Below are positions 1-64,000 of a stretch of DNA of 64,000 nt, one piece after another. Source of the stretch: Siphonobacter aquaeclarae (GTDB taxonomy: Bacteria > Bacteroidota > Bacteroidia > Cytophagales > Spirosomataceae). Location of the stretch: NCBI RefSeq assembly GCF_900103285.1, contig NZ_FNGS01000007.1, positions 1 to 64,000 on the forward strand, in the 5' to 3' direction. The first letter of the stretch is position 1. Every line of letters begins with the position of its first letter. The position numbers and the translations under genes are program-made. A model generated the notes under the pieces. That model made no database searches. It was not told the origin of the DNA and saw nothing but the letters and a program-made list of their open reading frames with translations.

Positions 1-27
1 TGGAGTGCCCCCAAAAAGTTAGACACT
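1..27 (+). repeat. IS left terminal inverted repeat (IRL)
   Basis: The first 27 bases match the reverse complement of 1415-1441 apart from a few substitutions and single-base length differences in the C and A runs. Both ends read TGGA inward, giving the TG...CA termini typical of the family. Confidence 0.9.
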
Positions 28-43
28 TTTTGGGGGCTTTTTT
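7..43 (+). terminator. Terminator-like hairpin inside IRL, touching orfA start
   Basis: GCCCCCAAAAAGT (7-19) pairs perfectly with ACTTTTTGGGGGC (25-37) around the loop TAGAC, and six T follow (38-43). The orfA ATG begins at 44. RNA read in from outside would form this hairpin and either terminate or hide the start codon, a known strategy by which insertion sequences limit activation by neighbouring promoters. The structure is seen directly; the role is inferred. Confidence 0.75.
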
Positions 44-577
44 ATGAATGAAAAGAGAAGGAACCGCAAACACAGTGTAGCCTTCAAGACAAGGCTTGTA
101 AAGAAGTATCATTCGGAGGGTTCATTGAAACGGTTGGCGCGGGAACATGGTATTGCTCATTCTCTGCTGGAAAAATGGGTAAAGCAGTATGAATGTTTGG
201 GCGCTGAGGGCCTGTTGGAGCAGTACGGAAGGGATTATGCGGTGGAAATTAAACAGGAGATAATTCAGGCGTATATAAAGGGAGATCTATCTTTGAGAGG
301 ATGTTGCCTGAAGTATGCCATCCGTAGTGAAAGTACTTTATTGGGTTGGTTACGACGATACGAGCAATCCGGAGTGGAAAGTCTAAAACAGGGCCGGGGC
401 CGGCCCCGATCCATGAAGCAGCCTAAAAAGGAATCCAGACCTCTGACGCGTCTGGAAGAACTCGAAAAGGAAAACCTGTATCTGCGGGCGGAGAACGAGT
501 TGCTAAAAAAGCTGGATGCCTTAATCCGGGAACGGGAAGCAGCGCCTCAGAAAAAGCGCAGGCCATCCAGGGATTAA
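44..577 (+). CDS. IS3-family transposase OrfA (helix-turn-helix)
   Basis: A 177-residue basic protein that provides the DNA-binding part of the IS3 transposase. It has two helix-turn-helix units: residues about 8-50 (RLAREHGIAHSLLEKWVKQY) and about 68-105 (LRGCCLKYAIRSESTLLGWL). A C-terminal leucine-zipper-like coiled coil follows at about 133-160 (LEELEKENLYLRAENELLKKL), used for multimerisation in this family. The slippery sequence A_AAA_AAG (505-511) sits within the zipper-coding part, so a -1 shift would fuse this protein to OrfB. ATG at 44 was chosen; another in-frame-looking ATG at 48 is out of frame. No Shine-Dalgarno is possible because the terminator hairpin abuts the start. Reading frame intact. 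Confidence 0.9.
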   Translation: MNEKRRNRKHSVAFKTRLVKKYHSEGSLKRLAREHGIAHSLLEKWVKQYECLGAEGLLEQYGRDYAVEIKQEIIQAYIKGDLSLRGCCLKYAIRSESTLLGWLRRYEQSGVESLKQGRGRPRSMKQPKKESRPLTRLEELEKENLYLRAENELLKKLDALIREREAAPQKKRRPSRD

Positions 578-591
578 GGCAGAAATACCCG

Positions 592-1408
592 TTGGAGGTG
601 TTGTTAAAGCTGGTTAAGCTTCCCCGTAGCAACTTCTACTATCACCTCAAAGCCGCCTCGGCATCAGACAAGTACGCCTTGGTGAAAAAAGAGCTAAAAC
701 AGCTCTATCACCGGCATAAGGGTCGTTTGGGCTATCGGCGGCTGACACTTGCACTCCGGAAAACCGGAACCATCATCAACCACAAGACCGTCTTCAGGCT
801 TCTGAAAAGCCTGGGGCTGCGCTCACTGATCCGCGTGAGGAAGTATCGCTCCTACAAAGGGGGAAACAGGCCAGGCTGCAGACAATGTCCTGGGCCGGAA
901 CTTTCTCTCTGAGAAGCCTAATCAAAAATGGGCAACCGATGTGACTGAGTTCAGAGTTCGAGACAGGAAGTTGTATCTGTCGCCGATCCTGGACCTTTTC
1001 AACGGAGAGATTATCAGCTACAGCCTGTCGGAATCACCCAACTTTGCTCAGGTGACGGACATGCTCAAAAAGGCATTCAGGAAAGTAAAACGGGCTCAAA
1101 CCAAGGGTCTTATCCTTCATTCGGATCAGGGATGGCAGTATCAAATGAAGCGGTATCAGAAGCTTTTGCAAGCCAGAGGTATCATCCAAAGTATGTCCCG
1201 AAAAGGCAACTGTCTTGACAATGCCATTATCGAGAACTTCTTTGGCACTATTAAAGCTGAGTTGTTTTACCTTAACAAATACCTTTCCATCGACCAACTC
1301 AAAAAGGATATTATCGACTATATCCATTATTACAACCACGACAGAATCAAACTCAATTTAAACGGCAAGAGCCCGGTTCAGTACCGAGCTCTTCGAATCG
1401 AATCGTAA
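592..1408 (+). pseudogene. IS3-family transposase OrfB (DDE integrase), frameshifted
   Basis: The catalytic half of the transposase is split into two frames. The first part (to 912) carries the HTH_21-type segment (YPLEVLLKLVKLPRSNFYYH ... YRRLTLALRK) and then runs out of frame. The second part continues in the +1-shifted frame from about 860 to 1408 with the rve integrase core. The DDE residues are present: the D of WATDVTEF (codon 938-940), the D of LHSDQGWQYQ and the E of NAIIENFFG. The break maps to a run of five G at 859-863; removing one G restores YKGETGQAADN, which matches the family. True translation is expected as an OrfAB fusion from the slip site at 505-511, so the TTG at 592 is unlikely to be the real start. 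A sequencing error in the G run is possible. Confidence 0.85.
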
Positions 1409-1414
1409 CTTTTA

Positions 1415-1441
1415 CCTGTCCAACTTTTGGGGGCTAGTCCA
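1415..1441 (-). repeat. IS right terminal inverted repeat (IRR)
   Basis: Reads TGGACTAGCCCCCAAAAG on the minus strand, matching the left end. The host flank starts at 1442 with CCGTGAAGCAGC followed by nine T. Confidence 0.9.
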
Positions 1442-1467
1442 CCGTGAAGCAGCTTTTTTTTTATACG

Positions 1468-2859
1468 CTAATTTCTGCCGCCCCGGCCACGGGGACCGCC
1501 GCCGCCGTGACTCTCACCACCGCCACGCGGTTGAGAAAAGCCCCCGTTTCCTCCGCCGTTGCCGCGGCCCATTTCAGGACGGCTGCCTCCGCCGAAACCA
1601 CGATCAGCATTCCCGCCGCCGAAGCTTCGTTGCTGGCGACCGCCAAAATCCGGGCTGGCCTGACGGTTACCGCCGAAGTCCGGCGTGCCCTGAGAGCGGG
1701 GAGCATCCGGGATACGTTGTTGTTCCCGGGGGAAGTCCCCCTGGCGGTTGCCGCCGAAGTCAGGTGTACCCTGTGAACGGGGGGCATCCGGGATACTTTG
1801 CTGCTGCCGCGGGAAGTCTCCCTGGCGGTTGCCGCGGAAATCCGGGGACGACTGTTGGCCCTGCTGCCGGTTGCCCTGGAAATCCGGGTTTGCCTGGCGG
1901 TTGGACCGGTAGTCCGGCGTATTGTCACGGTTACCGGGGAAGTCGGTATTTCCCTGCCGGTTACCCGGTGTATTGTCGCGATTGCTGTCGAAGCCACCCT
2001 GGCGGTTACCCTGGAAGTCAGGGCCGTTTTGCCGGTTGGAACGATAGTCAGGGGTATTGTTGCCTGAACGGTCCCAGTTACGGTCGTTCTGCCGGTTACC
2101 CTGGTAGTCGCGGTTGTCGCGATTGCCCCGGTTATCGGCCCAGGCGCCGCGGTTGTTATCTCCGCGGTAGCCGTTGTTTCCACCGTTGTAGAAACCGGCG
2201 CGGCGGCCGTAGTCTTCTGCCCGGCGGACGGAAACAGTGCGTCCGGTAGCCCGCTGAATATCATAGCGGGAGGGGCCCGAGAAGAAAGAGCGGTTGTTGT
2301 ACCGGTAGACGTTGTTGATGATGGTCGTCGTATGATAGACATTCACCACCCGCGTTCTCGGCACGCAGAAGCTGTAAATCCGAGGCCGGTAGATGTAGCT
2401 CTGGGGCACAAACACCCAGTAATTCCAGGGCAGGTTGATATTGATGTTGATGTTCATGCCCGGTCCGAGGGGCGCCCATCCATAATATCCGCCGCCGGTA
2501 CGCCAGCCTACCCAGGCCGGTCCCCATTCATATCCCGGAATCCAGCACCAGCCCCAGCGCGGGTCCATCGTCCAGCGGCCATAGTGAAACGGCGCCCAGC
2601 CCCAGGGATAATCCGATACCCAGGTATTGCCGTAGTCGGTCATGTCCCAGTGTCCGGCAGTGCCGTAAGGTTGAAAATCCTGGCCGGCGTTGGGTATCCA
2701 CACCTGACCGTATTCCGGATTCTGCATCCACTGCCCGTAGGGAGAAAGCTCGTCATAGAACGTCTGAAAGTTAACATTCACCTGAGCAGAGGCGCTTCTT
2801 CCTGCTACCAGCAGAAAAGCCGCGATGACGAGAGTCTGTATGTATTTGCCGGTTTTCAT
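1468..2859 (-). CDS. Secreted W/Y-rich protein (DUF6600-like) with N/R/Q/G-rich repeat tail
   Basis: 463 residues. Signal peptide at 1-25 (cut after SASA-Q). Residues about 30-175 form a tryptophan/tyrosine/glycine-rich region starting YDELSPYGQWM with repeated W-x-P and GWAPFHYGRW motifs, matching the DUF6600 type; its function is unknown. After about residue 215 the protein becomes low complexity: degenerate repeats around PDF-x-GNRQ, then a Gly-rich tail ending RGGRN. It is probably an extracytoplasmic or surface protein; the Arg-rich, disordered tail could bind anionic polymers (inference). The stop codon lies only 27 bp from the IS right end, so the natural 3' region was probably displaced. 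Transcribed away from the isomerase-like gene at 3151. Confidence 0.72.
   Translation of the reverse strand: MKTGKYIQTLVIAAFLLVAGRSASAQVNVNFQTFYDELSPYGQWMQNPEYGQVWIPNAGQDFQPYGTAGHWDMTDYGNTWVSDYPWGWAPFHYGRWTMDPRWGWCWIPGYEWGPAWVGWRTGGGYYGWAPLGPGMNINININLPWNYWVFVPQSYIYRPRIYSFCVPRTRVVNVYHTTTIINNVYRYNNRSFFSGPSRYDIQRATGRTVSVRRAEDYGRRAGFYNGGNNGYRGDNNRGAWADNRGNRDNRDYQGNRQNDRNWDRSGNNTPDYRSNRQNGPDFQGNRQGGFDSNRDNTPGNRQGNTDFPGNRDNTPDYRSNRQANPDFQGNRQQGQQSSPDFRGNRQGDFPRQQQSIPDAPRSQGTPDFGGNRQGDFPREQQRIPDAPRSQGTPDFGGNRQASPDFGGRQQRSFGGGNADRGFGGGSRPEMGRGNGGGNGGFSQPRGGGESHGGGGPRGRGGRN
1640..2135. repeat. Degenerate tandem coding repeats in the tail of the W-rich protein
   Basis: Imperfect units built around codons for GNRQ-x-x-PDF-x-GNRQ recur every roughly 40-90 bp through this stretch, including two nearly identical copies of RQGDFPR-x-QQ-x-IPDA (around 1700-1740 and 1780-1830). 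Units are in-frame and diverged, consistent with slippage-driven expansion inside the coding region. Confidence 0.65.
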
Positions 2860-3150
2860 GGTTGCTGCGAATCAGTTGATTCTCTATAACGGACTAAAGT
2901 TGACGATATTACAGGGAAAGCGCTACCTAAAAAATGTTAAAGTCTGAACAGGGTTTCAGGTTGTTTCCTTGTTGGTTCTTGGATAAAGAGGTATTCCCGG
3001 AGTTTAGCGGCGGGCAGCTGTTTAACCCTTTTTAACAGGAATATCTACGAAACGGAAGGGGCGTCCGGACCGATGGAAAACACCGGAAAGCATAGCTGAG
3101 ATCCAGAGAATTTGTTGAATATTTGCCCGGAAACAAACCTCTTTACCCGA

Positions 3151-3984
3151 ATGAAAAAAACACTTACGCTGCTCCTGCTGGGTTTGCTGGCGTCGCCTGT
3201 TTTCGCCCAGAAAGCCCCGGAAGCCAAAGCGGGCTGGCTGCTCGGCGCACAGTCGTATTCCTTCCGCCTGTATCCCTTCGCGGAAGCCCTTCGTAAAATC
3301 GATAGCTGCGGACTGAAAAACGTCGAGGCTTTTCCCGGCCAGAACATCGGCGGAGGCATCGAAGGGAAAATGGATTTCAAAATGAATGCCGCCACGCGGG
3401 AAAGCGTGAAAAAATTGCTCAAGGAGCGCGGCATCACGCTGACAGCCTATGGCGTTGTTTCTCCGAAAGACGAAGCCGACTGGAAAGCGCTCTTCGAGTT
3501 TGCAAAGGAAATGGGTGTCCGCAACATCAACGCTGAGCCGCCTGTCGCTCTGATGCCGACCGTAGGCAAGCTGGCAAAAGAGTACAAAATCCACGTGGCC
3601 ATTCACAATCACCCGAAGCCGTCGCACTACTGGCACCCGGATTCGGTATTGGCTGTGATCGGCGATAATCCGTACCTCGGCTCCTGTGCCGACATCGGGC
3701 ACTGGGTACGCTCGGGCCTCAACCCGGTGGAATGCCTCAAAAAACTCGAAGGCCACGTCATTGGCATGCACTTCAAGGATCTCGCCGAAAAATCCCCGAA
3801 AACCCACGACGTCGTCTGGGGTACCGGCGTCTGCGATATTCCGGCTGTTCAGGCAGAAATGAAGCGCCAGAAGTTCAAGGGCCCCATCTCTGCCGAATAT
3901 GAGTACCACTGGGAAAACAACGGACCTGAGATCCTGGAAAGCGTCAAAAACTTCCGGACGATCTACACCAAAGGCTCCCTGTAA
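3151..3984 (+). CDS. Secreted sugar-phosphate isomerase/epimerase-like TIM barrel
   Basis: 277 residues from the ATG at 3151, chosen because it begins a clean signal peptide (MKKTLTLLLLGLLASPVFAQ). The rest matches the AP-endonuclease-2/xylose-isomerase-like TIM-barrel superfamily: GAQSYSFRLYPF near the start, HVAIHNHPKP and CADIGHWVRSG as metal-ligand-type loops, GMHFKDL, and SAEYEYHWENN near the end. Homologues are usually annotated as sugar phosphate isomerase/epimerase; the substrate cannot be deduced. An extracytoplasmic location follows from the signal peptide. A strong terminator follows immediately, so it is probably transcribed alone. An upstream TTG at 3112 would add residues before the signal peptide and was rejected. 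Confidence 0.85.
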   Translation: MKKTLTLLLLGLLASPVFAQKAPEAKAGWLLGAQSYSFRLYPFAEALRKIDSCGLKNVEAFPGQNIGGGIEGKMDFKMNAATRESVKKLLKERGITLTAYGVVSPKDEADWKALFEFAKEMGVRNINAEPPVALMPTVGKLAKEYKIHVAIHNHPKPSHYWHPDSVLAVIGDNPYLGSCADIGHWVRSGLNPVECLKKLEGHVIGMHFKDLAEKSPKTHDVVWGTGVCDIPAVQAEMKRQKFKGPISAEYEYHWENNGPEILESVKNFRTIYTKGSL

Positions 3985-4000
3985 GAAAAAACCTCCGGAG

Positions 4001-4032
4001 GCGGGGAAGGCACCTGCCTTCCCCGCTTTTTT
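4001..4032 (+). terminator. Intrinsic terminator after the isomerase-like gene
   Basis: GCGGGGAAGG (4001-4010) pairs with CCTTCCCCGC (4017-4026) around CACCTG and is followed by six T. Confidence 0.9.
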
Positions 4033-4061
4033 GTTTCCGTATGAGGTACTGCGGAAAGACG

Positions 4062-4069
4062 TATTTTTG
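4062..4069 (+). promoter_or_regulatory. Bacteroidota -7 promoter element TATTTTTG
   Basis: Exact match to TAnnTTTG, 28 bp before the ATG at 4097 and just after the preceding terminator. No good -33 element was seen. Confidence 0.6.
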
Positions 4070-4096
4070 CCGACGGGAATTTCCACGTTAACCCCC

Positions 4097-6067
4097 ATGA
4101 CATTATTTTTTCTTCTTGCCCTTGCGGCAGGCACGCTTTGCTTCTTCGGAAGCAGCTGGTCGTTTACCCGCCGGCGCGTCCGGGCTTCGCTTTTGTCGGG
4201 ACTTGCAGCCATCGGCTTTCTCACGCTGGTTAGTACAGAGGTATTCAGTGCTTTCGGGCAGATCAATGCCGTCGCAATCCAGGGTTTCTGGTGTATTGTG
4301 GGGCTTGTACTGTCGTTTTTTTCCTGGAAACAGCGGCACCTGCTGCCTGTTATCGGCGGGCATGCCCGGGCATTTGCCGGCAAACTCGGCCCGCCTGGAT
4401 CAGCGGGAATAGGGCTGCTGCTGGGTCTGACGGCCTGGGTGGCGATAGCGTCGGCGCCGAATAACCCGGACTCGCTCTGCTATCACGCCAGCCGGATCTA
4501 TCATTGGGTGCAACAGGGCAGCGTCGCCCACTATGCATCGCATGTGGAGCGGTCAGTTACCTTTCCACCGCTCGCCGAATACCTGATACTGCACCTGTAC
4601 CTGCTTTCCGGACATGATTGGTGGTATCAGCTGATTCAATGGACCGCCTTCGCGGGATCGCTGGCGGCGGTATCCCTGCTGACCGAATGGCTGAACCCCT
4701 CGCCCCGCGCTTTCCGCTTTTCGTTACTGTTCGCGGCTACCATCCCGATGGTTTTGTTGCAGTCGATGACTACGCAAAACGATCTGCTGGCCGCCTGCTG
4801 GGCACTGATTGCGGTATTGCTGCTGCTGGATGGCGGGACGACCACGCGCTCTTTTGGTATGATTGCCGCCGTGATGGCGACCGGCTTTCTGACCAAGCCA
4901 ACGTTTCTCTTTTTTGTCGCGCCGTTTGTCATCTGGCGCGGTATTGATCTCCTGCGCACGCGCTGGCAGGAGGCCCTCAGGTTGGGGCTTTGGGTGGGAG
5001 TAGTCATGGCGCTGACGGCCGCTCCATTCCTGATCCGCAACCTGACGTTGCACCACGCACCGATGGGAACGATGGGCAATGGAACACAGAATCAGGTGTT
5101 GAGCCCGGTGCGGACCGTTTCGTCAGTCGTCAAACAAACTGTACTACACCTGGCGTGCGTTTCGCCGGGTGACCGGTACAACAAGGCACTGGTAGCCGGC
5201 GTGGCCCGTTTCCATGAATGGATAGGCGTGCCGCTGGACGAGCCCGGTAATCCGATGACGTACAAGCTCTTCCGCACGAATCCGCACGAAGATTTTTCCG
5301 CCAATTTTGTGCATATGTGGCTGATACTGTTCAGCTTCCTGCCATTCTTTCTGACGAAATTTCCGCTCAGGGTACGGTTGTACTGGGCCTGCTGCTGGGC
5401 GGGCTTCGTGCTTTTCTGTACGCTGATCGCCTACCAGTGGTACGCCACCCGGCTGCATACCACGTTCTTTCTGCTGGTTGCGCCGGCTATCGGCGCCATC
5501 TGGCAGCAGGCAGGCCGTGGGTTACTGTATTGGGTGGGGGCGGTGCTATGGGTATACGCGCTGCCGTTTGTGTTGCTGAGCAACAGCCGCCCGCTGGTGT
5601 CGACGCAATGGTTTTTCGATCACCTTTTCCCGGCGGTCAACCGGCAGTTGAACCTTGGCGTTCAGGTGGAGGGTATGACGGGCGTGAAGAAAAAGAGTAT
5701 TCTCCAGCAATCCCGGCAGGAAATGATCTGGCGGGACCGGTTTGCAGAGATGGATTCCGTCCGGACGCAGGTACTGGCGCTGCATCCTTCCAGTATCGGC
5801 CTTATTTTTGATGAAGGAGGATGGGATTATGCGTATCAGCAGGACTTCGGAGCCGGTACCCTCCGCCATGTTCATGTGCAGAATGCCTCTGCCGCCCTGG
5901 AAGACCGCAATTTCCGGCCCGATGTGATACTGTCGGAACGGGATACAACCGCGGCACTGTCCTGCCACGGAGCCGCTTACATCCGTTTCGGAAGAAGCGC
6001 GCATACTGCCTGGTACCACCGACGTGATTTCGACGGCGCCGGCGGAACGATTGCCCCCGGAAAATGA
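4097..6067 (+). CDS. Polytopic membrane glycosyltransferase-like protein (GT-C/PMT type)
   Basis: 656 residues with around 11-13 hydrophobic segments. After two or three N-terminal helices comes NNPDSLCYHASRIYHWVQQG, resembling the acidic first periplasmic loop of GT-C enzymes (PMT/ArnT family), then VTFPPLAEYLILHLYLL. A soluble C-terminal part of about 130 residues follows the last helix. Such enzymes move a sugar from a polyprenyl-phosphate carrier to a lipid, protein or glycan; the substrate is unknown. The ATG at 4097 follows a -7 promoter and terminator, and the open frame upstream of it overlaps the previous gene, so that was rejected. Its stop overlaps a possible ATGA start of the next gene, suggesting an operon. 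Confidence 0.72.
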   Translation: MTLFFLLALAAGTLCFFGSSWSFTRRRVRASLLSGLAAIGFLTLVSTEVFSAFGQINAVAIQGFWCIVGLVLSFFSWKQRHLLPVIGGHARAFAGKLGPPGSAGIGLLLGLTAWVAIASAPNNPDSLCYHASRIYHWVQQGSVAHYASHVERSVTFPPLAEYLILHLYLLSGHDWWYQLIQWTAFAGSLAAVSLLTEWLNPSPRAFRFSLLFAATIPMVLLQSMTTQNDLLAACWALIAVLLLLDGGTTTRSFGMIAAVMATGFLTKPTFLFFVAPFVIWRGIDLLRTRWQEALRLGLWVGVVMALTAAPFLIRNLTLHHAPMGTMGNGTQNQVLSPVRTVSSVVKQTVLHLACVSPGDRYNKALVAGVARFHEWIGVPLDEPGNPMTYKLFRTNPHEDFSANFVHMWLILFSFLPFFLTKFPLRVRLYWACCWAGFVLFCTLIAYQWYATRLHTTFFLLVAPAIGAIWQQAGRGLLYWVGAVLWVYALPFVLLSNSRPLVSTQWFFDHLFPAVNRQLNLGVQVEGMTGVKKKSILQQSRQEMIWRDRFAEMDSVRTQVLALHPSSIGLIFDEGGWDYAYQQDFGAGTLRHVHVQNASAALEDRNFRPDVILSERDTTAALSCHGAAYIRFGRSAHTAWYHRRDFDGAGGTIAPGK

Positions 6068-6102
6068 TTATCCCCGTCGGAATAACATCTTCCCGACAGG
6101 TC

Positions 6103-7095
6103 ATGAAACTAAGCATATTGGACCAATCCCCGGTCCGGAAGGGCGGCTCGGCTTCCGAGGCGCTGCGGCAGACAATCGCTGTCGCCCAACTGGCTGACCG
6201 GAGGGGATTTACACGCTTTTGGGTATCCGAACACCACAATTCCACTGCCATCGCCGGCTCTGCGCCGGAAGTGCTGATGGTCAAACTGGCTGACGAAACG
6301 CAGCGCATCCGCGTCGGCTCAGGCGGCGTCATGCTGCCCAACCACAGTGCCCTCAAGGTGGCAGAGAATTTCCGTTTGCTGGAAGCGCTCTTTCCGGGAC
6401 GTATTGATCTCGGGATGGGGCGTGCGCCGGGTGGCGACCGCATTTCATCCGCCCTGCTGAATCCGTCCAACGATTTCAGTGAGCAGAGCTATCGGCACCA
6501 GCTCGATTACCTCCAGACCTTTTTTACAGATACAGCCGGAACGCAGTACGGCCCGATACTGGCTGTCCCTCAGGCCGATACCATCCCCCTTCAATGGATA
6601 TTAAGCTCCAGCGGAGGCAGCAGCCAGCTGGCGGCGGAGTACGGGATGGGGCTGGCCGTTGCCAAATTTATCAACGGGCAGGTATCTCCGCGGATTGTGG
6701 AGGATTACCGCCGGGCGTTTGAGCCGTCGGAATCCCTCGAAAAACCGGAAGCCTTACTGGCCCTGTTTGTGATTTGCGCTGATACGGAGGAAAAAGCGCG
6801 GCAGCTACGGAAGGTACTCGACTACCGGCTCGTCCAGATGGACAAAGGCAAGTTTGACGGCATCGACGACTACGAATCCATCAAAGACTACGAGTTTACG
6901 ATGGCGGAGGAAGAGCGCCTCCGGTTTCATGCCGACCGCGTGGTTTCCGGTACCCCCGACTTCGTCAAAGAACAACTGACCGCACTCGCCGACGAATACG
7001 GCGTCGACGAAATCATGGCATCCATGATGGCCTATCATTTTGAGGACAGAATCCGGTCGTTTGAGTTGCTGGCGGACGGTTTTGAGTTGAAATAG
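6103..7095 (+). CDS. LLM-class flavin-dependent oxidoreductase (luciferase-like)
   Basis: 330 residues from the ATG at 6103. Start MKLSILDQSPV is the standard N-terminus of the YtmO/LuxA-like single-component family, followed by RFWVSEHHNS, VGSGGVMLPNHSALKVAENF and IDLGMGRAPGGD, the core motifs of the FMN-dependent TIM barrel. The family oxidises small organics with reduced flavin and O2; the physiological substrate is not predictable. An earlier ATG at 6064 overlaps the stop of the upstream gene (ATGA) and would add 13 residues not typical of the family; it might matter for translational coupling. The 3' end abuts a palindromic repeat. Confidence 0.9.
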   Translation: MKLSILDQSPVRKGGSASEALRQTIAVAQLADRRGFTRFWVSEHHNSTAIAGSAPEVLMVKLADETQRIRVGSGGVMLPNHSALKVAENFRLLEALFPGRIDLGMGRAPGGDRISSALLNPSNDFSEQSYRHQLDYLQTFFTDTAGTQYGPILAVPQADTIPLQWILSSSGGSSQLAAEYGMGLAVAKFINGQVSPRIVEDYRRAFEPSESLEKPEALLALFVICADTEEKARQLRKVLDYRLVQMDKGKFDGIDDYESIKDYEFTMAEEERLRFHADRVVSGTPDFVKEQLTALADEYGVDEIMASMMAYHFEDRIRSFELLADGFELK

Positions 7096-7217
7096 TTTAG
7101 GGTTTAGAGTTTAGGGTTTGGAGTTGCTGCGGGCAACCGGGAGCGCCTCAGTCGGAATATTTCAGGGACTTAGTGAGAGTACAGGCAACCCAGAACCCCA
7201 AACTCTAAACCCTAAAC
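7096..7217. repeat. Palindromic TTTAGGG/TTTAGAG repeat between convergent genes (family A)
   Basis: The left arm TTTAGGGTTTAGAGTT (7096-7111) is the exact reverse complement of 7201-7216. The arms touch the stop codons of both flanking genes. The 90-bp middle shows nothing recognisable. Another copy lies at 14473-14542. Confidence 0.85.
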
Positions 7218-8255
7218 TCAAAACTGCTTTCTCCCACTCACAAGCCCGTATTCCAACCCCGTCGCCGGTCGGTTGGCAGAGGGGGTCAGGTCGGACGCGC
7301 GCATCCAGGCTTCATGCTCGGCGCGGCTGTATATCCGGCCTTTCGTGGCCCAGAACAGGGCGGCTGAGTAGTCTGTGGCCGGTACCGGACCGACAAAGTC
7401 ATCGTTGAGGAAGGTATCGTGTATCCATAGCTCACCGCCGGTACGAAGGGCGCCGGCAAAGCGGTCCATGAGGTAGGCGCAGGTATCGTCCGGCCAGTCG
7501 TGAAAGAGGCTTCCGGCGAGTAGCAAATCCGCCTGTGGCAGCGCATCTTCCAGCATATCTCCGGGGCAAAAGGTAATGCGGTCGCCGAAAGACTGTACCT
7601 GTTTTCCCCGGCAAAAATCTTCCATCAGCTCCTTTGCTACTTCGAGTACCTGCGGGCGGTCGAACAGCGTAGCAGTACCCTCCGGATTACGGAGCAGCCA
7701 TTCGAAGGTATAGTAGCCGGTACCACCGGCCACGTCCAGCAGGTGTTTCGGGCCGGTCGGCAGGTGTTTCGCGACGAGAGGCGCCAGCAGGCGGGCCCGT
7801 CCGGCGAGCGCCAGGGTAAACCGCCGGGACTCTTCCGGATCATCCATCGGAGAAGGATCGTCTCCTTCCTTGACATAGGAAAGTCCGTCGGAAGTATCGG
7901 CGGGGCCGTCGTTTTTCAGGCGGGCGACCATCTCCAGCACGCCCGCATCCTCCTGTTCCAGACCCACATACCCAATCAGACTCGGTACCGCGCCAGAGGT
8001 CAGGTACCGGCCGGTATCGGAGACGCCGAGCCGTCCGTCGGGCTGCCATTCAAGTAATCCCATGCCGAGCAGGGTAGGGAAAAGGACCATCGCCGGGCGC
8101 GGAGCCAGGCCTAGTTGCCTGCCGCATTCGGCGAGTGACAGCGGCTGCTCAGCCAGAAGATCAAAAACACGCAGGTGGCACACCGCGGCTATCAGCACGC
8201 GGGAGCCGTACATGGCGCGGAGGTGGCGGGTGACGGGGGTAGGATCGAGGTTCAT
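7218..8255 (-). CDS. SAM-dependent O-methyltransferase (COMT/ASMT-like)
   Basis: 345 residues. Two-domain layout of Methyltransf_2 proteins: an N-terminal winged-helix dimerisation domain (about 1-90, with FDLLAEQPLSLAECGRQLGL) and a Rossmann methyltransferase domain with the SAM motif LLDVAGGTGYYTFEWLL, then FCPGDMLEDALPQADLLLAGSLFHDWPDD and a LRTGGELWIHD strand. Plant and bacterial relatives methylate hydroxyls of small aromatic or polyketide substrates; the substrate here is unknown. ATG at 8255 fits the domain start; ATG at 8276 (seven more residues) is also possible. Divergent from the histidine kinase gene. Confidence 0.85.
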   Translation of the reverse strand: MNLDPTPVTRHLRAMYGSRVLIAAVCHLRVFDLLAEQPLSLAECGRQLGLAPRPAMVLFPTLLGMGLLEWQPDGRLGVSDTGRYLTSGAVPSLIGYVGLEQEDAGVLEMVARLKNDGPADTSDGLSYVKEGDDPSPMDDPEESRRFTLALAGRARLLAPLVAKHLPTGPKHLLDVAGGTGYYTFEWLLRNPEGTATLFDRPQVLEVAKELMEDFCRGKQVQSFGDRITFCPGDMLEDALPQADLLLAGSLFHDWPDDTCAYLMDRFAGALRTGGELWIHDTFLNDDFVGPVPATDYSAALFWATKGRIYSRAEHEAWMRASDLTPSANRPATGLEYGLVSGRKQF

Positions 8256-8389
8256 CGTGGTGGCTAAATAACACATGAAAACCGGACCGCTCGCCTGTTC
8301 CGTCCGGAAATCCGACACAATCGGGCTATTCACCGACGATACTTCCGAAACCCGGCGACCCTGCGTAGCTTCACGCCAAACGATCGGGT

Positions 8390-9394
8390 ATGAAAAACAG
8401 GTTGCTGACGATTGCGGCGCACGTACTGGGAGGACTCGCCTTCCTGGCACTGCCGTATATCTTCGCTCCGGAAGGATTTTCGCCGTTTAACAATCCCCAT
8501 GAGCGCACCAAACTGTCGTCGTACCTGCTCATACTGGCCTACTTTTACCTGAACTACCTGCTGCTGATTCCCCGCCTGTTTTTTACCCGGCAGTATGTCT
8601 GGTTTGGCGTCTGCTCGCTGGTTTGTTTTTGGGTGATTGCCTTTGTGATTGGTGGACAGGGACCGCCGCCACCGGGCATGCACGGCGACCCGGGGCCGCA
8701 TCCGATGCCGCATCCACCAATGGATATCGACCTGAGCCAGAAGTTTTTTCTCTTTCTGCTGGCGTTGTTTCTGTCGCTTTCCCTGCGTATTGCCGATCGC
8801 TGGCGCGCAGCAGAGAAGGCCCGCCTGAGTACCGAGCTATCGTATCTGAAGGCGCAGATCAACCCACATTTCCTGTTCAATACGCTCAATAGTATTTATT
8901 CGCTGGCGCTGGAAAAGTCAGATGCCACCGCCGACGCCATCGTCCGTCTGTCGTCCTTCATGCGGTATGTAATCCGGGAGGCGCACGACGACCGCGTGGC
9001 GCTTTCCAAAGAGCTGGACTATATCAGCCATTATGTCGCGCTGCAACAACTCCGCCTGGACGATACGGCTACGGTAGACTTTCAGGTCAGCGGAGATCCT
9101 GCCGGACTGGAAATCGCCCCGCTGCTGCTGATATCCTTCATCGAAAATGCCTTTAAATACGGCGTCAATCCCGACGGAAAATCCGGTATCCGTATCCGCG
9201 TAGACATCCTTGGCGATACTCTTCATTTATTGGTGGAAAACAGCAAAGTGCGCGTTTTTCAGGACGAACAAACCGGTATCGGCCTTGAAAACACCCGCGC
9301 CCGCCTTCGCTTGCTGTACCCCCGGCGGCATGAGCTCACCATCCGGGACGAAGGCACTACCTTTACCGTCAACCTGACTCTCCGATTGTCATGA
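8390..9394 (+). CDS. LytS-like sensor histidine kinase with H/M/P-rich loop
   Basis: 334 residues. Four membrane helices (about 7-26, 44-64, 69-89, 117-134) precede a His_kinase domain of the LytS/YehU type: QINPHFLFNTLNSIYSL with phosphoacceptor His160, then a HATPase_c domain with SFIENAFKYG (N box) and GIGLENTRARL (G box). The loop between helices 3 and 4 (about 90-116) is rich in Pro, His and Met (GMHGDPGPHPMPHPPMD) and is predicted to face the periplasm if the N-terminus is inside, so it may be the sensor, for example of metal ions (inference). Stop and next start overlap (ATGA at 9391), so it is translated with its response regulator. Confidence 0.92.
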   Translation: MKNRLLTIAAHVLGGLAFLALPYIFAPEGFSPFNNPHERTKLSSYLLILAYFYLNYLLLIPRLFFTRQYVWFGVCSLVCFWVIAFVIGGQGPPPPGMHGDPGPHPMPHPPMDIDLSQKFFLFLLALFLSLSLRIADRWRAAEKARLSTELSYLKAQINPHFLFNTLNSIYSLALEKSDATADAIVRLSSFMRYVIREAHDDRVALSKELDYISHYVALQQLRLDDTATVDFQVSGDPAGLEIAPLLLISFIENAFKYGVNPDGKSGIRIRVDILGDTLHLLVENSKVRVFQDEQTGIGLENTRARLRLLYPRRHELTIRDEGTTFTVNLTLRLS

Positions 9395-10083
9395 TCCGCG
9401 CCATCGCCATCGACGACGAGCCGCCTGCCCTGCGCGTCATTACCCATTTCAGTGCGCGTACCGGGCTGGTGGACCTCCTCCGGACCTTCACCAGTACGAC
9501 CGAAGCATATCGTTTTCTGGAGGAAGAGCCCGTTGACCTGCTGTTTCTGGATATCAACATGCCGGCGTTGTCGGGTATTGAATTTTACAAGAATATTCCG
9601 CAATCCTGCCCGGTCATCTTCACCACAGCCTATGCCGAATATGCGGTCGAAGGATTCAACCTCAGCGCCGTGGATTACCTGCTGAAACCGTTTACCTACG
9701 ACCGGTTTATGCAGGCGGTGACCCGAGCCGACGAGTACCTGCGTTTTCTGCGGCAGGAAGAAGCGGCACGTCCCCTGCACCTGTATGTCCGGGCGGATTA
9801 CAGCCTGCACAAAATTCTGTTGTCGGATATTTTGTATATCGAAGGGCTGGACGACTACCTACGGATACATCTGGACGGCGCCAGGCCGGTCGTCGCCCGG
9901 ATGACCATGAAAGGGCTGATGCAAAAACTACCCCAAGCGGATTTCCTCCGCGTGCATCGCTCGTTTATCGTTCCGCTGGCGCGTATCGGTTCGGTGCGGA
10001 ATAAAGTGATTACGTGCGCGGGGAAGGAGATTCCGGTAGGAGCCAGCTATGAGCAGGAGTTCTTCCGGCGGTTTCCGGGGTAA
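9391..10083 (+). CDS. LytTR-family response regulator
   Basis: 230 residues. Receiver domain (1-120): acidic pair Asp8/Asp9, phosphoacceptor Asp54 in LFLDINMPALSG, Thr in FTTAYAEYAVEGF and Lys99 in LLKPF. LytTR DNA-binding domain (about 130-228): ILYIEGLDDYLRIHL, LPQADFLRVHRSFIVPLARI. Cognate partner of the upstream kinase by 4-nt overlap. LytTR regulators bind pairs of direct repeats; their target here is unknown, though the next gene, after a 109-bp gap with a perfect inverted repeat, is a candidate. Confidence 0.94.
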   Translation: MIRAIAIDDEPPALRVITHFSARTGLVDLLRTFTSTTEAYRFLEEEPVDLLFLDINMPALSGIEFYKNIPQSCPVIFTTAYAEYAVEGFNLSAVDYLLKPFTYDRFMQAVTRADEYLRFLRQEEAARPLHLYVRADYSLHKILLSDILYIEGLDDYLRIHLDGARPVVARMTMKGLMQKLPQADFLRVHRSFIVPLARIGSVRNKVITCAGKEIPVGASYEQEFFRRFPG

Positions 10084-10146
10084 GGTTTACCGCAGGAATC
10101 GGCGCGTTTACCTCAAAGCGGCTTCCTTCTACAACGTTCCTGCTGT

Positions 10147-10163
10147 TTCAGACGTATTCTGAA
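10147..10163. promoter_or_regulatory. Inverted repeat TTCAGA-N5-TCTGAA upstream of dioxygenase-like gene
   Basis: Perfect 6+5+6 palindrome, followed by two further CTGAAA boxes (10164-10169 and around 10176). It sits 30-45 bp before the ATG at 10193. Operator role is inferred only. Confidence 0.4.
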
Positions 10164-10192
10164 CTGAAACGACCACTGAAACAAGCAAGAAC

Positions 10193-10930
10193 ATGGAACG
10201 TAAGGATTTTTTGAAAAGAAGCTTTTCCGCTCTGGGGATGATGACGGTTGCACCGCTGGTCAGCGCCTGTAAAAAAGACGACGACGTTACGTCCACAAGT
10301 ACGGGCACCGGAACAGGCACGGGTACCGGAACGACCACCGGCTCCTGCACCACGACGCCGACGGAAACCGAAGGCCCCTTTCCCACAAAAACTCCCGGTT
10401 CCCTGGTGACCAACGACATCCGTTCCGACCGGACAGGTGTACTGTTGACCGTCAAAATCACCATTCAGAATAAGAATAACAGTTGCGCGGCCCTTTCCGG
10501 GGCACTGGTGGATATCTGGCATTGCGATGCGGCCGGAAACTACTCCGAATATGGCGGAACGCAGATGCAATCGACCAACTATACCTCTGTCCACTTTCTG
10601 CGCGGCCGGCAGACGACAGACAGCAACGGACTGGTGACGTTCACGTCCATTTTTCCCGGCTGGTACTCGGGCCGGGCGCCCCATATCCACGTGCATATCT
10701 ACGATTCGTCGGGAAAATCCCTGCTGGTTACGCAGATAGCTTTTCCCTACGATGTCTGTAATACTGTCTACACAACCGCTCAATCCTACGGCTATACAAA
10801 AGGAACCCAGGATACGAAGAACGAAAATGACAACGTATTCAGTGATGGGTTTACCCTCGAACTGGCGAGTGTAACGGGCAGTATATCAGCCGGGTATGTG
10901 CTGACGCACACGATCGTCGCCAACGGATAA
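10193..10930 (+). CDS. Secreted lipoprotein with intradiol ring-cleavage dioxygenase fold
   Basis: 245 residues. N-terminus ERKDFLKRSFSALGMM resembles a Tat signal and ends in a lipobox (LVSAC, Cys27), so the protein is probably exported and lipidated. A Thr/Gly linker (TGTGTGTGT) follows, then the dioxygenase core: TEGPFP, DIWHCDAAGNYSEY and PGWYSGRAPHIHVHIYD. The two Tyr and two His expected as ligands of the Fe(III) site are visible in the last two motifs. Family members cleave catechols between the hydroxyls, but exported versions like this are poorly characterised, so the substrate is open. It starts 109 bp after the LytTR regulator. Confidence 0.85.
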   Translation: MERKDFLKRSFSALGMMTVAPLVSACKKDDDVTSTSTGTGTGTGTGTTTGSCTTTPTETEGPFPTKTPGSLVTNDIRSDRTGVLLTVKITIQNKNNSCAALSGALVDIWHCDAAGNYSEYGGTQMQSTNYTSVHFLRGRQTTDSNGLVTFTSIFPGWYSGRAPHIHVHIYDSSGKSLLVTQIAFPYDVCNTVYTTAQSYGYTKGTQDTKNENDNVFSDGFTLELASVTGSISAGYVLTHTIVANG

Positions 10931-10942
10931 GATACTACACCT

Positions 10943-10975
10943 GACCGCGGGCTGGCCGGAAGGCGGCTCGCGGTC
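10943..10975. other. Stable GC-rich hairpin between dioxygenase-like gene and next gene
   Basis: GACCGCG (10943-10949) pairs with CGCGGTC (10969-10975), with further GC pairing inside. There is no T-run, so it is not a standard terminator; it may be an RNA-processing or stability element. Confidence 0.4.
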
Positions 10976-10991
10976 CTGATTCTCAACCCGT

Positions 10992-11504
10992 ATGAGCCAC
11001 CGAATCATCCGGCTCGGTTTCCGGAAACTCATCAGCCGGGCTTCCGACAAGCCCTGGGAGCAATTTGTATACGAAGATACCCGGCGGGAACTGTTCATGC
11101 AGGCACAGTACTTCAATCCGGACGGGCAGTATGCTACGTTTTCCGAATTGATTGCGCAGGTAACGGCAGCAGAAAAACTGCATGCCCTGACGAGTACGGC
11201 GGCCGTCGGGTACCTGCGCCAGCTGGACGGAAAAATCCCGGACATCCTCAACGCATACGGCAGGCGCTGCCTGCCCTTTTCGGATTTCCGGTTTGAGGTG
11301 ATCCAATCTGATTTCCGGAAAAAAGAAGAACATACCGTCGCGGTGACCTTTTACAGCGACCCGCTTACGTGGATCGATACACCCGGTGCGTACTGGCTGG
11401 TGGCTTATGGCGACCGCCGTGACGACCTGGAAGCCGGCCGGGAAGTCGAAACCGATCTGATTCCGCAGCAACCGTTTCTTTCCATTCATTCCCTCCGCAT
11501 ATGA
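10992..11504 (+). CDS. Hypothetical protein, coupled to pirin-like gene
   Basis: 170 residues, not recognised. No signal peptide or membrane helix; moderately basic N-terminus (MSHRIIRLGFRKLISRASDKPWEQF), mixed alpha/beta-looking sequence. ATG at 10992. Its stop overlaps the start of the pirin-like gene by 4 nt (ATGA at 11501), so the two are co-translated and may act together. No motif supports an enzymatic assignment. Confidence 0.7.
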   Translation: MSHRIIRLGFRKLISRASDKPWEQFVYEDTRRELFMQAQYFNPDGQYATFSELIAQVTAAEKLHALTSTAAVGYLRQLDGKIPDILNAYGRRCLPFSDFRFEVIQSDFRKKEEHTVAVTFYSDPLTWIDTPGAYWLVAYGDRRDDLEAGREVETDLIPQQPFLSIHSLRI

Positions 11505-12151
11505 CAACAGTAGAAGAAGCACGGATTTTTCTGGCCGACCGGCGTGGCGTCAGCCAGTCGGAGGCTTTTCGCAGCTATCACCTGCTGGCTTTCGGGGACT
11601 ACCGGGAAGAAGGCCGGGAACCGTTCGGGGTATTGCAGGTCCTGAACGACGATACGCTTGCGCCGGGTATTTCCCGGAAAATGGAACCTGCCGCCGGAAT
11701 GGAAGTACTGCTCCTGCCGGTGGCAGGTAGTCTGGCGTATACCGATGCCTCCGGTCGGGAATACCTGCTGGAACCCGGAGACGCAGCGCGGGTATCGCCG
11801 GGCAGCTATACCGTCCGGAATCCGTATGATACCGAGCTGATCAATTTTCTGCAGATCTGGCGGAGCGCCGCGCCGCCCGCTTCAAAAACGATAGTCTTTG
11901 ATTTATCGAAGAAAAATACCCTGCACGATCTCTCCATTGGCCGTTTCTGGGGTATCGGGCAATACGAAGGCCGGCAGGAAGGTACCTGCCGGCCGGGTAG
12001 TTCACGGGTGTTTGTGTATGTGCTCGAAGGTGCTTTTGAAGTACAAAACCGGCTGCTGCACCCGCGTGACGGCCTCGCGCTGACAGGCGCAGAGACCATC
12101 GGATGGGAGGCCCTGTCGGACAACGCCATCCTGCTGCTGATCGAAGCCTAA
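11501..12151 (+). CDS. Pirin-like bicupin lacking the canonical metal ligands
   Basis: 216 residues aligning along their length with YhhW-type pirins: [38 protein letters not shown], then two cupin barrels. In YhhW the first cupin binds metal through HPHKD and HSE motifs; here those positions read EPAAG and TVR, so all four ligands are missing. Quercetinase activity is therefore unlikely, and a structural or regulatory role is more plausible (inference). It overlaps the preceding hypothetical gene by 4 nt and, at its 3' end, the stop codon of the convergent gene by 4 nt (12148-12151). Confidence 0.78.
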
Positions 12152-13302
12152 ATCCGGATGAAGAGCTTTTTCCGGTACATCCACCGGAGGATAAGCCATA
12201 ATCCGGTCAGGATCACCGCTCCCCGCAGCAGGCTGTGGTAGGCCGGACCGGCGAGATCGTAGAAACCTGCGCCGAGGTGGGTCTGAACGGTATCGGCGAT
12301 GAAATGATCCACGAGGTGCGCCAGGACATAGGCAGCGATGGAGTTCATGCCGATGACCACCAGCGGGAACGCCCAGCGCTGCCATTGGCGCACGTCGATC
12401 AGGTAGTAAAAAAGAGCGAGGAGCAGAAAACACCAGCCCCCGCTGAAGAGTACCCATGACGGTGTCCAGATACGTTTCACGGACGGGCAGATGCCGGTAA
12501 CGCTCAGCAACCAACCCGTTGCCAGGCCTGCAATACCCGCAATCACCAGTCGTTTTAGCAAGGCCTTTTCACCCATATTGGCCCGTACCCAGCGACCGGC
12601 CTGAAGACCCAGGATCATCGTTCCCAGCGTCGGAATGAAGCTGAGGGTGGCATAGCCGCCTCCGTTGGCGATGAATGCTTTTTCCCGGGGAAACAGGTTC
12701 AGAAACCAGGTGTCGAACGCCCAGGCGAGGTTGCTGTTTTTGTTGAAATGGGCGGCGATACCGGTGAAGTGATGGGGCCAGTCGGCCGGTACTTTTACCG
12801 CTTCATACGAAAAGTCAGGCCCCGCAACGGGGTACAGCACAAAGGCCAGCCAGTAGCCGGCGAGAATCAGGCCCAGGGCGATCCAACCCGTCCGCACCGA
12901 CTGATAGCCGATCAGAAACAAAAACGTATAGCCCAGCCCGATCTGTGTAAGCGTATCTTCAAAGGTAAAATTGGTCTGAACGCGTCCGACGGAGCGCAGC
13001 GCAATTCCCAGCAGAATCAGGATCAGCGACCGGCGCATGGTATGGCCGAGCTGCGTCCCGAACGACTCGCCTTTGCTGATCCGGGAGGCGATGGAAAAAG
13101 GCAGCGCAACCCCTACCAGGAAGCTGAAAGACGGCTGAATCAGGTCATGGAGGGAGCATCCCAGCCATTCGACGTGGTCCTGGTGATGCGCCAGAAAACG
13201 CCAGAACGAACTATCAGGCAGCGCCTCGGAAACCTTCCCGAACTGCAGTACTTCGGCCATCATGAGGAGCATGACAAAGCCACGGTAGGCATCCATCGAC
13301 AT
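12148..13302 (-). CDS. NagX/DUF5009-like multipass membrane protein
   Basis: 384 residues from ATG 13302, about 10-11 membrane helices. [18 protein letters not shown] and the H-x-D-H (HHQDHVEW) and [20 protein letters not shown] segments match the heparan-alpha-glucosaminide N-acetyltransferase/NagX group (DUF5009, acyltransferase_3-like), proteins proposed to handle or acetylate amino sugars at the membrane. Family members usually have 5-15 residues before the L-S-D-A-x-R-G motif, so a TTG start at 13341 (adding [12 protein letters not shown]) is a real alternative. A minus-strand terminator hairpin lies just upstream (13375-13405), which may act on its leader. It overlaps the pirin-like gene at the stops. 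Confidence 0.8.
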
Positions 13303-13374
13303 CAGTCGACCCGCCCGGAACTCAGTAGATACGGAAGCCAAAACGGTAAAGAGGTTCAGTGAATGTGCAAGAAA

Positions 13375-13405
13375 CAAAAAATCCCGTAGCCTCTACTACG
13401 GGATT
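13375..13405 (-). terminator. Minus-strand terminator hairpin upstream of the NagX-like gene
   Basis: AATCCCGTAG (13380-13389) pairs with CTACGGGATT (13396-13405) around CCTCTA; read on the minus strand it is followed by six T. No minus-strand gene lies upstream, so it may be an attenuator or the end of a short RNA. Confidence 0.6.
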
Positions 13406-13570
13406 TCGGGCATCGGGGACTATTCCTTCCGGCAGAAAACTACGTCACCGGGTGAATTTCAGGGAAAGTAGTTGTCGCTCCTTTCTGGATGGGAAGCCGC
13501 TTTTCCGCTCCGGACGGGAATCAAAATAGGGTTTTCGGGTTTATTCTCCCGGAACCAACCAATTCGTTGC

Positions 13571-14461
13571 ATGAATCGAGACCAGATCAAAGGGATCGTA
13601 TGGGTGGCGCTTGGCGCCGCCAGTTACGGCATCCTCGCTACCTTCGTGAAACTGGCCTATGACGAACATTTTACTACTTCCGAAGTAACATTTTCCCAGT
13701 ATTTCCTCGGTTTTGCGGGAATCGGCCTGCTGAATCTCTTCGCCCGAAAAACGACGCGTACGCCTGTGCGACCGGCGCAGGCCGGTAAGCTCATGCTCGC
13801 CGGTACGTCGATGGGCTTTACCGGTACTTTCTATTACTACTCGGTGCAGTATGTACCGGTGTCGCTGGCGATTGTCCTGCTGATGCAGACGGTCTGGATG
13901 GGTGTTGTGGCAGAAATGATACTCGAAAAACGCGCTCCTTCCTGGCTGAAAACGGGCGGTGCACTCCTGGTATGCGTCGGGTCAATACTGGCGACAGACG
14001 CGGTACATAACCTGCAAACGCTCGACTGGCGGGGAATAGGCTGGGGATTGCTGGCGGCGCTGTCTTATACCGTATTCGTGGTCGCGTCAAACCGGATTGC
14101 GCCGGATCTCCCGTCGTTGCAGCGAAGCTTCTGGCTGATGACGGGAGCGTTACTGCTGGTTGCCGGTGTGGCGTTGCCGGACCTGCTGGAGAAATTCGAT
14201 GTCCGGGTAATCTGGAAATACGGCCTGGTGCTTTCTCTTTTCGGGACGATCCTGCCGCCGCTGTTGTTCACGGCCGGTATGCCGCTTACCGGGCTGGGAC
14301 TCGGTACCATCATCACCGCCCTCGAGATCCCCGTTTCAGTTTCCATGGCCTACTTCATCCTCGACGAGACCGTCGTCGGTACCCAGTGGCTGGGCATCGT
14401 CGTTATCCTGAGTGCGATTGTGGTGATGAATTGGAGGTCAGTGGCGATGAAGCGGGCGTGA
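13571..14461 (+). CDS. EamA/DMT-family transporter
   Basis: 296 residues with ten predicted membrane helices in two EamA repeats, the drug/metabolite transporter layout. First repeat: IKGIVWVALGAASYGILATFVKLAY ... ILVLLMQTVWMGVVAEMILEKR-type end (SLAIVLLMQTVWMGVVAEMILEK); second repeat ends ALEIPVSVSMAYFILDETVVGTQWLGIVVIL. Start ATG 13571 removes a hydrophilic, poorly conserved upstream extension. Such proteins export or import amino acids, nucleosides or other small molecules; the substrate is unknown. Ends at the second family A palindrome. Confidence 0.88.
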   Translation: MNRDQIKGIVWVALGAASYGILATFVKLAYDEHFTTSEVTFSQYFLGFAGIGLLNLFARKTTRTPVRPAQAGKLMLAGTSMGFTGTFYYYSVQYVPVSLAIVLLMQTVWMGVVAEMILEKRAPSWLKTGGALLVCVGSILATDAVHNLQTLDWRGIGWGLLAALSYTVFVVASNRIAPDLPSLQRSFWLMTGALLLVAGVALPDLLEKFDVRVIWKYGLVLSLFGTILPPLLFTAGMPLTGLGLGTIITALEIPVSVSMAYFILDETVVGTQWLGIVVILSAIVVMNWRSVAMKRA

Positions 14462-14472
14462 GAGGGTTTGAT

Positions 14473-14542
14473 GTTTAGAGTTTAGGGTTTAGAGTTTGGG
14501 GTTGCCGCTTCCGGTATCAACCCCAAACTCTAAACTCTAAAC
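14473..14542. repeat. Palindromic TTTAGAG/TTTAGGG repeat between convergent genes (family A)
   Basis: The segment ending AGAGTTTGGGGTTG (left arm, 14480-14504) pairs with 14518-14542 at 24 of 25 positions, around a short loop. Same text family as 7096-7217. The gap of 92 bp is bounded by convergent stops at 14461 and 14554. Confidence 0.85.
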
Positions 14543-14553
14543 AGAACTCCATC

Positions 14554-17500
14554 CTAATCCCTCGCCCGGTTATCCGGCTTCGGAATCGGCTGGTGCTTGA
14601 CCGGGTGCTGTTTGAGCTGCTCGAGGACGGTCTCGATGGCTTTATTCAGCTGTGGGTCATTGCCGTTTTGCGTGGCTTTGGGCTCCATTTCTACTTCGAT
14701 GTCGGGAGAAACGCCGACGTTCTCTACTTCCCACTTACCGTCAGGACTATAGATACCGAAGCTCGGAGAAGTAACGCTGCCGCCGTCAATCAGCGGAGGA
14801 TAGCCGGAGATACCCACCAGGCCGCCCCAGGTGCGCTTGCCGATGATGGTACCGAGGTTCCGGCGACGGAAGAAATGCGGCAGGGCGTCTCCACCGGAAC
14901 CTGCATATTCATTCACAATCATCACTTTCGGTCCGTAGATAGAAGCAGAAGGAGAAGTAAACGGCTTGCCCTCGCGCGGAGCCCAGTAGCTCAGCAACGG
15001 CCGGTTGAGCATATCGATGATGTAATCGGCAACCATTCCGCCGCCGTTGAAACGCTCGTCGATGATGACCGCTTCCTTGTCCAGCTGGCTGTAATAGTAC
15101 CGGTTGAAGAACTCATAACCGTCTGCGCCGGTATTTGGCAGGTACACATAGGCTACTTTCCCGTTGGTGGCGGCGTCTACCTTGCGGCGGTTGCTTTCCA
15201 CCCAATCCATTTGCCGGAGGCCGGCTTCGTTGGCGACGGGCACAACGGTTACTTTCCGCGCGCCGGTTTCCGAAGGCTGGCCATTCACCGTCAGGACAAT
15301 CTGCTTGCCCACCTGGTTTTCGAAGAAGCGATAGATATTATCTGTAGAACGGATGGGCTTGCCATTGACCGCAATGAGGTACTCGCCGGCTTTGACGTTG
15401 ACACCCGGCTCCGTCAGCGGCGCGCGCAGGTTCGGGTTCCAGTTTTCACCGTTGAAGACCTTTTTGAAGCGGTAAAAGCCATTCGCGATTTCATAGTCTG
15501 CACCCAGCAGCCCAACCTGGATCGGTTTTACTTCGGGGAAATCGCCACCGGATACATAGTTGTGGCCGATTACCATTTCACCCATCATTTCACCGATGAG
15601 GTAGTTGAGATCCGAACGGTGGGATACGTGTGGAAGGAAACGGGCATATTTCTGCTTCACCGCTGCCCAGTCTACGCCGTGGAGGTTGGGAACGTAGAAG
15701 TAGTCCCGCTCGATGCGCCAGAATTCATCCATCATCTGCTTCCATTCAGCACGGGGATCGATCAGTGCCTGGAGACCGCTCGCGTTGATTTTGCCGTCGC
15801 CCATATTCACTTTTCCGCCTACATCCACGATGCCCATGTTGTCGCTGCCGGCATAGTAAAGCAGTTTCTTGCCGTCAGCGCTGATGGTATAGACAGCTAC
15901 TCCCGGCAGGAACGGCTCCGATTTACGCTCTTTCAGGTCGAAACGGTTGAGGGACGGACGGGCATCCGGGCCTCCGTAGTTGACATAGAAGAGCTTACCG
16001 CCATCGGCCGATTCCATATTGCCGATATTGGCTGCCGGCACCGGCAGCGCCAGGATACGCTGGGTGATACCGTCGAGGTCGATGACCACTTTAGGCGCCG
16101 TATCTGCGGGTTTTTCGTCCTTCTTGTCTTCTTTCTTTTCGTCCTTTTTCTCGTCTTTCTTCTCGCCTTTTTTCGTGTCATCCTTCTTCGGCTCTTCTTT
16201 CTTGGCGTCGTCTTTCTTCGGTTCGTCGGTCGATTTTTCCTCATCCGATTCCGGAGCAAACGGAGACGAATCCTTGGCGTTGAGGACGGCGAGGTAGAGA
16301 CTGCTCGTCACCCGGCGGTCGTACGCCGTCATATCCAGCCAACCCGAAGCGAGACCGGTGTTGGTACTGGCCGTGAAGAAGAGGTACTTGCCGTCGCGGC
16401 TGAATACCGGGTTGTTGGCGTCGCTTTTTCCGTCGGAAACCGGGGTCGATTTTGCCGTCGCCAGTTCATACAGGTAAATGGTACTCAGGTAGTTGTCTTC
16501 TTTTTTGGAATAGGTAATCCACTTGCTGTCCGGCGAGAAATGCGCGTCGATCGACGAGTTCGGGCCATACGTATCCATGGCAACCTTCACCGGCTTCTTC
16601 GTCGCCAGATCCATGTACCAGAGGTTCAGTTTTTTGTCCTGGTAAAGGATTTTCTTGCCGTCGGCCGACCACTCCGAAAGGGTATAGAACGTCGGGTCGC
16701 CCAATGAAATGGTCTCTGCCGGTTTTTCGCCCTTCTGATCGGCGATGATGAGCTGGTATTCCCCACCTGCATCCGATACATAAGCGATTTTGTCGCCCTT
16801 CGGTGACCAGATCGGGTTGCGGTCGTGTACGCCGTCGGTCTGGGTCAGGTTACGCCAGTCGCCCTTCTTGGCCGGGACGGTGTAGATATCCCCGCGGGCT
16901 TCTACCACCATCCGGATACCGGTCGGAGACAGGCCGATGCGGCGGATCGAACCGGATACATTTTTCCAGGTAGGGCGGAGTGCCAGGATTTCGGGGGAAA
17001 TGGAGACCGGCACGGGCGTCGTCTTGCCGGAGCCCGGTTCCAGGATATGGAGCCGGCCGGCGTATTCGTATACGAGTTCTTTTCCGTTTCCGCTCAGGGA
17101 TTTCACGTCATAGTCCGTGAATTTGGTCACCTGCCGGAGTTTTTTCGTCGGACGATCGTACTCATAGACATTCATGATCCGGTCACGATCCGACAGGAAA
17201 TACACCTTGTCGCCGATCCAGGCAGGCTGTACATCCGATGCGTTTACATGCGGAAGAACGTCAGAATCCAGCGTCTTCAGGTTGAGCAGCCGGATCGGCG
17301 TCGTCATCCCGCCGCGGTACCGCTTCCAGGTGTTGAACGCGTCGCCGATCGTCGTATACGCCAGCGTTTGTCCATCCGGCGAGTAGCTGGCCCAGGAGCC
17401 TGCCATGAGCACGGGTAGTTCTTCCGGCAGCTCGCCGTTGAGCGAAACCGCAAAGAGTTTCGGGTAGCGTTGGCTGGACGAAGCGGAGTTGGAGGCGAAG

Positions 17501-17877
17501 AGGATTTTCTTGCCGTCGGGCGACCAGCCTTTGACGATTTCAGCCGCCGGGTGCCAGGTCAGGCGCTTCGGCGTGCCGCCCTGGATGGAGATCGTGTACA
17601 CATCGGCGTTGCCGTCGTACGTGCCGGTGAAGGCAATGGTCTGGCCGTCCGGTGAAAACAGGGGGCCGCTCTCGGTACCGGGGGCGACGGTGAGCCGGCG
17701 GGGATTGGAGCCGTCCCGGTTGGCGACCCACAGGTCGCCGCCGTAACTGAAGGCAATGTGTGTGGACGAAAGGCTGGGTTGACGCAGCAGCAGTGTTTCC
17801 GAGGGGGATTGGGCCATCAGGCCGACACTCCGGAGCAGCAGACTGGCACCCAGAGCCGTTAACAAAAGGTGACGCAT
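14554..17877 (-). CDS. Tricorn-protease-like S41 peptidase
   Basis: 1107 residues with signal peptide (cut near LMAQ-S), so extracytoplasmic. N-terminal half: WD40/TolB-like beta-propeller repeats (SPDGQTIAFTG, SPDGKKILFAS, SPKGDKIAYVSD, SADGKKILYQD). Residues about 540-595 are a highly charged Lys/Asp/Glu linker. C-terminal half: tricorn core domain 1, a PDZ domain (VNVKAGEYLIAVNGKPIRS) and an S41 serine-protease domain with nucleophile Ser994 in NEYAGSGGDALPHFF, plus VIDERFNGGG upstream. Tricorn-like enzymes degrade peptides; here probably periplasmic peptide or protein turnover. Start ATG 17877 was chosen because it begins the signal peptide. Convergent with the EamA gene. Confidence 0.92.
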   Translation of the reverse strand: MRHLLLTALGASLLLRSVGLMAQSPSETLLLRQPSLSSTHIAFSYGGDLWVANRDGSNPRRLTVAPGTESGPLFSPDGQTIAFTGTYDGNADVYTISIQGGTPKRLTWHPAAEIVKGWSPDGKKILFASNSASSSQRYPKLFAVSLNGELPEELPVLMAGSWASYSPDGQTLAYTTIGDAFNTWKRYRGGMTTPIRLLNLKTLDSDVLPHVNASDVQPAWIGDKVYFLSDRDRIMNVYEYDRPTKKLRQVTKFTDYDVKSLSGNGKELVYEYAGRLHILEPGSGKTTPVPVSISPEILALRPTWKNVSGSIRRIGLSPTGIRMVVEARGDIYTVPAKKGDWRNLTQTDGVHDRNPIWSPKGDKIAYVSDAGGEYQLIIADQKGEKPAETISLGDPTFYTLSEWSADGKKILYQDKKLNLWYMDLATKKPVKVAMDTYGPNSSIDAHFSPDSKWITYSKKEDNYLSTIYLYELATAKSTPVSDGKSDANNPVFSRDGKYLFFTASTNTGLASGWLDMTAYDRRVTSSLYLAVLNAKDSSPFAPESDEEKSTDEPKKDDAKKEEPKKDDTKKGEKKDEKKDEKKEDKKDEKPADTAPKVVIDLDGITQRILALPVPAANIGNMESADGGKLFYVNYGGPDARPSLNRFDLKERKSEPFLPGVAVYTISADGKKLLYYAGSDNMGIVDVGGKVNMGDGKINASGLQALIDPRAEWKQMMDEFWRIERDYFYVPNLHGVDWAAVKQKYARFLPHVSHRSDLNYLIGEMMGEMVIGHNYVSGGDFPEVKPIQVGLLGADYEIANGFYRFKKVFNGENWNPNLRAPLTEPGVNVKAGEYLIAVNGKPIRSTDNIYRFFENQVGKQIVLTVNGQPSETGARKVTVVPVANEAGLRQMDWVESNRRKVDAATNGKVAYVYLPNTGADGYEFFNRYYYSQLDKEAVIIDERFNGGGMVADYIIDMLNRPLLSYWAPREGKPFTSPSASIYGPKVMIVNEYAGSGGDALPHFFRRRNLGTIIGKRTWGGLVGISGYPPLIDGGSVTSPSFGIYSPDGKWEVENVGVSPDIEVEMEPKATQNGNDPQLNKAIETVLEQLKQHPVKHQPIPKPDNRARD

Positions 17878-18023
17878 AGCGTGGTTGTTGATGTCGTACA
17901 AGAAAAGCAAGGTAACAGGCATCTGACATTCCTGAAAACGGAAATCGGATCAAAGGCCTGTTTTCGGGTTGAATTGACGTAGTCTTTTTTCGAAAAGCGC
18001 GGAGAACATGGAGTGTTTTCTTC

Positions 18024-18031
18024 TATTTTTG
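18024..18031 (+). promoter_or_regulatory. -7 promoter element TATTTTTG of bestrophin gene
   Basis: Exact TAnnTTTG match, 33 bp before the ATG at 18064. Confidence 0.7.
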
Positions 18032-18063
18032 ACCCGATTCGCGCTATCTCCACGCATTTCTCC

Positions 18064-18942
18064 ATGATCGAGTACAACTCAAAAGACTGGTTCAAAGCGG
18101 TCTTTTCCCTGCACAAGGCCGACACGATTTCGAAACTGGCCCCGCTGCTGGTCGCCATGACGGTTTACTCTTCCATCGTCGCCTATGTCGTCATCGAATT
18201 CTGGCACCCTGGTCCTGATTCCGACCTCAAAAGCATTTCTACGGTCCATTCCCTCCTGGGTTTCGTGATGTCGATGCTACTGGTTTTCCGGACCAATTCG
18301 GCGTACGACCGCTGGTGGGAAGGTCGCAAGCTCTGGGGCTCGCTGGTCAATAATTCCCGGAACCTGGCCATCAAGCTGGCGCATATCATTCCGGCGGCAG
18401 ATACGGAAGACCGGGCTTTTTTCCGGGAAATGATACCCAACTACGCGTTTGCGCTCAAAAACCACCTGCGTGGTATCTACCAGCCACGCGAAATACTTCC
18501 CGCGCCGGGATTTGACGAAACGATGCTCAAGCCATCGCAGCACGTTCCCAACCAGATGGCCATGCGGATTTTCAGCAAACTCGATGAACTATACCAGCGG
18601 GGTATCATCCGGCCGGAGCATCTGCTGGTTATTAATGCTGAATTCCAGTCGTTTACCGACGTATGCGGCGCCTGCGAGCGTATCCGGAAAACGCCGATTC
18701 CATATTCTTACAGTTCTTTTCTGAAGAAATTCATCAGTATCTATTGCCTCACCCTGCCGCTGGGATATGTGCTGACGCTGCATTACTCCGTCGTACCGGT
18801 ATCCCTGTTTATCTTTTATGTACTGGCCAGTCTGGAAGAAATCGCCGAGGAAATCGAAGACCCCTTCGGCGCGGATGCCAATGACCTGCCGACCGACACG
18901 ATCGCTGCGGGCATCCGGACGGCGGTGGGAGAGCTGTTGTGA
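18064..18942 (+). CDS. Bestrophin-family ion channel
   Basis: 292 residues. MIEYNSKDWFKAVFSLHKADTISKLAPLLV is the typical start of bacterial bestrophin (RFP-TM, UPF0187) proteins, followed by SLLGFVMSMLLVFRTNSAYDRWWEGRKLWG, the family signature. Further helices lie near IYCLTLPLGYVLTLHYSVVPVSLFIFYVLASLEEIAEEIEDPFG, the last motif corresponding to the acidic region near the C-terminus. Bacterial homologues form pentameric channels in the cytoplasmic membrane, some cation-selective. Start chosen at ATG 18064 behind a -7 element. Divergent from the tricorn gene. Confidence 0.93.
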   Translation: MIEYNSKDWFKAVFSLHKADTISKLAPLLVAMTVYSSIVAYVVIEFWHPGPDSDLKSISTVHSLLGFVMSMLLVFRTNSAYDRWWEGRKLWGSLVNNSRNLAIKLAHIIPAADTEDRAFFREMIPNYAFALKNHLRGIYQPREILPAPGFDETMLKPSQHVPNQMAMRIFSKLDELYQRGIIRPEHLLVINAEFQSFTDVCGACERIRKTPIPYSYSSFLKKFISIYCLTLPLGYVLTLHYSVVPVSLFIFYVLASLEEIAEEIEDPFGADANDLPTDTIAAGIRTAVGELL

Positions 18943-18985
18943 GGCAGTGGGCATGGAGCAGGGGGCATAGGGTAGATAGCAGGCG
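18943..18985. repeat. GGGCA-rich low-complexity repeat (family D)
   Basis: Direct-repeat text GGGCATGGAGCAGGGGGCATAGGG right after the bestrophin stop. Related text lies at 39789-39815 and 53507-53577. No inverted arm is present here. Confidence 0.55.
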
Positions 18986-19096
18986 TTCGTTTGAAATCAG
19001 GCAATAAATAGAGGAGTTGGTTGATAATTTTGTAAAAAACTCCCTTACTCCTTAAAAATCAGACGATCCTTGCCCGATTCTTCCTCCGAAAACACG

Positions 19097-19104
19097 TAGC
19101 TTTG
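19097..19104 (+). promoter_or_regulatory. -7 promoter element TAGCTTTG of aminotransferase gene
   Basis: Exact TAnnTTTG; a TTG at 19070-19072 may serve as the -33 element. The ATG is at 19160. Confidence 0.7.
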
Positions 19105-19159
19105 CAAAGCGTGCGCCTGCGTGCCTCGCGTTTTCAACAACTCTTATACATTACTCAAA

Positions 19160-20380
19160 ATGGCAGTGGCAGAACTGGCAGTGAAACCCCTCCTGGCCGA
19201 CCGCATCAATGCGCTGGAGGAGTCATCGACGCTGGGCATGACGAAGAAAGCCCGCGAACTGGCCGCTCAGGGACTGAAGGTGATCAGCCTTTCAGTAGGT
19301 GAGCCCGATTTCAAAACCCCGCAACACATCTGCGAAGCCGCCAAGAAAGCTATTGATGATGGCTTCCATGGCTATTCGCCCGTTGCCGGCTATCCCGATC
19401 TCCGGAAAGCCATTGCCGATAAGTTGAAACGCGATAATAACCTGGACTGGAAACCCGAGAACATCGTGGTCTCCACCGGTGCAAAGCATTCCCTCGCCAA
19501 TGTCATTCAGGTACTGGTGAACCCGGGCGACGAAGTCATCATCTTCGCGCCGTACTGGGTAAGCTACTCCGAAATGGTGAAGCTGGCGGAAGGCAAGTCG
19601 GTCGTCATCGACGGCGCCTTTGAAAACAACTTCAAGGTAACCCCGGAACAGTTCGAAGCAGCCATCACTCCGAAAACGAAAGTGGTGATGTTTGCCTCTC
19701 CGAACAACCCGACCGGCTCCGTCTATTCCGAAGCAGAACTCCGCGCCATCGGTGCGGTGCTCGCCCGTCACGATAACATTTTTGTATTGGCGGACGAAAT
19801 CTACGAATACATCAACTTCACGCCGGAAGGTCACTTCAGCATCGGTTCTATTCCGGAAATCAAAGACCGCGTCATAACGGTCAACGGGGTAGCCAAGGGC
19901 CATGCCATGACCGGCTGGCGGATCGGTTTCATCGCCGCAGCCAAGTGGATCGCTGACGGCGTTGAGAAGCTACAGGGCCAGGTAACTTCCGGTACCTGCT
20001 CAATTGCCCAGAAAGCTGCCGTCGCTGCTTTCAACGGCCCGCTCGACGAAGCCTATAAAATGAAAGAAGCCTATCAGCGCCGCCGTGACCTCGTTGTCGG
20101 CAAGCTGAAGGAAATCCCGGGTTTCAAGGTGAATGTTCCCGACGGAGCATTCTACGCATTCCCCGACGTAAGCTACTATTTCGGCAAGTCAGACGGTACG
20201 ACGACCATCAAGGATTCGGACGACTTCTGTAACTGGTTGCTGAGCGAAGTATACGTGGCTACCGTTGCCGGTTCCGGCTTCGGCGCTCCGAACTGCATCC
20301 GGATTTCCACTGCCGCGGCCGACGAGCAACTCGCCGAAGCAGTAGACCGGATCAAAACAGCTGTGGCGAAACTCCACTAA
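19160..20380 (+). CDS. Class I/II pyridoxal-phosphate aminotransferase (aspartate aminotransferase type)
   Basis: 406 residues, full length for the AAT-I fold. Visible motifs: ISLSVGEPDFKTPQHI at the N-terminus, FHGYSPVAGYPDLRKAIA, FASPNNPTGSVYSEAEL (substrate and PLP contact), LADEIYEYINF and the Schiff-base lysine in VNGVAKGHAMTGWRIGF, then RISTAA near the end with the carboxylate-binding Arg. Most likely an aspartate/aromatic-type transaminase that makes aspartate from oxaloacetate. Start ATG 19160; a GTG at 19121 just behind the promoter would add 13 residues. Own promoter and terminator: a single-gene unit. Confidence 0.93.
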   Translation: MAVAELAVKPLLADRINALEESSTLGMTKKARELAAQGLKVISLSVGEPDFKTPQHICEAAKKAIDDGFHGYSPVAGYPDLRKAIADKLKRDNNLDWKPENIVVSTGAKHSLANVIQVLVNPGDEVIIFAPYWVSYSEMVKLAEGKSVVIDGAFENNFKVTPEQFEAAITPKTKVVMFASPNNPTGSVYSEAELRAIGAVLARHDNIFVLADEIYEYINFTPEGHFSIGSIPEIKDRVITVNGVAKGHAMTGWRIGFIAAAKWIADGVEKLQGQVTSGTCSIAQKAAVAAFNGPLDEAYKMKEAYQRRRDLVVGKLKEIPGFKVNVPDGAFYAFPDVSYYFGKSDGTTTIKDSDDFCNWLLSEVYVATVAGSGFGAPNCIRISTAAADEQLAEAVDRIKTAVAKLH

Positions 20381-20409
20381 GATTTACTGGATTCTATTGC
20401 CAAGTGTTC

Positions 20410-20443
20410 AAAACCTGCCTGGGGAACCGGGTAGGTTTTTTTT
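20410..20443 (+). terminator. Terminator after aminotransferase gene
   Basis: AAAACCTGCC (20410-20419) pairs with GGTAGGTTTT (20430-20439, one G-T pair) and a run of eight T follows; the tail overlaps the stop of the convergent MocR-type gene. Confidence 0.85.
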
Positions 20444-21875
20444 ATGCCAGGCACCGGGCGAGGAGCTGCACGCCTTCCGTCAGTTCTTTTTCGTTGAGCG
20501 CGGCGAAGCCCATCCGGCAGGCATTCAGCCCGGGATACGCCGCGCCATTGGATAGGTAAACGCCTTTCGCGGCCGCTTTTTGTGAGAGAAGCGGAAGGTC
20601 AACGGACGGGTCGAACCGCGCCCAGATTGCCAGCCCCCCTTCCGGTACCTGAAACCGGATGGCGTCTCCGAGGTAGTGGGTCAGCAGCTCGCAGGCCAGA
20701 TCGCGGCGCTGCCGATAGATTTTCAACGCTTTTGAGGCATGTCGTTTCAGGGCGCCGTTTTCCAGCATGTCAGCCAGGCAAAGCTCCAGGATGGAATCTC
20801 CCTGCCGGTCGATAATCCGCCGGTGCTTCGCCATTTCCGCAATCAACTCTTCCGGTCCGGCTACATACCCGACCCGGAAGGCAGGTGCCAGCCGCTTCGT
20901 GAAAGACCCGAGGTAAATAACATTGCGGTCAGCACTTGCGAGCGGCAGTACCGGGCGGTTGGCATAGTGGAAATCGTAGTCGTAATCATCCTCAATAATG
21001 AAAAACCGGTAGCGGTTGGCCAGCGCAATGAGTCGTACCCGCCGCTCGGGTTTGAGCGTAACGGTAGTGGGATGATAGTGATGAGACGTGACGTACAGGG
21101 CTTTCACGGGCATCTGCCGGCAGAGTGCTTCGACGGCGTCGATGTCGAGTCCGTCGTCGTCGACCGGTACGGTCTGCAACCGTGCGCCGAGGGTTTCGAG
21201 CGTCATATTAGCGGCGCGGTAGTTCAGTTCCCCCACGATCACACAATCTCCGGGATGAAGCAGAGCGAGACCGGCGAGGTACAGCCCCATTTGGCTTCCC
21301 CGTGTTGTTAGTAGGTTTTCGGGACCGGTTTTAAGCCCGCGGGTTTCGTTCAGGTACCGGGAGAATACTTCCCGGAAACGCGCCTGCCCGAATACGCTTC
21401 CATATTGCAGGACGGCCGGCTCGCCGAAACGGATATAGGTGGAATACAGCCGTGCAAGCTCTTCCCGGGGAGCCAGGCGTACATCCGGCAGGCCGTCGTT
21501 AAAGGCTATCCGCTCCCGGATAGTTTGCGGGATAACTATCGTACTGTTGAAGGGAAGATCCGGTACCACCGGTGCGACGCTGCCGGGTTCATTCTGACCG
21601 AAAGGCGCCGGCACTACCTCCGGCAGCACCTCCGCTATAAAACTACCGCGCTGCGGGAGAACATCGATCCAGCCCTGGGCCTGCAATTCGTCGTAGGCGG
21701 ATTGCACCGTCTTCCGATGTACGTGCAGGGCGTCGGCGAGCTGCCGCGTACCGGGCAGGCGTATGCCTTTTTTGAGTACGCCCGACTGGATATGGGCAAT
21801 CAGACTATTGGCAATCTGCAGGTACATCGGCACCGCAGAAGACGGACTCAGCCGGATCAGGGAAGGTACAATCAT
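20442..21875 (-). CDS. MocR/PdxR-like transcription regulator (GntR HTH + aminotransferase domain)
   Basis: 477 residues. N-terminal GntR winged helix (about 10-80: VPMYLQIANSLIAHIQSGVLKKGIRLPGTRQLADALHVHRKTVQSAYDELQAQGW) joined by a linker to a class I aminotransferase-like domain with PLP motifs IIEDDYDYDFHYANRPV and the lysine in YLGSFTKRLAPAFRVGYV. MocR regulators sense PLP or an aminated ligand and often control an adjacent divergent gene; here that is the flavin/PNPOx-like gene at 21981. ATG 21875 begins the HTH; the frame continues open upstream, but no family sequence lies there. Palindromes in the shared promoter region are candidate operators. Confidence 0.92.
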   Translation of the reverse strand: MIVPSLIRLSPSSAVPMYLQIANSLIAHIQSGVLKKGIRLPGTRQLADALHVHRKTVQSAYDELQAQGWIDVLPQRGSFIAEVLPEVVPAPFGQNEPGSVAPVVPDLPFNSTIVIPQTIRERIAFNDGLPDVRLAPREELARLYSTYIRFGEPAVLQYGSVFGQARFREVFSRYLNETRGLKTGPENLLTTRGSQMGLYLAGLALLHPGDCVIVGELNYRAANMTLETLGARLQTVPVDDDGLDIDAVEALCRQMPVKALYVTSHHYHPTTVTLKPERRVRLIALANRYRFFIIEDDYDYDFHYANRPVLPLASADRNVIYLGSFTKRLAPAFRVGYVAGPEELIAEMAKHRRIIDRQGDSILELCLADMLENGALKRHASKALKIYRQRRDLACELLTHYLGDAIRFQVPEGGLAIWARFDPSVDLPLLSQKAAAKGVYLSNGAAYPGLNACRMGFAALNEKELTEGVQLLARCLA

Positions 21876-21896
21876 CTGGACTACTTCAAAGTATAA

Positions 21897-21909
21897 AAGT
21901 GGACCACTT
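21897..21909. promoter_or_regulatory. Candidate MocR operator AAGTGG-A-CCACTT
   Basis: Perfect 13-bp palindrome midway between the divergent starts at 21875 and 21981. A near-consensus minus-strand promoter (CAAAGTATA on the + strand, 21888-21896) lies beside it. Role inferred from position. Confidence 0.5.
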
Positions 21910-21980
21910 GAGGCATCCAGTAAAGGTAGATATTTGCCGGGAAGCCAGGGAATACGAGCCATTCTTTCCCGACAAAAACC

Positions 21981-22634
21981 ATGAAAGCAATTACCGAGAA
22001 AACCCGGATCAGCCGTTCGCCGAAAAGGGGTGATTATTCCGAGGAGATGATTTACAGTATCCTCGATGAAGGGTTGTTCTGCCACGTAGCCTATGTGGAA
22101 AACGGGCAACCGATGATGATTCCGACCGGATATGGCCGGGTCGGAGACAAATTGTATATCCACGGATCAATGGGCAGCCATTTTATGCGGGCGATTGCCG
22201 ACGGTCGTCCGGTAGTACTGACGGTATCGCTGATCGACGGACTGGTACTGGCGCGGTCGGCCTTTCATCATTCGGTTAACTACCGCTCCGTAGTCGCCTT
22301 CGCTTCCGGAACGGTCGTAACCGATGACGACGAACGCTGGGAAGCACTCCGGATCATCACCGAGCACGTCGTACCGGGTCGTTGGGACGATGTCCGGTGG
22401 CCTTCCGCCAGCGAAATGAAGAAAACGATGGTGATCTCGTTTCCCCTTGACGAAGCCTCGGCGAAGCTCCGGACCGTCGGCGTACTCGACGACGAGGAAG
22501 ACCTGAACCTCCCCGCCTGGGCCGGTATCCTGCCGTTGCGGCTTATGCCCGGCGAGCCGCAACCCGACCCGCAACTGGCCGAAGGAACAGCTATGCCCGG
22601 GTACGTATCGGGGTATAAACGGGGAAGCCGCTGA
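21981..22634 (+). CDS. Pyridoxamine 5'-phosphate oxidase-family flavin-binding protein
   Basis: 217 residues with a split-barrel flavin-binding fold (Pyridox_ox_2 type): KRGDYSEEMIYSILDEGLFCHVAYVENGQPMMIPTGYGRVGDKLYIHGSMGSHFMRA is the family's FMN-binding front half, and ARSAFHHSVNYRSVVAFASG follows. Homologues are annotated as flavin-nucleotide-binding or PNPOx-like proteins; a role linked to B6 metabolism or stress is suggested by the divergent MocR-type regulator, but the reaction is not established. ATG 21981 is preceded by the shared regulatory region. Intact and of normal length. Confidence 0.87.
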   Translation: MKAITEKTRISRSPKRGDYSEEMIYSILDEGLFCHVAYVENGQPMMIPTGYGRVGDKLYIHGSMGSHFMRAIADGRPVVLTVSLIDGLVLARSAFHHSVNYRSVVAFASGTVVTDDDERWEALRIITEHVVPGRWDDVRWPSASEMKKTMVISFPLDEASAKLRTVGVLDDEEDLNLPAWAGILPLRLMPGEPQPDPQLAEGTAMPGYVSGYKRGSR

Positions 22635-22732
22635 TGGCAAAAAGCTGCCGTTTGCTCAATTCTGAACGGAAATCTGAGTAGTTTCTACTGAAAAGAGGGC
22701 ATATTGCGGCGTTTAGCCAATTTCCATACCCA

Positions 22733-23338
22733 ATGAGTCAACCGGTATTTCCCCAGTTTTTTCTTCAGAATACCTTTTTGATCGACGAGAAAGTCGGCCT
22801 TTTCAAGTTCTCCAATGCCTACAAAGTGTTTGACAACACCGGTGAGCAAATCGGTCTCGTACAGCAGCGGGTATCCGGGTTTCACAAGTTCCTGCGGATC
22901 ATCGGCGATATCAAGAAAATGATGCCGTTTACGCTCGAAATCCAGGATGCGAACGGGCAGGTACTGGCGACAATCCACCGCGGCTGGACGCTTTTCATGT
23001 CGAAAATTGCCATTACCGACGCCTATGATAGTCCCATCGGATTCATCGAACAGAAATTCCGTTTCCTCAAGCCCCGGTTTCTGGTATACGATCATCAGCA
23101 GGTGCAGGTCGCTGAAATACAAGGCGATTGGAAAGCGTGGGATTTTTCCATCACCAATCCCTCCGGCGAAGTAATTGGTACGATTTCGAAAAAATGGAAC
23201 GGCTTCGCCCGGGAGGCGTTTACGACGGCCGATAAGTACGTTGTCAACATCGAGGAGCGCGTAGCCGAAGACCGGACGAAAATGGCAATCGTTTCGGCTG
23301 CCATTACGATTGATATGGTACTGAAGGAGGGTAAATAA
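22733..23338 (+). CDS. LURP-one/phospholipid-scramblase-like protein
   Basis: 201 residues predicted to form a Tubby-like beta-barrel of the LURP-one/scramblase superfamily: FFLQNTFLIDEKVGLFKFSNAYKVFDNTGEQIGLVQQR at the N-terminus, LEIQDANGQVLATIHRGWTLF, FLVYDHQQVQVAEIQGDWKAWDFSITNPSGEVIGTISKKWNG, and a final hydrophobic stretch IVSAAITIDMVLKEG. Bacterial members have no proven function. ATG 22733. It is followed by a perfect inverted repeat and a terminator and converges on the haemoglobin gene. Confidence 0.8.
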   Translation: MSQPVFPQFFLQNTFLIDEKVGLFKFSNAYKVFDNTGEQIGLVQQRVSGFHKFLRIIGDIKKMMPFTLEIQDANGQVLATIHRGWTLFMSKIAITDAYDSPIGFIEQKFRFLKPRFLVYDHQQVQVAEIQGDWKAWDFSITNPSGEVIGTISKKWNGFAREAFTTADKYVVNIEERVAEDRTKMAIVSAAITIDMVLKEGK

Positions 23339-23340
23339 TT

Positions 23341-23404
23341 TCTGTGAAGTCTGTGTAGTCTGTGAGAGTATCATTTTTCTCACAGACTACACAGACTTCA
23401 CAGA
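23341..23404. repeat. Perfect 27-bp inverted repeat, CTGTG family (family B)
   Basis: Arms 23341-23367 and 23378-23404 are exact reverse complements around a 10-nt loop. Each arm is itself three copies of a 9-bp unit CTGTGNAGT. A sister element lies at 35728-35776. Located between convergent stops at 23338 and 23463. Confidence 0.92.
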
Positions 23405-23419
23405 CTTAGCAAAAGCAAG

Positions 23420-23444
23420 AAGACCGGACGAGGCCGGTCTTTTT
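23420..23444 (+). terminator. Terminator after scramblase-like gene
   Basis: AAGACCGG (23420-23427) pairs with CCGGTCTT (23434-23441), followed by T-run. Confidence 0.8.
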
Positions 23445-23462
23445 CAGTATCAGAAAGAACGC

Positions 23463-23870
23463 TCAACGTTCCATATACGCGTCATTATTCAGGTATTCCA
23501 GCTTCGTATTCCACACCAGCGCGATCTGTGTAGCTCTTTGCCGGGCGTTTTCGGCGCCGGTTCCTTCAAAGTTTTCCGACAACGTCTGTGTAAATAACTG
23601 CAACCACCGCTCGAAATGATCGAGCGTAAGCGTATGCTTTTGATTGATAATCAGGTGCGGGCGGAAAGGGTGCCCATGGTAGACATCGTTTCCCAGGAGC
23701 AGATTCTCCCAGAAGGCGTACATTTTCGGCAGGTGATGGGACCAGTCAACATGCGCTACATTCGTGAAAATAGGCCCGATCAGGTCGTCCTGTTGTACTT
23801 TTTCGTAAAAACGATCGACAAGCAGGCGAATATCCTCCGGTGTCTCCAATGTCCGTTTCGTTGTCTCCAT
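23463..23870 (-). CDS. Group III truncated haemoglobin
   Basis: 135 residues, all-helical globin of the compact 2-over-2 type. TPEDIRLLVDRFYEKVQQDDLIGPIFTNVAHVDWSHHLPKMYAFWENLLLG is characteristic of group III truncated haemoglobins; the proximal His is the one in FRPHLII or the following KHTL region, by family alignment. These proteins bind O2 or NO and are associated with microaerobic or nitrosative conditions. ATG 23870 follows its -7 promoter element by about 5 bp, implying an almost leaderless mRNA. Neighbouring CcoI-type ATPase and Fnr-like regulator fit an oxygen-response theme. Confidence 0.9.
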   Translation of the reverse strand: METTKRTLETPEDIRLLVDRFYEKVQQDDLIGPIFTNVAHVDWSHHLPKMYAFWENLLLGNDVYHGHPFRPHLIINQKHTLTLDHFERWLQLFTQTLSENFEGTGAENARQRATQIALVWNTKLEYLNNDAYMER

Positions 23871-23875
23871 ACCGG

Positions 23876-23883
23876 CAAAAGTA
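23876..23883 (-). promoter_or_regulatory. -7 promoter element (TACTTTTG on minus strand) of haemoglobin gene
   Basis: CAAAAGTA on the + strand reads TACTTTTG on the minus strand, five bases before the ATG at 23870. Confidence 0.7.
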
Positions 23884-23914
23884 AAAATCCGGCGGAAAGG
23901 TTTCGCCTTCCGCC
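23883..23914 (-). terminator. Minus-strand terminator after desaturase gene
   Basis: GGCGGAAAGG (23891-23900) pairs with CCTTCCGCC (23906-23914) with one bulged A; on the minus strand ATTTTTAC follows. It overlaps the haemoglobin promoter. Confidence 0.7.
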
Positions 23915-23923
23915 GTAAATCCG

Positions 23924-24670
23924 TTACATGTAATTGAGGTCGTTGTTCTTTTTCAGTTTCACTACCCCAACGGCATTGAGCACGAGGATAACCGGATAAG
24001 TAGGGTCAAATTCCCACCATTTTACCCCGAAATTGGCCCGTCCGCCCAACTTATGATGGTTGTTGTGATAGGATTCACCCATCATCAGAAAGTCAAACGG
24101 CAGCAGGTTCTTGGCCGTATCGTTGACCTTGAAATTGGTATAGCCATACTTGTGCGCAAACCAGTTGATGACGACGCCGTGAACGGGTCCCATCAGGTAA
24201 TGGACAGGAAGCAACAGGTACTCCCAGCCGCTGGTGGCAAAATGGATGTAGTAAAGCGTATACAGCGTACCCCACCCCACGCGTGAGAGCCAGTTGTCGC
24301 CGATACGCTCCATTAGCGGCCAGTTCGGTACGTTCTTCCGGAATTTAGGCTCTACAATATCCGGATGGTGCAGAATGGCATTGTACCGGTTCTTGGTTTT
24401 CCACATCATGTCGAACAGGTTCTCGGAAAAGCTCGGCGAGTGCGGATCGTTTTCGGTATCGGCATAGGCATGGTGGAGGCGGTGCATCACGCCATACGCA
24501 TAGGGGCTGAGAAAACTTGAGCCCTGCGTAATCCAGGTGAAAACGTAGAAAAACCGCTCCCAGCCTTTCGACATCGTAAACATCTGGTGGGCCGCATACC
24601 GGTGGAGAAAGAACGTCTGGGAAAAAAGGGAAAGGTACCAGTGAGCAACGAAAAAGAGTAAAATATACAT
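23924..24670 (-). CDS. Fatty-acid (acyl-CoA delta-9-type) desaturase
   Basis: 248 residues, integral membrane di-iron desaturase. Three histidine boxes are intact: HRYAAHQ (about 23-29), HRLHHAYAD (about 63-71) and ESYHNNHH (about 203-210). Hydrophobic helix pairs separate them. The enzyme introduces a cis double bond into acyl chains using O2 and reductant, adjusting membrane fluidity. It starts with ATG 24670, 25 bp after the copper ATPase stop, so the two are probably one operon under the Fnr-flanked promoter; O2 dependence of the reaction would fit. Confidence 0.9.
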   Translation of the reverse strand: MYILLFFVAHWYLSLFSQTFFLHRYAAHQMFTMSKGWERFFYVFTWITQGSSFLSPYAYGVMHRLHHAYADTENDPHSPSFSENLFDMMWKTKNRYNAILHHPDIVEPKFRKNVPNWPLMERIGDNWLSRVGWGTLYTLYYIHFATSGWEYLLLPVHYLMGPVHGVVINWFAHKYGYTNFKVNDTAKNLLPFDFLMMGESYHNNHHKLGGRANFGVKWWEFDPTYPVILVLNAVGVVKLKKNNDLNYM

Positions 24671-24695
24671 GCAAGGTGGGCAAAGCCCGGTTTTG

Positions 24696-27074
24696 TTACG
24701 AAGGAAAGTACCGGCGGCGGGCCTGCTTCATGCCCAGGGTAGCGATGAAGACCATGGTCGCAGAGCTCAGCGGCATCAGGATAGCGGCAACGACGGGAGA
24801 GAGATTGCCCGTCAGGCCATAGCTCAGCCCGATCAGGTTGTAGATAAGCGAAATGATAAAACTGAAGCGGATGACCGTCAATCCCCGTTTGCTGAATTGC
24901 AGGAACCGGGGCAGCAGCCGGAGTTCGCCGGCCTCGAGGATGCCATCGCTCGCCGGGCTGAACTGTAACGTATTCTCTGTCAGGGCAATACCGGCGTCGG
25001 CCTGCCGGATCGCGCCGGCGTCGTTGAGACCGTCGCCGAGCATGAGTACCTTCCGCCCTTCTTCCTGCAGGCGGCGGACTACCTGTAGTTTGTCTTCCGG
25101 CTTCATCCGGAAGTGCATTTCCGGAAACCAGCGGCTGAGGTAGGGGCGCTCGGCGTCGCCGTCTCCCGAAAGCAGGCAGAGGGTATACTGCTGGCCCAGC
25201 TGGCTGAGCATCGGTTCGAGTCCTTCCCGGTAGGTATTGCCGACGGCGTAGTGCCCCTTCAGCGTGCCATCGATACGGATGAAGAGGCGCGTACCACCGG
25301 GAAGGGCCGGTTGGGCATCGACCCATCCGGCTGAACCGACCTGAACGGAGTGTCCCAAAACCGTTCCGGAAAGACCTTTTCCGCTGACTTCCGTGAAATC
25401 GGCTACCGCTGCCGGTACCGGTTCCTGCAGGTGCCGGTATACCTGCACGCTCAGCGGGTGAGTAGAGTGACTGACGAGCGAGGCGACAAGCAGCCGTTCT
25501 TCGCCGGTCAATTCGGTACCGGTGAACGACAGCTCCTGGCCGGAGGTCGTCGTCAGGGTACCTGTTTTGTCAAAGACGATGGTATCGCACTGGGCGAGTT
25601 TCTCGAGTACTTCTCCGTTTTTCAGGTAAAACTTCTGCCGTCCCAGAATCCGGAGGCCATGCCCGAGCGCAAACGGGTACGACAGCGCCAGCGCACAGGG
25701 GCAGGCTATGATTAATACGGCTGTAAAGGCATTCAGGGCCTTCGACGGATCATGAAAATACCACCAGGCGGCTGCTAATGCCGCCAGTATCAGCACACTG
25801 ATTGTGAAATAATTTCCGACAGCGTCGGCAAAGGTCCGCAGCCGGCTATTCTCTTTTCGGGTGAAAGCCGCGTCGTTCCAGAGCTGGGTCAGGTAGCTTT
25901 GGGAGACTTCCTTGAGTACTTCCAGTTCGATGGAATCGCCGGTTTGCCGCCCGCCTGCATAGAGCAGATCACCCACGGTATGGGTTTCGGGCGCCGCTTC
26001 TCCGGTTACAAAACTATAGTCGATCCGGCCGGTACCCCGGTACAGCAGGCCGTCGGCCGGAATCAGCTCCCCATGCCGGATACGTATCCGGTTGCCTTTC
26101 CGGAGCTGGCGGACAGGTACCGGGGTGGTAGCACCCGCATTGCCGACCAGTTGGGCCGAAAGCGGAAAATAGGATTGATAGTCCCGTTCAAACGACAGAA
26201 ACGAATAGGTCTTTTCCTGAAACCAGCGCCCGGCAAGGAGGAAGAACGTCAGCCCGGTAAGGGAATCAAAATACCCGTTCTGATGCAGGAAAACGACCTC
26301 GTACACACTGCGCGTCCAGGCCACCATAATACCCAGGAGAATCGGGAAATCGAGGTTGAGCCGTCCGGCGCGGAGGCTTTTATATACCGAGACAAAGTAC
26401 CCCTGTGCCGAATAGAAGACGACAGGCAGCGACAAAATCAGACTCAGCCAGCCAAAAAGTACCTTATAGGTCGGGTCGTCAAGGCCCAGGTACTCCGGAA
26501 AACTGAACAGCATGATATTGCCGGCGCAGAAGCCGGCTACGCCGATGCGCGTCAGCAAGCTCCGGTAGGAAGGTTGCTGCTGCTCCCGGACGACGTCCTG
26601 GAGGCTGATCAGCGGTTCATAGCCAATCGACGTCAGCAACTCGGCGAGCTGGCGGAGCGTCAGCTGATCTTTCCGGAACTGAACAACTACCTGCTTTTTC
26701 AGGAAATCCACCCGGGCGGAAGCCACCGCGCCGTTGAGCCGGGGCAGGTGTTCGAGCAGGTACAGGCAGGAAGAGCAGTGAATCGCCGGAAGAAAGAAGG
26801 TAACCCGCGCCGTTTGCTCGTTCTGAAAATCGAGCAGCGACTCCGCGATTTCCGGATTATCGAGAAACTCGAAGCGGGTCGACGTCGGGGAAATGCCTTT
26901 TCCGTCGAGCGTATAGTATTGGCAGAGCTGGTGTTCCGACAAAAGCTGGTATACCGTCCGGCACCCTTCGCAACAGAACGGCTTGTTGTCGTACGAAAGA
27001 GCCTCGTCGGGGCAATCGTTGCCGCAGTGATAACAAACAGTATGAACGGGTGTGAAAAGACGGGTAGCACTCAT
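24696..27074 (-). CDS. ccoI: CcoI/FixI-type copper-translocating P-type ATPase
   Basis: 792 residues. N-terminal Cys-rich metal-binding segment (CYHCGNDC ... FCCEGC), then an HMA domain (HCSSCLYLLEHL). Transport core: about eight helices, the CPC metal site in IIACPCALALSYP, phosphorylation motif DKTGTLTT, SHSTHPLS (HP motif) and GDGLNDAGAI. The double Cys-rich N-terminus is typical of FixI/CcoI, which supply copper for cbb3 oxidase assembly. The expected ccoS and ccoNOP genes are not adjacent; a desaturase follows instead. ATG 27074 is the first Met before MSATRLFTPVHTVCYHCG. Divergent from the Crp/Fnr gene with an FNR-like box between. Confidence 0.88.
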   Translation of the reverse strand: MSATRLFTPVHTVCYHCGNDCPDEALSYDNKPFCCEGCRTVYQLLSEHQLCQYYTLDGKGISPTSTRFEFLDNPEIAESLLDFQNEQTARVTFFLPAIHCSSCLYLLEHLPRLNGAVASARVDFLKKQVVVQFRKDQLTLRQLAELLTSIGYEPLISLQDVVREQQQPSYRSLLTRIGVAGFCAGNIMLFSFPEYLGLDDPTYKVLFGWLSLILSLPVVFYSAQGYFVSVYKSLRAGRLNLDFPILLGIMVAWTRSVYEVVFLHQNGYFDSLTGLTFFLLAGRWFQEKTYSFLSFERDYQSYFPLSAQLVGNAGATTPVPVRQLRKGNRIRIRHGELIPADGLLYRGTGRIDYSFVTGEAAPETHTVGDLLYAGGRQTGDSIELEVLKEVSQSYLTQLWNDAAFTRKENSRLRTFADAVGNYFTISVLILAALAAAWWYFHDPSKALNAFTAVLIIACPCALALSYPFALGHGLRILGRQKFYLKNGEVLEKLAQCDTIVFDKTGTLTTTSGQELSFTGTELTGEERLLVASLVSHSTHPLSVQVYRHLQEPVPAAVADFTEVSGKGLSGTVLGHSVQVGSAGWVDAQPALPGGTRLFIRIDGTLKGHYAVGNTYREGLEPMLSQLGQQYTLCLLSGDGDAERPYLSRWFPEMHFRMKPEDKLQVVRRLQEEGRKVLMLGDGLNDAGAIRQADAGIALTENTLQFSPASDGILEAGELRLLPRFLQFSKRGLTVIRFSFIISLIYNLIGLSYGLTGNLSPVVAAILMPLSSATMVFIATLGMKQARRRYFPS

Positions 27075-27163
27075 GGCTTCAGGGGGCGCAGCGCCCCGGA
27101 AATGATGCCCCAAAACTCCGGTGACTGCCGGGCGATCCCTATGACAGGAAATAACACTCCCGA

Positions 27164-27177
27164 CTGATTTTTATCAT
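27164..27177. promoter_or_regulatory. FNR-like box TGAT-TTTT-ATCA
   Basis: Exact inner half-sites of the FNR consensus TTGAT-N4-ATCAA at 27165-27176, about 90 bp from each of the divergent starts (ccoI at 27074, Fnr-like gene at 27257). Family knowledge: FNR homologues bind such sites; in Bacteroidota the exact motif is less well defined. Confidence 0.6.
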
Positions 27178-27214
27178 TTTTCCGGTTGACTTCATGGGCC
27201 AATTTTGCCCTTGT

Positions 27215-27230
27215 CATTCGACAACGAATG
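27215..27230. promoter_or_regulatory. Palindrome CATTCG-ACAA-CGAATG upstream of Crp/Fnr gene
   Basis: Perfect 6+4+6 inverted repeat, 26 bp before the ATG at 27257. Could be an operator or a 5' UTR hairpin. Confidence 0.45.
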
Positions 27231-27256
27231 GTACAGCCATTTAAACGCACTATCCC

Positions 27257-27964
27257 ATGAAATCGCAAGCAGCCCCCGAATGCCAGCGCTGCACGTTCCG
27301 GGAGTTTTCACTCTTCAAGAACTGCCAGCAAGGTGAACTGGAAGACATTAACGAGAACAAATGTTTTCACACGTACAAGAAGGGACAGGTGATCTTCCAC
27401 GAAGGAAACCGTCCGTTCGGGTTGTTTTGCGTCTTCGATGGAAAGGTGAAAATCAGCCGTCTCAACGCGGAAGGCAAAGAGCAGATCATCCGCCTGGCCA
27501 AGCCCGGAGATACGCTCGGGTACCGTTCGCTGATTGAAAACGCCAAGTACTCGGCTTCGGCTGTCGCCCTTGACGACACCCAGGCCTGTTTCGTGCCGGC
27601 GTCCGACTTCAACAAGCTCGTGGATTCAAATGTCAAGGTTGCCAATGACCTGATGAAAATGCTGGCCAAGGCCCTTGGAGAATCCCAGGAACGCATGATC
27701 CACATGGCGATGAAGCCCGTGCGGGAGCGCCTCGCTGAAGCCTTGCTATTGCTCCGATCGACTTACCAGAAAGCGGAAAGCGCCGAGCCGTTCAGCATCG
27801 CGATTTCCCGGGATGATCTGGCGGCAATCGTCGGAACGGCCAAGGAAACCGTCATCCGGTTCCTCTCGGAGTTCAAGGAAGACGGTATCGTTTCTGCTCA
27901 CGGCAGTACGATTACACTCCTCAAACCGGAGCGTTTGCTTAAAATCAGCCAGTTGTACGATTAA
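27257..27964 (+). CDS. Crp/Fnr-family transcription regulator, possible Fe-S type
   Basis: 235 residues. cNMP-binding-like beta-roll (about 20-130: KKGQVIFHEGNRPFGLFCVFDGKVKISRL), a dimerisation helix (about 130-150), and a Crp-type winged helix-turn-helix (about 170-230: ISRDDLAAIVGTAKETVIRFLSEFKEDG). Cysteines at 9, 12, 23 and 36, plus one in ACFVP at the position of E. coli FNR Cys122, could hold an Fe-S cluster as in FNR; the spacing is not identical, so this is inference. Likely controls ccoI-desaturase and perhaps itself through the FNR-like boxes at 27165 and 28033. Confidence 0.88.
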   Translation: MKSQAAPECQRCTFREFSLFKNCQQGELEDINENKCFHTYKKGQVIFHEGNRPFGLFCVFDGKVKISRLNAEGKEQIIRLAKPGDTLGYRSLIENAKYSASAVALDDTQACFVPASDFNKLVDSNVKVANDLMKMLAKALGESQERMIHMAMKPVRERLAEALLLLRSTYQKAESAEPFSIAISRDDLAAIVGTAKETVIRFLSEFKEDGIVSAHGSTITLLKPERLLKISQLYD

Positions 27965-28032
27965 TTCAAACCCTGTTTCGCCGGAAAACCTGCCTGAAAG
28001 GAATATGCCGGTTGTTTATTCAGTGCCCGCAG

Positions 28033-28044
28033 TGACATATATCA
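28033..28044. promoter_or_regulatory. Second FNR-like box TGAC-ATAT-ATCA
   Basis: One mismatch from TGAT-N4-ATCA, lying 88 bp before the lone cNMP-domain gene at 28132. Inferred from similarity to the 27165 site. Confidence 0.45.
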
Positions 28045-28131
28045 TTTCACCGTCGTCTGATTCTCAACAACTTCGCCTCATCACTTATAATTCGTTCCCG
28101 TGCTGTTTGACGGGTACATGAGAGAAGAGCC

Positions 28132-28497
28132 ATGCTATTAGACACGGAGAAAAAACTACTCGCCCGAGGGACGGAGTTGTATGCGCACAAGGGTGAGTTC
28201 CTCTATCGACGGGAGCAACCCGCGGAATATGTATTCTACCTGAAAGACGGTTCGGTTGAGATTGTCAGCGACAGCGCCAAAGTACGCGTGCAGGGCTGCC
28301 GGTGTTTCCTCGGACTGCACGAGGCACTGCTCAACGACTACCACCGGGCGTCGGTCAAGGTCAACGACGAGTCCATTCTGCTCGTTTTCGAAAAGCAGCA
28401 GATTGAGACGTTTCTGGACGAAAGCCCCCAGGCCCGCCGCTACCTGATGTTGCAGATATGCGACCAGCTGGCGTTGATGAAGCGGGATTTTGAGTGA
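28132..28497 (+). CDS. Stand-alone cNMP-binding-like (Crp/Fnr N-terminal) domain protein
   Basis: 121 residues comprising only the beta-roll of the Crp/Fnr superfamily: YAHKGEFLYRREQPAEYVFYLKDGSVEIVSD, a shortened roll, FLGLHEALLNDYHRASVKVNDESILLVFEKQQIETFLDESPQARR, then a helix ending at residue 121. There is no DNA-binding domain, so it cannot act as a conventional regulator. It follows the full-length Fnr-like gene by 167 bp and could modulate it, for instance by heterodimerisation through the C-terminal helix (inference). Start ATG 28132. No frameshift remnant of an HTH is seen downstream; the region is repeats. Confidence 0.8.
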   Translation: MLLDTEKKLLARGTELYAHKGEFLYRREQPAEYVFYLKDGSVEIVSDSAKVRVQGCRCFLGLHEALLNDYHRASVKVNDESILLVFEKQQIETFLDESPQARRYLMLQICDQLALMKRDFE

Positions 28498-28673
28498 TGG
28501 GGAAGCTTTAAGCTGCAGGCTATAAGCTGTAGGCCGCGAGCTGGAAAGTACCTGGCGTCGTATCCGCGTATTGCTTTGGGCTATCAGCTGTAGGCTTGCG
28601 ACAATGCCCGGTATACAGCCCGCCTAAAGCTTACTGCCCACAGCTTATAGCCCCAAAAAATCTTTTCCTCCAC
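28498..28673. repeat. AAGCTNTAGGC-type repeat with 13-bp inverted arms (family C)
   Basis: GGCTATAAGCTGT (28518-28530) is the exact reverse complement of 28640-28652, with further degenerate AAGCTG-x-AGGC units around both arms (28504-28515, 28582-28595, 28624-28634). Fills the gap between convergent stops at 28497 and 28674. No ORF or RNA gene recognised inside. Confidence 0.82.
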
Positions 28674-29339
28674 CTACCAATGTATCTCCGGTTTCCCTTT
28701 CGCATTTAAGAAATGGTTGGTTTGGCTGAAGTGTTTACAGCCGAACCAACCGCCGTTATTGGCCGACATGGGCGAGGGGTGGCGGGCTTTCAGTACTAGG
28801 TGTTTGTTGGTATCAATAACCTGTCCTTTCTTCTGGGCATAGGATCCCCACAGGAGGAACACGAGGTCTTCTTTTTCTTCGGAAAGTATCCGGATCACGG
28901 CGTCGGTAAACACTTCCCAGCCGCGTCCCTGGTGTGAGCCGGCCTGCCCGGCACGGACGGTCAGCGTAGCGTTGAGCAGCAGTACCCCCTGATCCGCCCA
29001 GCGCTCCAGGTTGCCGGTAGGAGGCATGGGTTTGCCGAGATCATCCTGAATTTCCTTGAAGATATTGATCAGCGAAGGCGGCATCCGGACGCCGTCGTTT
29101 ACCGAAAAACACAAGCCATTCGCCTGTCCTTCACCGTGATACGGATCCTGCCCGAGAATTACGACACGGGTATTATCAAAGGAGCAGTGGTTGAAGGCGT
29201 TGAAAATCTTTTTTCCCGGCGGATAGATGCGGTGAGTCGCGTATTCGGTTTTCACGAAATCGACCAGATCCAGAAAATACGGCTTTTCAAACTCGGGCTG
29301 CAGGAAGGGTTTCCAGGACTCGGCGATCTGAACATTCAT
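28674..29339 (-). CDS. ung: Uracil-DNA glycosylase
   Basis: 221 residues, the usual length of family 1 UDG. Catalytic Asp65 lies in VVILGQDPYHGEGQANGLCFSV; LLLNATLTVRAGQAGSH and the C-terminal ARHPSPMSANNGGWFGCKHFSQTN provide the uracil pocket, the catalytic His and the minor-groove loop. It removes uracil from DNA to start base-excision repair. Start ATG 29339. Single gene, convergent with the cNMP-domain gene. Confidence 0.97.
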   Translation of the reverse strand: MNVQIAESWKPFLQPEFEKPYFLDLVDFVKTEYATHRIYPPGKKIFNAFNHCSFDNTRVVILGQDPYHGEGQANGLCFSVNDGVRMPPSLINIFKEIQDDLGKPMPPTGNLERWADQGVLLLNATLTVRAGQAGSHQGRGWEVFTDAVIRILSEEKEDLVFLLWGSYAQKKGQVIDTNKHLVLKARHPSPMSANNGGWFGCKHFSQTNHFLNAKGKPEIHW

Positions 29340-29512
29340 AGGAGGGATAGGATATTTCGGTTGGCAGAATTCTTTTCCGGAGATGAAATTCCGGAAGAAA
29401 TCAGGCGTTTAGAAAATGGAAAAATCAAATCAGGGATTTGTCCTTTCGCGTTCTGGCGATTAATTTCGGTCAGTTATGCGGCAGCACATCATCTGCCTAA
29501 ACTGGAATGCTT

Positions 29513-29899
29513 ATGGTAACGGCCATCACGGAAGGGATCAAAGTTAGTGTGATTACGGAGTTCATCTCCAATCACTCGAACGCCTCGCTGCAACATTTTG
29601 TGTTTACCTACCGCGTCCGGATCGAAAATCAATCAGAGTTTACGATCCGGCTGCTGCGCCGGCATTGGTTTATCTACGATTCCAACGGTATCACGCGGGA
29701 AGTCGAAGGCGAGGGCGTCATCGGGCAGCAGCCTGTACTCGAGCCGGGCGAATCCCATGAATATGTTTCGGGCAGCAACCTGCAGTCGACCATGGGCAAA
29801 ATGGCCGGCCATTACCTCATGGAGCGCCAGTACGACGGATATCAGTTTTTTGTAGAGATTCCGGAGTTCATGCTCATCGTCCCTTACCGGCTCAACTAG
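29513..29899 (+). CDS. apaG: ApaG-domain protein
   Basis: 128 residues forming the FnIII-like ApaG fold: VTAITEGIKVSVITEFI, HFVFTYRVRIENQSEFTIRLLRRHWFIYDSNGITREVEGEGVIGQQPVLEPGESHEYVSGSNLQSTMGKMAGHYLM, the full family signature. Bacterial ApaG has been connected to diadenosine tetraphosphate metabolism, but the biochemical role is unclear. ATG 29513 gives the usual N-terminus; ATG 29507 adds two residues. Confidence 0.95.
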   Translation: MVTAITEGIKVSVITEFISNHSNASLQHFVFTYRVRIENQSEFTIRLLRRHWFIYDSNGITREVEGEGVIGQQPVLEPGESHEYVSGSNLQSTMGKMAGHYLMERQYDGYQFFVEIPEFMLIVPYRLN

Positions 29900-29928
29900 C
29901 CGTCTTTCCAACTTGATTCGTCGCTGTT

Positions 29929-30699
29929 TTGATTCGATCCTATTTTCGGTACCTGTTTTCGGCTGGAAACGAACATTCCCTCCATTCTCCTTTTGTTTTT
30001 GAGTTGTATACCCGGACGATTCGTCCCCGGTCGACTACGCCCGATCCCGCTTTTGCCGGCATCGAAGCGATCCGGACCAAAATGAAAAACAGCAGCGAAG
30101 AGATCGAGGTACTTGATTTCGGCGCGGGTTCCCGGAAAGGCAATACTCCCCGGAAAAAGATCTCAACGATTGCCAAAAACGCACAAAAGCCTTCCAAATT
30201 CGCCCGGCTGCTCTACCGGCTGATTCGCCGGTTTGAACCGAAAACCCTTTTCGATCTCGGTACTTCGCTGGGTCTGACGACGCTCTACGAATCGCATGCG
30301 GCTCCGCATGCGCAGATTACCAGCTTTGAAGGCTGCCCGGAAACAGCCCGCGTCGCGCAGGAAAACCTGTCGGGCCGGAATAATGTACAAATCGTCGTCG
30401 GAAACCTCGATGAAACCCTGACTGCAGCGCTTGCACGTACCGAGCGCCTGGATTTCGCCTTTTTCGATGCCAACCACCGGTATGAGCCGACGCTCCGGTA
30501 TTTCGAAGCCTGCCTGACCCGGGCGCATGACGAAAGTGTCTTTGTTTTCGACGACATTCACTGGTCTGAAGAAATGGAAAAAGCCTGGACAGATATCCAG
30601 GCTCATCCCCGCGTAGCGGTTACGATCGATCTGTTTTTTGTTGGACTGGTGTTCTTCCGGCAGAAACAGCCGCGTCAGCATTTTGTGCTTCGGTTTTAG
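29929..30699 (+). CDS. Class I SAM-dependent methyltransferase-like protein
   Basis: 256 residues. HSLHSPFVFELYTRTI near the N-terminus is typical of a Bacteroidota methyltransferase group; TLFDLGTSLGLTTLYES is the SAM-binding glycine loop, TSFEGCPETARVAQENL the acidic-loop strand, and LDFAFFDANHRYEPTLRYFE resembles O-methyltransferase motif DANHRYE. Substrate unknown. The only plausible start before the conserved N-terminus is TTG 29929, because an in-frame TGA lies 15 bp upstream; this is a rare start. Its stop overlaps that of the convergent beta-barrel gene. Confidence 0.78.
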   Translation: MIRSYFRYLFSAGNEHSLHSPFVFELYTRTIRPRSTTPDPAFAGIEAIRTKMKNSSEEIEVLDFGAGSRKGNTPRKKISTIAKNAQKPSKFARLLYRLIRRFEPKTLFDLGTSLGLTTLYESHAAPHAQITSFEGCPETARVAQENLSGRNNVQIVVGNLDETLTAALARTERLDFAFFDANHRYEPTLRYFEACLTRAHDESVFVFDDIHWSEEMEKAWTDIQAHPRVAVTIDLFFVGLVFFRQKQPRQHFVLRF

Positions 30700-31307
30700 T
30701 TCGGAATGCCGAATGTCACCCCGACGTTCAGGCCCCAGAGCTTGTCCGGGTTCTTCCATTCAATGTTGTTCGGCGTGCCGGTATTCGCGCTGCCGTCTTT
30801 GCTGCCGAAGATAAAGTGGTAGGTTCCTTCTGCAAACACACCCACGTTGCCGAGGGCAAACATGACACCGGCCTTCGGCGCCGCGCCGAATTTGGTGGCG
30901 CTTGAACTGGAGATTTCGTTTCCGTTGAATCGTACTTTGGTACTTCGGATGTACGCGCCCGCTTCACCGCCGATATACGGGCGGACAGCCCCTTTCGTCA
31001 GATAAAGGTCGAGCGTTCCCGTGATGGGTACGAGAGAGGTGGTGTTGGTCAGCTCCTGTCCGACGGCCTCCGTTTTGTCATACTTCAGGCTGATGTACTT
31101 GACTGCCGCACCTACTGCCACCTGCGGGCCGAGAAAGACTTTCAATCCCGCTCCGACGCCCGGCCGGACTTTGTTGTTGACGTCGTCCAGCGTCGGGGAC
31201 GCCAGCGTACCGTGCAGGGTGAAACCGACCTGAGCAAAGGAAGTGGAGGCAAAGGATACGAGCAGCGCCAAAAGTGCCAGGCTGGAATAGAAACGCATCG
31301 TTTTCAT
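30696..31307 (-). CDS. Outer-membrane beta-barrel protein (porin-like), copy 1
   Basis: 203 residues with signal peptide (cut SFAQ-V). The mature part is an eight-stranded-type small beta-barrel: alternating hydrophobic strands such as VAVGAAVKYISLKYD, VPITGTLDLYLTKGAVRPYIGGEAGAYI, GVFAEGTYHFIFGSKDGS, and a C-terminal strand LWGLNVGVTFGIPN ending near a hydrophobic residue as outer-membrane barrels do. It is a paralogue of the next gene upstream (31412-32014). ATG 31307 begins the signal peptide. Function not known. Confidence 0.82.
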   Translation of the reverse strand: MKTMRFYSSLALLALLVSFASTSFAQVGFTLHGTLASPTLDDVNNKVRPGVGAGLKVFLGPQVAVGAAVKYISLKYDKTEAVGQELTNTTSLVPITGTLDLYLTKGAVRPYIGGEAGAYIRSTKVRFNGNEISSSSATKFGAAPKAGVMFALGNVGVFAEGTYHFIFGSKDGSANTGTPNNIEWKNPDKLWGLNVGVTFGIPN

Positions 31308-31342
31308 GGATAGAAGGAAAAAATTGGTTGTCCTGTAAGGGC

Positions 31343-31378
31343 ACAAAAACAATGCCAAACCGGGAATCCGGTCTGGCA
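31343..31378 (-). terminator. Minus-strand terminator between the two beta-barrel genes
   Basis: TGCCAAACCGG (31353-31363) pairs with CCGGTCTGGCA (31368-31378, one G-T-type mismatch); on the minus strand TTGTTTTTG follows. Confidence 0.8.
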
Positions 31379-31411
31379 TCGGTAGAATTGTGTGGTAAAT
31401 TTTCTACAACT

Positions 31412-32014
31412 TTATTTGGGAAGACCAAAGGTAATCCCCACGTTCAGTCCCCAGAGTTTATCCGGGTTTTTGAAGCTTACGTTGTTGGCGGAGCCGATAT
31501 TGGCACTACCATCCTTGTTCGAGAAAATAAAGTGGTAGTTGCCTTCTGCGAAGATACCGAAGTTGCCGAGCGCGAAGGTCAAACCCAGCTTCGGCGTGGC
31601 GCCGAGACGGGTATTGGTGCTGTTATACACGTTGTTACCGTTGAGCTCCAGGTCATAGCGGTGAATGTAGGCGCCGACTTCCCCGCCGATATACGGCCGG
31701 ACGAAGCCTTTCGTGAAATAGTAATCGACCGTCCCGGTGATGGGGATCAGCGATCCGACAGAGCGAACCGATCCGCCGGGGAGTTCCGTCGCTTCGTATG
31801 ACAGGCTGATGTACTTGACAGCGGCACCGACGGCGAGGTTATCTCCGAGGAAGAATTTCACATTGGCGCCGAGGCCTCCTTTTACTTTGGAATCATCCAG
31901 GGTGGTGGAGGCAACCGTTCCGTGAAGACTGAAGGCAACCTGGGCCGAAGCGCCGGACACAACGGCGACAGAAAGGAGAAGGATGCCGGCAAGGCGGCGG
32001 GCTAAAGTAGACAT
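31412..32014 (-). CDS. Outer-membrane beta-barrel protein (porin-like), copy 2
   Basis: 200 residues, signal peptide (cut GASAQ). Clearly homologous along its length to the downstream gene: shared VAFSLHGTVAS/LDD, AVGAAVKYISL, PITGT-x-D-x-Y-x-TKG-x-VRPYIGGE-x-GAYI, and KNPDKLWGLNVGITFG. A tandem duplication is the simplest explanation; the copies differ most in the surface loops. A terminator separates them, so each has or needs its own promoter. A near-consensus -7 (TACCTTGG on the minus strand, 32047-32054) lies upstream. Confidence 0.82.
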   Translation of the reverse strand: MSTLARRLAGILLLSVAVVSGASAQVAFSLHGTVASTTLDDSKVKGGLGANVKFFLGDNLAVGAAVKYISLSYEATELPGGSVRSVGSLIPITGTVDYYFTKGFVRPYIGGEVGAYIHRYDLELNGNNVYNSTNTRLGATPKLGLTFALGNFGIFAEGNYHFIFSNKDGSANIGSANNVSFKNPDKLWGLNVGITFGLPK

Positions 32015-32126
32015 AACTAGTTGGGGTTAGACTGAGTTGAACGCTGCCAAGGTACGTAAATAATTTTCTACAGAATGGGGGATAGGGGGAAAAAGAGGGG
32101 TTTTATGCCCTTTTTTGACCCGTAAA

Positions 32127-34067
32127 CTACGAATCGGAGCCATGGTCTGATAGTCGGTTTTTATGATGATTAAACCACTCCATCGCTCCCGGATTCCGGA
32201 CCGAGCCGGGGTTCATAACCTTTTCGAGCGGCTTACCCTGCAGCAATTGCTTGACCGGTTTCTCCAGTTTTTTGCCGGACAACGTATAGGGAATATCGGG
32301 TACGGCCAGTATCCGGTCGGGTACGTGCCGGGGCGAGCAGGCCTGCCGGATAGCCTGCCGGATACGCTGATCGAGTGCCGGGCTTAGTTCAATACCTTCC
32401 TGTAATACCACAAAAAGCGGCATGTAGTCGGTTTCTTCCAGGTGGACGATGAGGCTGTCCCGAATTTCGGGAAAGGTATCGGTCGCCCGGTAAATCTCTG
32501 CCGTGCCGATTCGTACACCCTGCCGGTTGAGGGTAGCGTCCGAACGGCCAAGGATCACCAGGGTATCCCTTTTTGTTATTTTCAGCCAGTCGCCATGCCG
32601 CCAGACTCCCGGGTAGGTTTCGAAATAGCTTTCTGTATAGCGTTGAAAATCAGGATCATTCCAGAAGAATACGGGCATGGAGGGCATCGGTTGCGTGACA
32701 ACCATCTCGCCGACTTCGTCCACGAGCGGATGCCCGTCTTCATCGAAGCTATCCATCGCGCAACCGAGGCAGCGACACTGAATTTCTCCTTCGTAAACCG
32801 GCCTCCAGGGATTAGCCCCCACCCAGGCGGTGCAAATATCGGTCCCGCCCGACATGGAACTCAGCCAGACGTCCGGCTTTACATGCGCATACACCCAGTC
32901 AAATCCTTCGGCAGACAGGGGAGAACCGGTAGATCCGATCGTGCGCAGATGCGGCAGATCAAACGGTAGTGTCAGTCCCGCCTTCAGGCACGACCCGATA
33001 AACGGCGCCGATGTTCCAAAGTGAGCAATGCGGGCGTCCTGCGCAAGTTGCCAGAGAAAGTCGAGGCCGGGATACCCCGGACTGCCGTCATACAATACCG
33101 CCGTTGCTCCTGCCAATAAACTGGCATTCAGGAAATTCCACATCATCCAGCCGGTGGTGGTATACCAGAAGAAGCGCTCTCCCGGCCGGACATCGTTATG
33201 AAGAACCAGATACTTCAGGTGTTCCAGCAGCACGCCGCCATGTGAGTGAACGATGGGTTTCGGAAGCCCCGTTGTTCCGGAAGAGTATAAAATCCAGATG
33301 GGATGGTTGAATTCCACCGGAGTAAAGGCTAGTTCAGGCTCCGGGCTTTGCTGGATAGACTCCCAGTAGACGCCAGGGGCTTTTCCCGGTTGTTGTACCC
33401 AAACGACCGCCGGTAAACCGGGCAGGGCTTCTGCCAGGGCGAGTACGGCTTCTGTTTTATCGAAGAGCTTGCCGCCGTACCGATACGTGCCGATACCCAG
33501 CAATACTTTTGGTTCGATTTGGGCAAAGCGGTCCGCGGCGGCGCCTACCCCGAAATCGGGAGAAGTAGAAGACCAAATTGCCCCCACGCTGAGCGTCGCC
33601 AGAAGTGCCGCGGTTGCCTCGGGTACGGTTGGCAGGTAAGCCGCGACGCGGTCGCCCGGACCTACTCCCTGTTCTTTCAGCCAGGCTGCAAACCGTGCCG
33701 TTTGTGCGCGTAGTTCGCTCCAGGAAATTTCGGTGAGGGGCTGATTTTCAGAGCAGAAGAGAAGTGCGGGCCAGGCGTCTGTTTCATTCCGGAAGACCTG
33801 CTCCGCATAATTGAGCGTACCGCCTGAAAACCAGTGGGCGCGGGGCATAACTCCCGTAAGCACGGAAGTGTATGGGCTGTGAAACCGGATGTCAAAGTAC
33901 CGGACGAGGGATTCCCAGAAGGCTTCGGTTTCGTCGGTCGACCATCTCCATAAATCCGCATAGTCCGTAAAATGCAGGCCCGAGGTCTCAGCCAGCCAGG
34001 ATACATAGTGCGAAAGCCGGGACGATTCCGGATGAGCGGGCGTCCACAGCAGGCGAGGTATTTTCAT
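32127..34067 (-). CDS. Acetoacetate-CoA ligase
   Basis: 646 residues, ANL adenylating enzyme. The N-terminal ACAS_N-type start (LWRWSTDETEAFWESLVRYFDI), GTLNYAEQVFR, AMP-binding signature ILYSSGTTGLPKPIVHSHGG, STGSPLSAEGFDWVYAHV, and the hinge GRSDATLNRQGVRIGTAEIYR followed by a C-terminal catalytic lysine region LSGKKLEKPVKQLL are those of acetoacetyl-CoA synthetase. It activates acetoacetate to acetoacetyl-CoA, for ketone-body or butyrate/leucine-derived carbon use. Likely monocistronic; ATG 34067. Confidence 0.93.
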   Translation of the reverse strand: MKIPRLLWTPAHPESSRLSHYVSWLAETSGLHFTDYADLWRWSTDETEAFWESLVRYFDIRFHSPYTSVLTGVMPRAHWFSGGTLNYAEQVFRNETDAWPALLFCSENQPLTEISWSELRAQTARFAAWLKEQGVGPGDRVAAYLPTVPEATAALLATLSVGAIWSSTSPDFGVGAAADRFAQIEPKVLLGIGTYRYGGKLFDKTEAVLALAEALPGLPAVVWVQQPGKAPGVYWESIQQSPEPELAFTPVEFNHPIWILYSSGTTGLPKPIVHSHGGVLLEHLKYLVLHNDVRPGERFFWYTTTGWMMWNFLNASLLAGATAVLYDGSPGYPGLDFLWQLAQDARIAHFGTSAPFIGSCLKAGLTLPFDLPHLRTIGSTGSPLSAEGFDWVYAHVKPDVWLSSMSGGTDICTAWVGANPWRPVYEGEIQCRCLGCAMDSFDEDGHPLVDEVGEMVVTQPMPSMPVFFWNDPDFQRYTESYFETYPGVWRHGDWLKITKRDTLVILGRSDATLNRQGVRIGTAEIYRATDTFPEIRDSLIVHLEETDYMPLFVVLQEGIELSPALDQRIRQAIRQACSPRHVPDRILAVPDIPYTLSGKKLEKPVKQLLQGKPLEKVMNPGSVRNPGAMEWFNHHKNRLSDHGSDS

Positions 34068-34100
34068 AGTGAGGCGTGATGAAGTGGCAAAATGTAAACA

Positions 34101-34141
34101 AAAAAAGTGGCCGGCGAAAGCTCACCGACCACTCCGGCCAC
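34101..34141 (-). terminator. Minus-strand terminator downstream of the small lipoprotein gene
   Basis: GTGGCCGG (34107-34114) pairs with CCGGCCAC (34134-34141); on the minus strand T7 follows. It ends the transcript of the 34315 gene about 170 bp past its stop. The rest of 34142-34314 shows nothing recognisable. Confidence 0.65.
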
Positions 34142-34314
34142 CTGTCAAACCAACTCAATCACGGTAAAAAACGGGGGAAGGAAACCAAGATCTATCTATT
34201 AAGGCAGGAAACGGGCCGGCGGATCAGTACTCGCGGGAAAGGGACGTATATCGCATCGTCAGCCTCCCGGTTTCCGGTCACCTTTCACGCGGTGCTGATC
34301 CGTCGGCCAATTGA

Positions 34315-34743
34315 CTACCAGCGACGGCCGTTGCGGTCGTAATCGCGTTTTTCCCAGGTAATGGCGCGGTCAATCCGATCCTGTAGGTCAGAAATGATCG
34401 CCCGTTCGCGGGGCGAGGTATAGCCATTGGCGCGGGCTGCGTAAATGGCGCGGTCGGTATCGGCCTGCAGCGAACGCAGGTGACGTACTTCACGCCGCGT
34501 CAGAAGGCCCGAACGGATACCCTGTTCGATCCGCATGTTTTGTTCGCGCTGGCGCATCTCCGGGTTGAAGCGGCCGTAGCCACCACCATATCCGCCTCCG
34601 TATCCGCCGCGGTCGTAGCGGTCTGACTGGCCGTAGCGGTCGTCGTAACGACCATACGGTTGCTGGGCACGGGTGCAGGCGGAAGCGGTCACCAAAAGAA
34701 GGAGAGAGAAGAAGAGCGACTTTTGAACGAATGAGGTTTTCAT
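34315..34743 (-). CDS. Small putative lipoprotein, Arg-rich
   Basis: 142 residues. Signal peptide with lipobox-like LVTASAC (Cys about 23), then a Tyr/Gly/Arg-rich stretch (GRYDDRYGQSDRYDRGGYGGGYGGG), then a conserved-looking helical part with GLLTRREVRHLRSLQADTDRAIYAARANG and ISDLQDRIDRAI. The 'G-x-LT-x-RE' motif is seen in many small exported bacterial proteins of unknown role. ATG 34743 begins the signal peptide. No functional assignment. Confidence 0.72.
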   Translation of the reverse strand: MKTSFVQKSLFFSLLLLVTASACTRAQQPYGRYDDRYGQSDRYDRGGYGGGYGGGYGRFNPEMRQREQNMRIEQGIRSGLLTRREVRHLRSLQADTDRAIYAARANGYTSPRERAIISDLQDRIDRAITWEKRDYDRNGRRW

Positions 34744-34947
34744 GGCTATTGGTTGTTTTTTATCCAAATACGACTCTTGGAATCGTCTTAGTTTGTCCCG
34801 TTTAAAGCCTTAACACTCTTTAACAGAAAGCCCGCTGTACCGGGGGATAAATACCGCCCGCCGTTTACGAAGTCTTCCAGTTCCGTACCTCTTTTGTGAC
34901 GTAGCTTAGTGCCTCATTTTCAACCAACAACCATTGTTTACCACGCC

Positions 34948-35721
34948 ATGAAAAAAGTCGCCTTCTGGAGTTTACTGCTCCTGAGTTTTTCTTCTGTTGC
35001 CCAGCAAATGCCCGACCGTCGTTTTTCGATGGGCCTGCGCCTCGGGGCAAATTACAATCAGCTCACCGGCGAGTCGGTGGGATCTCCCGGCGCCTTCTAT
35101 TTTGACGGAAAGACAGCACATACCTGGGGTTACACCGCGGCGCTGTTTTTCCGGAGAGGAGGAGGTACATTTTTTACCCAGCACGAACTGGGCCTGTCGC
35201 AAAAAGGCGGTGCCTTTACCATCGGCGGAACCGGCGGACAGGTCAATCTGAAGAATGTGGATGTACGTTTTTCGAATATTGACTTTACCAATCTTGTCGG
35301 CGTGCGGTTTTTCCGGTTGTTTCGGGTAAACGGCGGAATCGTTTTATCCTACAATACCGGCAACAACGGAGACCTCGGCAGCATCGCCTCTGATTTCCTC
35401 GAACGGAAATACAGCCTCCAGGGCCAGTTGCTGCAAGCTATGCAGGCGCAGGTAGCAGGCCAGCAGGATCAGTTTTCGAATGCCTTTAAGGGAATATCCG
35501 TCAACTACCAGGCAGGTATCGGCGTGGACGGCGGGCGGTTTACGTTTGACCTGCGGTATGAAGGGGGGATTACGGATGTGATGAAGACGAAGGTGGACCT
35601 GGGAAATGCCGACTGGTCTTCTTCCGTCAACGAAGCCCTGAGCCGGAAGGTATCGCTCTGGCAGATTACGGCCGGGGTTGGCTTCGGACGGGCTCCGAAG
35701 GCTTATTCAGCCAGTCTTTAA
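34948..35721 (+). CDS. PorT-like outer-membrane beta-barrel protein
   Basis: 257 residues with signal peptide (cut SSVAQ-Q). Mature part has barrel-type strands: FSMGLRLGANYNQLTGES, WGYTAALFFRRGGGTFFTQHELGLSQKGGAFTI, VRFSNIDFTNLVGVRFFRLFRVNGGIVLSYN, FTFDLRYEGGITDV, and SLWQITAGVGFGRAPKAYS. The pattern 'LGANYNQLTG ... F-x-QHELGLSQKG ... I-x-FTNLVGVRFF-x-LFRVNGG' is that of the PorT/outer membrane beta-barrel group of Bacteroidota. Function not determined; some relatives act in secretion. ATG 34948. Confidence 0.83.
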   Translation: MKKVAFWSLLLLSFSSVAQQMPDRRFSMGLRLGANYNQLTGESVGSPGAFYFDGKTAHTWGYTAALFFRRGGGTFFTQHELGLSQKGGAFTIGGTGGQVNLKNVDVRFSNIDFTNLVGVRFFRLFRVNGGIVLSYNTGNNGDLGSIASDFLERKYSLQGQLLQAMQAQVAGQQDQFSNAFKGISVNYQAGIGVDGGRFTFDLRYEGGITDVMKTKVDLGNADWSSSVNEALSRKVSLWQITAGVGFGRAPKAYSASL

Positions 35722-35727
35722 AGCCTT

Positions 35728-35776
35728 TTCTGTGTTTTCTGTGAGAAACTTAATTTTTCTCACAGAAAACACAGAA
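35728..35776. repeat. Perfect 20-bp inverted repeat, CTGTG family (family B)
   Basis: Arms 35728-35747 (TTCTGTGTTTTCTGTGAGAA) and 35757-35776 are exact reverse complements around a 9-nt loop. Similar text to 23341-23404. Lies between convergent stops at 35721 and 35841. Confidence 0.9.
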
Positions 35777-35783
35777 TACACAG

Positions 35784-35817
35784 AAAAAAGGGGTTGGTTC
35801 TTCTGAACCAACCCCTT
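35784..35817 (-). terminator. Minus-strand terminator after DEAD-box helicase gene
   Basis: AAGGGGTTGGTTC (35788-35800) pairs with GAACCAACCCCTT (35805-35817) around TTCT; on the minus strand six T follow. Confidence 0.88.
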
Positions 35818-35840
35818 TCACTTATCTATCCGTAACAGGA

Positions 35841-37580
35841 TTATACCCGTGCTACTTCTACGTTTACCCGCTTGCCTTTGATGGTGTTTCCGTCGAGGGC
35901 ATTGAGGATCGTTTGCTGGTGCTCTTTCGGTACGTCGACAAACGAGTAGCTGTCGAAGAGGTCGATCTGACCAATTACCTTGCCGGGAAGGCCGGTTTCA
36001 CCCGTGATTGCGCCCACGATGTGGCTCGGAGTGATCTTGAAATTCTTCCCGATGTTGATAAAGAGACGAACCATACCGGCATCGGTACCGCGGCGGAAGG
36101 GCTTTCCATCGCGATCAACGCGTTCGCGGGTGGAGTTGCCACCGCGGCCGTCGTTGTAGTTGTTCCGGCGGTCGCCGAAGCGGTCGTTGCCACGACGATC
36201 TCCGAAGCGGCTGTTGCCGTTGCGGTCGCCCGGCGCCCGGTCGAACTTCTTGCGGGCTTCTTCTTCCAGGTTGTCTTCCGTCATCTTCACGCCGCCGAGG
36301 TTCAGTTGAGCCAGCGCAGAAACAATGGCACTGGCTTCGTAACCGGCTTCCTGGAGGGTATCGAAGATATCAGAGTAGAACTCGGACGTACCTTCTTCAA
36401 TCGTTTGCTGAACGCGTTCGACGAAGCGGGTTTTCTTGATCGCGAAGACATCGGCGAACGTCGGCAGTTTTCCACGGGGGATTTCCACCTTCGTGTAGTT
36501 CTGGATGTCGCGGATGCGGTATTTTTCCGAGCCGGAAGCCAGGGTAAAGGCTTTTCCGGACTTGCCGGCACGGCCCGTACGGCCGATCCGGTGTACGTAG
36601 TATTCCGAATCCATCGGAACGTCGTAGTTGAAGACAGCTTCTACGTCGTCCACGTCAATTCCGCGGGCAGCAACGTCGGTTGCTACGAGGATTTGGGTGG
36701 TACCGCCGCGGAACTTGCTCATGACCTGGTTCCGGGCAGCCTGGCGCATGTCGCCGTGGAGGCCTTCAGCGGCATAACCCCGCATCTGGAATTGTTCCAC
36801 GATTTCATCCACACGTGCTTTCTGGTTGCTGAAGACGAGCATCAGCTTGATCTGATGGAAATCGATCAGGCGGCACATCGCTTCGAATTTCGCATCCGGA
36901 CGGACGGCATACCAGCTCTGCTCGATGTTGGCGTTGGTGACTTCGTTTTTCGTCACTTTTACCAGTTGCGGATTGCGCTGGTAACGCTTCGTCAGATCCA
37001 GGATGGGCTTCGGCATGGTAGCCGAGAAGAAGACCGTCTGGCGATCTTCCGGGCAATCGGCGAGGACGCTTTCAATGTCTTCCCGGAAGCCCATGTCCAG
37101 CATTTCATCGGCTTCGTCGAGCACGATGTATTTCAGCTGGTCGAGACGGAGAGTACCGCGCTCGATGTGGTCCATAACCCGGCCCGGCGTGCCGACTACA
37201 ATCTGGCAGCCTTTGCGGAGGTCGCGGTTCTGACGCTCGTAGCTGTCACCACCGTAAATAGCCGTGATCCATACGCCGCGCTTGAACTTGGCAAGGCGAC
37301 GCAATTCTTCGGATACCTGTACCGCGAGTTCGCGGGTGGGGCAAAGGATCAGCGACTGAACATATTTGTCGTTAGGATCGATCTTGTCGATCAGAGGAAT
37401 CCCGAAGGCAGCGGTTTTACCGGTTCCGGTTTGCGCCTGGCCAATCACGTCACGGCCATCGAGAAGAAAAGGGATAGATTCTGCCTGGATAGGCGAGGGT
37501 GCCACGAAACCCATTTCCGTGACGGCTTGCATAACCTCGTCTGAAAGACCCAGGTCAGCAAAAAGAATTTGATTCTCCAT
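35841..37580 (-). CDS. DEAD-box ATP-dependent RNA helicase with DbpA-like RNA-binding domain
   Basis: 579 residues, related to DeaD/CsdA. RecA domain 1: Q motif (FVAPSPIQAESIPFLL), motif I AQTGTGKT (49-56), PTRELA, TPGR, DEAD (VLDEADEML), SAT. RecA domain 2: VFSNQK, ATDVAARGIDV, HRIGRTGRAG. After a middle region comes an Arg/Asn/Asp/Gly-rich linker (NGNSRFGDRRGNDRF) and a C-terminal DbpA RNA-binding fold (GMVRLFINIGKNFKITPSHIVGAITGETGL). Such helicases remodel rRNA and mRNA, especially in the cold. A gap of about 440 bp upstream could include a long 5' UTR, as in other cold-shock helicases. Confidence 0.95.
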   Translation of the reverse strand: MENQILFADLGLSDEVMQAVTEMGFVAPSPIQAESIPFLLDGRDVIGQAQTGTGKTAAFGIPLIDKIDPNDKYVQSLILCPTRELAVQVSEELRRLAKFKRGVWITAIYGGDSYERQNRDLRKGCQIVVGTPGRVMDHIERGTLRLDQLKYIVLDEADEMLDMGFREDIESVLADCPEDRQTVFFSATMPKPILDLTKRYQRNPQLVKVTKNEVTNANIEQSWYAVRPDAKFEAMCRLIDFHQIKLMLVFSNQKARVDEIVEQFQMRGYAAEGLHGDMRQAARNQVMSKFRGGTTQILVATDVAARGIDVDDVEAVFNYDVPMDSEYYVHRIGRTGRAGKSGKAFTLASGSEKYRIRDIQNYTKVEIPRGKLPTFADVFAIKKTRFVERVQQTIEEGTSEFYSDIFDTLQEAGYEASAIVSALAQLNLGGVKMTEDNLEEEARKKFDRAPGDRNGNSRFGDRRGNDRFGDRRNNYNDGRGGNSTRERVDRDGKPFRRGTDAGMVRLFINIGKNFKITPSHIVGAITGETGLPGKVIGQIDLFDSYSFVDVPKEHQQTILNALDGNTIKGKRVNVEVARV

Positions 37581-38027
37581 GAATTAGTGATACCACAAGA
37601 TTCCCTTGTGCTCCGGCCACCTGCAGGACAATACCCTGCTCCGAAGACGACACAAACAGAAGTTTGCGGTACAATCGGTTTTTGATAAATGATGTAAACT
37701 AAACCACAACGATGCCAACACATCCGTCGGGCGTCTGATGACCAAAGTGTGAGAGACAGAGGAGGGTCCGGCTAGCGGACCAATCAGAGCAAGGCAGACG
37801 GGAGGCCTTTTCAGTTGTTCGGCACGGACTGCCGACTGATTTTCTAATGCAAAATTGGTACAAAGAGTTCAACCGTGCAACTAAATTGTATTATATAGGG
37901 GAATAGTACTATATCATCAGAGAAATATGCTGTTCCGTTGGCTTTTTCCGGGATTTGACGGATTAAATACCCGGCGGAATTCTGAAATGTCGTTTTCCGC
38001 GGCATTTTTGCGCTCAAATTGGATGGC
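37581..38027. other. Long divergent intergenic region, no gene recognised
   Basis: 447 bp between the divergent helicase and hisB starts. A hairpin GGTCCG-GCTAG-CGGACC lies at 37765-37781, and an AT-rich stretch with the palindrome ATAGTACTAT lies at 37903-37912. A CATTTTTG (38003-38010), one base off the -7 consensus, may serve hisB. No ORF with family resemblance and no known RNA structure was recognised; a long helicase leader is possible. Confidence 0.6.
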
Positions 38028-39161
38028 ATGAAAAAAGCACTATTTATCGATCGGGACGGCACCCTTATCCTCGAGCCGCAAACAGATTTTCAGATAGATT
38101 CCTACGAAAAGCTGGAATTCCTCCCCGGCGTTATCTCCGCCCTGCGGAAGATCGCCGAAGAAACGGATTACGAACTCGTCATGGTGACCAACCAGGACGG
38201 TCTCGGAACCCCCGCTTTCCCGGAAGATACCTTCTGGCCCGCTCATAACAAGATGCTCGCCATCCTCGAAGGAGAAGGTATCCGCTTTGCTGCTGTCCAC
38301 ATCGACCGGTCGTTCCCGGAGGACAAGCTCCCGACCCGGAAGCCCGGCATCGGTATGCTCACGCAGTATTTCGACGGCAGTTATGATCTCGCCGGCAGTT
38401 ACGTCATCGGCGACCGCCTGACCGACGTTCTCCTGGCGCAAAACCTCGGCGCCAAAGCCCTGCTCATCGAACCCGGAAACAAAGCCTCCGAACGCCCGCT
38501 CGTAACGCCCGAACTGGAACCGTACCTGGCGCTGGCTACGCCCGACTGGCACGAAATCTACCGGAAACTGCGTCTGCCCGACCGCATAGCCACCGTCCAG
38601 CGGGATACGAAGGAGACGCAGATCGCCGTTACGCTCAACCTCGACGGAACCGGAAAAGCCGACATCCATACCGGCCTCGGCTTTTTTGACCATATGCTCG
38701 ATCAGCTGGCCAAACACGGCGGGCTCGATCTGTCCATCCATGTTAACGGAGATCTGCACATCGACGAGCACCATACCATCGAAGATACGGCCCTGGCGCT
38801 GGGAGAGGCCTTCCGGAAAGCGCTTGGCGACAAGCGCGGAATTGCCCGGTACGGCTTCCTTCTGCCGATGGACGAAGCCCTGGCGCAGGTAGGAATCGAT
38901 TTTTCAGGCCGGCCCTGGCTGGTCTGGGAAGCCGACTTCAAACGGGAAAAAATCGGAGATATGCCGACGGAGATGTTCCACCACTTCTTCAAATCATTTA
39001 CCGATACCTCCCTGACCAACCTGAATATCAAGGTCGAAGGTTCCAACGAGCACCACAAGATCGAATCCATCTTCAAAGCCTGGGCCAAAGCGATCAAGAT
39101 GGCCGTACGGCGGGAAATCCGGGAGCTCAACAACCTCCCGAGTACCAAAGGGGTTTTGTGA
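38028..39161 (+). CDS. hisB: Bifunctional histidinol-phosphatase / imidazoleglycerol-phosphate dehydratase
   Basis: 377 residues. N-terminal HAD phosphatase (about 1-165): DRDGT with Asp8 and Asp10, [31 protein letters not shown]-terminal IGPD (about 185-377): [57 protein letters not shown] and [19 protein letters not shown], with the paired His/Glu motifs that bind Mn. It catalyses steps 6 and 8 of histidine synthesis. Other his genes are not nearby. ATG 38028 was chosen over TTG 38019. Confidence 0.96.
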
Positions 39162-39193
39162 AAAGTTTCCTTTAGACTTTCGCGATTGTGGCT

Positions 39194-39201
39194 TACCTTT
39201 G
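39194..39201 (+). promoter_or_regulatory. -7 promoter element TACCTTTG before the microprotein gene
   Basis: Exact TAnnTTTG, 32 bp after the hisB stop and 40 bp before the ATG at 39242. No clear -33 element. Confidence 0.65.
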
Positions 39202-39241
39202 CGCCCATCGAATCTGAACACTGCTAACTGTTTTGTCACAT

Positions 39242-39355
39242 ATGCTGCTGAATATTCCGATGCCCACCATTATCCCCATCGCCTTTTTTGTAGTGCTGAT
39301 GGCTGCTTCCTTCTACGTAGGAGCATATCTGGAAAAACGGGAGCCGAGAAAATAA
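39242..39355 (+). CDS. 37-residue single-pass membrane microprotein
   Basis: ATG at 39242, TAA at 39353-39355. The product has a short start (MLLNIPMPT), one hydrophobic helix (residues about 10-29, IIPIAFFVVLMAASFYVGAY) and a charged tail LEKREPRK, so N-out/C-in by the positive-inside rule. It has its own -7 promoter element (39194) and an intrinsic terminator (39375-39402), i.e. a self-contained unit, which argues that it is real. Comparable tiny membrane proteins are subunits of oxidases or transporters (for example CydX, KdpF), but I see no match to those and give no function. Confidence 0.65.
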   Translation: MLLNIPMPTIIPIAFFVVLMAASFYVGAYLEKREPRK

Positions 39356-39374
39356 ACGTCTTTACCCAAGCACG

Positions 39375-39402
39375 AAAGAGCGGCCGCACGGTCGCTCTTT
39401 TT
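39375..39402 (+). terminator. Terminator after the microprotein gene
   Basis: AAAGAGCG (39375-39382) pairs with CGCTCTTT (39393-39400), with inner G-T and CCG/CGG pairs, then TT; five T in all. It ends 14 bp before the start of the next gene. Confidence 0.82.
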
Positions 39403-39415
39403 GCTTCCACTGCCT

Positions 39416-39754
39416 ATGCTTACCTTATTTGCTATTCCGAATTGCGATACCGTCAAGAAAGCCAGGGTCTGGCTCGACGGCAAAGGAATTTCCTACCAGT
39501 TCCACGACTATAAAAAAGAGGGAATAGACCGGAAAACAATCGAAAACTGGCTCAAACAGAAGCCGTGGGACGAGCTCATCAACAAGGCGAGCACTACCTG
39601 GAAAGCCCTCGAAGTCAAACCCGAAAATGCCGAGGAAGCCATCGCCGCCATGATCGACAACCCCTCGGTGATCCGCCGCCCGCTGATCGAAAGCGACGGC
39701 AAAATCATCGCGCAGGGGTTTAAGGCGGATAAATACGAAGAGATTTTTAAGTAA
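39416..39754 (+). CDS. ArsC/Spx/YffB-family thioredoxin-fold protein
   Basis: 112 residues. LTLFAIPNCDTVKKARVWLDGKGISYQFHDYKKEGIDRKTIENWL is the ArsC-like N-terminus, with a single Cys (Cys10) followed by D-T rather than a CXXC pair; WDELINKASTTWKAL and IRRPLIESDGKIIAQGFKADKYEEIF complete the fold. This matches YffB-type reductase-like proteins, probably glutathione- or thiol-linked, not a true arsenate reductase. ATG 39416 lies directly behind the previous terminator, so its promoter is unclear. Confidence 0.88.
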   Translation: MLTLFAIPNCDTVKKARVWLDGKGISYQFHDYKKEGIDRKTIENWLKQKPWDELINKASTTWKALEVKPENAEEAIAAMIDNPSVIRRPLIESDGKIIAQGFKADKYEEIFK

Positions 39755-39756
39755 AA

Positions 39757-39784
39757 AAAGGCAGCTCACGAGCTGCCTTTTTTT
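39757..39784. terminator. Bidirectional terminator between ArsC-like gene and tsaD
   Basis: AAAGGCAGCT (39757-39766) pairs with AGCTGCCTTT (39771-39780), with A-run before and T-run after, so it can stop transcription from both sides. Two bases after the + stop. Confidence 0.9.
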
Positions 39785-39815
39785 ACTTGCATGGGGCAGA
39801 GGGCAGAGGGCAGGG
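39785..39815. repeat. GGGCAGA repeat (family D)
   Basis: GCATGGGGCAGAGGGCAGAGGGCAGGGC occupies the rest of this convergent gap up to the tsaD stop. It resembles the repeats at 18943 and 53507. Confidence 0.6.
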
Positions 39816-40814
39816 CTACCATTCCATGCGGGGAAGGGGGGAGACTGTCTGAGGGCAGAAATCACCTTTCAACGCCTTATAGTAGCCTGCTGCGGCGATC
39901 ATCGCCGCATTGTCGGTGCAGTATTCGAATTTGGGAATGAAAACATTCCAGCCGAGTTTTTCGCCGGTGCGAAGCAGTTCGGCACGCAGGCCCGAGTTGG
40001 CCGAAACGCCTCCGGCAATGGCAATGTCCCGGATGCCGGTTTCCCGCGCGGCGCGCTTGAGCTTCGTCAGCAGGATTTTGACAAGCGTTCCCTGTACGGA
40101 GGCACAGATGTCGGCCAGGTTTTTTTGAATAAAATCGGGGTCCTTCGCCGTCTGGTCCCGCAGGAAATACAGGATAGCCGTTTTGATTCCCGAAAAGGAA
40201 TAGGTCAGGCCGGGGGTATCCACCGCCGGCAGCGGAAACCGATCCGGATTGCCTTCCTGTGCGTATTTGTCGATCAGAGGCCCGCCGGGATAGGGCAATT
40301 GAAGGAGTTTGGCCGTTTTATCAAAGGCTTCGCCAACGGCGTCGTCCTGCGTTTCCCCGATCACCTCCATGTCGAGGTAGTCCCGGACGAGAACGATCTG
40401 GGTATGACCGCCCGATACCGTCAGGCAGAGAAACGGAAATGAAGGATGGGGATCTTCGAGGAAGTGAGCGAGCACGTGCGCCTGCATGTGGTGGACATCC
40501 ACCAGGGGAATATCCAGCCCCAGCGCCAGCGATTTCGCAAACGATGTACCTACCAATAGCGAACCCAGGAGGCCTGGTCCGCGCGTAAAAGCGACGACGT
40601 TCAGGTCCTTTTTCGTAACTTTCGCCCGATTCAGGGCCTCTTCGACCACCGGGACGATGTGTTGCTGGTGTGCACGGGAGGCCAGCTCGGGTACGACACC
40701 GCCGTATTGCTGGTGAACGAGCTGGGTCGCGACGACGTTGGATCGAAGTTTTCCGTCGATAAGTACCGCCGCGGAACTTTCGTCACAAGACGATTCGATC
40801 GCAAGTAATACCAT
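39816..40814 (-). CDS. tsaD: tRNA threonylcarbamoyladenosine synthase subunit TsaD
   Basis: 332 residues. ASKHA-fold Kae1/TsaD: LLAIESSCDESSAAVL at the start, iron-binding HMQAH (His109, His113), LTVSGGHTQIVL, GEAFDKTAKLLQLPYPGGP, and C-terminal IAIAGGVSANSGLRAEL and CTDNAAMIAAAG. It transfers the threonylcarbamoyl group to A37 of ANN-decoding tRNAs, together with TsaB and TsaE; tsaE lies at 48709 in this window. Own promoter on the minus strand at 40883-40890. Confidence 0.98.
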   Translation of the reverse strand: MVLLAIESSCDESSAAVLIDGKLRSNVVATQLVHQQYGGVVPELASRAHQQHIVPVVEEALNRAKVTKKDLNVVAFTRGPGLLGSLLVGTSFAKSLALGLDIPLVDVHHMQAHVLAHFLEDPHPSFPFLCLTVSGGHTQIVLVRDYLDMEVIGETQDDAVGEAFDKTAKLLQLPYPGGPLIDKYAQEGNPDRFPLPAVDTPGLTYSFSGIKTAILYFLRDQTAKDPDFIQKNLADICASVQGTLVKILLTKLKRAARETGIRDIAIAGGVSANSGLRAELLRTGEKLGWNVFIPKFEYCTDNAAMIAAAGYYKALKGDFCPQTVSPLPRMEW

Positions 40815-40882
40815 ATGGAATTCAGGCAGCCGATTCCCTGAACCGGCCTGCTTTTTTGTATTTTTAACTACCGATAAGTCAA

Positions 40883-40890
40883 CAAAAGTA
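40883..40890 (-). promoter_or_regulatory. -7 promoter element of tsaD (TACTTTTG on minus strand)
   Basis: CAAAAGTA on the + strand; 69 bp before the tsaD ATG. It lies in the divergent region shared with tamB. Confidence 0.65.
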
Positions 40891-40954
40891 CGGCTGAAAC
40901 GTTCTGGAATTTAGTTTTTTGTCCGGAAACAGGTCTGAACTTTCTCGTTCCACA

Positions 40955-43900
40955 ATGAATAAGGTGCTGCGCATTCTCCTGAGAACCGTCCTGACGCTCG
41001 CGTTGGCCGGAGTTCTTGGAGTCGCACTGGCGTGGCACTTTTCACTGATTGACATCACGCCGGACCAGGCGGAATTACTTCGCCAGGGCTTTCTGTTCGG
41101 GTTATTGCCGGCAGGGGCGGTCTTGATCGGTGTGCTTTCCTTTTTTCCGGTCGCGAAGGAAGCCGTTAAATCCTGGCTGCTGGAAGAAACACCCCGCATT
41201 GTCAAAAACGCCACGCTGATCTGGATCGTACTCGTCGGTTTGAGTGTGAGTTGCATGGCCGTACTCCGGATTCCGGCGGTACAGACGCGGCTTACGCGGT
41301 ATGTCACCGACTGGTTTTTCGAACAAACGCACTATCCGGTCCGGGTAGGTCGGGTCGATTACCGTTTCCCCGATAACCTGATTCTGGAGAAGGTATCCGT
41401 GCCGGATACCCTGAAAAAGCCGATGATTGACATCGGCCGGCTGGAGATCAACTTCCCGCTGTTTCAGCTGATTGATTCGGCCAATACCCATATTCACCTT
41501 GATAAGGTACGGCTCGTTCATCCCGATGTCCGGCTCGTTGTCCAGAAAAACGGCGACCTCAACATCGACCATTTTATTGCAGCGATAGACCGGCTGACAG
41601 CCCCCAAAACACCGCGGAAAGGGCCGCCGAAAATCGTTCCCTTTACCATCGGTTATGCGCGGGTGGAGCAGGGCGAGTTTCATTACGACGATCCCAGGAA
41701 AAAGCCGTTCCGGCGGCAGGGTACGTTCGACTACAACCATTTCGTCCTGAATGACCTCAGCGGAGACGTCCGGAATTTCCTCGTTTTTGCCGATACCATC
41801 GCCGCTGATATTGATAACCTGAAAGGGATCGACCGGGTGGCAGATATGAAGGTGCATGAGTTCGATACGCGGTTTTTGTTTTCGAACGAACGCATGCGGT
41901 TCAATGATCTCTTCGTCCGCGTCAACCGCTCGGTTATCCGGAAATTCGCCGAGTTCAGGTATGGGCACAGCCGGGATCTCGGCGATTTCAATGAGAAAAT
42001 CCGCATCATCGCGGATCTTGATTCGGCGGTTGTATACCCCGAAGACCTGGCCCGGTTCGCACATCCTCTTTACCAGTACAAAGACAGATGGGTCGCCTCC
42101 GGCCATTTTGACGGCAAGGTGATCGACTTCCGGTTTCAGGCAGATCAGTTGCACTACGGCGCCCAGAGCTATGCTTCAGGGCTTTTTGCGTTTAAGGGAC
42201 TTCCGGAATTCGAGCAGTCTGACATGGATTTTTCCCTGACCCGGTACGTAACCAACGCCAAAGACCTGGCGCAGTATACCGGCGAAAAGACCGTGAAAAC
42301 CCTTACCCGGTTCGGGACGCTGAACTACGCCGGTACCTTCGCCGGACGATACAACGACTTCACAGCGAAAGGCATTCTCAAAACAGACCTGGGAACCGTC
42401 ATTCCTGATCTCGCGATGAAAATCAGCCCCCGTATCGAGAATTCAACCTACGAGGGTAACATCGAGATCATTGATCTGGCGTTGGGCAAAATCATTGACG
42501 ACACAAAACTGCTTCAGAACCTGGACCTGAAAGGCCGTATCGAAGGACGCGGATTTGAGAAGGAAACCGCGGTGGTGAAGCTGCATACCGATGTCGGAAA
42601 GTTCGGCTTCCGGGGATATAACTACCGGAATGCACGGGTAGACGGCGAGTTGCAGCTCGGCCTCTTCGAAGGCCGTATCGCACTCAACGATACCAACCTG
42701 GCCTTTGACCTCGCAGGAAAAGCCGATATCCGGCAAAACCGGAATTACTTCGACATCGACGGAAAGCTCAACCGCATGATGCTCAAGCCGCTGGGTATTG
42801 CGCGGGAGAATATCCGCCTCCAATCCGAACTCCACGTGGTTTGGACCGGGCTGGATATCGACGAATTGTTCGGTGCTGCCCGATTGAAAAATGCCTACCT
42901 GACACGTTTCCTGGAAGACGGGGACCGCAACCTCCTGATCGATACCCTGTATCTGTTCGCGCCGAAACCGATCGGAAACCGCTACCTGTCTGTGCAGTCG
43001 GATATCCTCAATGCAACGGTGGAGGGGCCCTTTCAGCTTTCCCGTGCGCTGGAAGATGTTCCGGCGCTGGCGGAAGAGTATATGCTGTATTTTACCGGCC
43101 TGGATTCCTCCCGGCAGGATTACTATTTCAAGAAGTCGCTCCGACCGGTACCGGAGCGATATAACCTGAAGTACTCCGTCCTGTTCCGGGATGCGCGCCC
43201 GCTGATGGCCTTCCTGTACCCCGAGGGATATGTTTCGCCCAATAGTCTGGTTGAAGGAACGGTTGCGATGGGTAATACTTCCGTCTTTACCCTGAACGCC
43301 AAATCGGATACCCTGCTGCTCGGGAAGTACCGGTTTTTCCGGTCGGAAGTGGATCTCAATACCTCCAAGTTTTCCGCCGGAAACGATGTGCTGGCTTCTG
43401 CTGTCATTACCTCTGACGCCCAGCAGATCCACTCGGCAGCACCTACTGAAAAGCTGTTGGTCGAAGCTTCCTGGGAGAAAGATCACATTGCCTTTACCAG
43501 TCGCCTGCGGCAGCGTGAGAGTACCAACCGGCTGAACCTCAACGGAGATATTTTTTTCCGGCCGGAAGGAACAGACCTGCACTTCCGCCGGTCCCGAATC
43601 CGGATTCTGGATCAGGACTGGAATATCAACCCCGGCAACCTGGTCCGCCTGCGGGGCAGTCGTATCGATGTCAAAGACCTGAATTTCCAGAACATCGAGC
43701 AGGCAATTTCGCTCAACGGGGTAGTCGCCGAAGATCCGCAGCAGACGCTTTTGCTGACAGCGAAGGACTTTAATCTCAAGACGTTACAGCCGATTTTGCA
43801 GGTGAATATCGCCGGGACACTCAACGCCGATGTTACCCTGCGCGACGCCTACGAAAGCACCAGCCTCGACGGGAAAGTAATCGTCGATGAGCTGGTATAT

Positions 43901-45733
43901 AAAGGATTTCTGATCGGAAATGTGAACGGGGCATCGCAGTGGGACCGGACCAACCGCCGGGTCAACGTCAACCTCGGTGTGGACCGGATGAATAACCCGA
44001 TTCTGAACGTGAAGGGTACTTACACGCCCGACCTGGACGATAACCCGCTTGACCTGACGGCCACCCTCAACCGGACGGACCTGCAGATTTTTGAACCGTT
44101 TGTTGAAGGCCTGTTTTCAGACATCAAAGGCCAGGCGAGCGGCAGGCTTGTTATCCGGGGAACACCGGTAGCTCCCCAGCTGCGCGGTATCGCCGATATC
44201 CGGAAGGGCCAGCTTAAATTCGACTACCTCGGCGTACGCCTGAATTTTTCAGATACCATCCGGTTCAGAGGCAGTGATATCCAGGCCAAACTATTGCTGA
44301 CCGATGAGGAGGGCAATGCCGGAAACCTCCGCATGGGTATCTACTCCGGCGGGGACGGCTCCTATGCGATGGATCTCAAGGCGGGATTACGGAATTTCAA
44401 AGTACTGAATACGACGCTGAAGGATAATAAACTGTTTTTCGGAAAAGCATATGTCACGGGAGACGTGAGCGTGGAAAGCGCCGGATCGCTTGATAACCTG
44501 GTCGTCCGCTCCAATGCAAGAAGTCGTCCGGGAACTGAAATCACTATTCCGATCGATAACGCGACCGAGGTTAGCAATACCGACTATATCCAGTTTGTGA
44601 ACCTGGCCATTCCCCGGAAAAAGAACGCAGACGAAGCCAAAGCCCGCCGCCGGGTCAGGTCCGGTATCCGGATGGATTTCAATTTTGACATCACACCCGA
44701 TGCAAAATGCGTGCTGGTTCTCGACCGCCGCACCGGTGACCGGTTCGAAGCTTTCGGTCATAGTAACCTGAACCTCGAAGTGGACACCAAGGGTGAATTT
44801 GCCATGCGAGGGACGTATGAACTGGACCGCGGAAAGTACTTCTATAAGTACGAAGCCCTCGTTTCCAAGGAGTTTTCCATTCAGCCAAACAGCCGCATCA
44901 GCTGGTTCGGCGATCCGTATGAAGCGATTGTGGACGTCAAAGCGACATATACCAAGCTCACCTCCCTGTCGCCTATTCTCACCAGCGACCAGCAGCAGGC
45001 TACCGACGCCCGCCGGGCATATCCGGTGGAAGTCGCTATCAACCTGAAAGACAGACTCATGAAGCCCAACGTGACGTTCGGTCTCAAAGTGAAGGAATAC
45101 CCCCTCGATCCGACGTATTCCGGACCGGTGCAGGCGTTTGAAGCCCGCCTCGCCAACGACGAACAGGAGCTCAACAATCAGGTCAGCAGTATTCTTTTTT
45201 CGGGACGGCTGATTCCCCAGAACTCGGCAGCTTTCAGCCAGATCAACGTATTGAACTTGCTGGCGGAGACGGGTACCAGCGTGCTGAGCGATATTCTGTC
45301 GAAAGTGGCAAACGGAGTAGAAGTAGATATCAATACCGTCAATGTGACGGGTACAACACAGACGACGCTGGCCGACCAGCTTCGCGCCAAAGTATCCTAT
45401 AATTTCGGGAATGGGTTGACAATCAGCCGGGATGGCGGGTTTTCGTCTGTTTATAGTACCGCCAACGCCAACCTCATCGGCGATTGGGCTGCCGAATGGC
45501 AGGTGACACCCGATGCGCGCTGGCGCCTGAAGGCATTCAGCCGGTTTCCGCAGAATACCCTGCTGCAATCGACGTTCAACCAGAATACCCCGACCGTCGG
45601 CGGTAGTGTCCTCTATACCAAGAGCTTCAATTATATTTTCCCGAGAAAGAAACCGGTTTCGGGCAGCGCGTCGGGCACAACCAACAACCGGTCGTGGCTG
45701 AATACGACCGAAATCATCTTACCCAAAAAATAG
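40955..45733 (+). CDS. tamB: Translocation/assembly module TamB-like protein
   Basis: 1592 residues. N-terminal membrane anchor (about 5-25) and two more hydrophobic segments (about 45-70 and 85-107), then a very long beta-rich periplasmic region (AsmA-like at 120-300, repeated beta-taco type segments), and a C-terminal DUF490/TamB domain (about 1180-1560: VRGTYELDRGKYFYKYEALVSKEFSIQPNSRISWFGDPYEAIVDVKATYT ... LSDILSKVANGVEVDINTV). TamB-like proteins bridge inner and outer membranes and are implicated in barrel assembly and phospholipid transport. No omp85/tamA gene is adjacent. Start ATG 40955. Its stop directly abuts that of isochorismate synthase. Confidence 0.9.
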   Translation: MNKVLRILLRTVLTLALAGVLGVALAWHFSLIDITPDQAELLRQGFLFGLLPAGAVLIGVLSFFPVAKEAVKSWLLEETPRIVKNATLIWIVLVGLSVSCMAVLRIPAVQTRLTRYVTDWFFEQTHYPVRVGRVDYRFPDNLILEKVSVPDTLKKPMIDIGRLEINFPLFQLIDSANTHIHLDKVRLVHPDVRLVVQKNGDLNIDHFIAAIDRLTAPKTPRKGPPKIVPFTIGYARVEQGEFHYDDPRKKPFRRQGTFDYNHFVLNDLSGDVRNFLVFADTIAADIDNLKGIDRVADMKVHEFDTRFLFSNERMRFNDLFVRVNRSVIRKFAEFRYGHSRDLGDFNEKIRIIADLDSAVVYPEDLARFAHPLYQYKDRWVASGHFDGKVIDFRFQADQLHYGAQSYASGLFAFKGLPEFEQSDMDFSLTRYVTNAKDLAQYTGEKTVKTLTRFGTLNYAGTFAGRYNDFTAKGILKTDLGTVIPDLAMKISPRIENSTYEGNIEIIDLALGKIIDDTKLLQNLDLKGRIEGRGFEKETAVVKLHTDVGKFGFRGYNYRNARVDGELQLGLFEGRIALNDTNLAFDLAGKADIRQNRNYFDIDGKLNRMMLKPLGIARENIRLQSELHVVWTGLDIDELFGAARLKNAYLTRFLEDGDRNLLIDTLYLFAPKPIGNRYLSVQSDILNATVEGPFQLSRALEDVPALAEEYMLYFTGLDSSRQDYYFKKSLRPVPERYNLKYSVLFRDARPLMAFLYPEGYVSPNSLVEGTVAMGNTSVFTLNAKSDTLLLGKYRFFRSEVDLNTSKFSAGNDVLASAVITSDAQQIHSAAPTEKLLVEASWEKDHIAFTSRLRQRESTNRLNLNGDIFFRPEGTDLHFRRSRIRILDQDWNINPGNLVRLRGSRIDVKDLNFQNIEQAISLNGVVAEDPQQTLLLTAKDFNLKTLQPILQVNIAGTLNADVTLRDAYESTSLDGKVIVDELVYKGFLIGNVNGASQWDRTNRRVNVNLGVDRMNNPILNVKGTYTPDLDDNPLDLTATLNRTDLQIFEPFVEGLFSDIKGQASGRLVIRGTPVAPQLRGIADIRKGQLKFDYLGVRLNFSDTIRFRGSDIQAKLLLTDEEGNAGNLRMGIYSGGDGSYAMDLKAGLRNFKVLNTTLKDNKLFFGKAYVTGDVSVESAGSLDNLVVRSNARSRPGTEITIPIDNATEVSNTDYIQFVNLAIPRKKNADEAKARRRVRSGIRMDFNFDITPDAKCVLVLDRRTGDRFEAFGHSNLNLEVDTKGEFAMRGTYELDRGKYFYKYEALVSKEFSIQPNSRISWFGDPYEAIVDVKATYTKLTSLSPILTSDQQQATDARRAYPVEVAINLKDRLMKPNVTFGLKVKEYPLDPTYSGPVQAFEARLANDEQELNNQVSSILFSGRLIPQNSAAFSQINVLNLLAETGTSVLSDILSKVANGVEVDINTVNVTGTTQTTLADQLRAKVSYNFGNGLTISRDGGFSSVYSTANANLIGDWAAEWQVTPDARWRLKAFSRFPQNTLLQSTFNQNTPTVGGSVLYTKSFNYIFPRKKPVSGSASGTTNNRSWLNTTEIILPKK

Positions 45734-46966
45734 TCAGGAGAGGGAAAGCGCCGACAGGAGCGTCTGGCACTTCATTTCCGTTTCCATCCACTCGTTTTCG
45801 GCGACAGAATCTTCCGTAATACCCGCGCCGGCAAAGAGCGTCGCTTCGTCGTCCTCGATCTGCATGGTCCGGAGATTCACGAAGAGATGTGTTTCCTGGT
45901 TAATATTCACCGGACCGAGGTAGCCGCTGTAGTAGCTGCGGTCATACGCTTCGTAATGTTCCAGGAAGCGGAGCGCCGAGCTTTTGGGCGTACCGCAAAC
46001 GGCAGACGTCGGGTGGAGGAGATCCAGCATGACCGTCGCCAGTTGCGGAAATCCCACTGCCTGGGTATCTACTTTGAAATCCGTCCGGAGGTGGAGAAGA
46101 TTTCCGGCCCGCACCGTACGGGGGCCGCTTTCGAGGTATTCCCGCAGGCGGATTTTCTTGAAACACTCAATGACATACCGGCTGACGAGGGCCTGCTCTT
46201 CGATTTCCTTGTGCGACCAGCGGGCCTCTTCCAGCGGAATGGCGTGGCCATCGGTACCTGTCGCGGATTGCGTAGCCGCGAGCGACATGGTGCGGAAGGT
46301 ACCCTGCAAATCCTGGCTGACGAGGAGTTCGGGTGTGGCGCCCAGCCAGACCGAGCCGGATTCCGGCAGCGATACGAGCGAAACAAATGCGTGGGGATAC
46401 GCGTCACAAAGGCGGTTGAAGGCCGCCACATGGTCAAATCGTTTGGGAAGTTCGACCCATTTCCGGCGGGAGAGCACTACTTTCTGGAATGCGCCCATTT
46501 TCATTTCCGCAACGGCGTGGCGAACGGCCTCTTCGAATTTTTCGCGCTCATCGGCCGTAGCAGGGCCATGATGCGGCGCAGAAGGAGAGTAGGGAACAGC
46601 ATCTTCGGCGTCTTCCTCGGCGTCGTCTTCAAACGCCTGAATACGCCAGAAATCCGCGTGAGAGGCCGTCTCTTCTGAGATCAACTGCTCTTCCGCGTTG
46701 AAAGAAAAGTACAGATCCGCCCGCAGAAACCGCGTCTGATCGCTTTCCGGGTTCAGAAACGGACTGATGGCAAAACCGGCCGGCAGTTCTTCGAGATCAA
46801 TGCGCAGCCGCCGGTCTTCCCCCGACAGGTCGATAATCAATTGTTTCTCGCTGCTTTTCGGCAAACGCCAGAGTGCAGCCGGATAGCCGCCCCGCTCAGC
46901 CGTCCGCCAAAGATTGGACAGGGAGTGGGTTTTAATTGAACTATTCTGGGAATAAGCTGTTTCCAT
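45734..46966 (-). CDS. Isochorismate synthase (menaquinone pathway)
   Basis: 410 residues, chorismate-binding family. The C-terminal core has FQKVVLSRRKWVELP, WLGATPELLVSQDLQGTFRTMSLAATQSA, W-S-x-KEIEEQALVSRYV, LLHPTSAVCGTPKSSALRFLEHYEAYDRSYYSGYLGPVN, and LFAGAGITEDSVAENEWMETEMK with the Mg-binding Glu residues. It converts chorismate to isochorismate; with no siderophore genes around, the menaquinone pathway is the likely use. An acidic, Pro/His-containing insert (DDAEEDAEDAVPYSPSAP) precedes the core. ATG 46966; no other men genes nearby. Confidence 0.92.
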   Translation of the reverse strand: METAYSQNSSIKTHSLSNLWRTAERGGYPAALWRLPKSSEKQLIIDLSGEDRRLRIDLEELPAGFAISPFLNPESDQTRFLRADLYFSFNAEEQLISEETASHADFWRIQAFEDDAEEDAEDAVPYSPSAPHHGPATADEREKFEEAVRHAVAEMKMGAFQKVVLSRRKWVELPKRFDHVAAFNRLCDAYPHAFVSLVSLPESGSVWLGATPELLVSQDLQGTFRTMSLAATQSATGTDGHAIPLEEARWSHKEIEEQALVSRYVIECFKKIRLREYLESGPRTVRAGNLLHLRTDFKVDTQAVGFPQLATVMLDLLHPTSAVCGTPKSSALRFLEHYEAYDRSYYSGYLGPVNINQETHLFVNLRTMQIEDDEATLFAGAGITEDSVAENEWMETEMKCQTLLSALSLS

Positions 46967-47036
46967 AGCTTCCAATTCGCAATGCAACTATAACTATTCT
47001 CAGGGAGAAAAGGTGCGCTGCCGGCCGAAAAAGCTG

Positions 47037-47076
47037 GTAAAAAGGGATAGTCGCCGAGCGTTTCCGGCGACTATCC
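47037..47076 (-). terminator. Terminator after Gfo/Idh oxidoreductase gene
   Basis: GGATAGTCGCCG (47045-47056) pairs perfectly with CGGCGACTATCC (47065-47076); on the minus strand CCTTTTTA follows. Confidence 0.9.
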
Positions 47077-47078
47077 GG

Positions 47079-48119
47079 CTATAGCGTGATAATCCGGCCG
47101 GTTTGGGAGCTTTGGTAAGCGGCTTCGATGATGCGGATCTGATCGAGTACCTGCGTGGGTTTCACGAAGAGTTCTTTGCCTTCCAGAATCGCATCGGCGA
47201 CGTTCTGGTAGAAGATACCCCAGTTGCCCGCGAGGCTTTCCACTTTCCGGCGGACTTCCACGCCGGTGAGTTCGGTATGAAGGAGGCCCCAAAGTTCTTC
47301 CGGCTCAACCCCGAAGTTGGGATGACCCGGCATAATCTGCCCCGCCTTCAGCTGATCTTCCTGAATATCAATACCAGGCTTGAGGAAACTACCGGTAGTA
47401 CCATGCAGGGTATAGCGGGGGGCGGGTTCTTTCACGAGCAGGCTGGAACGCAGCCGTACCTTGAGCCGCCCGTAATCGAGGCGCAGGTCAAATGCGTCGT
47501 CTACGCCGGTACCTTCCCGCTGGGTCCAGACTTCTGCCGCAACCGTTTTGGGCAACCCGAACAGGTCCAGTGCCTGGTCGAGGATATGTGAACCGAGGTC
47601 ATACAGGGTACCTGCCGCCGGCGAGGGTGTTTCTTTCCAGGCTTTGGGGTTGAGAACGGGCTTGTACCGGTCGAAATGGGCTTCATACGAAATCAGTTCG
47701 CCGAGCTGCCCGCTGTCGAGGATCTCACGTACGGTCCGGAAATCGCTGTCCCACCGCCGGTTCTGGTACACCGTCAGTACCCGCTTCTTCGCTTCGGCGA
47801 GGGCGATGAGCTCTTCGGCTTCGGGTGAAGTAGGGGTAAAGGGCTTTTCCACCAGTACATGTTTTCCGGCTTCGAGGGCCTGGCGGGTATAGGCGTAGTG
47901 GGTATCGTTGGGTGTATTGATGACGACCAGGTCGATTTCCGGATTGGTCAGCAGTTCTTCAAACGAACGCACCACCGTCAGAAACGGGTAGGCTTCTTTG
48001 GCGCGGTTTTTCGAACGTTCGTAGGCGTGCGTCAGGCGGAAAGCCGGATTGGCGAGAATGAACGGAGCATGCAGGTAATGAGCAGAGTCGCCAAAACCGA
48101 CAAGAGCGGTACGGATCAT
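47079..48119 (-). CDS. Gfo/Idh/MocA-family oxidoreductase
   Basis: 346 residues. Rossmann domain at the N-terminus (MIRTALVGFGDSAHYLHAPFI; VINTPNDTHYAYTRQALEAGKHVLVEKPF with the conserved EKP lysine) and an alpha/beta C-terminal domain (YDLGSHILDQALDLFGLP, with the GxHxxD-like motif). These enzymes oxidise or reduce sugars, inositols or related compounds with NAD(P). No sugar gene cluster accompanies it, so the substrate is open. ATG 48119; divergent from the YkgJ-type gene. Confidence 0.92.
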   Translation of the reverse strand: MIRTALVGFGDSAHYLHAPFILANPAFRLTHAYERSKNRAKEAYPFLTVVRSFEELLTNPEIDLVVINTPNDTHYAYTRQALEAGKHVLVEKPFTPTSPEAEELIALAEAKKRVLTVYQNRRWDSDFRTVREILDSGQLGELISYEAHFDRYKPVLNPKAWKETPSPAAGTLYDLGSHILDQALDLFGLPKTVAAEVWTQREGTGVDDAFDLRLDYGRLKVRLRSSLLVKEPAPRYTLHGTTGSFLKPGIDIQEDQLKAGQIMPGHPNFGVEPEELWGLLHTELTGVEVRRKVESLAGNWGIFYQNVADAILEGKELFVKPTQVLDQIRIIEAAYQSSQTGRIITL

Positions 48120-48215
48120 ATGGGAAACAGGTAGTAGGCTGTCTGTCAGCCGGGTGATACGCTTCGGATGCCGGGACCGGAAAGCCGATCGTGCCGAACT
48201 CCGGCCAAGTCGTCG

Positions 48216-48223
48216 TACCTTTG
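48216..48223 (+). promoter_or_regulatory. -7 promoter element TACCTTTG, giving a near-leaderless mRNA
   Basis: Exact TAnnTTTG only 4 bp before the ATG at 48228, so transcription should start at or within a few bases of the start codon. Confidence 0.72.
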
Positions 48224-48227
48224 CGCC

Positions 48228-48689
48228 ATGAACGAGCGTTACGCGGAGCACAAGCGGTACCTGAATCGACTGAAGGCCCGTAAACCTAAAAAATTGGACG
48301 AAGCTTTCGAAGCGTTACACGAGGAAGTTTTTGAGGAAACCGACTGCCTCGCCTGTGCCAACTGCTGCAAGACTACCAGCCCGATTTTTACCGATGCCGA
48401 TATCGAACGGATTGCGAAACACCTGAAAATGAGGCCGGCGGACTTCATCGGAAAGTACCTGCATCTCGACGAAGACCGGCATTACGTACTCAACAGTTCT
48501 CCCTGTTTTTTCCTGGACGCCGAAAACTACTGCGCCATTTACGACGTCCGCCCGAAAGCCTGCCGGGAATACCCGCATACCAACCGGAGACGCATGCACC
48601 AGATTCTGGACCTGACGCTGGCCAATACGCAGATATGCCCGGCAGTTGCCGAGGTGGTGGAACGTCTCCAGAAAGTTATTCCGGCGTAA
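48228..48689 (+). CDS. YkgJ-family cysteine-cluster (putative zinc/iron-chelating) protein
   Basis: 153 residues. CLACANCCKTTSPIFTDADIERIAKHL, CFFLDAENYCAIYDVRPKACREYPH and ICPAV supply the conserved cysteines of the CxxCxxCC family (YkgJ), thought to bind a metal or Fe-S centre; function unproven. ATG 48228 was chosen because it starts just after the promoter's -7 box, making the open frame upstream untranscribed. The 19-bp gap to tsaE suggests one operon: YkgJ-like, tsaE, ABC exporter. Confidence 0.9.
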   Translation: MNERYAEHKRYLNRLKARKPKKLDEAFEALHEEVFEETDCLACANCCKTTSPIFTDADIERIAKHLKMRPADFIGKYLHLDEDRHYVLNSSPCFFLDAENYCAIYDVRPKACREYPHTNRRRMHQILDLTLANTQICPAVAEVVERLQKVIPA

Positions 48690-48708
48690 GCTATTTACCT
48701 GACTACCC

Positions 48709-49134
48709 ATGACTACCGAACTCATCAGCTCGTCGACAGCCGATCTTCCCGAAATTGCACGCCAAGTACTCGCCTTTGCCGCCGACCGGAAAGTCTGGCT
48801 GCTGGAAGGCGAAATGGGCGCCGGCAAAACGACTTTCATCAAGGCGGTATGCAGCGTACTGGGTGTTGCGCAGACGGTCCAGAGCCCGACTTTCGCGCTG
48901 GTGAACGAGTATGCGACGACTACCGGAGACGTGGTATATCACTTCGATTTCTACCGGATTAAGAAAGAAGAAGAGGCGCTGGACATGGGGGTAGAAGAGT
49001 ATTTTTATTCGGGAGACTATTGTTTTGTCGAATGGCCCTCCCAAATTTCCGGTCTCTGGCCGGAGGAACGCCTGGACGTTCACATCAGCGAACGCCCGGA
49101 CGGTACCCGGCTCTTTCAACTGACGCGGCGGTAA
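48709..49134 (+). CDS. tsaE: tRNA threonylcarbamoyladenosine biosynthesis ATPase TsaE
   Basis: 141 residues, P-loop ATPase: Walker A GEMGAGKTT (34-42), SPTFALVNEY (switch region), HFDFYRI, and GVEEYFYSGDYCFVEWP with the conserved W-P motif. It supports TsaD/TsaB in t6A formation. Lies between the YkgJ-type gene (19 bp) and the ABC exporter gene (4 bp), so co-transcribed. Confidence 0.96.
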   Translation: MTTELISSSTADLPEIARQVLAFAADRKVWLLEGEMGAGKTTFIKAVCSVLGVAQTVQSPTFALVNEYATTTGDVVYHFDFYRIKKEEEALDMGVEEYFYSGDYCFVEWPSQISGLWPEERLDVHISERPDGTRLFQLTRR

Positions 49135-49138
49135 TCCC

Positions 49139-50920
49139 ATGAAAAATCCGTACTTATCCCTGCTGGCGACGGCCTGGCACTATGCCCGGAAAGAACGCGG
49201 CCGGTATGTGCTGGTCTATACCCTTTTTATTCTTTCCAACGTCGTGGATGCGGTATTGCCGTTGTTTCTTGGCTGGCTGGTCGACAAACTGCAGCACGAC
49301 GGCCTCAATGCCCTCCGGTATGCCGGGTGGTACGCGGGCGGCTACCTGGTGCTGCGCGGGGTATTCTGGGTATTTCACGGACCGGCGCGCGTCATGGAGC
49401 GCGAGCTGGCTTTTAACCTGAGCCGGAATTTCCTGCAGGAGCGGTATCACCAGGCGCTTCATTTACCCGTAAAATGGCACCAGGATCACCATTCAGGCGC
49501 GACGATCAACCGTATCCGGAAGGCTTATGAGGCCCTGAAGGAGTTTTTTCAGAATGGATTTATGTACCTCCATGCCTTTGCGAAGTTTCTCTTTTCGCTG
49601 GGAGCGATGCTGTACTTCTCACCGCTGTATGGCCTGATCGGGATGCTGATCGGCCTGCTGGCGATCTGGATTATTTTCCAGTTTGACAAACCCTTTGTCC
49701 GGACGCTCGACGAGGTAAACGAAAAGGAGCACGTTGTTTCGGCGACGTTGTTCGACAGCCTTTCCAACATCATCACCGTCATTACCCTCCGGCTCGAAAA
49801 GAGCATGGAGTCGGGGCTGCTGGAGAAGGTAGCGGCTATTTTCCCTCCGTTCCGGAAAAACGTTGTTATTAACGAATGGAAGTGGTTTGTGGCGGATATG
49901 CTTGTCGGGCTGATCTATGCGACTGTCGCAGTAGGTTTTATTTTTCAGAACTGGGAACCGGATAAGGTATTCTACGTCGGCACGCTCGTGACGCTGCTCG
50001 GGTATGTCAATCAGTTTACGAGTGTGTTTCATGACGTCGCCTGGCAATACACCGAAATCGTCCGCTACAACACTGACTTGCAGACTGCCCGGGATATTGC
50101 CGATGCCTATGCGCAGGAGCACCTCCCGGAAGGGACGGAAGAGTTGCCGGCCAACTGGCATACCCTGGAACTATCCGGGCTGAACTTTTCGCACCACGAA
50201 GACAAGCGTATTTCCGGCCTGCATGGCCTGCAACTGCGTATCCGGCGGGGGCAGCGGATTGCCCTGGTAGGCGAAAGCGGCAGCGGCAAGAGTACCTTGC
50301 TGGCGCTGCTGCGCGGCTTGTATCAACCCGAAGCCGGGTACCGGTTTGAGGTGGACGGAAAGGGGTATGACGACCTGACGCCACTGTACGAAACCGTCAC
50401 CCTCTTCCCGCAGGAGCCGGAAATCTTCGAAAATACCATCGCCTATAACATCACGCTCGGCCTGCCGTTTGACGACGAAAAGCTGAAGGAAGTGTGTGAA
50501 ATTGCTCATTTTCAGGAAGTAGTCCGCCAGTTGCCAAACGGAATGGAATCGTCCATTCAGGAAAAGGGTGTGAACCTCTCCGGCGGGCAGAAGCAGCGTC
50601 TGGCCCTGGCCCGCGGTATTCTGGCGGCGCAGGAAAGCCAGGTGGTTTTGCTGGATGAACCTACTTCTTCCGTAGACCCCAAAACCGAAGCCCTGATTTA
50701 CGAAAGTCTGTTTCAGGCCTTTGCCGATAAGGCCGTGGTGTCTTCCCTGCACCGCCTGCACCTGCTGCGGCAGTTTGACTACGTCTATGTGATGGAAGCG
50801 GGCCGTATTGTGGAAGAAGGGCCGTTTGACTGGCTGCGCCGGAACGGACCGCGCTTCTCCGAACTCTGGAAACACCAGGAAGCGGCAAATCCTGCGGATT
50901 TACGAAAACAACACGACTGA
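49139..50920 (+). CDS. ABC transporter, fused membrane and ATP-binding domains (exporter type)
   Basis: 593 residues. N-terminal ABC_membrane domain with six helices (about 15-320). C-terminal nucleotide-binding domain: Walker A GESGSGKST (378-386), Q-loop in TLFPQEPEIFENTIAYNI, signature NLSGGQKQR, Walker B VVLLDEPTSSVD and the switch His in SSLHRLHLL. It works as a homo- or heterodimeric exporter of lipids, peptides or drugs; the cargo is unknown. Only 4 bp after tsaE. Confidence 0.94.
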   Translation: MKNPYLSLLATAWHYARKERGRYVLVYTLFILSNVVDAVLPLFLGWLVDKLQHDGLNALRYAGWYAGGYLVLRGVFWVFHGPARVMERELAFNLSRNFLQERYHQALHLPVKWHQDHHSGATINRIRKAYEALKEFFQNGFMYLHAFAKFLFSLGAMLYFSPLYGLIGMLIGLLAIWIIFQFDKPFVRTLDEVNEKEHVVSATLFDSLSNIITVITLRLEKSMESGLLEKVAAIFPPFRKNVVINEWKWFVADMLVGLIYATVAVGFIFQNWEPDKVFYVGTLVTLLGYVNQFTSVFHDVAWQYTEIVRYNTDLQTARDIADAYAQEHLPEGTEELPANWHTLELSGLNFSHHEDKRISGLHGLQLRIRRGQRIALVGESGSGKSTLLALLRGLYQPEAGYRFEVDGKGYDDLTPLYETVTLFPQEPEIFENTIAYNITLGLPFDDEKLKEVCEIAHFQEVVRQLPNGMESSIQEKGVNLSGGQKQRLALARGILAAQESQVVLLDEPTSSVDPKTEALIYESLFQAFADKAVVSSLHRLHLLRQFDYVYVMEAGRIVEEGPFDWLRRNGPRFSELWKHQEAANPADLRKQHD

Positions 50921-50935
50921 AACGCCCGACTCCCG

Positions 50936-50943
50936 TATCTTTG
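50936..50943 (+). promoter_or_regulatory. -7 promoter element TATCTTTG of thrA
   Basis: Exact TAnnTTTG, 16 bp past the ABC gene stop and 52-80 bp before the candidate thrA starts. Confidence 0.7.
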
Positions 50944-51022
50944 CCGGTCAGAATCGATAAGGCCTTTTCCCCAAGGTCTTACCAACTTATCAGGCATGGC
51001 CCGAAGGGCCGGTAATCAGCGT

Positions 51023-53476
51023 ATGAAAGTTCTAAAGTTCGGAGGTACCTCCGTAGGAAGCATCAAGGCCATCGAGTCGGTTTTGGGCATTGTTCAGGAT
51101 AATCTTCAGCGCGGTGAGAAAATTGCGGTTGTGTTTTCGGCAATGGGCGGGTTTACCAACCAGTTGCTCGAAATGGGCAACCGGGCGGCTCGGAATGAAG
51201 ACTACCGGGATGTTTTGAAGAAAGCATCCGATCGTCACCTGGAAGTGATTAACCATTTCATCGGCCCGCGGTTCCGCAGCCGGGTTATCGCAGACGTGAT
51301 GACGCTTTTCAATGAACTGGAAGACCTCCTCCGCGGAGTATCCCTGATCCGCGAGATTTCTCCGCGAACATCGGACCTCCTCGTCAGCTTCGGCGAACGC
51401 CTTTCCACGACTCTGGTTACCGAAATCCTGAAAGACCGCGGCGTAGACTGCGCCTTTCTCGATGCCCGGAAAGTCATCAAGACCAATGCACATTTTCAGC
51501 AGGCGGAAGTCAATTTCGAACTGACGAACCACCTCATCCAGCATCATTTCGCCAAAACGAAGTCCCTGCAACTGATTACCGGGTTTATCGGGTCGACGGA
51601 AGACGGCATCACGACGACCCTCGGCCGCGGGGGATCCGACTATACCGGCAGTATCTTCGGCTCGGCACTCAACGCCTCTGTCATCGAAATCTGGACGGAT
51701 GTTCCGGGTATGATGACGTCCGATCCCCGGAAGGTACGCAATGCCTTTACGATTCCGGTCGTAAGCTATGCCGAGGCCATGGAGCTGACGCATTTCGGTG
51801 CGAAGGTAATCTACCCGCCGAGCCTGACGCCGGCGTTCAAGGCGAATATCCCCATCAAGGTTCTCAACACCTTCGATCCCGCACATCCGGGTACGATTGT
51901 GACCCGGCAGGCGCCGCGGCACGAATACATCATTACGGGTATCAGCTCGATCGATAACCTGGCGCTGGTGAATCTCCAGGGTTCGGGTATGATCGGCGTG
52001 GCCGGGGTGTCGGCGAAGCTGTTTACCGTACTGGCACGCTATGATATCTCGGTGATCCTGATTTCCCAGGCGTCGTCGGAACACTCGATCTGTTTCGCCA
52101 TCGATCCGAAGTATTCTGAAAAAGTCCGGGAAGTAATCGAAACCGAATTCAGCAACGAACTCCGTACCGGAGACCTGGAAGGCGTTGAGATTCAGGAAGA
52201 ACTATCGGTTATCGCGATTGTCGGGGAAGGTATGCGCCGCCATACCGGCGTTTCCGGGCGTTTGTTTTCCGTCCTCGGAAAGAACGGTATCAACATTGTG
52301 GCCACGGCCCAGGGCAGCTCGGAGCTGAATATCTCGGTGGTCATCGAGCGGAAAGACCTTTCAAAAGCCCTCAACGTCATCCACGAGAGCTTCTTTGCCG
52401 ATCAGGTGAAGACGCTCAACCTGTTTCTCGTCGGCAGCGGCCTCATCGGCAAAGCCCTGATCCGCCAGCTGGAGCAGCAGGAGCATTATCTCCGGAAATA
52501 CAAAAACCTGAAAGTACGGTTCATCGGCGTGACCAACAGCCGGAAGATGCTCTTCGACGAAGGCGGTATTTCCAAAGAACACTGGCAGGAACGCCTCGAC
52601 ACGGAAGGGCAGCAGGCAGACCTGGGCTACTTCGTTGAAAAAGTGAAGAGCCTCAACCTGCCGAACAGCATTTTCGTGGATTGTACGGCCAATAAGCCGA
52701 TTGTCGACTATTATGAAGGCATACTGGAAGCATCGGTCTCTATCGTGACGCCGAACAAAACCGCCAATGCCGCGCCCTATGACGAATACGCCCGCCGCCA
52801 CCGCATGGCCCTGAAAAAAGGGGTGAAGTTTCTCTACGAAACGAATGTCGGCGCGGGTTTGCCGGTCATCAATACCATTCAGGGGTTGATTGCTTCGGGA
52901 GATCGTTTTCAGAAGATCGAAGGGGTATTCTCCGGCACGCTCAGTTTCATTTTCAATACCTTCCGGCCGGGCCTGCGCTTTGCGGAGGTCGTTCGGGAAG
53001 CCAAAGCCAAAGGATATACTGAGCCGGACCCGCGCGACGACCTCAGCGGTCAGGACGTAGCCCGCAAAATCCTTATTCTGGCCCGGGAAATAGGCCTGGA
53101 ACTGGATTTTGAGGATGTTGAAATCACGCCCCTGCTGCCGGAAAACTGCCAGCAGGCGCCGACCGTCGATGCCTTTTTCGGAGAGCTGGAAAAAAGCAAC
53201 GCTGTCTTCGAAAAGTGGGTCAACGATGCCGACGCCAAGGGCGAAAAGCTCCGCTACGTCGCCACGCTGGAAAACGGAAAGATCCAGATCGGGCTCAAAT
53301 CCGTCGGCGCCGACCATCCGCTCTACCCGCTGGAAGGCGCAGATAACATCATTTCTTTCACCACGAAACGCTACCACGACCGGCCGCTGGTCATCAAAGG
53401 GCCGGGCGCAGGCGCAGAAGTAACCGCGTCGGGCGTCTTCGCAGATATCGTATCCATCGGAAGTTACCTTTCGTGA
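51023..53476 (+). CDS. thrA: Bifunctional aspartokinase / homoserine dehydrogenase
   Basis: 817 residues. Aspartokinase domain (1-290): KFGGTSVGS (4-12), TSDLLVSFGERLS, TTLGRGGSDYTGSIFG. Two ACT domains follow (about 310-455: GVAGVSAKLFTVLARYDISVILISQASSEHSICFAI; GVSGRLFSVLGKNGINIVATAQGSSELNISVVI), implying feedback inhibition. Homoserine dehydrogenase domain (460-817): GSGLIGKALIRQL, IFVDCTANKPI, PNKTANA, GVFSGTLSFIFNTF, DPRDDLSGQDVARK. It channels aspartate towards threonine and methionine. ATG 51023 gives the standard N-terminus; ATG 50996 would add nine residues. thrB lies 8.3 kb downstream instead of adjacent. Confidence 0.97.
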   Translation: MKVLKFGGTSVGSIKAIESVLGIVQDNLQRGEKIAVVFSAMGGFTNQLLEMGNRAARNEDYRDVLKKASDRHLEVINHFIGPRFRSRVIADVMTLFNELEDLLRGVSLIREISPRTSDLLVSFGERLSTTLVTEILKDRGVDCAFLDARKVIKTNAHFQQAEVNFELTNHLIQHHFAKTKSLQLITGFIGSTEDGITTTLGRGGSDYTGSIFGSALNASVIEIWTDVPGMMTSDPRKVRNAFTIPVVSYAEAMELTHFGAKVIYPPSLTPAFKANIPIKVLNTFDPAHPGTIVTRQAPRHEYIITGISSIDNLALVNLQGSGMIGVAGVSAKLFTVLARYDISVILISQASSEHSICFAIDPKYSEKVREVIETEFSNELRTGDLEGVEIQEELSVIAIVGEGMRRHTGVSGRLFSVLGKNGINIVATAQGSSELNISVVIERKDLSKALNVIHESFFADQVKTLNLFLVGSGLIGKALIRQLEQQEHYLRKYKNLKVRFIGVTNSRKMLFDEGGISKEHWQERLDTEGQQADLGYFVEKVKSLNLPNSIFVDCTANKPIVDYYEGILEASVSIVTPNKTANAAPYDEYARRHRMALKKGVKFLYETNVGAGLPVINTIQGLIASGDRFQKIEGVFSGTLSFIFNTFRPGLRFAEVVREAKAKGYTEPDPRDDLSGQDVARKILILAREIGLELDFEDVEITPLLPENCQQAPTVDAFFGELEKSNAVFEKWVNDADAKGEKLRYVATLENGKIQIGLKSVGADHPLYPLEGADNIISFTTKRYHDRPLVIKGPGAGAEVTASGVFADIVSIGSYLS

Positions 53477-53506
53477 AAAAAAGAGGCTGAGAGGCCTCTT
53501 TTTTTT
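53477..53506 (+). terminator. Terminator after thrA
   Basis: AAGAGGC (53481-53487) pairs with GCCTCTT (53494-53500), extended by A/T pairs, and followed by T-run; starts right after the stop codon. Confidence 0.88.
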
Positions 53507-53577
53507 GCAAGGGGCAGCGGGCATGGGGTGGCGGGTCTGTTACCCCATGCCCGCTGCCCCTTGCCCCATGCCCCATG
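53507..53577. repeat. Perfect 22-bp inverted repeat, GGGCA/ATGGGG family (family D)
   Basis: Arms 53507-53528 and 53543-53564 are exact reverse complements around a 14-nt loop; a further ATGCCCCATG unit continues to 53577. The loop carries the stop codon of the metallopeptidase gene, so the right arm encodes that protein's last residues. Confidence 0.9.
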
Positions 53578-54631
53578 CTCTCTTCATCCGGCGGCCGGTT
53601 TTGACCAGCCGGTGAATGAAGCGCATTTTGTCCGCTACGGCAGGTGTGAATACTTCGGGAACGAGGTCGGGCAGGCCCATCGCCCGGTTTAGCTCATTGG
53701 CTTTGATGCCCAGTTGCTCGTAATGGCGCAGCAGCGTGTCGAGTTCTATGCCGGCAAAGCTCTCCTTTTCTTCTTCGTCGAGAAGCAGGCTGACGTTTTC
53801 GGCGGTATCCAATACGGAAATCATTTCGAGATAAGCCCGGAAGGTTTCGGCGAAATCCTCCCAGGGGTGCATGCTGGCGTAGGCACTGACGCAGCGCTGC
53901 GGCCAGTCGGGTGCGGGGCCATTGCGGTAGTACGTATCCAGCGCTTCGGAATACGAAGGATTGTCGTGGTCTCCGAAAACGACTTTAAATGCTTCTTCCC
54001 GGCGGTTTTGAACCAGCAATTGCCAGTAATAGTGGCCGATTTCATGCCGGAAGTGCCCGATCAGGGTGCGGTGCGCTTCGCCGAACGCGACGCGGTTTTT
54101 CTCCCGCTCCACCGGGTCGGCTTCGCGGATATGAATGGTAATGACGCCGTCGGCATGGCCGGTAAAGGTCTTTTCGACCTGCCCGTCTTCTTCCACAACA
54201 TCGTCTTTGAACTCAAACGTCAGCGGCAGCTCAAAACCGTCAAATACCGACGCATAGGGCAGGTCGAGAAGGTCCAGGTTGTACAAAAGCCGCCGTTTGG
54301 CGGTTTCGAGCTGGTACCATTTTTCCTGGTTACCCGGTATGCTGAGATCGGGGATCGTCCGGTTGAGCGCGCAGCAGGAACAGTAGGCAGGCGCTTCTTC
54401 CCAGGTGGTGGTGACAGCTACCATCTGATTACATACCTGGAAATCCCGGTAATTGGTACATTGCACCGTAGATGCCTGGCAGTGATCGCAGGTATAAGCG
54501 GGCGTCCCGGTTGACGTGAAGGAGCGCATCCCTTTGCACGACGGGCACCAGCCGACGTCGCGGCCACAGGAAACGCAGCGGGAATTCTCAAAATGAAGGG
54601 TATTGCCGCATTGGCAGGCGAAGGTTTTCAT
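53540..54631 (-). CDS. Zinc-ribbon putative metallopeptidase of the peptide-tagging locus
   Basis: 363 residues. N-terminal zinc ribbons with many Cys (6, 8, 19, 22, 29, 32, 48, 51, 58, 67, 84, 86, 87; patterns CxC, CxxC). A middle domain holds HEIGHYYW (His196, Glu197, His200) with a downstream Glu in FAETFRAYLEM (Glu262), i.e. an HEXXH zincin-type site; family: zinc-ribbon plus putative zinc-binding metallopeptidase. The last ten or so residues (GMGQGAAGMG) are encoded by a palindromic repeat, so the native C-terminus was probably altered. Divergent from the ligase cluster with a shared 234-bp promoter region, suggesting a functional link. Cytoplasmic (no signal peptide). Confidence 0.85.
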   Translation of the reverse strand: MKTFACQCGNTLHFENSRCVSCGRDVGWCPSCKGMRSFTSTGTPAYTCDHCQASTVQCTNYRDFQVCNQMVAVTTTWEEAPAYCSCCALNRTIPDLSIPGNQEKWYQLETAKRRLLYNLDLLDLPYASVFDGFELPLTFEFKDDVVEEDGQVEKTFTGHADGVITIHIREADPVEREKNRVAFGEAHRTLIGHFRHEIGHYYWQLLVQNRREEAFKVVFGDHDNPSYSEALDTYYRNGPAPDWPQRCVSAYASMHPWEDFAETFRAYLEMISVLDTAENVSLLLDEEEKESFAGIELDTLLRHYEQLGIKANELNRAMGLPDLVPEVFTPAVADKMRFIHRLVKTGRRMKRAWGMGQGAAGMG

Positions 54632-54736
54632 GTGTCTGGCCGGTTGGGTTTGCTGACCGGTTCACGTTAGACAAAAAGCATGCCGCGAACCGGGGATTGT
54701 AACCCCGTAGATGGAGTTGGTAGTCTTGGATCGAAG

Positions 54737-54754
54737 GATTATTTCGGAATAATC
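54737..54754. promoter_or_regulatory. Palindrome GATTATT-TCGG-AATAATC in the divergent control region
   Basis: Perfect 7+4+7 inverted repeat, about 105 bp from the metallopeptidase start and 112 bp from the ligase start. Candidate operator for both directions; a hairpin is also possible. Confidence 0.5.
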
Positions 54755-54771
54755 TTTTACTATTCCCGATA

Positions 54772-54805
54772 TTTGCATTAAAATAGTTGGTAAAATGTAG
54801 TTGTC
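54772..54805 (+). promoter_or_regulatory. Possible promoter of the ligase cluster (TTTG ... TAGTTGTC)
   Basis: TTTG at 54772-54775 and TAGTTG at 54798-54803 are 26 bp apart, the spacing expected for -33/-7 elements in Bacteroidota, although the -7 box is imperfect. Confidence 0.45.
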
Positions 54806-54865
54806 GCATCATTTTAGCGAAATCTGCTGTTCCCATTTCTGAAAACACGTGCGTCTTCCTTTTCT

Positions 54866-57800
54866 ATGGCTATTAAAGTTGCGATATCCCATAAAACAAG
54901 CTACCACTTCGACCGGCTGGTAGGCCTTTCCCCACATGTTTTCCGTCTGCGTCCTGCGCCGCATTCCCGGACGCCGATCGAAGGATACTCGTTCAAGGTA
55001 TTTCCGGAAAATCACTTTATCAACTGGCAGCAGGACCCGTTCGGCAACTACCAGGCGCGGGTTGTTTTTCCGGATAAAACAAAGGAACTCCGCATCGAAG
55101 TGGAGGTGATCGCCCGGATGGAGGTCATCAATCCTTTCGATTTTTTCGTCGAAGACTATGCGGAGAATGTCCCGTTTTCATACGACGAACAACTGGAAAA
55201 AGAACTGATTCCCTACCTCGAAATCCGGGAAGACGGTCCGCTGCTGAAACAATGGATTGCCGAAAACCGCATAGACGAAAAAATCCGGACGGTAGACTAC
55301 CTCGTTCACCTGAACCAGCGCATCAACGCCACAATCGGGTATAATATCCGGATGGAGCCCGGCGTGCAGACCTGCGAAGACAGCCTGACGATCCGCAGTG
55401 GCTCCTGCCGCGATTCGGCCTGGCTGCTGGTACAGGTACTCCGGCACCTCGGAATTGCGTCCCGGTTTGTTTCGGGATACCTCGTTCAACTAACCCCGGA
55501 TGTCAAATCGCTCGACGGCCCCTCCGGCCCTGAAGCCGATTTTACCGACCTCCACGCCTGGGCGGAAGCCTACGTGCCGGGCGCGGGCTGGATCGGTCTG
55601 GATCCTACTTCCGGGCTGTTTGCAGGGGAAGGGCATATCCCCCTTTGCTGCACGCCGCATTACAAAAGCGCCGCGCCGGTGACCGGGGCGACGGATGCCT
55701 GCGAAGTGACGTTCGATTACGAAAATAAAGTCTATCGCATCCACGAAGATCCCCGGGTGACGAAACCCTACTCCGACGAGCAGTGGGCGCAAATCATGGA
55801 AGTCGGCAACACGGTAGAGGCAGATTTGCAGGCGGGTGACGTCCGGATGACGATGGGCGGAGAACCGACCTTCGTTTCGATTGACGACCGGGAATCGCCG
55901 GAATGGAACTCGACCGCCGACGGTCCCCTGAAACGAAAATTGTCCTATGACCTGGCCCTTCGCCTCAAAAAGCGTTTCGCACATGGCGGCCTGTTGCATT
56001 TTGGCCAGGGCAAGTGGTATCCCGGGGAATTATTTCCACGATGGCAATATGGATTATACTGGCGGAAGGACGGATTTCCCATCTGGCAAAACGACGACCT
56101 GATCGCCCGGGAGGGGGAAACCAGCTACACCTTCGCTGACGCCGAACGTTTTCTGACGGAACTCGCCCGATACCTCGGCGTTGATGTTGCCAATATTCAA
56201 CCGGCCTATGAAGACCCGGTGTATTGGGCGCTGGAGGAAGACCGGCTGCCGGTCAACGTCGACCCGCTGGAAGTAGACCTGAAAGATTCCGTCGAACGGC
56301 GTACCCTCGCAAGTATCCTCGAACGCGGGATGAATAATCCGGCCGGATTTGCATTGCCGCTCGCCTGGAACTACGGCCCACAGGCCTGGAACAGCTGTAT
56401 ATGGCAGTTCCGGCGGAAGCACTGCTTCCTCATACCCGGCAATTCGCCGGTAGGTCTTCGCCTGCCGCTGAACTCCCTTCCGTATGTGACAACCAACCGC
56501 CGAGAGAAACCGGTCGAGCGGAGCCCGTTTGAGGAGTTACCGCCGCTCGGCGCATTTGCTCCTATTGTCGAGCAGCGCTACGGAGCCGTGACGGCTACCT
56601 ACGAAGCGCCGGTAGCACCGGTGCTGGAAGAAGACGAGGCAGAAAAAGAGCGAAAGCCGCTTTTCCACATCGATACGATCAAAACGGCCCTGGCCGTGGA
56701 AGCCCGGGACGGTATTATCTACCTTTTTCTGCCTCCGGTTGATTATTTCGAACATTACCTCGACCTGGTTGCTGCTATCGAAGCTACTGCGGCCCGGTTG
56801 CGTATGCCGGTCCGGATCGAAGGATATACGCCTCCGTCAGACTACCGGGTGCAGAAGCTGGTGGTATCTCCCGACCCCGGCGTCATCGAAGTCAATATTC
56901 ACCCTTCTGCCAACTGGCAGGAGCTGGTCGACAATACCACGGCTCTTTACGAAGAAGCGTTTCTGTCGCGTCTGGGGACGGAGAAGTTTATGGTTGACGG
57001 CCGTCATACCGGCACCGGAGGCGGTAACCACGTAACGATAGGGGGCAGTCGCCCGGCCGACAGCCCCGTACTGCGACGTCCTGACCTGCTCCGAAGCCTG
57101 ATTACGTACTGGCAGCATCACCCGGCGCTGAGTTACCTCTTTTCGGGGGCGTTTATCGGCCCGACGAGCCAGGCGCCGCGCGCAGACGAAGGCCGGGACG
57201 AACGTCTCTACGAAATGGAAATCGCCTTCGATCAGATTCCGGAAGAGGGCGAGATACCCTTCTGGCTGGTAGACCGGATTTTCCGGAACCTGCTGGTCGA
57301 CATTACCGGCAATACCCACCGGACGGAGTTTTGCATCGATAAACTGTATTCGCCGGATTCGTCGACCGGCCGCCTCGGTATTCTTGAATTCCGGGCGTTT
57401 GATATGCCGCCGCACAAGCACATGAACCTGGTGCAGACCCTGCTGATCCGGGCGCTGGTGTCGATGTTCTGGAAACAGCCTTACAAGAAAAAGCTCATCC
57501 GCTGGGGTACCGAGCTGCACGACCGGTTCCTGCTGCCGCATTATGCGTATCTCGACATGATCGATGTCGTGAACGACCTGAAAACGGCCGGATATGACTT
57601 CGATATTTCCTGGTTCGATCCGTTCTTCGAATTCCGGTTCCCGCTTTACGGACGTGTGACGGTCGATTCCGTTGAACTGGAACTGCGCCTCGGCATCGAA
57701 CCCTGGCATGTACTGGGCGAGGAATTGTCTAGCTCGGGTACTGCCCGCTTTGTGGATTCGTCGGTGGAGCGCCTCCAGGTGAAAGTGACGGGCTTTGTGG

Positions 57801-58267
57801 AAGGCCGGCATATTCTGGTCTGCAACGGCTGCCGGGTACCGCTCCGCAGTACAGGCACGAAAGGCGAATACGTAGCCGGTATCCGGTACAAGGCGTGGAA
57901 CCCGCCGTCGGCCCTTCATCCGACTATCGGTGTGGATGCGCCCCTGGTTTTTGATATCGTGGATACGTGGAATAACCGGATCCTCGGCGGGTGTACCTAT
58001 TTCGTTTCCCACCCGGGCGGGCGGAGTTTTGATACTTATCCCGTCAATGGCTACGAAGCAGAATCCCGGCAGATCAGCCGCTTCTGGGGCTTTGGCCATA
58101 CGCCGTCGCGGACGGAGCAGATTCCCGTCCCGATAAAATTTACTCCGAGTATCTCTAGATTTGTGGCCGAACACAAGAAGGATCTCCGCGCCGATGCGCC
58201 TGTGGACCTGGTGAACCCGGAGTATCCGACCCTGCTCGATCTCCGGCGGTTCTGGAGATCAAAGTAA
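54866..58267 (+). CDS. Transglutaminase-like domain fused to DUF2126 (circularly permuted glutamine-synthetase-like ligase)
   Basis: 1133 residues, two parts. Residues 1-290: bacterial transglutaminase N-terminal beta domain (KVAISHKTSYHFDR) and papain-like core with catalytic Cys181 (GSCRDSAW), His230 (DLHAWAEAY) and Asp246 (WIGLDPTSG). Residues about 300-1133: DUF2126, starting TMGGEPTFVSIDDRESPEWN, with FGQGKWYPGE, GRHTGTGGGNHVTIGG, LGILEFRAFDMPPHKHMNL and KYRAWNPPSALHPTI-type (YKAWNPPSALHPT) motifs. DUF2126 has been classified as a circularly permuted glutamine-synthetase-like COOH-NH2 ligase. A peptide ligase and a peptidase in one chain suggest making and removing an isopeptide or peptide tag (inference). 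First gene of a three-gene cluster. Confidence 0.93.
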   Translation: MAIKVAISHKTSYHFDRLVGLSPHVFRLRPAPHSRTPIEGYSFKVFPENHFINWQQDPFGNYQARVVFPDKTKELRIEVEVIARMEVINPFDFFVEDYAENVPFSYDEQLEKELIPYLEIREDGPLLKQWIAENRIDEKIRTVDYLVHLNQRINATIGYNIRMEPGVQTCEDSLTIRSGSCRDSAWLLVQVLRHLGIASRFVSGYLVQLTPDVKSLDGPSGPEADFTDLHAWAEAYVPGAGWIGLDPTSGLFAGEGHIPLCCTPHYKSAAPVTGATDACEVTFDYENKVYRIHEDPRVTKPYSDEQWAQIMEVGNTVEADLQAGDVRMTMGGEPTFVSIDDRESPEWNSTADGPLKRKLSYDLALRLKKRFAHGGLLHFGQGKWYPGELFPRWQYGLYWRKDGFPIWQNDDLIAREGETSYTFADAERFLTELARYLGVDVANIQPAYEDPVYWALEEDRLPVNVDPLEVDLKDSVERRTLASILERGMNNPAGFALPLAWNYGPQAWNSCIWQFRRKHCFLIPGNSPVGLRLPLNSLPYVTTNRREKPVERSPFEELPPLGAFAPIVEQRYGAVTATYEAPVAPVLEEDEAEKERKPLFHIDTIKTALAVEARDGIIYLFLPPVDYFEHYLDLVAAIEATAARLRMPVRIEGYTPPSDYRVQKLVVSPDPGVIEVNIHPSANWQELVDNTTALYEEAFLSRLGTEKFMVDGRHTGTGGGNHVTIGGSRPADSPVLRRPDLLRSLITYWQHHPALSYLFSGAFIGPTSQAPRADEGRDERLYEMEIAFDQIPEEGEIPFWLVDRIFRNLLVDITGNTHRTEFCIDKLYSPDSSTGRLGILEFRAFDMPPHKHMNLVQTLLIRALVSMFWKQPYKKKLIRWGTELHDRFLLPHYAYLDMIDVVNDLKTAGYDFDISWFDPFFEFRFPLYGRVTVDSVELELRLGIEPWHVLGEELSSSGTARFVDSSVERLQVKVTGFVEGRHILVCNGCRVPLRSTGTKGEYVAGIRYKAWNPPSALHPTIGVDAPLVFDIVDTWNNRILGGCTYFVSHPGGRSFDTYPVNGYEAESRQISRFWGFGHTPSRTEQIPVPIKFTPSISRFVAEHKKDLRADAPVDLVNPEYPTLLDLRRFWRSK

Positions 58268-58305
58268 CCCCGTGACGCCGGTGGCGCTCGCGGACAGATA
58301 ATGAA

Positions 58306-60855
58306 ATGGTAGCAGAAATTACGAAGGATTTGCTGGACGCATACCGGAAGGAAATCAGCTCTTACGACGAAGTACTGGATGCCGGCGGGGCCTTTAAACC
58401 CCACTGGAAGAAGCTGTTTTCGTCGCTCGGAGCCATGGGTATGGACGAGTTGAAAAACCGTAACCAGGAAATCAAGAATAAAATCCGGGAAAACGGGGTG
58501 ACGTACAACGTCTACGAAAGTCCCGACGGCATGAACCGGCCCTGGAAGCTCGATCCGATTCCCTTTCTCATCGAGCAAAAGGAATGGCAGGGTATTTCGA
58601 AGGGATTGCAGCAGCGGGCTGTATTGCTCGACCTGATTCTCCGGGATATTTACGGCGAACGGAAGCTTATCAAAGACCAGGTACTCCCGGCCGAGCTGGT
58701 ATTCGGCAACTCCGGGTTTCTGCGCCCCTGCCAGGATGTGAAGCTGCCGACGCAAAATCAGCTGGTTATGTACGCGGCCGACATGGCCCGCGGACCGGAC
58801 GGCCGCATGTGGATTCTCGACAACCGGACGCAGTCGCCGTCCGGCTCCGGGTATACCCTCGAAAACCGGGTGATTGTGAGCAAGGTCATGTCCGACATGG
58901 CGAAGGATATGTACATCAGTCGCCTGTCGCCGTTTTTTACCCATGCTCAGCAATCGATTTTCAAGGTATTCAAGGAAAAAACCGAAAGCCTGAACGTCGT
59001 TTACCTCACGCCCGGGCCGGCCAACGAAACGTACTTTGAGCACGCCTACCTGGCGTCGTACCTGGGGTATACGCTGGTTTTGGGGGACGATCTGGTGGTG
59101 AAAAACGGGCACGTTTTCATCAAATCGATCGACGGCCTGAAGCGGGTAGATGTGATCGTCCGCCGGGTCGACGACGAATGGTGCGATCCCCTCGAACTCC
59201 GGGAAGATTCACGCCTGGGCGTACCCGGCCTGTTGGAAGCCATGCGGAAAGGAAACGTGATGGTCATCAATCCTCCCGGCGCCAGCGTCCTCGAAAACAA
59301 TGCCTTCAATGCCTTCTTACCGTCGGCCTGCCGGTATTTCCTGAACGAAGAACTGCAACTGCCATCGGTAGCGACGTGGTGGTGCGGGCAGGAAAAGGAA
59401 CTTCGCTTTGTCCTCGAAAACCTTCCCCGGCTGATCATCAAAAAAGCCAACCGCAAGCAGGTATTCCGCTCGGTGTACGGCCGGGAGCTGTCTGCCGAAA
59501 AGCTGGCGGAACTCAAAAAGCAGATCCTCAACAATCCGGCGGAGTATGTGGCGCAGGAAGAGGTCAGTTTTTCGACGACGCCTGCGTTCGTTGACGACCG
59601 CATCGAACCGCGTTTTGCCGCCATCCGCGCGTTTCTGACCGCTACGCCCAACGGCTATCAGGTCATGCAGGGCGGGCTGACGCGCAGCTCTCCGCTGAAA
59701 GACCGCTTTACGTTCTCCAACCAATACGGAGGCGTGGCGAAGGATACCTGGATCGTTTCGAACGAAGCGGAGATCATCCGGGATCGAATCGTGCTGCCTG
59801 CGCTGACGCCGCATGTCAACGCCCTGTCGTCATTGCCCAGCCGCAGTGCCGAGAATATGTTCTGGGCCGGCCGGTACAGCGAGCGGTCGATGGCCGCGGC
59901 GACCTTCCTGACAATTACCCTCAACGCGCTCAATTTCCAGCGCAACTTCGGGAATACCAACAAGAGCCAGCACATCGACATACTCCTCAAAAGCCTCAGC
60001 CACCTCATGCAGGTGGAGCCGGGTTTCCTGGGAGAAGAAGGGGAGGAGTACCTGAAAGACCCGTATCCGGTGGTGCTGGACATGATTTCGAACGGAGAGA
60101 AACCCGGTACGATCGTCTCCAGTACCGAATCCTTTTTGCGGGCGATGATTTCTGTCCGGGAAAAATGGAACCTCGTGACGTGGCGGATCATCGACCTTAT
60201 TGAAAATATTACCAACAAGTTCAAAAATCCCGGAGCCGATCTTCAAAAATCCCTCGATAAGCTTCAAACCCGCTTATTTACATTCTACGGGATTGTAGTC
60301 GAGTCGGTACCCCGCACAAACGGATACTATCTTTTCGAAGCAGGTAAACTCATCGAGCGGATACTGTCGAAAATCGTAATTCTCCGTTCCGTATTCAGCC
60401 AAAAGACGGATCGTTTCATCGAAAACGAATTGCTGGAAGCGGTATTGATGAATCACTTTGCACTCGTGCATTACCGCTCCGCTTACCGGTCTAATCTGGA
60501 AACGGAATATGTGCTCGATATGGTACTGCTCGACAAGCAGATACCTTCGTCGCTCGTGAGCCTGCTTGATTCCCTGAGCTATTGCCTGACGCAGTTACCG
60601 GCAACGGACGACCGCCTCAGTGCTGCCCAGAAGGCGGTATTGTCAGCGTCGACGCGCATCAAGCTCGTTGATATTCACGAGGTCAGCCGGCCCGAACACC
60701 GTACCATGCACTATGTGCGCCTGGATCAGGTATTGTCGGAGGTCTATGACTCGGTGTTATCGGTGTCGGACCATACCACGAATTTGTATTTCAACCATAC
60801 CTCGACGCAGCACTCGCTGAACGAGTCGATCCCGGGGCCGGAAGATGAAGTTTAG
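58306..60855 (+). CDS. Circularly permuted ATP-grasp ligase fused to alpha-E domain
   Basis: 849 residues. Residues about 1-500: circularly permuted ATP-grasp type 2 (DUF404/DUF407), with YNVYESPDGMNRPWKLDPIPFLI, ILRDIYGERKLIKDQVLP, WILDNRTQSPSGSGYTLENR, INPPGASVLENNAFNAFLP and IIKKANRKQVFRSVYG. Residues about 509-849: alpha-E (DUF403), an all-helical domain starting LPSRSAENMFWAGRYSERSMA. In most genomes these are two adjacent genes; here they are one protein. Predicted to ligate amino acids or peptides by an acyl-phosphate intermediate. 38 bp after the DUF2126 gene; its end overlaps the next gene by 11 nt, implying translational coupling. Confidence 0.93.
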   Translation: MVAEITKDLLDAYRKEISSYDEVLDAGGAFKPHWKKLFSSLGAMGMDELKNRNQEIKNKIRENGVTYNVYESPDGMNRPWKLDPIPFLIEQKEWQGISKGLQQRAVLLDLILRDIYGERKLIKDQVLPAELVFGNSGFLRPCQDVKLPTQNQLVMYAADMARGPDGRMWILDNRTQSPSGSGYTLENRVIVSKVMSDMAKDMYISRLSPFFTHAQQSIFKVFKEKTESLNVVYLTPGPANETYFEHAYLASYLGYTLVLGDDLVVKNGHVFIKSIDGLKRVDVIVRRVDDEWCDPLELREDSRLGVPGLLEAMRKGNVMVINPPGASVLENNAFNAFLPSACRYFLNEELQLPSVATWWCGQEKELRFVLENLPRLIIKKANRKQVFRSVYGRELSAEKLAELKKQILNNPAEYVAQEEVSFSTTPAFVDDRIEPRFAAIRAFLTATPNGYQVMQGGLTRSSPLKDRFTFSNQYGGVAKDTWIVSNEAEIIRDRIVLPALTPHVNALSSLPSRSAENMFWAGRYSERSMAAATFLTITLNALNFQRNFGNTNKSQHIDILLKSLSHLMQVEPGFLGEEGEEYLKDPYPVVLDMISNGEKPGTIVSSTESFLRAMISVREKWNLVTWRIIDLIENITNKFKNPGADLQKSLDKLQTRLFTFYGIVVESVPRTNGYYLFEAGKLIERILSKIVILRSVFSQKTDRFIENELLEAVLMNHFALVHYRSAYRSNLETEYVLDMVLLDKQIPSSLVSLLDSLSYCLTQLPATDDRLSAAQKAVLSASTRIKLVDIHEVSRPEHRTMHYVRLDQVLSEVYDSVLSVSDHTTNLYFNHTSTQHSLNESIPGPEDEV

Positions 60856-61705
60856 ACTGATCCACAAAACGCAGTACAAATACGCGGGGCCGGTCAGCAG
60901 CTACCACAGCCTCGCCTGCGTGATGCCGAAAAGCCTGCCCCAGCAGGAATGCTCGAATTTCTCGCTGGTCATTTCTCCCTTTCCGGACGAAATCAGCCAG
61001 CGCGCCGACTATTTCGGGAATACCGTTCATTATTTCTCGATTCACAAGCCGCATACCCGGCTGACGGTGTTGGCCAAAAGCCTGATTGAAACCCGTGCGT
61101 TTACTATCCCGGAGCAGCTCATTACCTGTGCCGAAGTGCGGGAGCTGCTGGCTAATAGCCTGAAAAACAAGCTGCTGGAATATGTGCTGCCCAGTCCGTT
61201 TGTGTATTGGGACGACGAGATCCGGAACTATGCCCGCGATTGTTTTCCGGATGATGAGCCGCTCTACCGCTGCGCCCGGCGCCTGTGCCACAAGATCTAT
61301 TCGGAGTTTACATACGTTCCGGATTTTACGACGATCTATACACCGCTTAAGACGGTTTTGAAAGAGAAAAAGGGAGTTTGCCAGGATTTTTCTCACCTGG
61401 CTATCGCCTGCTTCCGCAGTCTCGGGTTTGCCGCCCGCTATGTCAGCGGGTACCTCGAAACCCAGCCGCCGCCGGGAAAACCCAAGCTGCAGGGCTCAGA
61501 TGCCACGCATGCCTGGGTATCCGTGTATGTGCCGGGCATGGGCTGGTGCGATTTTGATCCGACCAACGACGTGGTCCCGCAGGAAAGGCACATTGTCACG
61601 GCCTGGGGACGGGATTACGGAGACGTACCCCCGCTCAAAGGCATCCTGTTCAGTTCGGGAGGGCATGAGTTTCACGTAGCGGTGGATGTGCTGCCGGTGC
61701 CGTAA
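60845..61705 (+). CDS. Second transglutaminase-like protein of the cluster
   Basis: 286 residues. N-terminal transglutaminase beta domain (KFRLIHKTQYKYAGPVSSYHSLACVMPKSLPQQ) and papain-like core: Cys179 (KGVCQDFSHLAIA), His222 (DATHAWVSVYVPG) and Asp238 (WCDFDPTND). No signal peptide, so it acts in the cytoplasm, like its paralogue at 54866, as a probable peptidase or amidase rather than a cross-linker. Overlap of 11 nt with the ATP-grasp/alpha-E gene. Last gene of the cluster; no terminator is evident before thrB, which has its own promoter. Confidence 0.93.
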   Translation: MKFRLIHKTQYKYAGPVSSYHSLACVMPKSLPQQECSNFSLVISPFPDEISQRADYFGNTVHYFSIHKPHTRLTVLAKSLIETRAFTIPEQLITCAEVRELLANSLKNKLLEYVLPSPFVYWDDEIRNYARDCFPDDEPLYRCARRLCHKIYSEFTYVPDFTTIYTPLKTVLKEKKGVCQDFSHLAIACFRSLGFAARYVSGYLETQPPPGKPKLQGSDATHAWVSVYVPGMGWCDFDPTNDVVPQERHIVTAWGRDYGDVPPLKGILFSSGGHEFHVAVDVLPVP

Positions 61706-61739
61706 CGGAAACCGGCTTGGCTCCCGGTCCACTTTTCCC

Positions 61740-61747
61740 TACCTTTG
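61740..61747 (+). promoter_or_regulatory. -7 promoter element TACCTTTG of thrB
   Basis: Exact TAnnTTTG with a TTG at 61717-61719 (20-bp spacer); the ATG is 62 bp downstream. Confidence 0.7.
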
Positions 61748-61809
61748 CGGTCGAGTTTTTCACAGTGTCAGGCGGCCCCCCGCGCAACGCCGTTTTCTTT
61801 GTCCTGTTC

Positions 61810-62742
61810 ATGGAATCCATCAAAGTATTTGCACCGGCGACAGTTGCCAACGTAGCCTGCGGTTTTGATATCTTCGGTTTCGCCGTCGACAACCCCGGCG
61901 ATGAAATCATTCTCCGGAAAAAAGTATCTCCCGGCCTCGAAATCCTCAAAATTGAGGGAGACGAAGGGCGTCTGCCGCTTGATCCCGAAAGGAATACCGC
62001 CTGCATTTCCATGCTGGCCTATCTCCGGCATATCAATGCCAATCAGGGGATCAGTATCGAGCTGAAGAAGAAAATGCCGCTCGGCAGCGGCCTTGGATCG
62101 TCGGCGGCGAGTTCGGTGGCAGGCGTCTATGCCCTGAACGAGCTGCTCGGGCGTCCGCTCACGCAACTGGAACTGCTTCCCTTCGCGATGGAAGGCGAAC
62201 GTTTTGCCAGCGGTACGGCGCATGCCGACAACGTAGCGCCCAGTCTGCTCGGCGGTTTCGTCGCAATCCGTAGCTACGATCCGAAGATCGACGTCATCAA
62301 AATTGACACGCCGGCCGAGCTTTTTGCCACGATTGTACATCCTCAGATTGAGGTCAATACCCGCGATGCGCGGAATATTCTCCGGAAAGAAACATCCCTC
62401 AAAAACACGATTACCCAGATGGGCAACGTAGCAGGGATGGTCGCCGGCCTGATGAAAGGTGACTATGGCTTGATTTCCAGGAGTTTGGTCGACGTCATCA
62501 TCGAGCCGGTGCGGGCCATCCTCATTCCGGGATTTACCGAAGTCAAACAGGCCGCGATTGAAGCCGGTGCGCTGGGATGCAGTATCTCCGGGGCAGGCCC
62601 GTCCATGTTTGCGCTCAGCAAAGACCGCGATACGGCCAAGAAAGTCGGCGAAGCCATGCAACGGGCGTTTGCCGGTGTCCAGATCGACAGCGAAATCTAC
62701 GTTTCCGGAATCAACCAGAACGGCCCCGTCGTACTGGGGTAG
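61810..62742 (+). CDS. thrB: Homoserine kinase
   Basis: 310 residues, GHMP kinase: SIKVFAPATVANVACGFDIFGFAVDNPGD at the start, ATP loop MPLGSGLGSSAASSVAG (about 95-111), HADNVAPSLLGG, and the C-terminal GHMP motif GCSISGAGPSMFAL. It phosphorylates homoserine on the threonine branch. ATG 61810 is at the family's usual N-terminus; the open frame upstream crosses the promoter. thrC does not follow; a TerC gene does. Confidence 0.96.
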   Translation: MESIKVFAPATVANVACGFDIFGFAVDNPGDEIILRKKVSPGLEILKIEGDEGRLPLDPERNTACISMLAYLRHINANQGISIELKKKMPLGSGLGSSAASSVAGVYALNELLGRPLTQLELLPFAMEGERFASGTAHADNVAPSLLGGFVAIRSYDPKIDVIKIDTPAELFATIVHPQIEVNTRDARNILRKETSLKNTITQMGNVAGMVAGLMKGDYGLISRSLVDVIIEPVRAILIPGFTEVKQAAIEAGALGCSISGAGPSMFALSKDRDTAKKVGEAMQRAFAGVQIDSEIYVSGINQNGPVVLG

Positions 62743-62767
62743 CTTTCCGGCGATGAAATAACCACTT

Positions 62768-62801
62768 ATCCCGGAAGGCTGCCTTCCGGGATTTTCCTTT
62801 T
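62768..62801 (+). terminator. Terminator after thrB
   Basis: ATCCCGGAAGG (62768-62778) pairs with CCTTCCGGGAT (62782-62792); T-rich tail TTTCCTTTTT. Confidence 0.87.
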
Positions 62802-62833
62802 TGGGGCAGCAGGTATTAATCTCCTGTCTCCCT

Positions 62834-62841
62834 TACTTTTG
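62834..62841 (+). promoter_or_regulatory. -7 promoter element TACTTTTG of terC-like gene
   Basis: Exact TAnnTTTG, 53 bp before the ATG at 62895. Confidence 0.7.
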
Positions 62842-62894
62842 CACCCGGCAGGATTCTTTTGCTGCCTGCCTTTACCGACAACTAGCTCTTCTGC

Positions 62895-63707
62895 ATGGAA
62901 TTCCCAAACCTGGCCGACCCGGCCGTCCTGATAAGTCTTCTCACGCTCTCTTTCCTCGAGATTGTGCTCGGGGTCGATAACATCATTTTCATTTCGATTA
63001 TCGTCGACAAGCTCGAAGCGGCCCAGCAGCGCCGCGCCCGTACCATCGGGCTGCTGCTCGCGATGGTCTTCCGGATCTGCCTGCTTTTCGGGATTACTTC
63101 CCTGCTGAAACTGACGAGCCCCTTGTTTGAAGTACCCTTTCTGCATGAACATGGAACCGATAATCCGGTCGGAATCAGCTGGAAAGACCTGATTCTGCTG
63201 GGCGGCGGGTTGTTTCTGGTAGGAAAAAGTACGCTGGAAATTCACCACAAACTGGAAGACTCCGCCGCCGAGGGAACAGGCATGGCAAAGTACTCGAAGC
63301 TCAGCCTGATCATCGTGCAGATTGTACTCGTGGATGCGGTATTCTCGATCGACAGTATTCTGACAGCCGTAGGTCTCGTCGAAAACGTATGGATCATGAT
63401 TATCGCCGTGGTCCTGTCGATGGGCGTTATGCTGGCGTTTTCCGGTGTCATTGCCGACTTCATCAACCGAAACCCGACGCTGCAAATTCTCGCGCTGTCG
63501 TTCCTCATCGCGATCGGTATCATGCTCGTTGCCGAAGCCTTTCACCAGGAGGTCAGCAAGACCTACCTGTACACGGCCATGGCCTTCTCGCTGGTAGTAG
63601 AGCTGATCAACATGCGCCTCCGCCGGAACATCGATATGGTGAAGCTGAACGAAAAACTACCCGATTACGCCGATTTCGGGGAGAAAGACGACGAATCCAA
63701 ATCCTGA
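62895..63707 (+). CDS. TerC-family integral membrane protein
   Basis: 270 residues with seven to eight membrane helices. LLTLSFLEIVLGVDNIIFISIIVDKL and IVLVDAVFSIDSILTAVGLV hold the paired acidic membrane motifs (E-x-x-LG-x-DN; D-x-x-FS-x-DS) that define TerC. RNPTLQILALSFLIAIGIMLVAEAF is the last conserved helix. TerC proteins are tied to tellurium resistance or to manganese export during protein secretion in some bacteria. Own promoter behind the thrB terminator. Its stop directly abuts that of a convergent small gene. Confidence 0.94.
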   Translation: MEFPNLADPAVLISLLTLSFLEIVLGVDNIIFISIIVDKLEAAQQRRARTIGLLLAMVFRICLLFGITSLLKLTSPLFEVPFLHEHGTDNPVGISWKDLILLGGGLFLVGKSTLEIHHKLEDSAAEGTGMAKYSKLSLIIVQIVLVDAVFSIDSILTAVGLVENVWIMIIAVVLSMGVMLAFSGVIADFINRNPTLQILALSFLIAIGIMLVAEAFHQEVSKTYLYTAMAFSLVVELINMRLRRNIDMVKLNEKLPDYADFGEKDDESKS

Positions 63708-63887
63708 TTACTCCGCAGCCCGGTACTTGCGCCGGATGGGGTTGATCAGAAACTTTTTCTGGGCAGTAAAGCTGTCCGGATGCAGTTGAGCAAACAGCTG
63801 CTTCCACTCTTCAAAACGCTCAGGCTCCGCTTTCGCAAAGGCCTGGGCGTTGATTTTTTTCTGGTGGAGGTATTCTTCGAATGTCAT
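63708..63887 (-). CDS. Small conserved hypothetical protein (59 residues)
   Basis: ATG at 63887, TAA at 63708. Sequence begins MTFEEYLHQKKINAQAF and ends FLINPIRRKYRAAE; the middle FEEWKQLFAQLHPDSFTAQKK is helical and amphipathic. It resembles a small Bacteroidota family ending in 'FTAQK-x-FLINPIRRKY' that I recall but cannot name; no function is known. No Cys, no membrane helix. Its stop abuts the TerC stop (63707/63708), with no terminator between. The next gene on this strand lies 5 bp upstream, so they are probably an operon. Confidence 0.75.
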   Translation of the reverse strand: MTFEEYLHQKKINAQAFAKAEPERFEEWKQLFAQLHPDSFTAQKKFLINPIRRKYRAAE

Positions 63888-63892
63888 GACGG

Positions 63893-64000
63893 TCAGTAGT
63901 TCATTGCCGGAGATTTGCGCATCCGGATGTACACCCAGGCTGCAAAGGTAATCAGACTGCAGAGCAGAAAGTTGATCTGGTAGCTGTTTCGCAAGTGGTT
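63893..64000 (-). CDS. C-terminal fragment of a membrane protein, cut by window edge
   Basis: Open on the minus strand from the window edge to a TGA at 63893-63895. The visible 35 residues include one hydrophobic helix (INFLLCSLITFAAWVYI) and a short basic tail RMRKSPAMNY. Nothing else can be said; it is 5 bp upstream of the small conserved gene. Confidence 0.55.
   Translation of the reverse strand, partial: NHLRNSYQINFLLCSLITFAAWVYIRMRKSPAMNY

Follow-up and report, generated by a model that had tools for sequence, protein, structure and literature searches.

The window, i.e. the 64,000-nucleotide stretch of Siphonobacter aquaeclarae DNA that was analysed, contains a locus of four open reading frames whose limits were recovered exactly: 53540-54631 on the reverse strand, and 54866-58267, 58306-60855 and 60845-61705 on the forward strand. 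The divergent first gene encodes Mx, a putative zinc metallopeptidase that carries a zinc ribbon (Zn_ribbon_DZR_6 and Peptidase_Mx in Pfam, 277.5 bits). Across an intergenic region of 234 nt (54632-54865) lies TGD, a protein of 1133 residues in which a transglutaminase-like domain (Bact_transglu_N and Transglut_core, 54881-55606, with the conserved triad C181, H230 and D246) is fused to DUF2126, a putative amidoligase domain of the glutamine-synthetase-like type (55694-58246, with E333, H722, E821, E841 and R843 invariant). A gap of 38 nt separates TGD from GRA, 849 residues long, in which a circularly permuted (CP) ATP-grasp (CP_ATPgrasp_2, 482 bits) is fused to an alpha-E domain (161.8 bits, 59833-60792). 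The last gene, which overlaps GRA by 11 nt, encodes TG2, a stand-alone transglutaminase-like protein (Bact_transglu_N and Transglut_core; C179, H222, D238).

On both sides the locus is bordered by threonine genes identified by Pfam, namely thrA (aspartokinase/homoserine dehydrogenase, 50996-53476, forward strand) and a thrB-like GHMP (homoserine) kinase gene (61717-62742, forward strand, with a start near 61798 suggested by homology). The thrB-like gene stands close behind TG2 and is trailed by a hairpin of 11 pairs with a T-run (62768-62792), so it may be co-transcribed with the operon; the region has no more terminator-like sites than expected by chance. We infer that the divergent intergenic region is likely to be the promoter region of both TGD and Mx, and it contains one promoter-like match (54756-54784), the number of such matches there being not above chance. 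The host genome, a 6.19-Mb draft in 19 contigs, has a single DUF2126 gene, and the closest relatives of the latter among the matches listed are those of Spirosoma terrae (82%) and S. arboris (81%), followed by other Cytophagales.

The original prediction placed these genes in a peptide-ligation system of the cytoplasm. Its gene positions and domains are borne out by the Pfam search, which found the DUF2126, CP-ATP-grasp, Alpha-E and transglutaminase profiles; NCBIfam gave no matches for the four proteins. Iyer et al. (2009) are said to have predicted a gene set that builds and breaks unusual amide bonds. The locus belongs to these amidoligase systems in that it has the same domain families (CP-ATP-grasp, DUF2126, alpha-E, transglutaminase) and its CP-ATP-grasp and alpha-E adjoin DUF2126. 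It differs from them in lacking an NTN peptidase and a canonical ATP-grasp, both of which are found elsewhere in the genome; the NTN peptidase, which had been counted as a part of the system, thus has a homologue on another contig (C13) and none in the locus. A simple hydropathy scan of the four proteins revealed neither a membrane segment nor a hydrophobic N-terminus, in agreement with the predicted lack of export signals (highest 19-residue mean 1.23; two membrane proteins encoded nearby reach 2.26 and 2.51).

GTDB genomes were scanned with the fused TGD protein as query, which confirmed at least 559 relatives; the best 80 of these were kept and sorted into 40 genus-level groups (our own labels, most MAGs forming their own group), considering ORFs of at least 70 aa. 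GRA and TG2 were both found near TGD, on either strand, in 68 of these 80 loci. Only four of the other 12 loci have full 10-kb flanks, the rest being cut by contig ends: one of the four (L045) has a separate-type ATP-grasp in place of GRA, and three (L047, L057 and L059) have TGD without GRA or TG2. The families that occur in at least 4 of the 40 groups (best 80 of at least 559 relatives) are TGD (40), TG2-like proteins (32), GRA (31), Mx (10), a separate alpha-E (5), a separate ATP-grasp (5) and one regulator-like family (4). Since the query was the fused protein, the scan is biased toward the fusion. A search with the DUF2126 HMM gave 5 positives among the 148 genomes of a phylum sample, all with ORFs of at least 1134 aa, and 40 positives among the 121 genomes of a family sample, where the ORFs have at least 1110 aa except for five entries in three fragmented or incomplete genomes (G157, G160, G161). 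The idea that the locus is a compact version, with the domains of four or five proteins placed on three, was therefore abandoned: both fusions are standard among the relatives, and it is the larger loci that have something extra, namely a canonical ATP-grasp and an alpha-E as separate genes. Such a larger form, consisting of canonical ATP-grasp, alpha-E, TGD, GRA and a transglutaminase (TG), is present on two proteobacterial plasmids, one of which adds a divergent Zn metallopeptidase. The latter, a plasmid of Caballeronia sp. M1242 (NZ_CP071132.1), matches the window in the order and orientation of metallopeptidase, TGD, GRA and TG but, unlike the window, carries the extra ATP-grasp and alpha-E just upstream.

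The DUF2126 match covers 826 of 826 profile positions (1309 bits), and the Cys-His-Asp triad of the transglutaminase-like domains is intact in 83 of 83 TGD proteins gathered and in 76 of 76 TG2 proteins, the window included in both cases. Sixteen Glu, His, Arg, Asp, Lys and Pro positions were inspected in the DUF2126 part of the 83 TGD proteins; 13 show no variation, and a single exception was seen at each of the remaining three. In a Foldseek search with the predicted DUF2126 model the transglutaminase domain was clear (3isr, E 9e-8). The model is poor (pLDDT 61, 18 sequences) and, among the matches listed, it reached glutamine synthetase with a probability of 0.28-0.54 and E values of at least 0.24, ranking below some unrelated chains. 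The putative ligase role of DUF2126 rests on the Pfam name and on the published classification.

The ATP-grasp domain of GRA (58561-59688) is a different case. We aligned 74 GRA proteins, window included, that have at least 36% identity to the window protein across at least 85% of its length, leaving out those that were truncated or further diverged, and compared them with 12 separate CP-ATP-grasps, a set that includes four Methylobacter proteins and one from the window's own genome. The E-D-N motif and the glycine loop correspond to the metal- and phosphate-binding elements of glutathione synthetases. Both E-D-N and the loop GGYGM are present in 12 of 12 separate proteins as well as in the solved structure 3n6x. 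In GRA, the Asn position of E-D-N is occupied by Arg in 74 of 74 proteins (Arg174, codon at 58825-58827; the window reads D-N-R), and the first position is taken by Asp in 55 of the 74 and by Asn, Ser, Lys or Gly in the others. The GGYGM loop is absent from all 74, another Arg (Arg383, codon at 59452-59454) stands just before its position in every one of them, and two residues of the R-H-x-D-L-R-P motif, H and D, are replaced. The same Arg replacement is seen in the fusions of the Enterobacter (35.7% identical) and Caballeronia (32.5%) plasmids. Lys379 (68 Lys, 6 Arg), Gln417 and Lys479-Asp480 are retained, so GRA may still be able to bind a nucleotide. Our reading of the alignment is that GRA is probably not a conventional ligase, yet it appears to be conserved too strictly for a decaying protein. 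The absence of expected ligand-binding residues from both ligase domains, which had been named as a refutation of the original prediction, is thus borne out by half: the ATP-grasp lacks E-D-N and the glycine loop, whereas the acidic, Arg and His positions conserved in DUF2126 are intact, and the loss of E-D-N and GGYGM leaves DUF2126 as probably the sole conventional ligase of the locus. We conclude that the locus is a standard member of an already predicted system, with DUF2126 as its likely working ligase.

These data bear on two other explanations. Firstly, ATP-grasp and DUF2126 might both act as ligases that attach amino acids or peptides to proteins, from which the peptidases remove them. 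Both ligase superfamilies are indeed present in the locus, and the published prediction, as relayed in the available excerpts of two papers (PMC5666114, PMC6376114), is one of protein tagging or peptide synthesis. However, the fused ATP-grasp has lost its two motifs in all aligned proteins, and no dedicated tag gene of at least 70 aa recurs in the 80 loci (best 80 of at least 559), which makes this explanation quite unlikely in our view. Secondly, Arg174 and Arg383 might form a new anion-binding or catalytic site, GRA being the enzyme of another reaction. The presence of both Arg residues throughout the alignment, in Bacteroidota and gammaproteobacterial loci alike, is stricter than one would expect from drift in a dead domain; on the other hand we know of no ligand or activity, and a conserved Arg could equally serve structure or assembly, so that we consider a repurposed enzyme rather doubtful, if worth keeping in mind.

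The predicted model of GRA has a mean pLDDT of 81, and its ATP-grasp half appears to have a fold like those of glutathione, glutathionylspermidine and trypanothione synthetases (2io7, E 1.3e-6). The protein behind 2io7, the E. coli glutathionylspermidine synthetase/amidase, likewise pairs an ATP-grasp ligase with an amidase, a CHAP-type Cys amidase that undoes or transfers the amide. In contrast to the locus, it is a single bifunctional enzyme with a known substrate.

TGD and the GRA-TG2 pair are separable modules. Among the 121 genomes of the family sample TGD is present in 40, at least two CP-ATP-grasp matches in 42, and both in 35; a second CP-ATP-grasp is therefore found in 35 of 40 genomes with TGD as opposed to 7 of 81 others (Fisher p=4e-18). 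The five TGD genomes in which it is missing are G166, G168, G192, G206 and G160 (the last 82% complete), and four of the five are counted as lacking the fused protein. Conversely, the 7 of 42 genomes that have the second ATP-grasp without TGD are five congeners of the window species, G221, in which no DUF2126 remnant was found in the 12 kb around its GRA-TG2 pair, and G263, whose contig is short (5.9 kb). In the five congeners sampled (L120-L124, 92-99% complete) a SulP permease, GRA (66-70% identity) and TG2 are encoded in the interval between thrA and thrB, and neither DUF2126 nor Mx was matched in the interval or in the genome. For the congener pair L120-L123 the omega value of GRA is 0.019 at a dS of 0.21, the other pairs being near saturation. 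The persistence of GRA and TG2 without TGD, and the purifying selection on GRA, suggest that the pair is useful without DUF2126, and DUF2126 in turn seems useful without the pair. The system is common in several lineages, and a likely ligase domain, separable modules and the occurrence of TGD in Anbu clusters turn the vague idea of tagging into a small number of defined assays.

As to the history of the site, five more distant genomes were checked: in four of these thrA and thrB are direct neighbours, in the fifth (G178) they are not. The arrival of one four-gene cassette at an empty thrA-thrB site was rejected, as the congeners hold SulP, GRA and TG2 there and only TGD and Mx differ. In the trees of GRA and TG2 (24 chosen sequences each) the window lies outside the clade of Spirosoma and the congeners (support 100/100 and 99/96, respectively). 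Since the window and both Spirosoma loci share the arrangement Mx-TGD-GRA-TG2, the more parsimonious reading is that the congeners lost TGD and Mx, transfer being a possible alternative. The SulP-type permease of the congeners is divergent, stands at the place of Mx and TGD, and contains Sulfate_transp and STAS domains in the one protein scanned. Its relocation within the window genome was rejected, as no orthologue was found there (best match 31%). About 3.4 kb downstream of TG2 (1081-2388, forward strand, of stretch L107) there is a gene whose product matches ATP-grasp_4 weakly, and a homologue, 69-75% identical, is found in four of the five congener stretches.

The metallopeptidase Mx is divergent from the operon, as originally noted, and its HExxH motif is intact: H196, E197 and H200 are present, along with three further acidic residues, in all 24 aligned proteins, window included. 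Apart from the 10 genus-level groups mentioned above, Mx also stands beside TGD in Caballeronia, and its placement is divergent in the window, Spirosoma and Caballeronia and downstream of TGD in Chitinophagaceae-type loci. In the family sample, Mx occurs in 3 of 40 genomes with TGD as compared to 14 of 81 without (p=0.17), so that TGD is present in 3 of the 17 Mx genomes where 5.6 would be expected. Only two strong Mx matches were found in the 148 genomes of the phylum sample, both in DUF2126 genomes (G000 and G064), and in G064 Mx is on another contig than DUF2126. A core role of Mx was rejected on account of the lack of co-occurrence across the family; as it nevertheless recurs near the locus, Mx can be regarded as an optional partner. 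In another genus (L094, L097-L103) Mx without DUF2126 adjoins an ABC-transporter-like gene, a hint that Mx may have a second role.

The window genome also contains the components of the proteasome-related Anbu system in a split form (L084, L106): a second alpha-E, an Anbu-type proteasome homologue and a TG lie together on contig C13, and a canonical CP-ATP-grasp is found alone on contig C7, flanked by a SelR gene and by an ORF that was recognized by eye as receiver-like. As almost every genome of the family has a separate ATP-grasp, its presence here is weak evidence of a partnership. Of the TGD genomes that lack the fused protein, both of those opened (G168 and G192; L131, L132) have DUF2126 among Anbu genes: TGD is clustered with Anbu, a canonical-type ATP-grasp and alpha-E but lies on the opposite strand, and no GRA or TG2 was found in the 16-18 kb read around it. 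This ties Anbu, a bacterial proteasome relative, to a DUF2126 ligase, and suggests that the locus is an accessory branch, a kind of satellite, of the Anbu amide-ligation machinery elsewhere in the genome. The Anbu operon, as described in the available excerpts of two papers (PMC5666114, PMC6376114), shares the families CP-ATP-grasp, alpha-E and transglutaminase with the locus; the window locus differs in having DUF2126 and a fused non-canonical ATP-grasp and in lacking Anbu.

The physiological findings cited here concern, as far as the available excerpts of the papers go, the Anbu branch or related domains, not DUF2126. In Pseudomonas putida grown on nitrate as compared to ammonium, the Anbu gene PP_2685 is up by 4.44 log2 units and the CP-ATP-grasp gene PP_2688 by 3.99 (PMC8050072), and Anbu is induced under nitrogen limitation (PMC5666114, PMC6376114). 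Expression of the Anbu operon was unchanged under several other conditions and the operon was not essential (PMC5666114). The ATP-grasp of the Yersinia bercovieri operon releases phosphate from ATP (PMC5666114, PMC6376114); for the Anbu protein of Y. bercovieri, neither peptidase activity nor a specific interaction with the other products of the operon was observed (PMC6376114). In marine metagenomes the alpha-E, CP-ATP-grasp and Bact_transglu_N domains correlate with domains of urea metabolism (PMC3597751). Three further papers (PMC12096838, PMC13207237, PMC8407117) mention related families only in passing in their available excerpts, and no experimental study of the DUF2126 branch is among the literature matches listed on alpha-E, CP-ATP-grasp, Anbu and inactive ATP-grasp. 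By analogy with P. putida, another organism whose Anbu genes belong to another branch, nitrogen limitation may be regarded as the best physiological lead.

The explanation we prefer, which we hold to be evenly poised between right and wrong, is that the locus represents the DUF2126 branch within the Anbu/amidoligase system, running a cytoplasmic, reversible cycle of amide ligation. DUF2126 would be the conventional ATP-dependent carboxylate-amine ligase, the two transglutaminase-like domains would undo or transfer the amide, and GRA, as a conserved non-canonical paralogue, would scaffold, regulate or bind an anionic ligand together with TG2. GRA might pair functionally with the canonical ATP-grasp on C7 and the alpha-E, Anbu and TG genes on C13. 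This explanation draws on the intact domains and transglutaminase triads, the motif loss of GRA as opposed to the separate proteins and 3n6x, the predicted GRA fold, the TGD-Anbu clusters, the persistence of GRA and TG2 without TGD, the co-occurrence of TGD with a second ATP-grasp, and the nitrate induction in P. putida. Counting against it are the three loci with TGD alone in full flanks, the low rank of glutamine synthetase among the matches of the DUF2126 model, the possible nucleotide binding by GRA, the unchanged expression and non-essentiality of the Anbu operon, and the lack of peptidase activity and partner binding in Y. bercovieri Anbu. To our knowledge, no activity has been described for TGD, GRA or TG2.

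An explanation that does not exclude the preferred one, and differs from it only in naming the acceptor, is that the locus does not mark proteins but makes and recycles an amide-linked metabolite, such as a conjugate of a peptide or polyamine, that would serve nitrogen or redox storage. The three synthetases that neighbour the predicted GRA structure, the urea correlation (PMC3597751), the nitrogen regulation of the Anbu branch (PMC8050072) and the lack of a recurrent tag gene of at least 70 aa point in this direction; since no metabolite is known and no recurrent transporter or biosynthetic neighbour was found in the 80 loci (best 80 of at least 559), we rate this possibility somewhat short of an even chance. 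Returning to the amide-ligation cycle, we also speculate, rather more tentatively, that GRA represents an ancient family of converted ATP-grasps in which the invariant Arg174 and Arg383 might replace the metal and phosphate-loop chemistry. GRA could then be a sensor, an allosteric partner or an enzyme of another reaction that controls, together with TG2, the separate machine of canonical ATP-grasp, alpha-E and Anbu, and TGD could be a plug-in ligase able to join this machine directly, as G168 and G192 suggest.

The Rlo/Rim systems of Pseudomonas, as described in the available excerpt of PMC12239564, resemble the locus in as much as their operons combine an ATP-grasp, a transglutaminase-like protein and a peptidase. 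The components are different, since Rlo/Rim systems have a RimK-like ATP-grasp, an inactive membrane-bound transglutaminase and aspartic peptidases. A phage origin of the locus was rejected, as the phage matches were limited to short transglutaminase stretches in two records. The second plasmid with the five-gene set is an IncFII plasmid of Enterobacter roggenkampii (L126, NZ_CP116251.1, 9501-30827), in which the region also contains arsC and has transposase genes at both ends, which suggests that the set can travel on mobile DNA.
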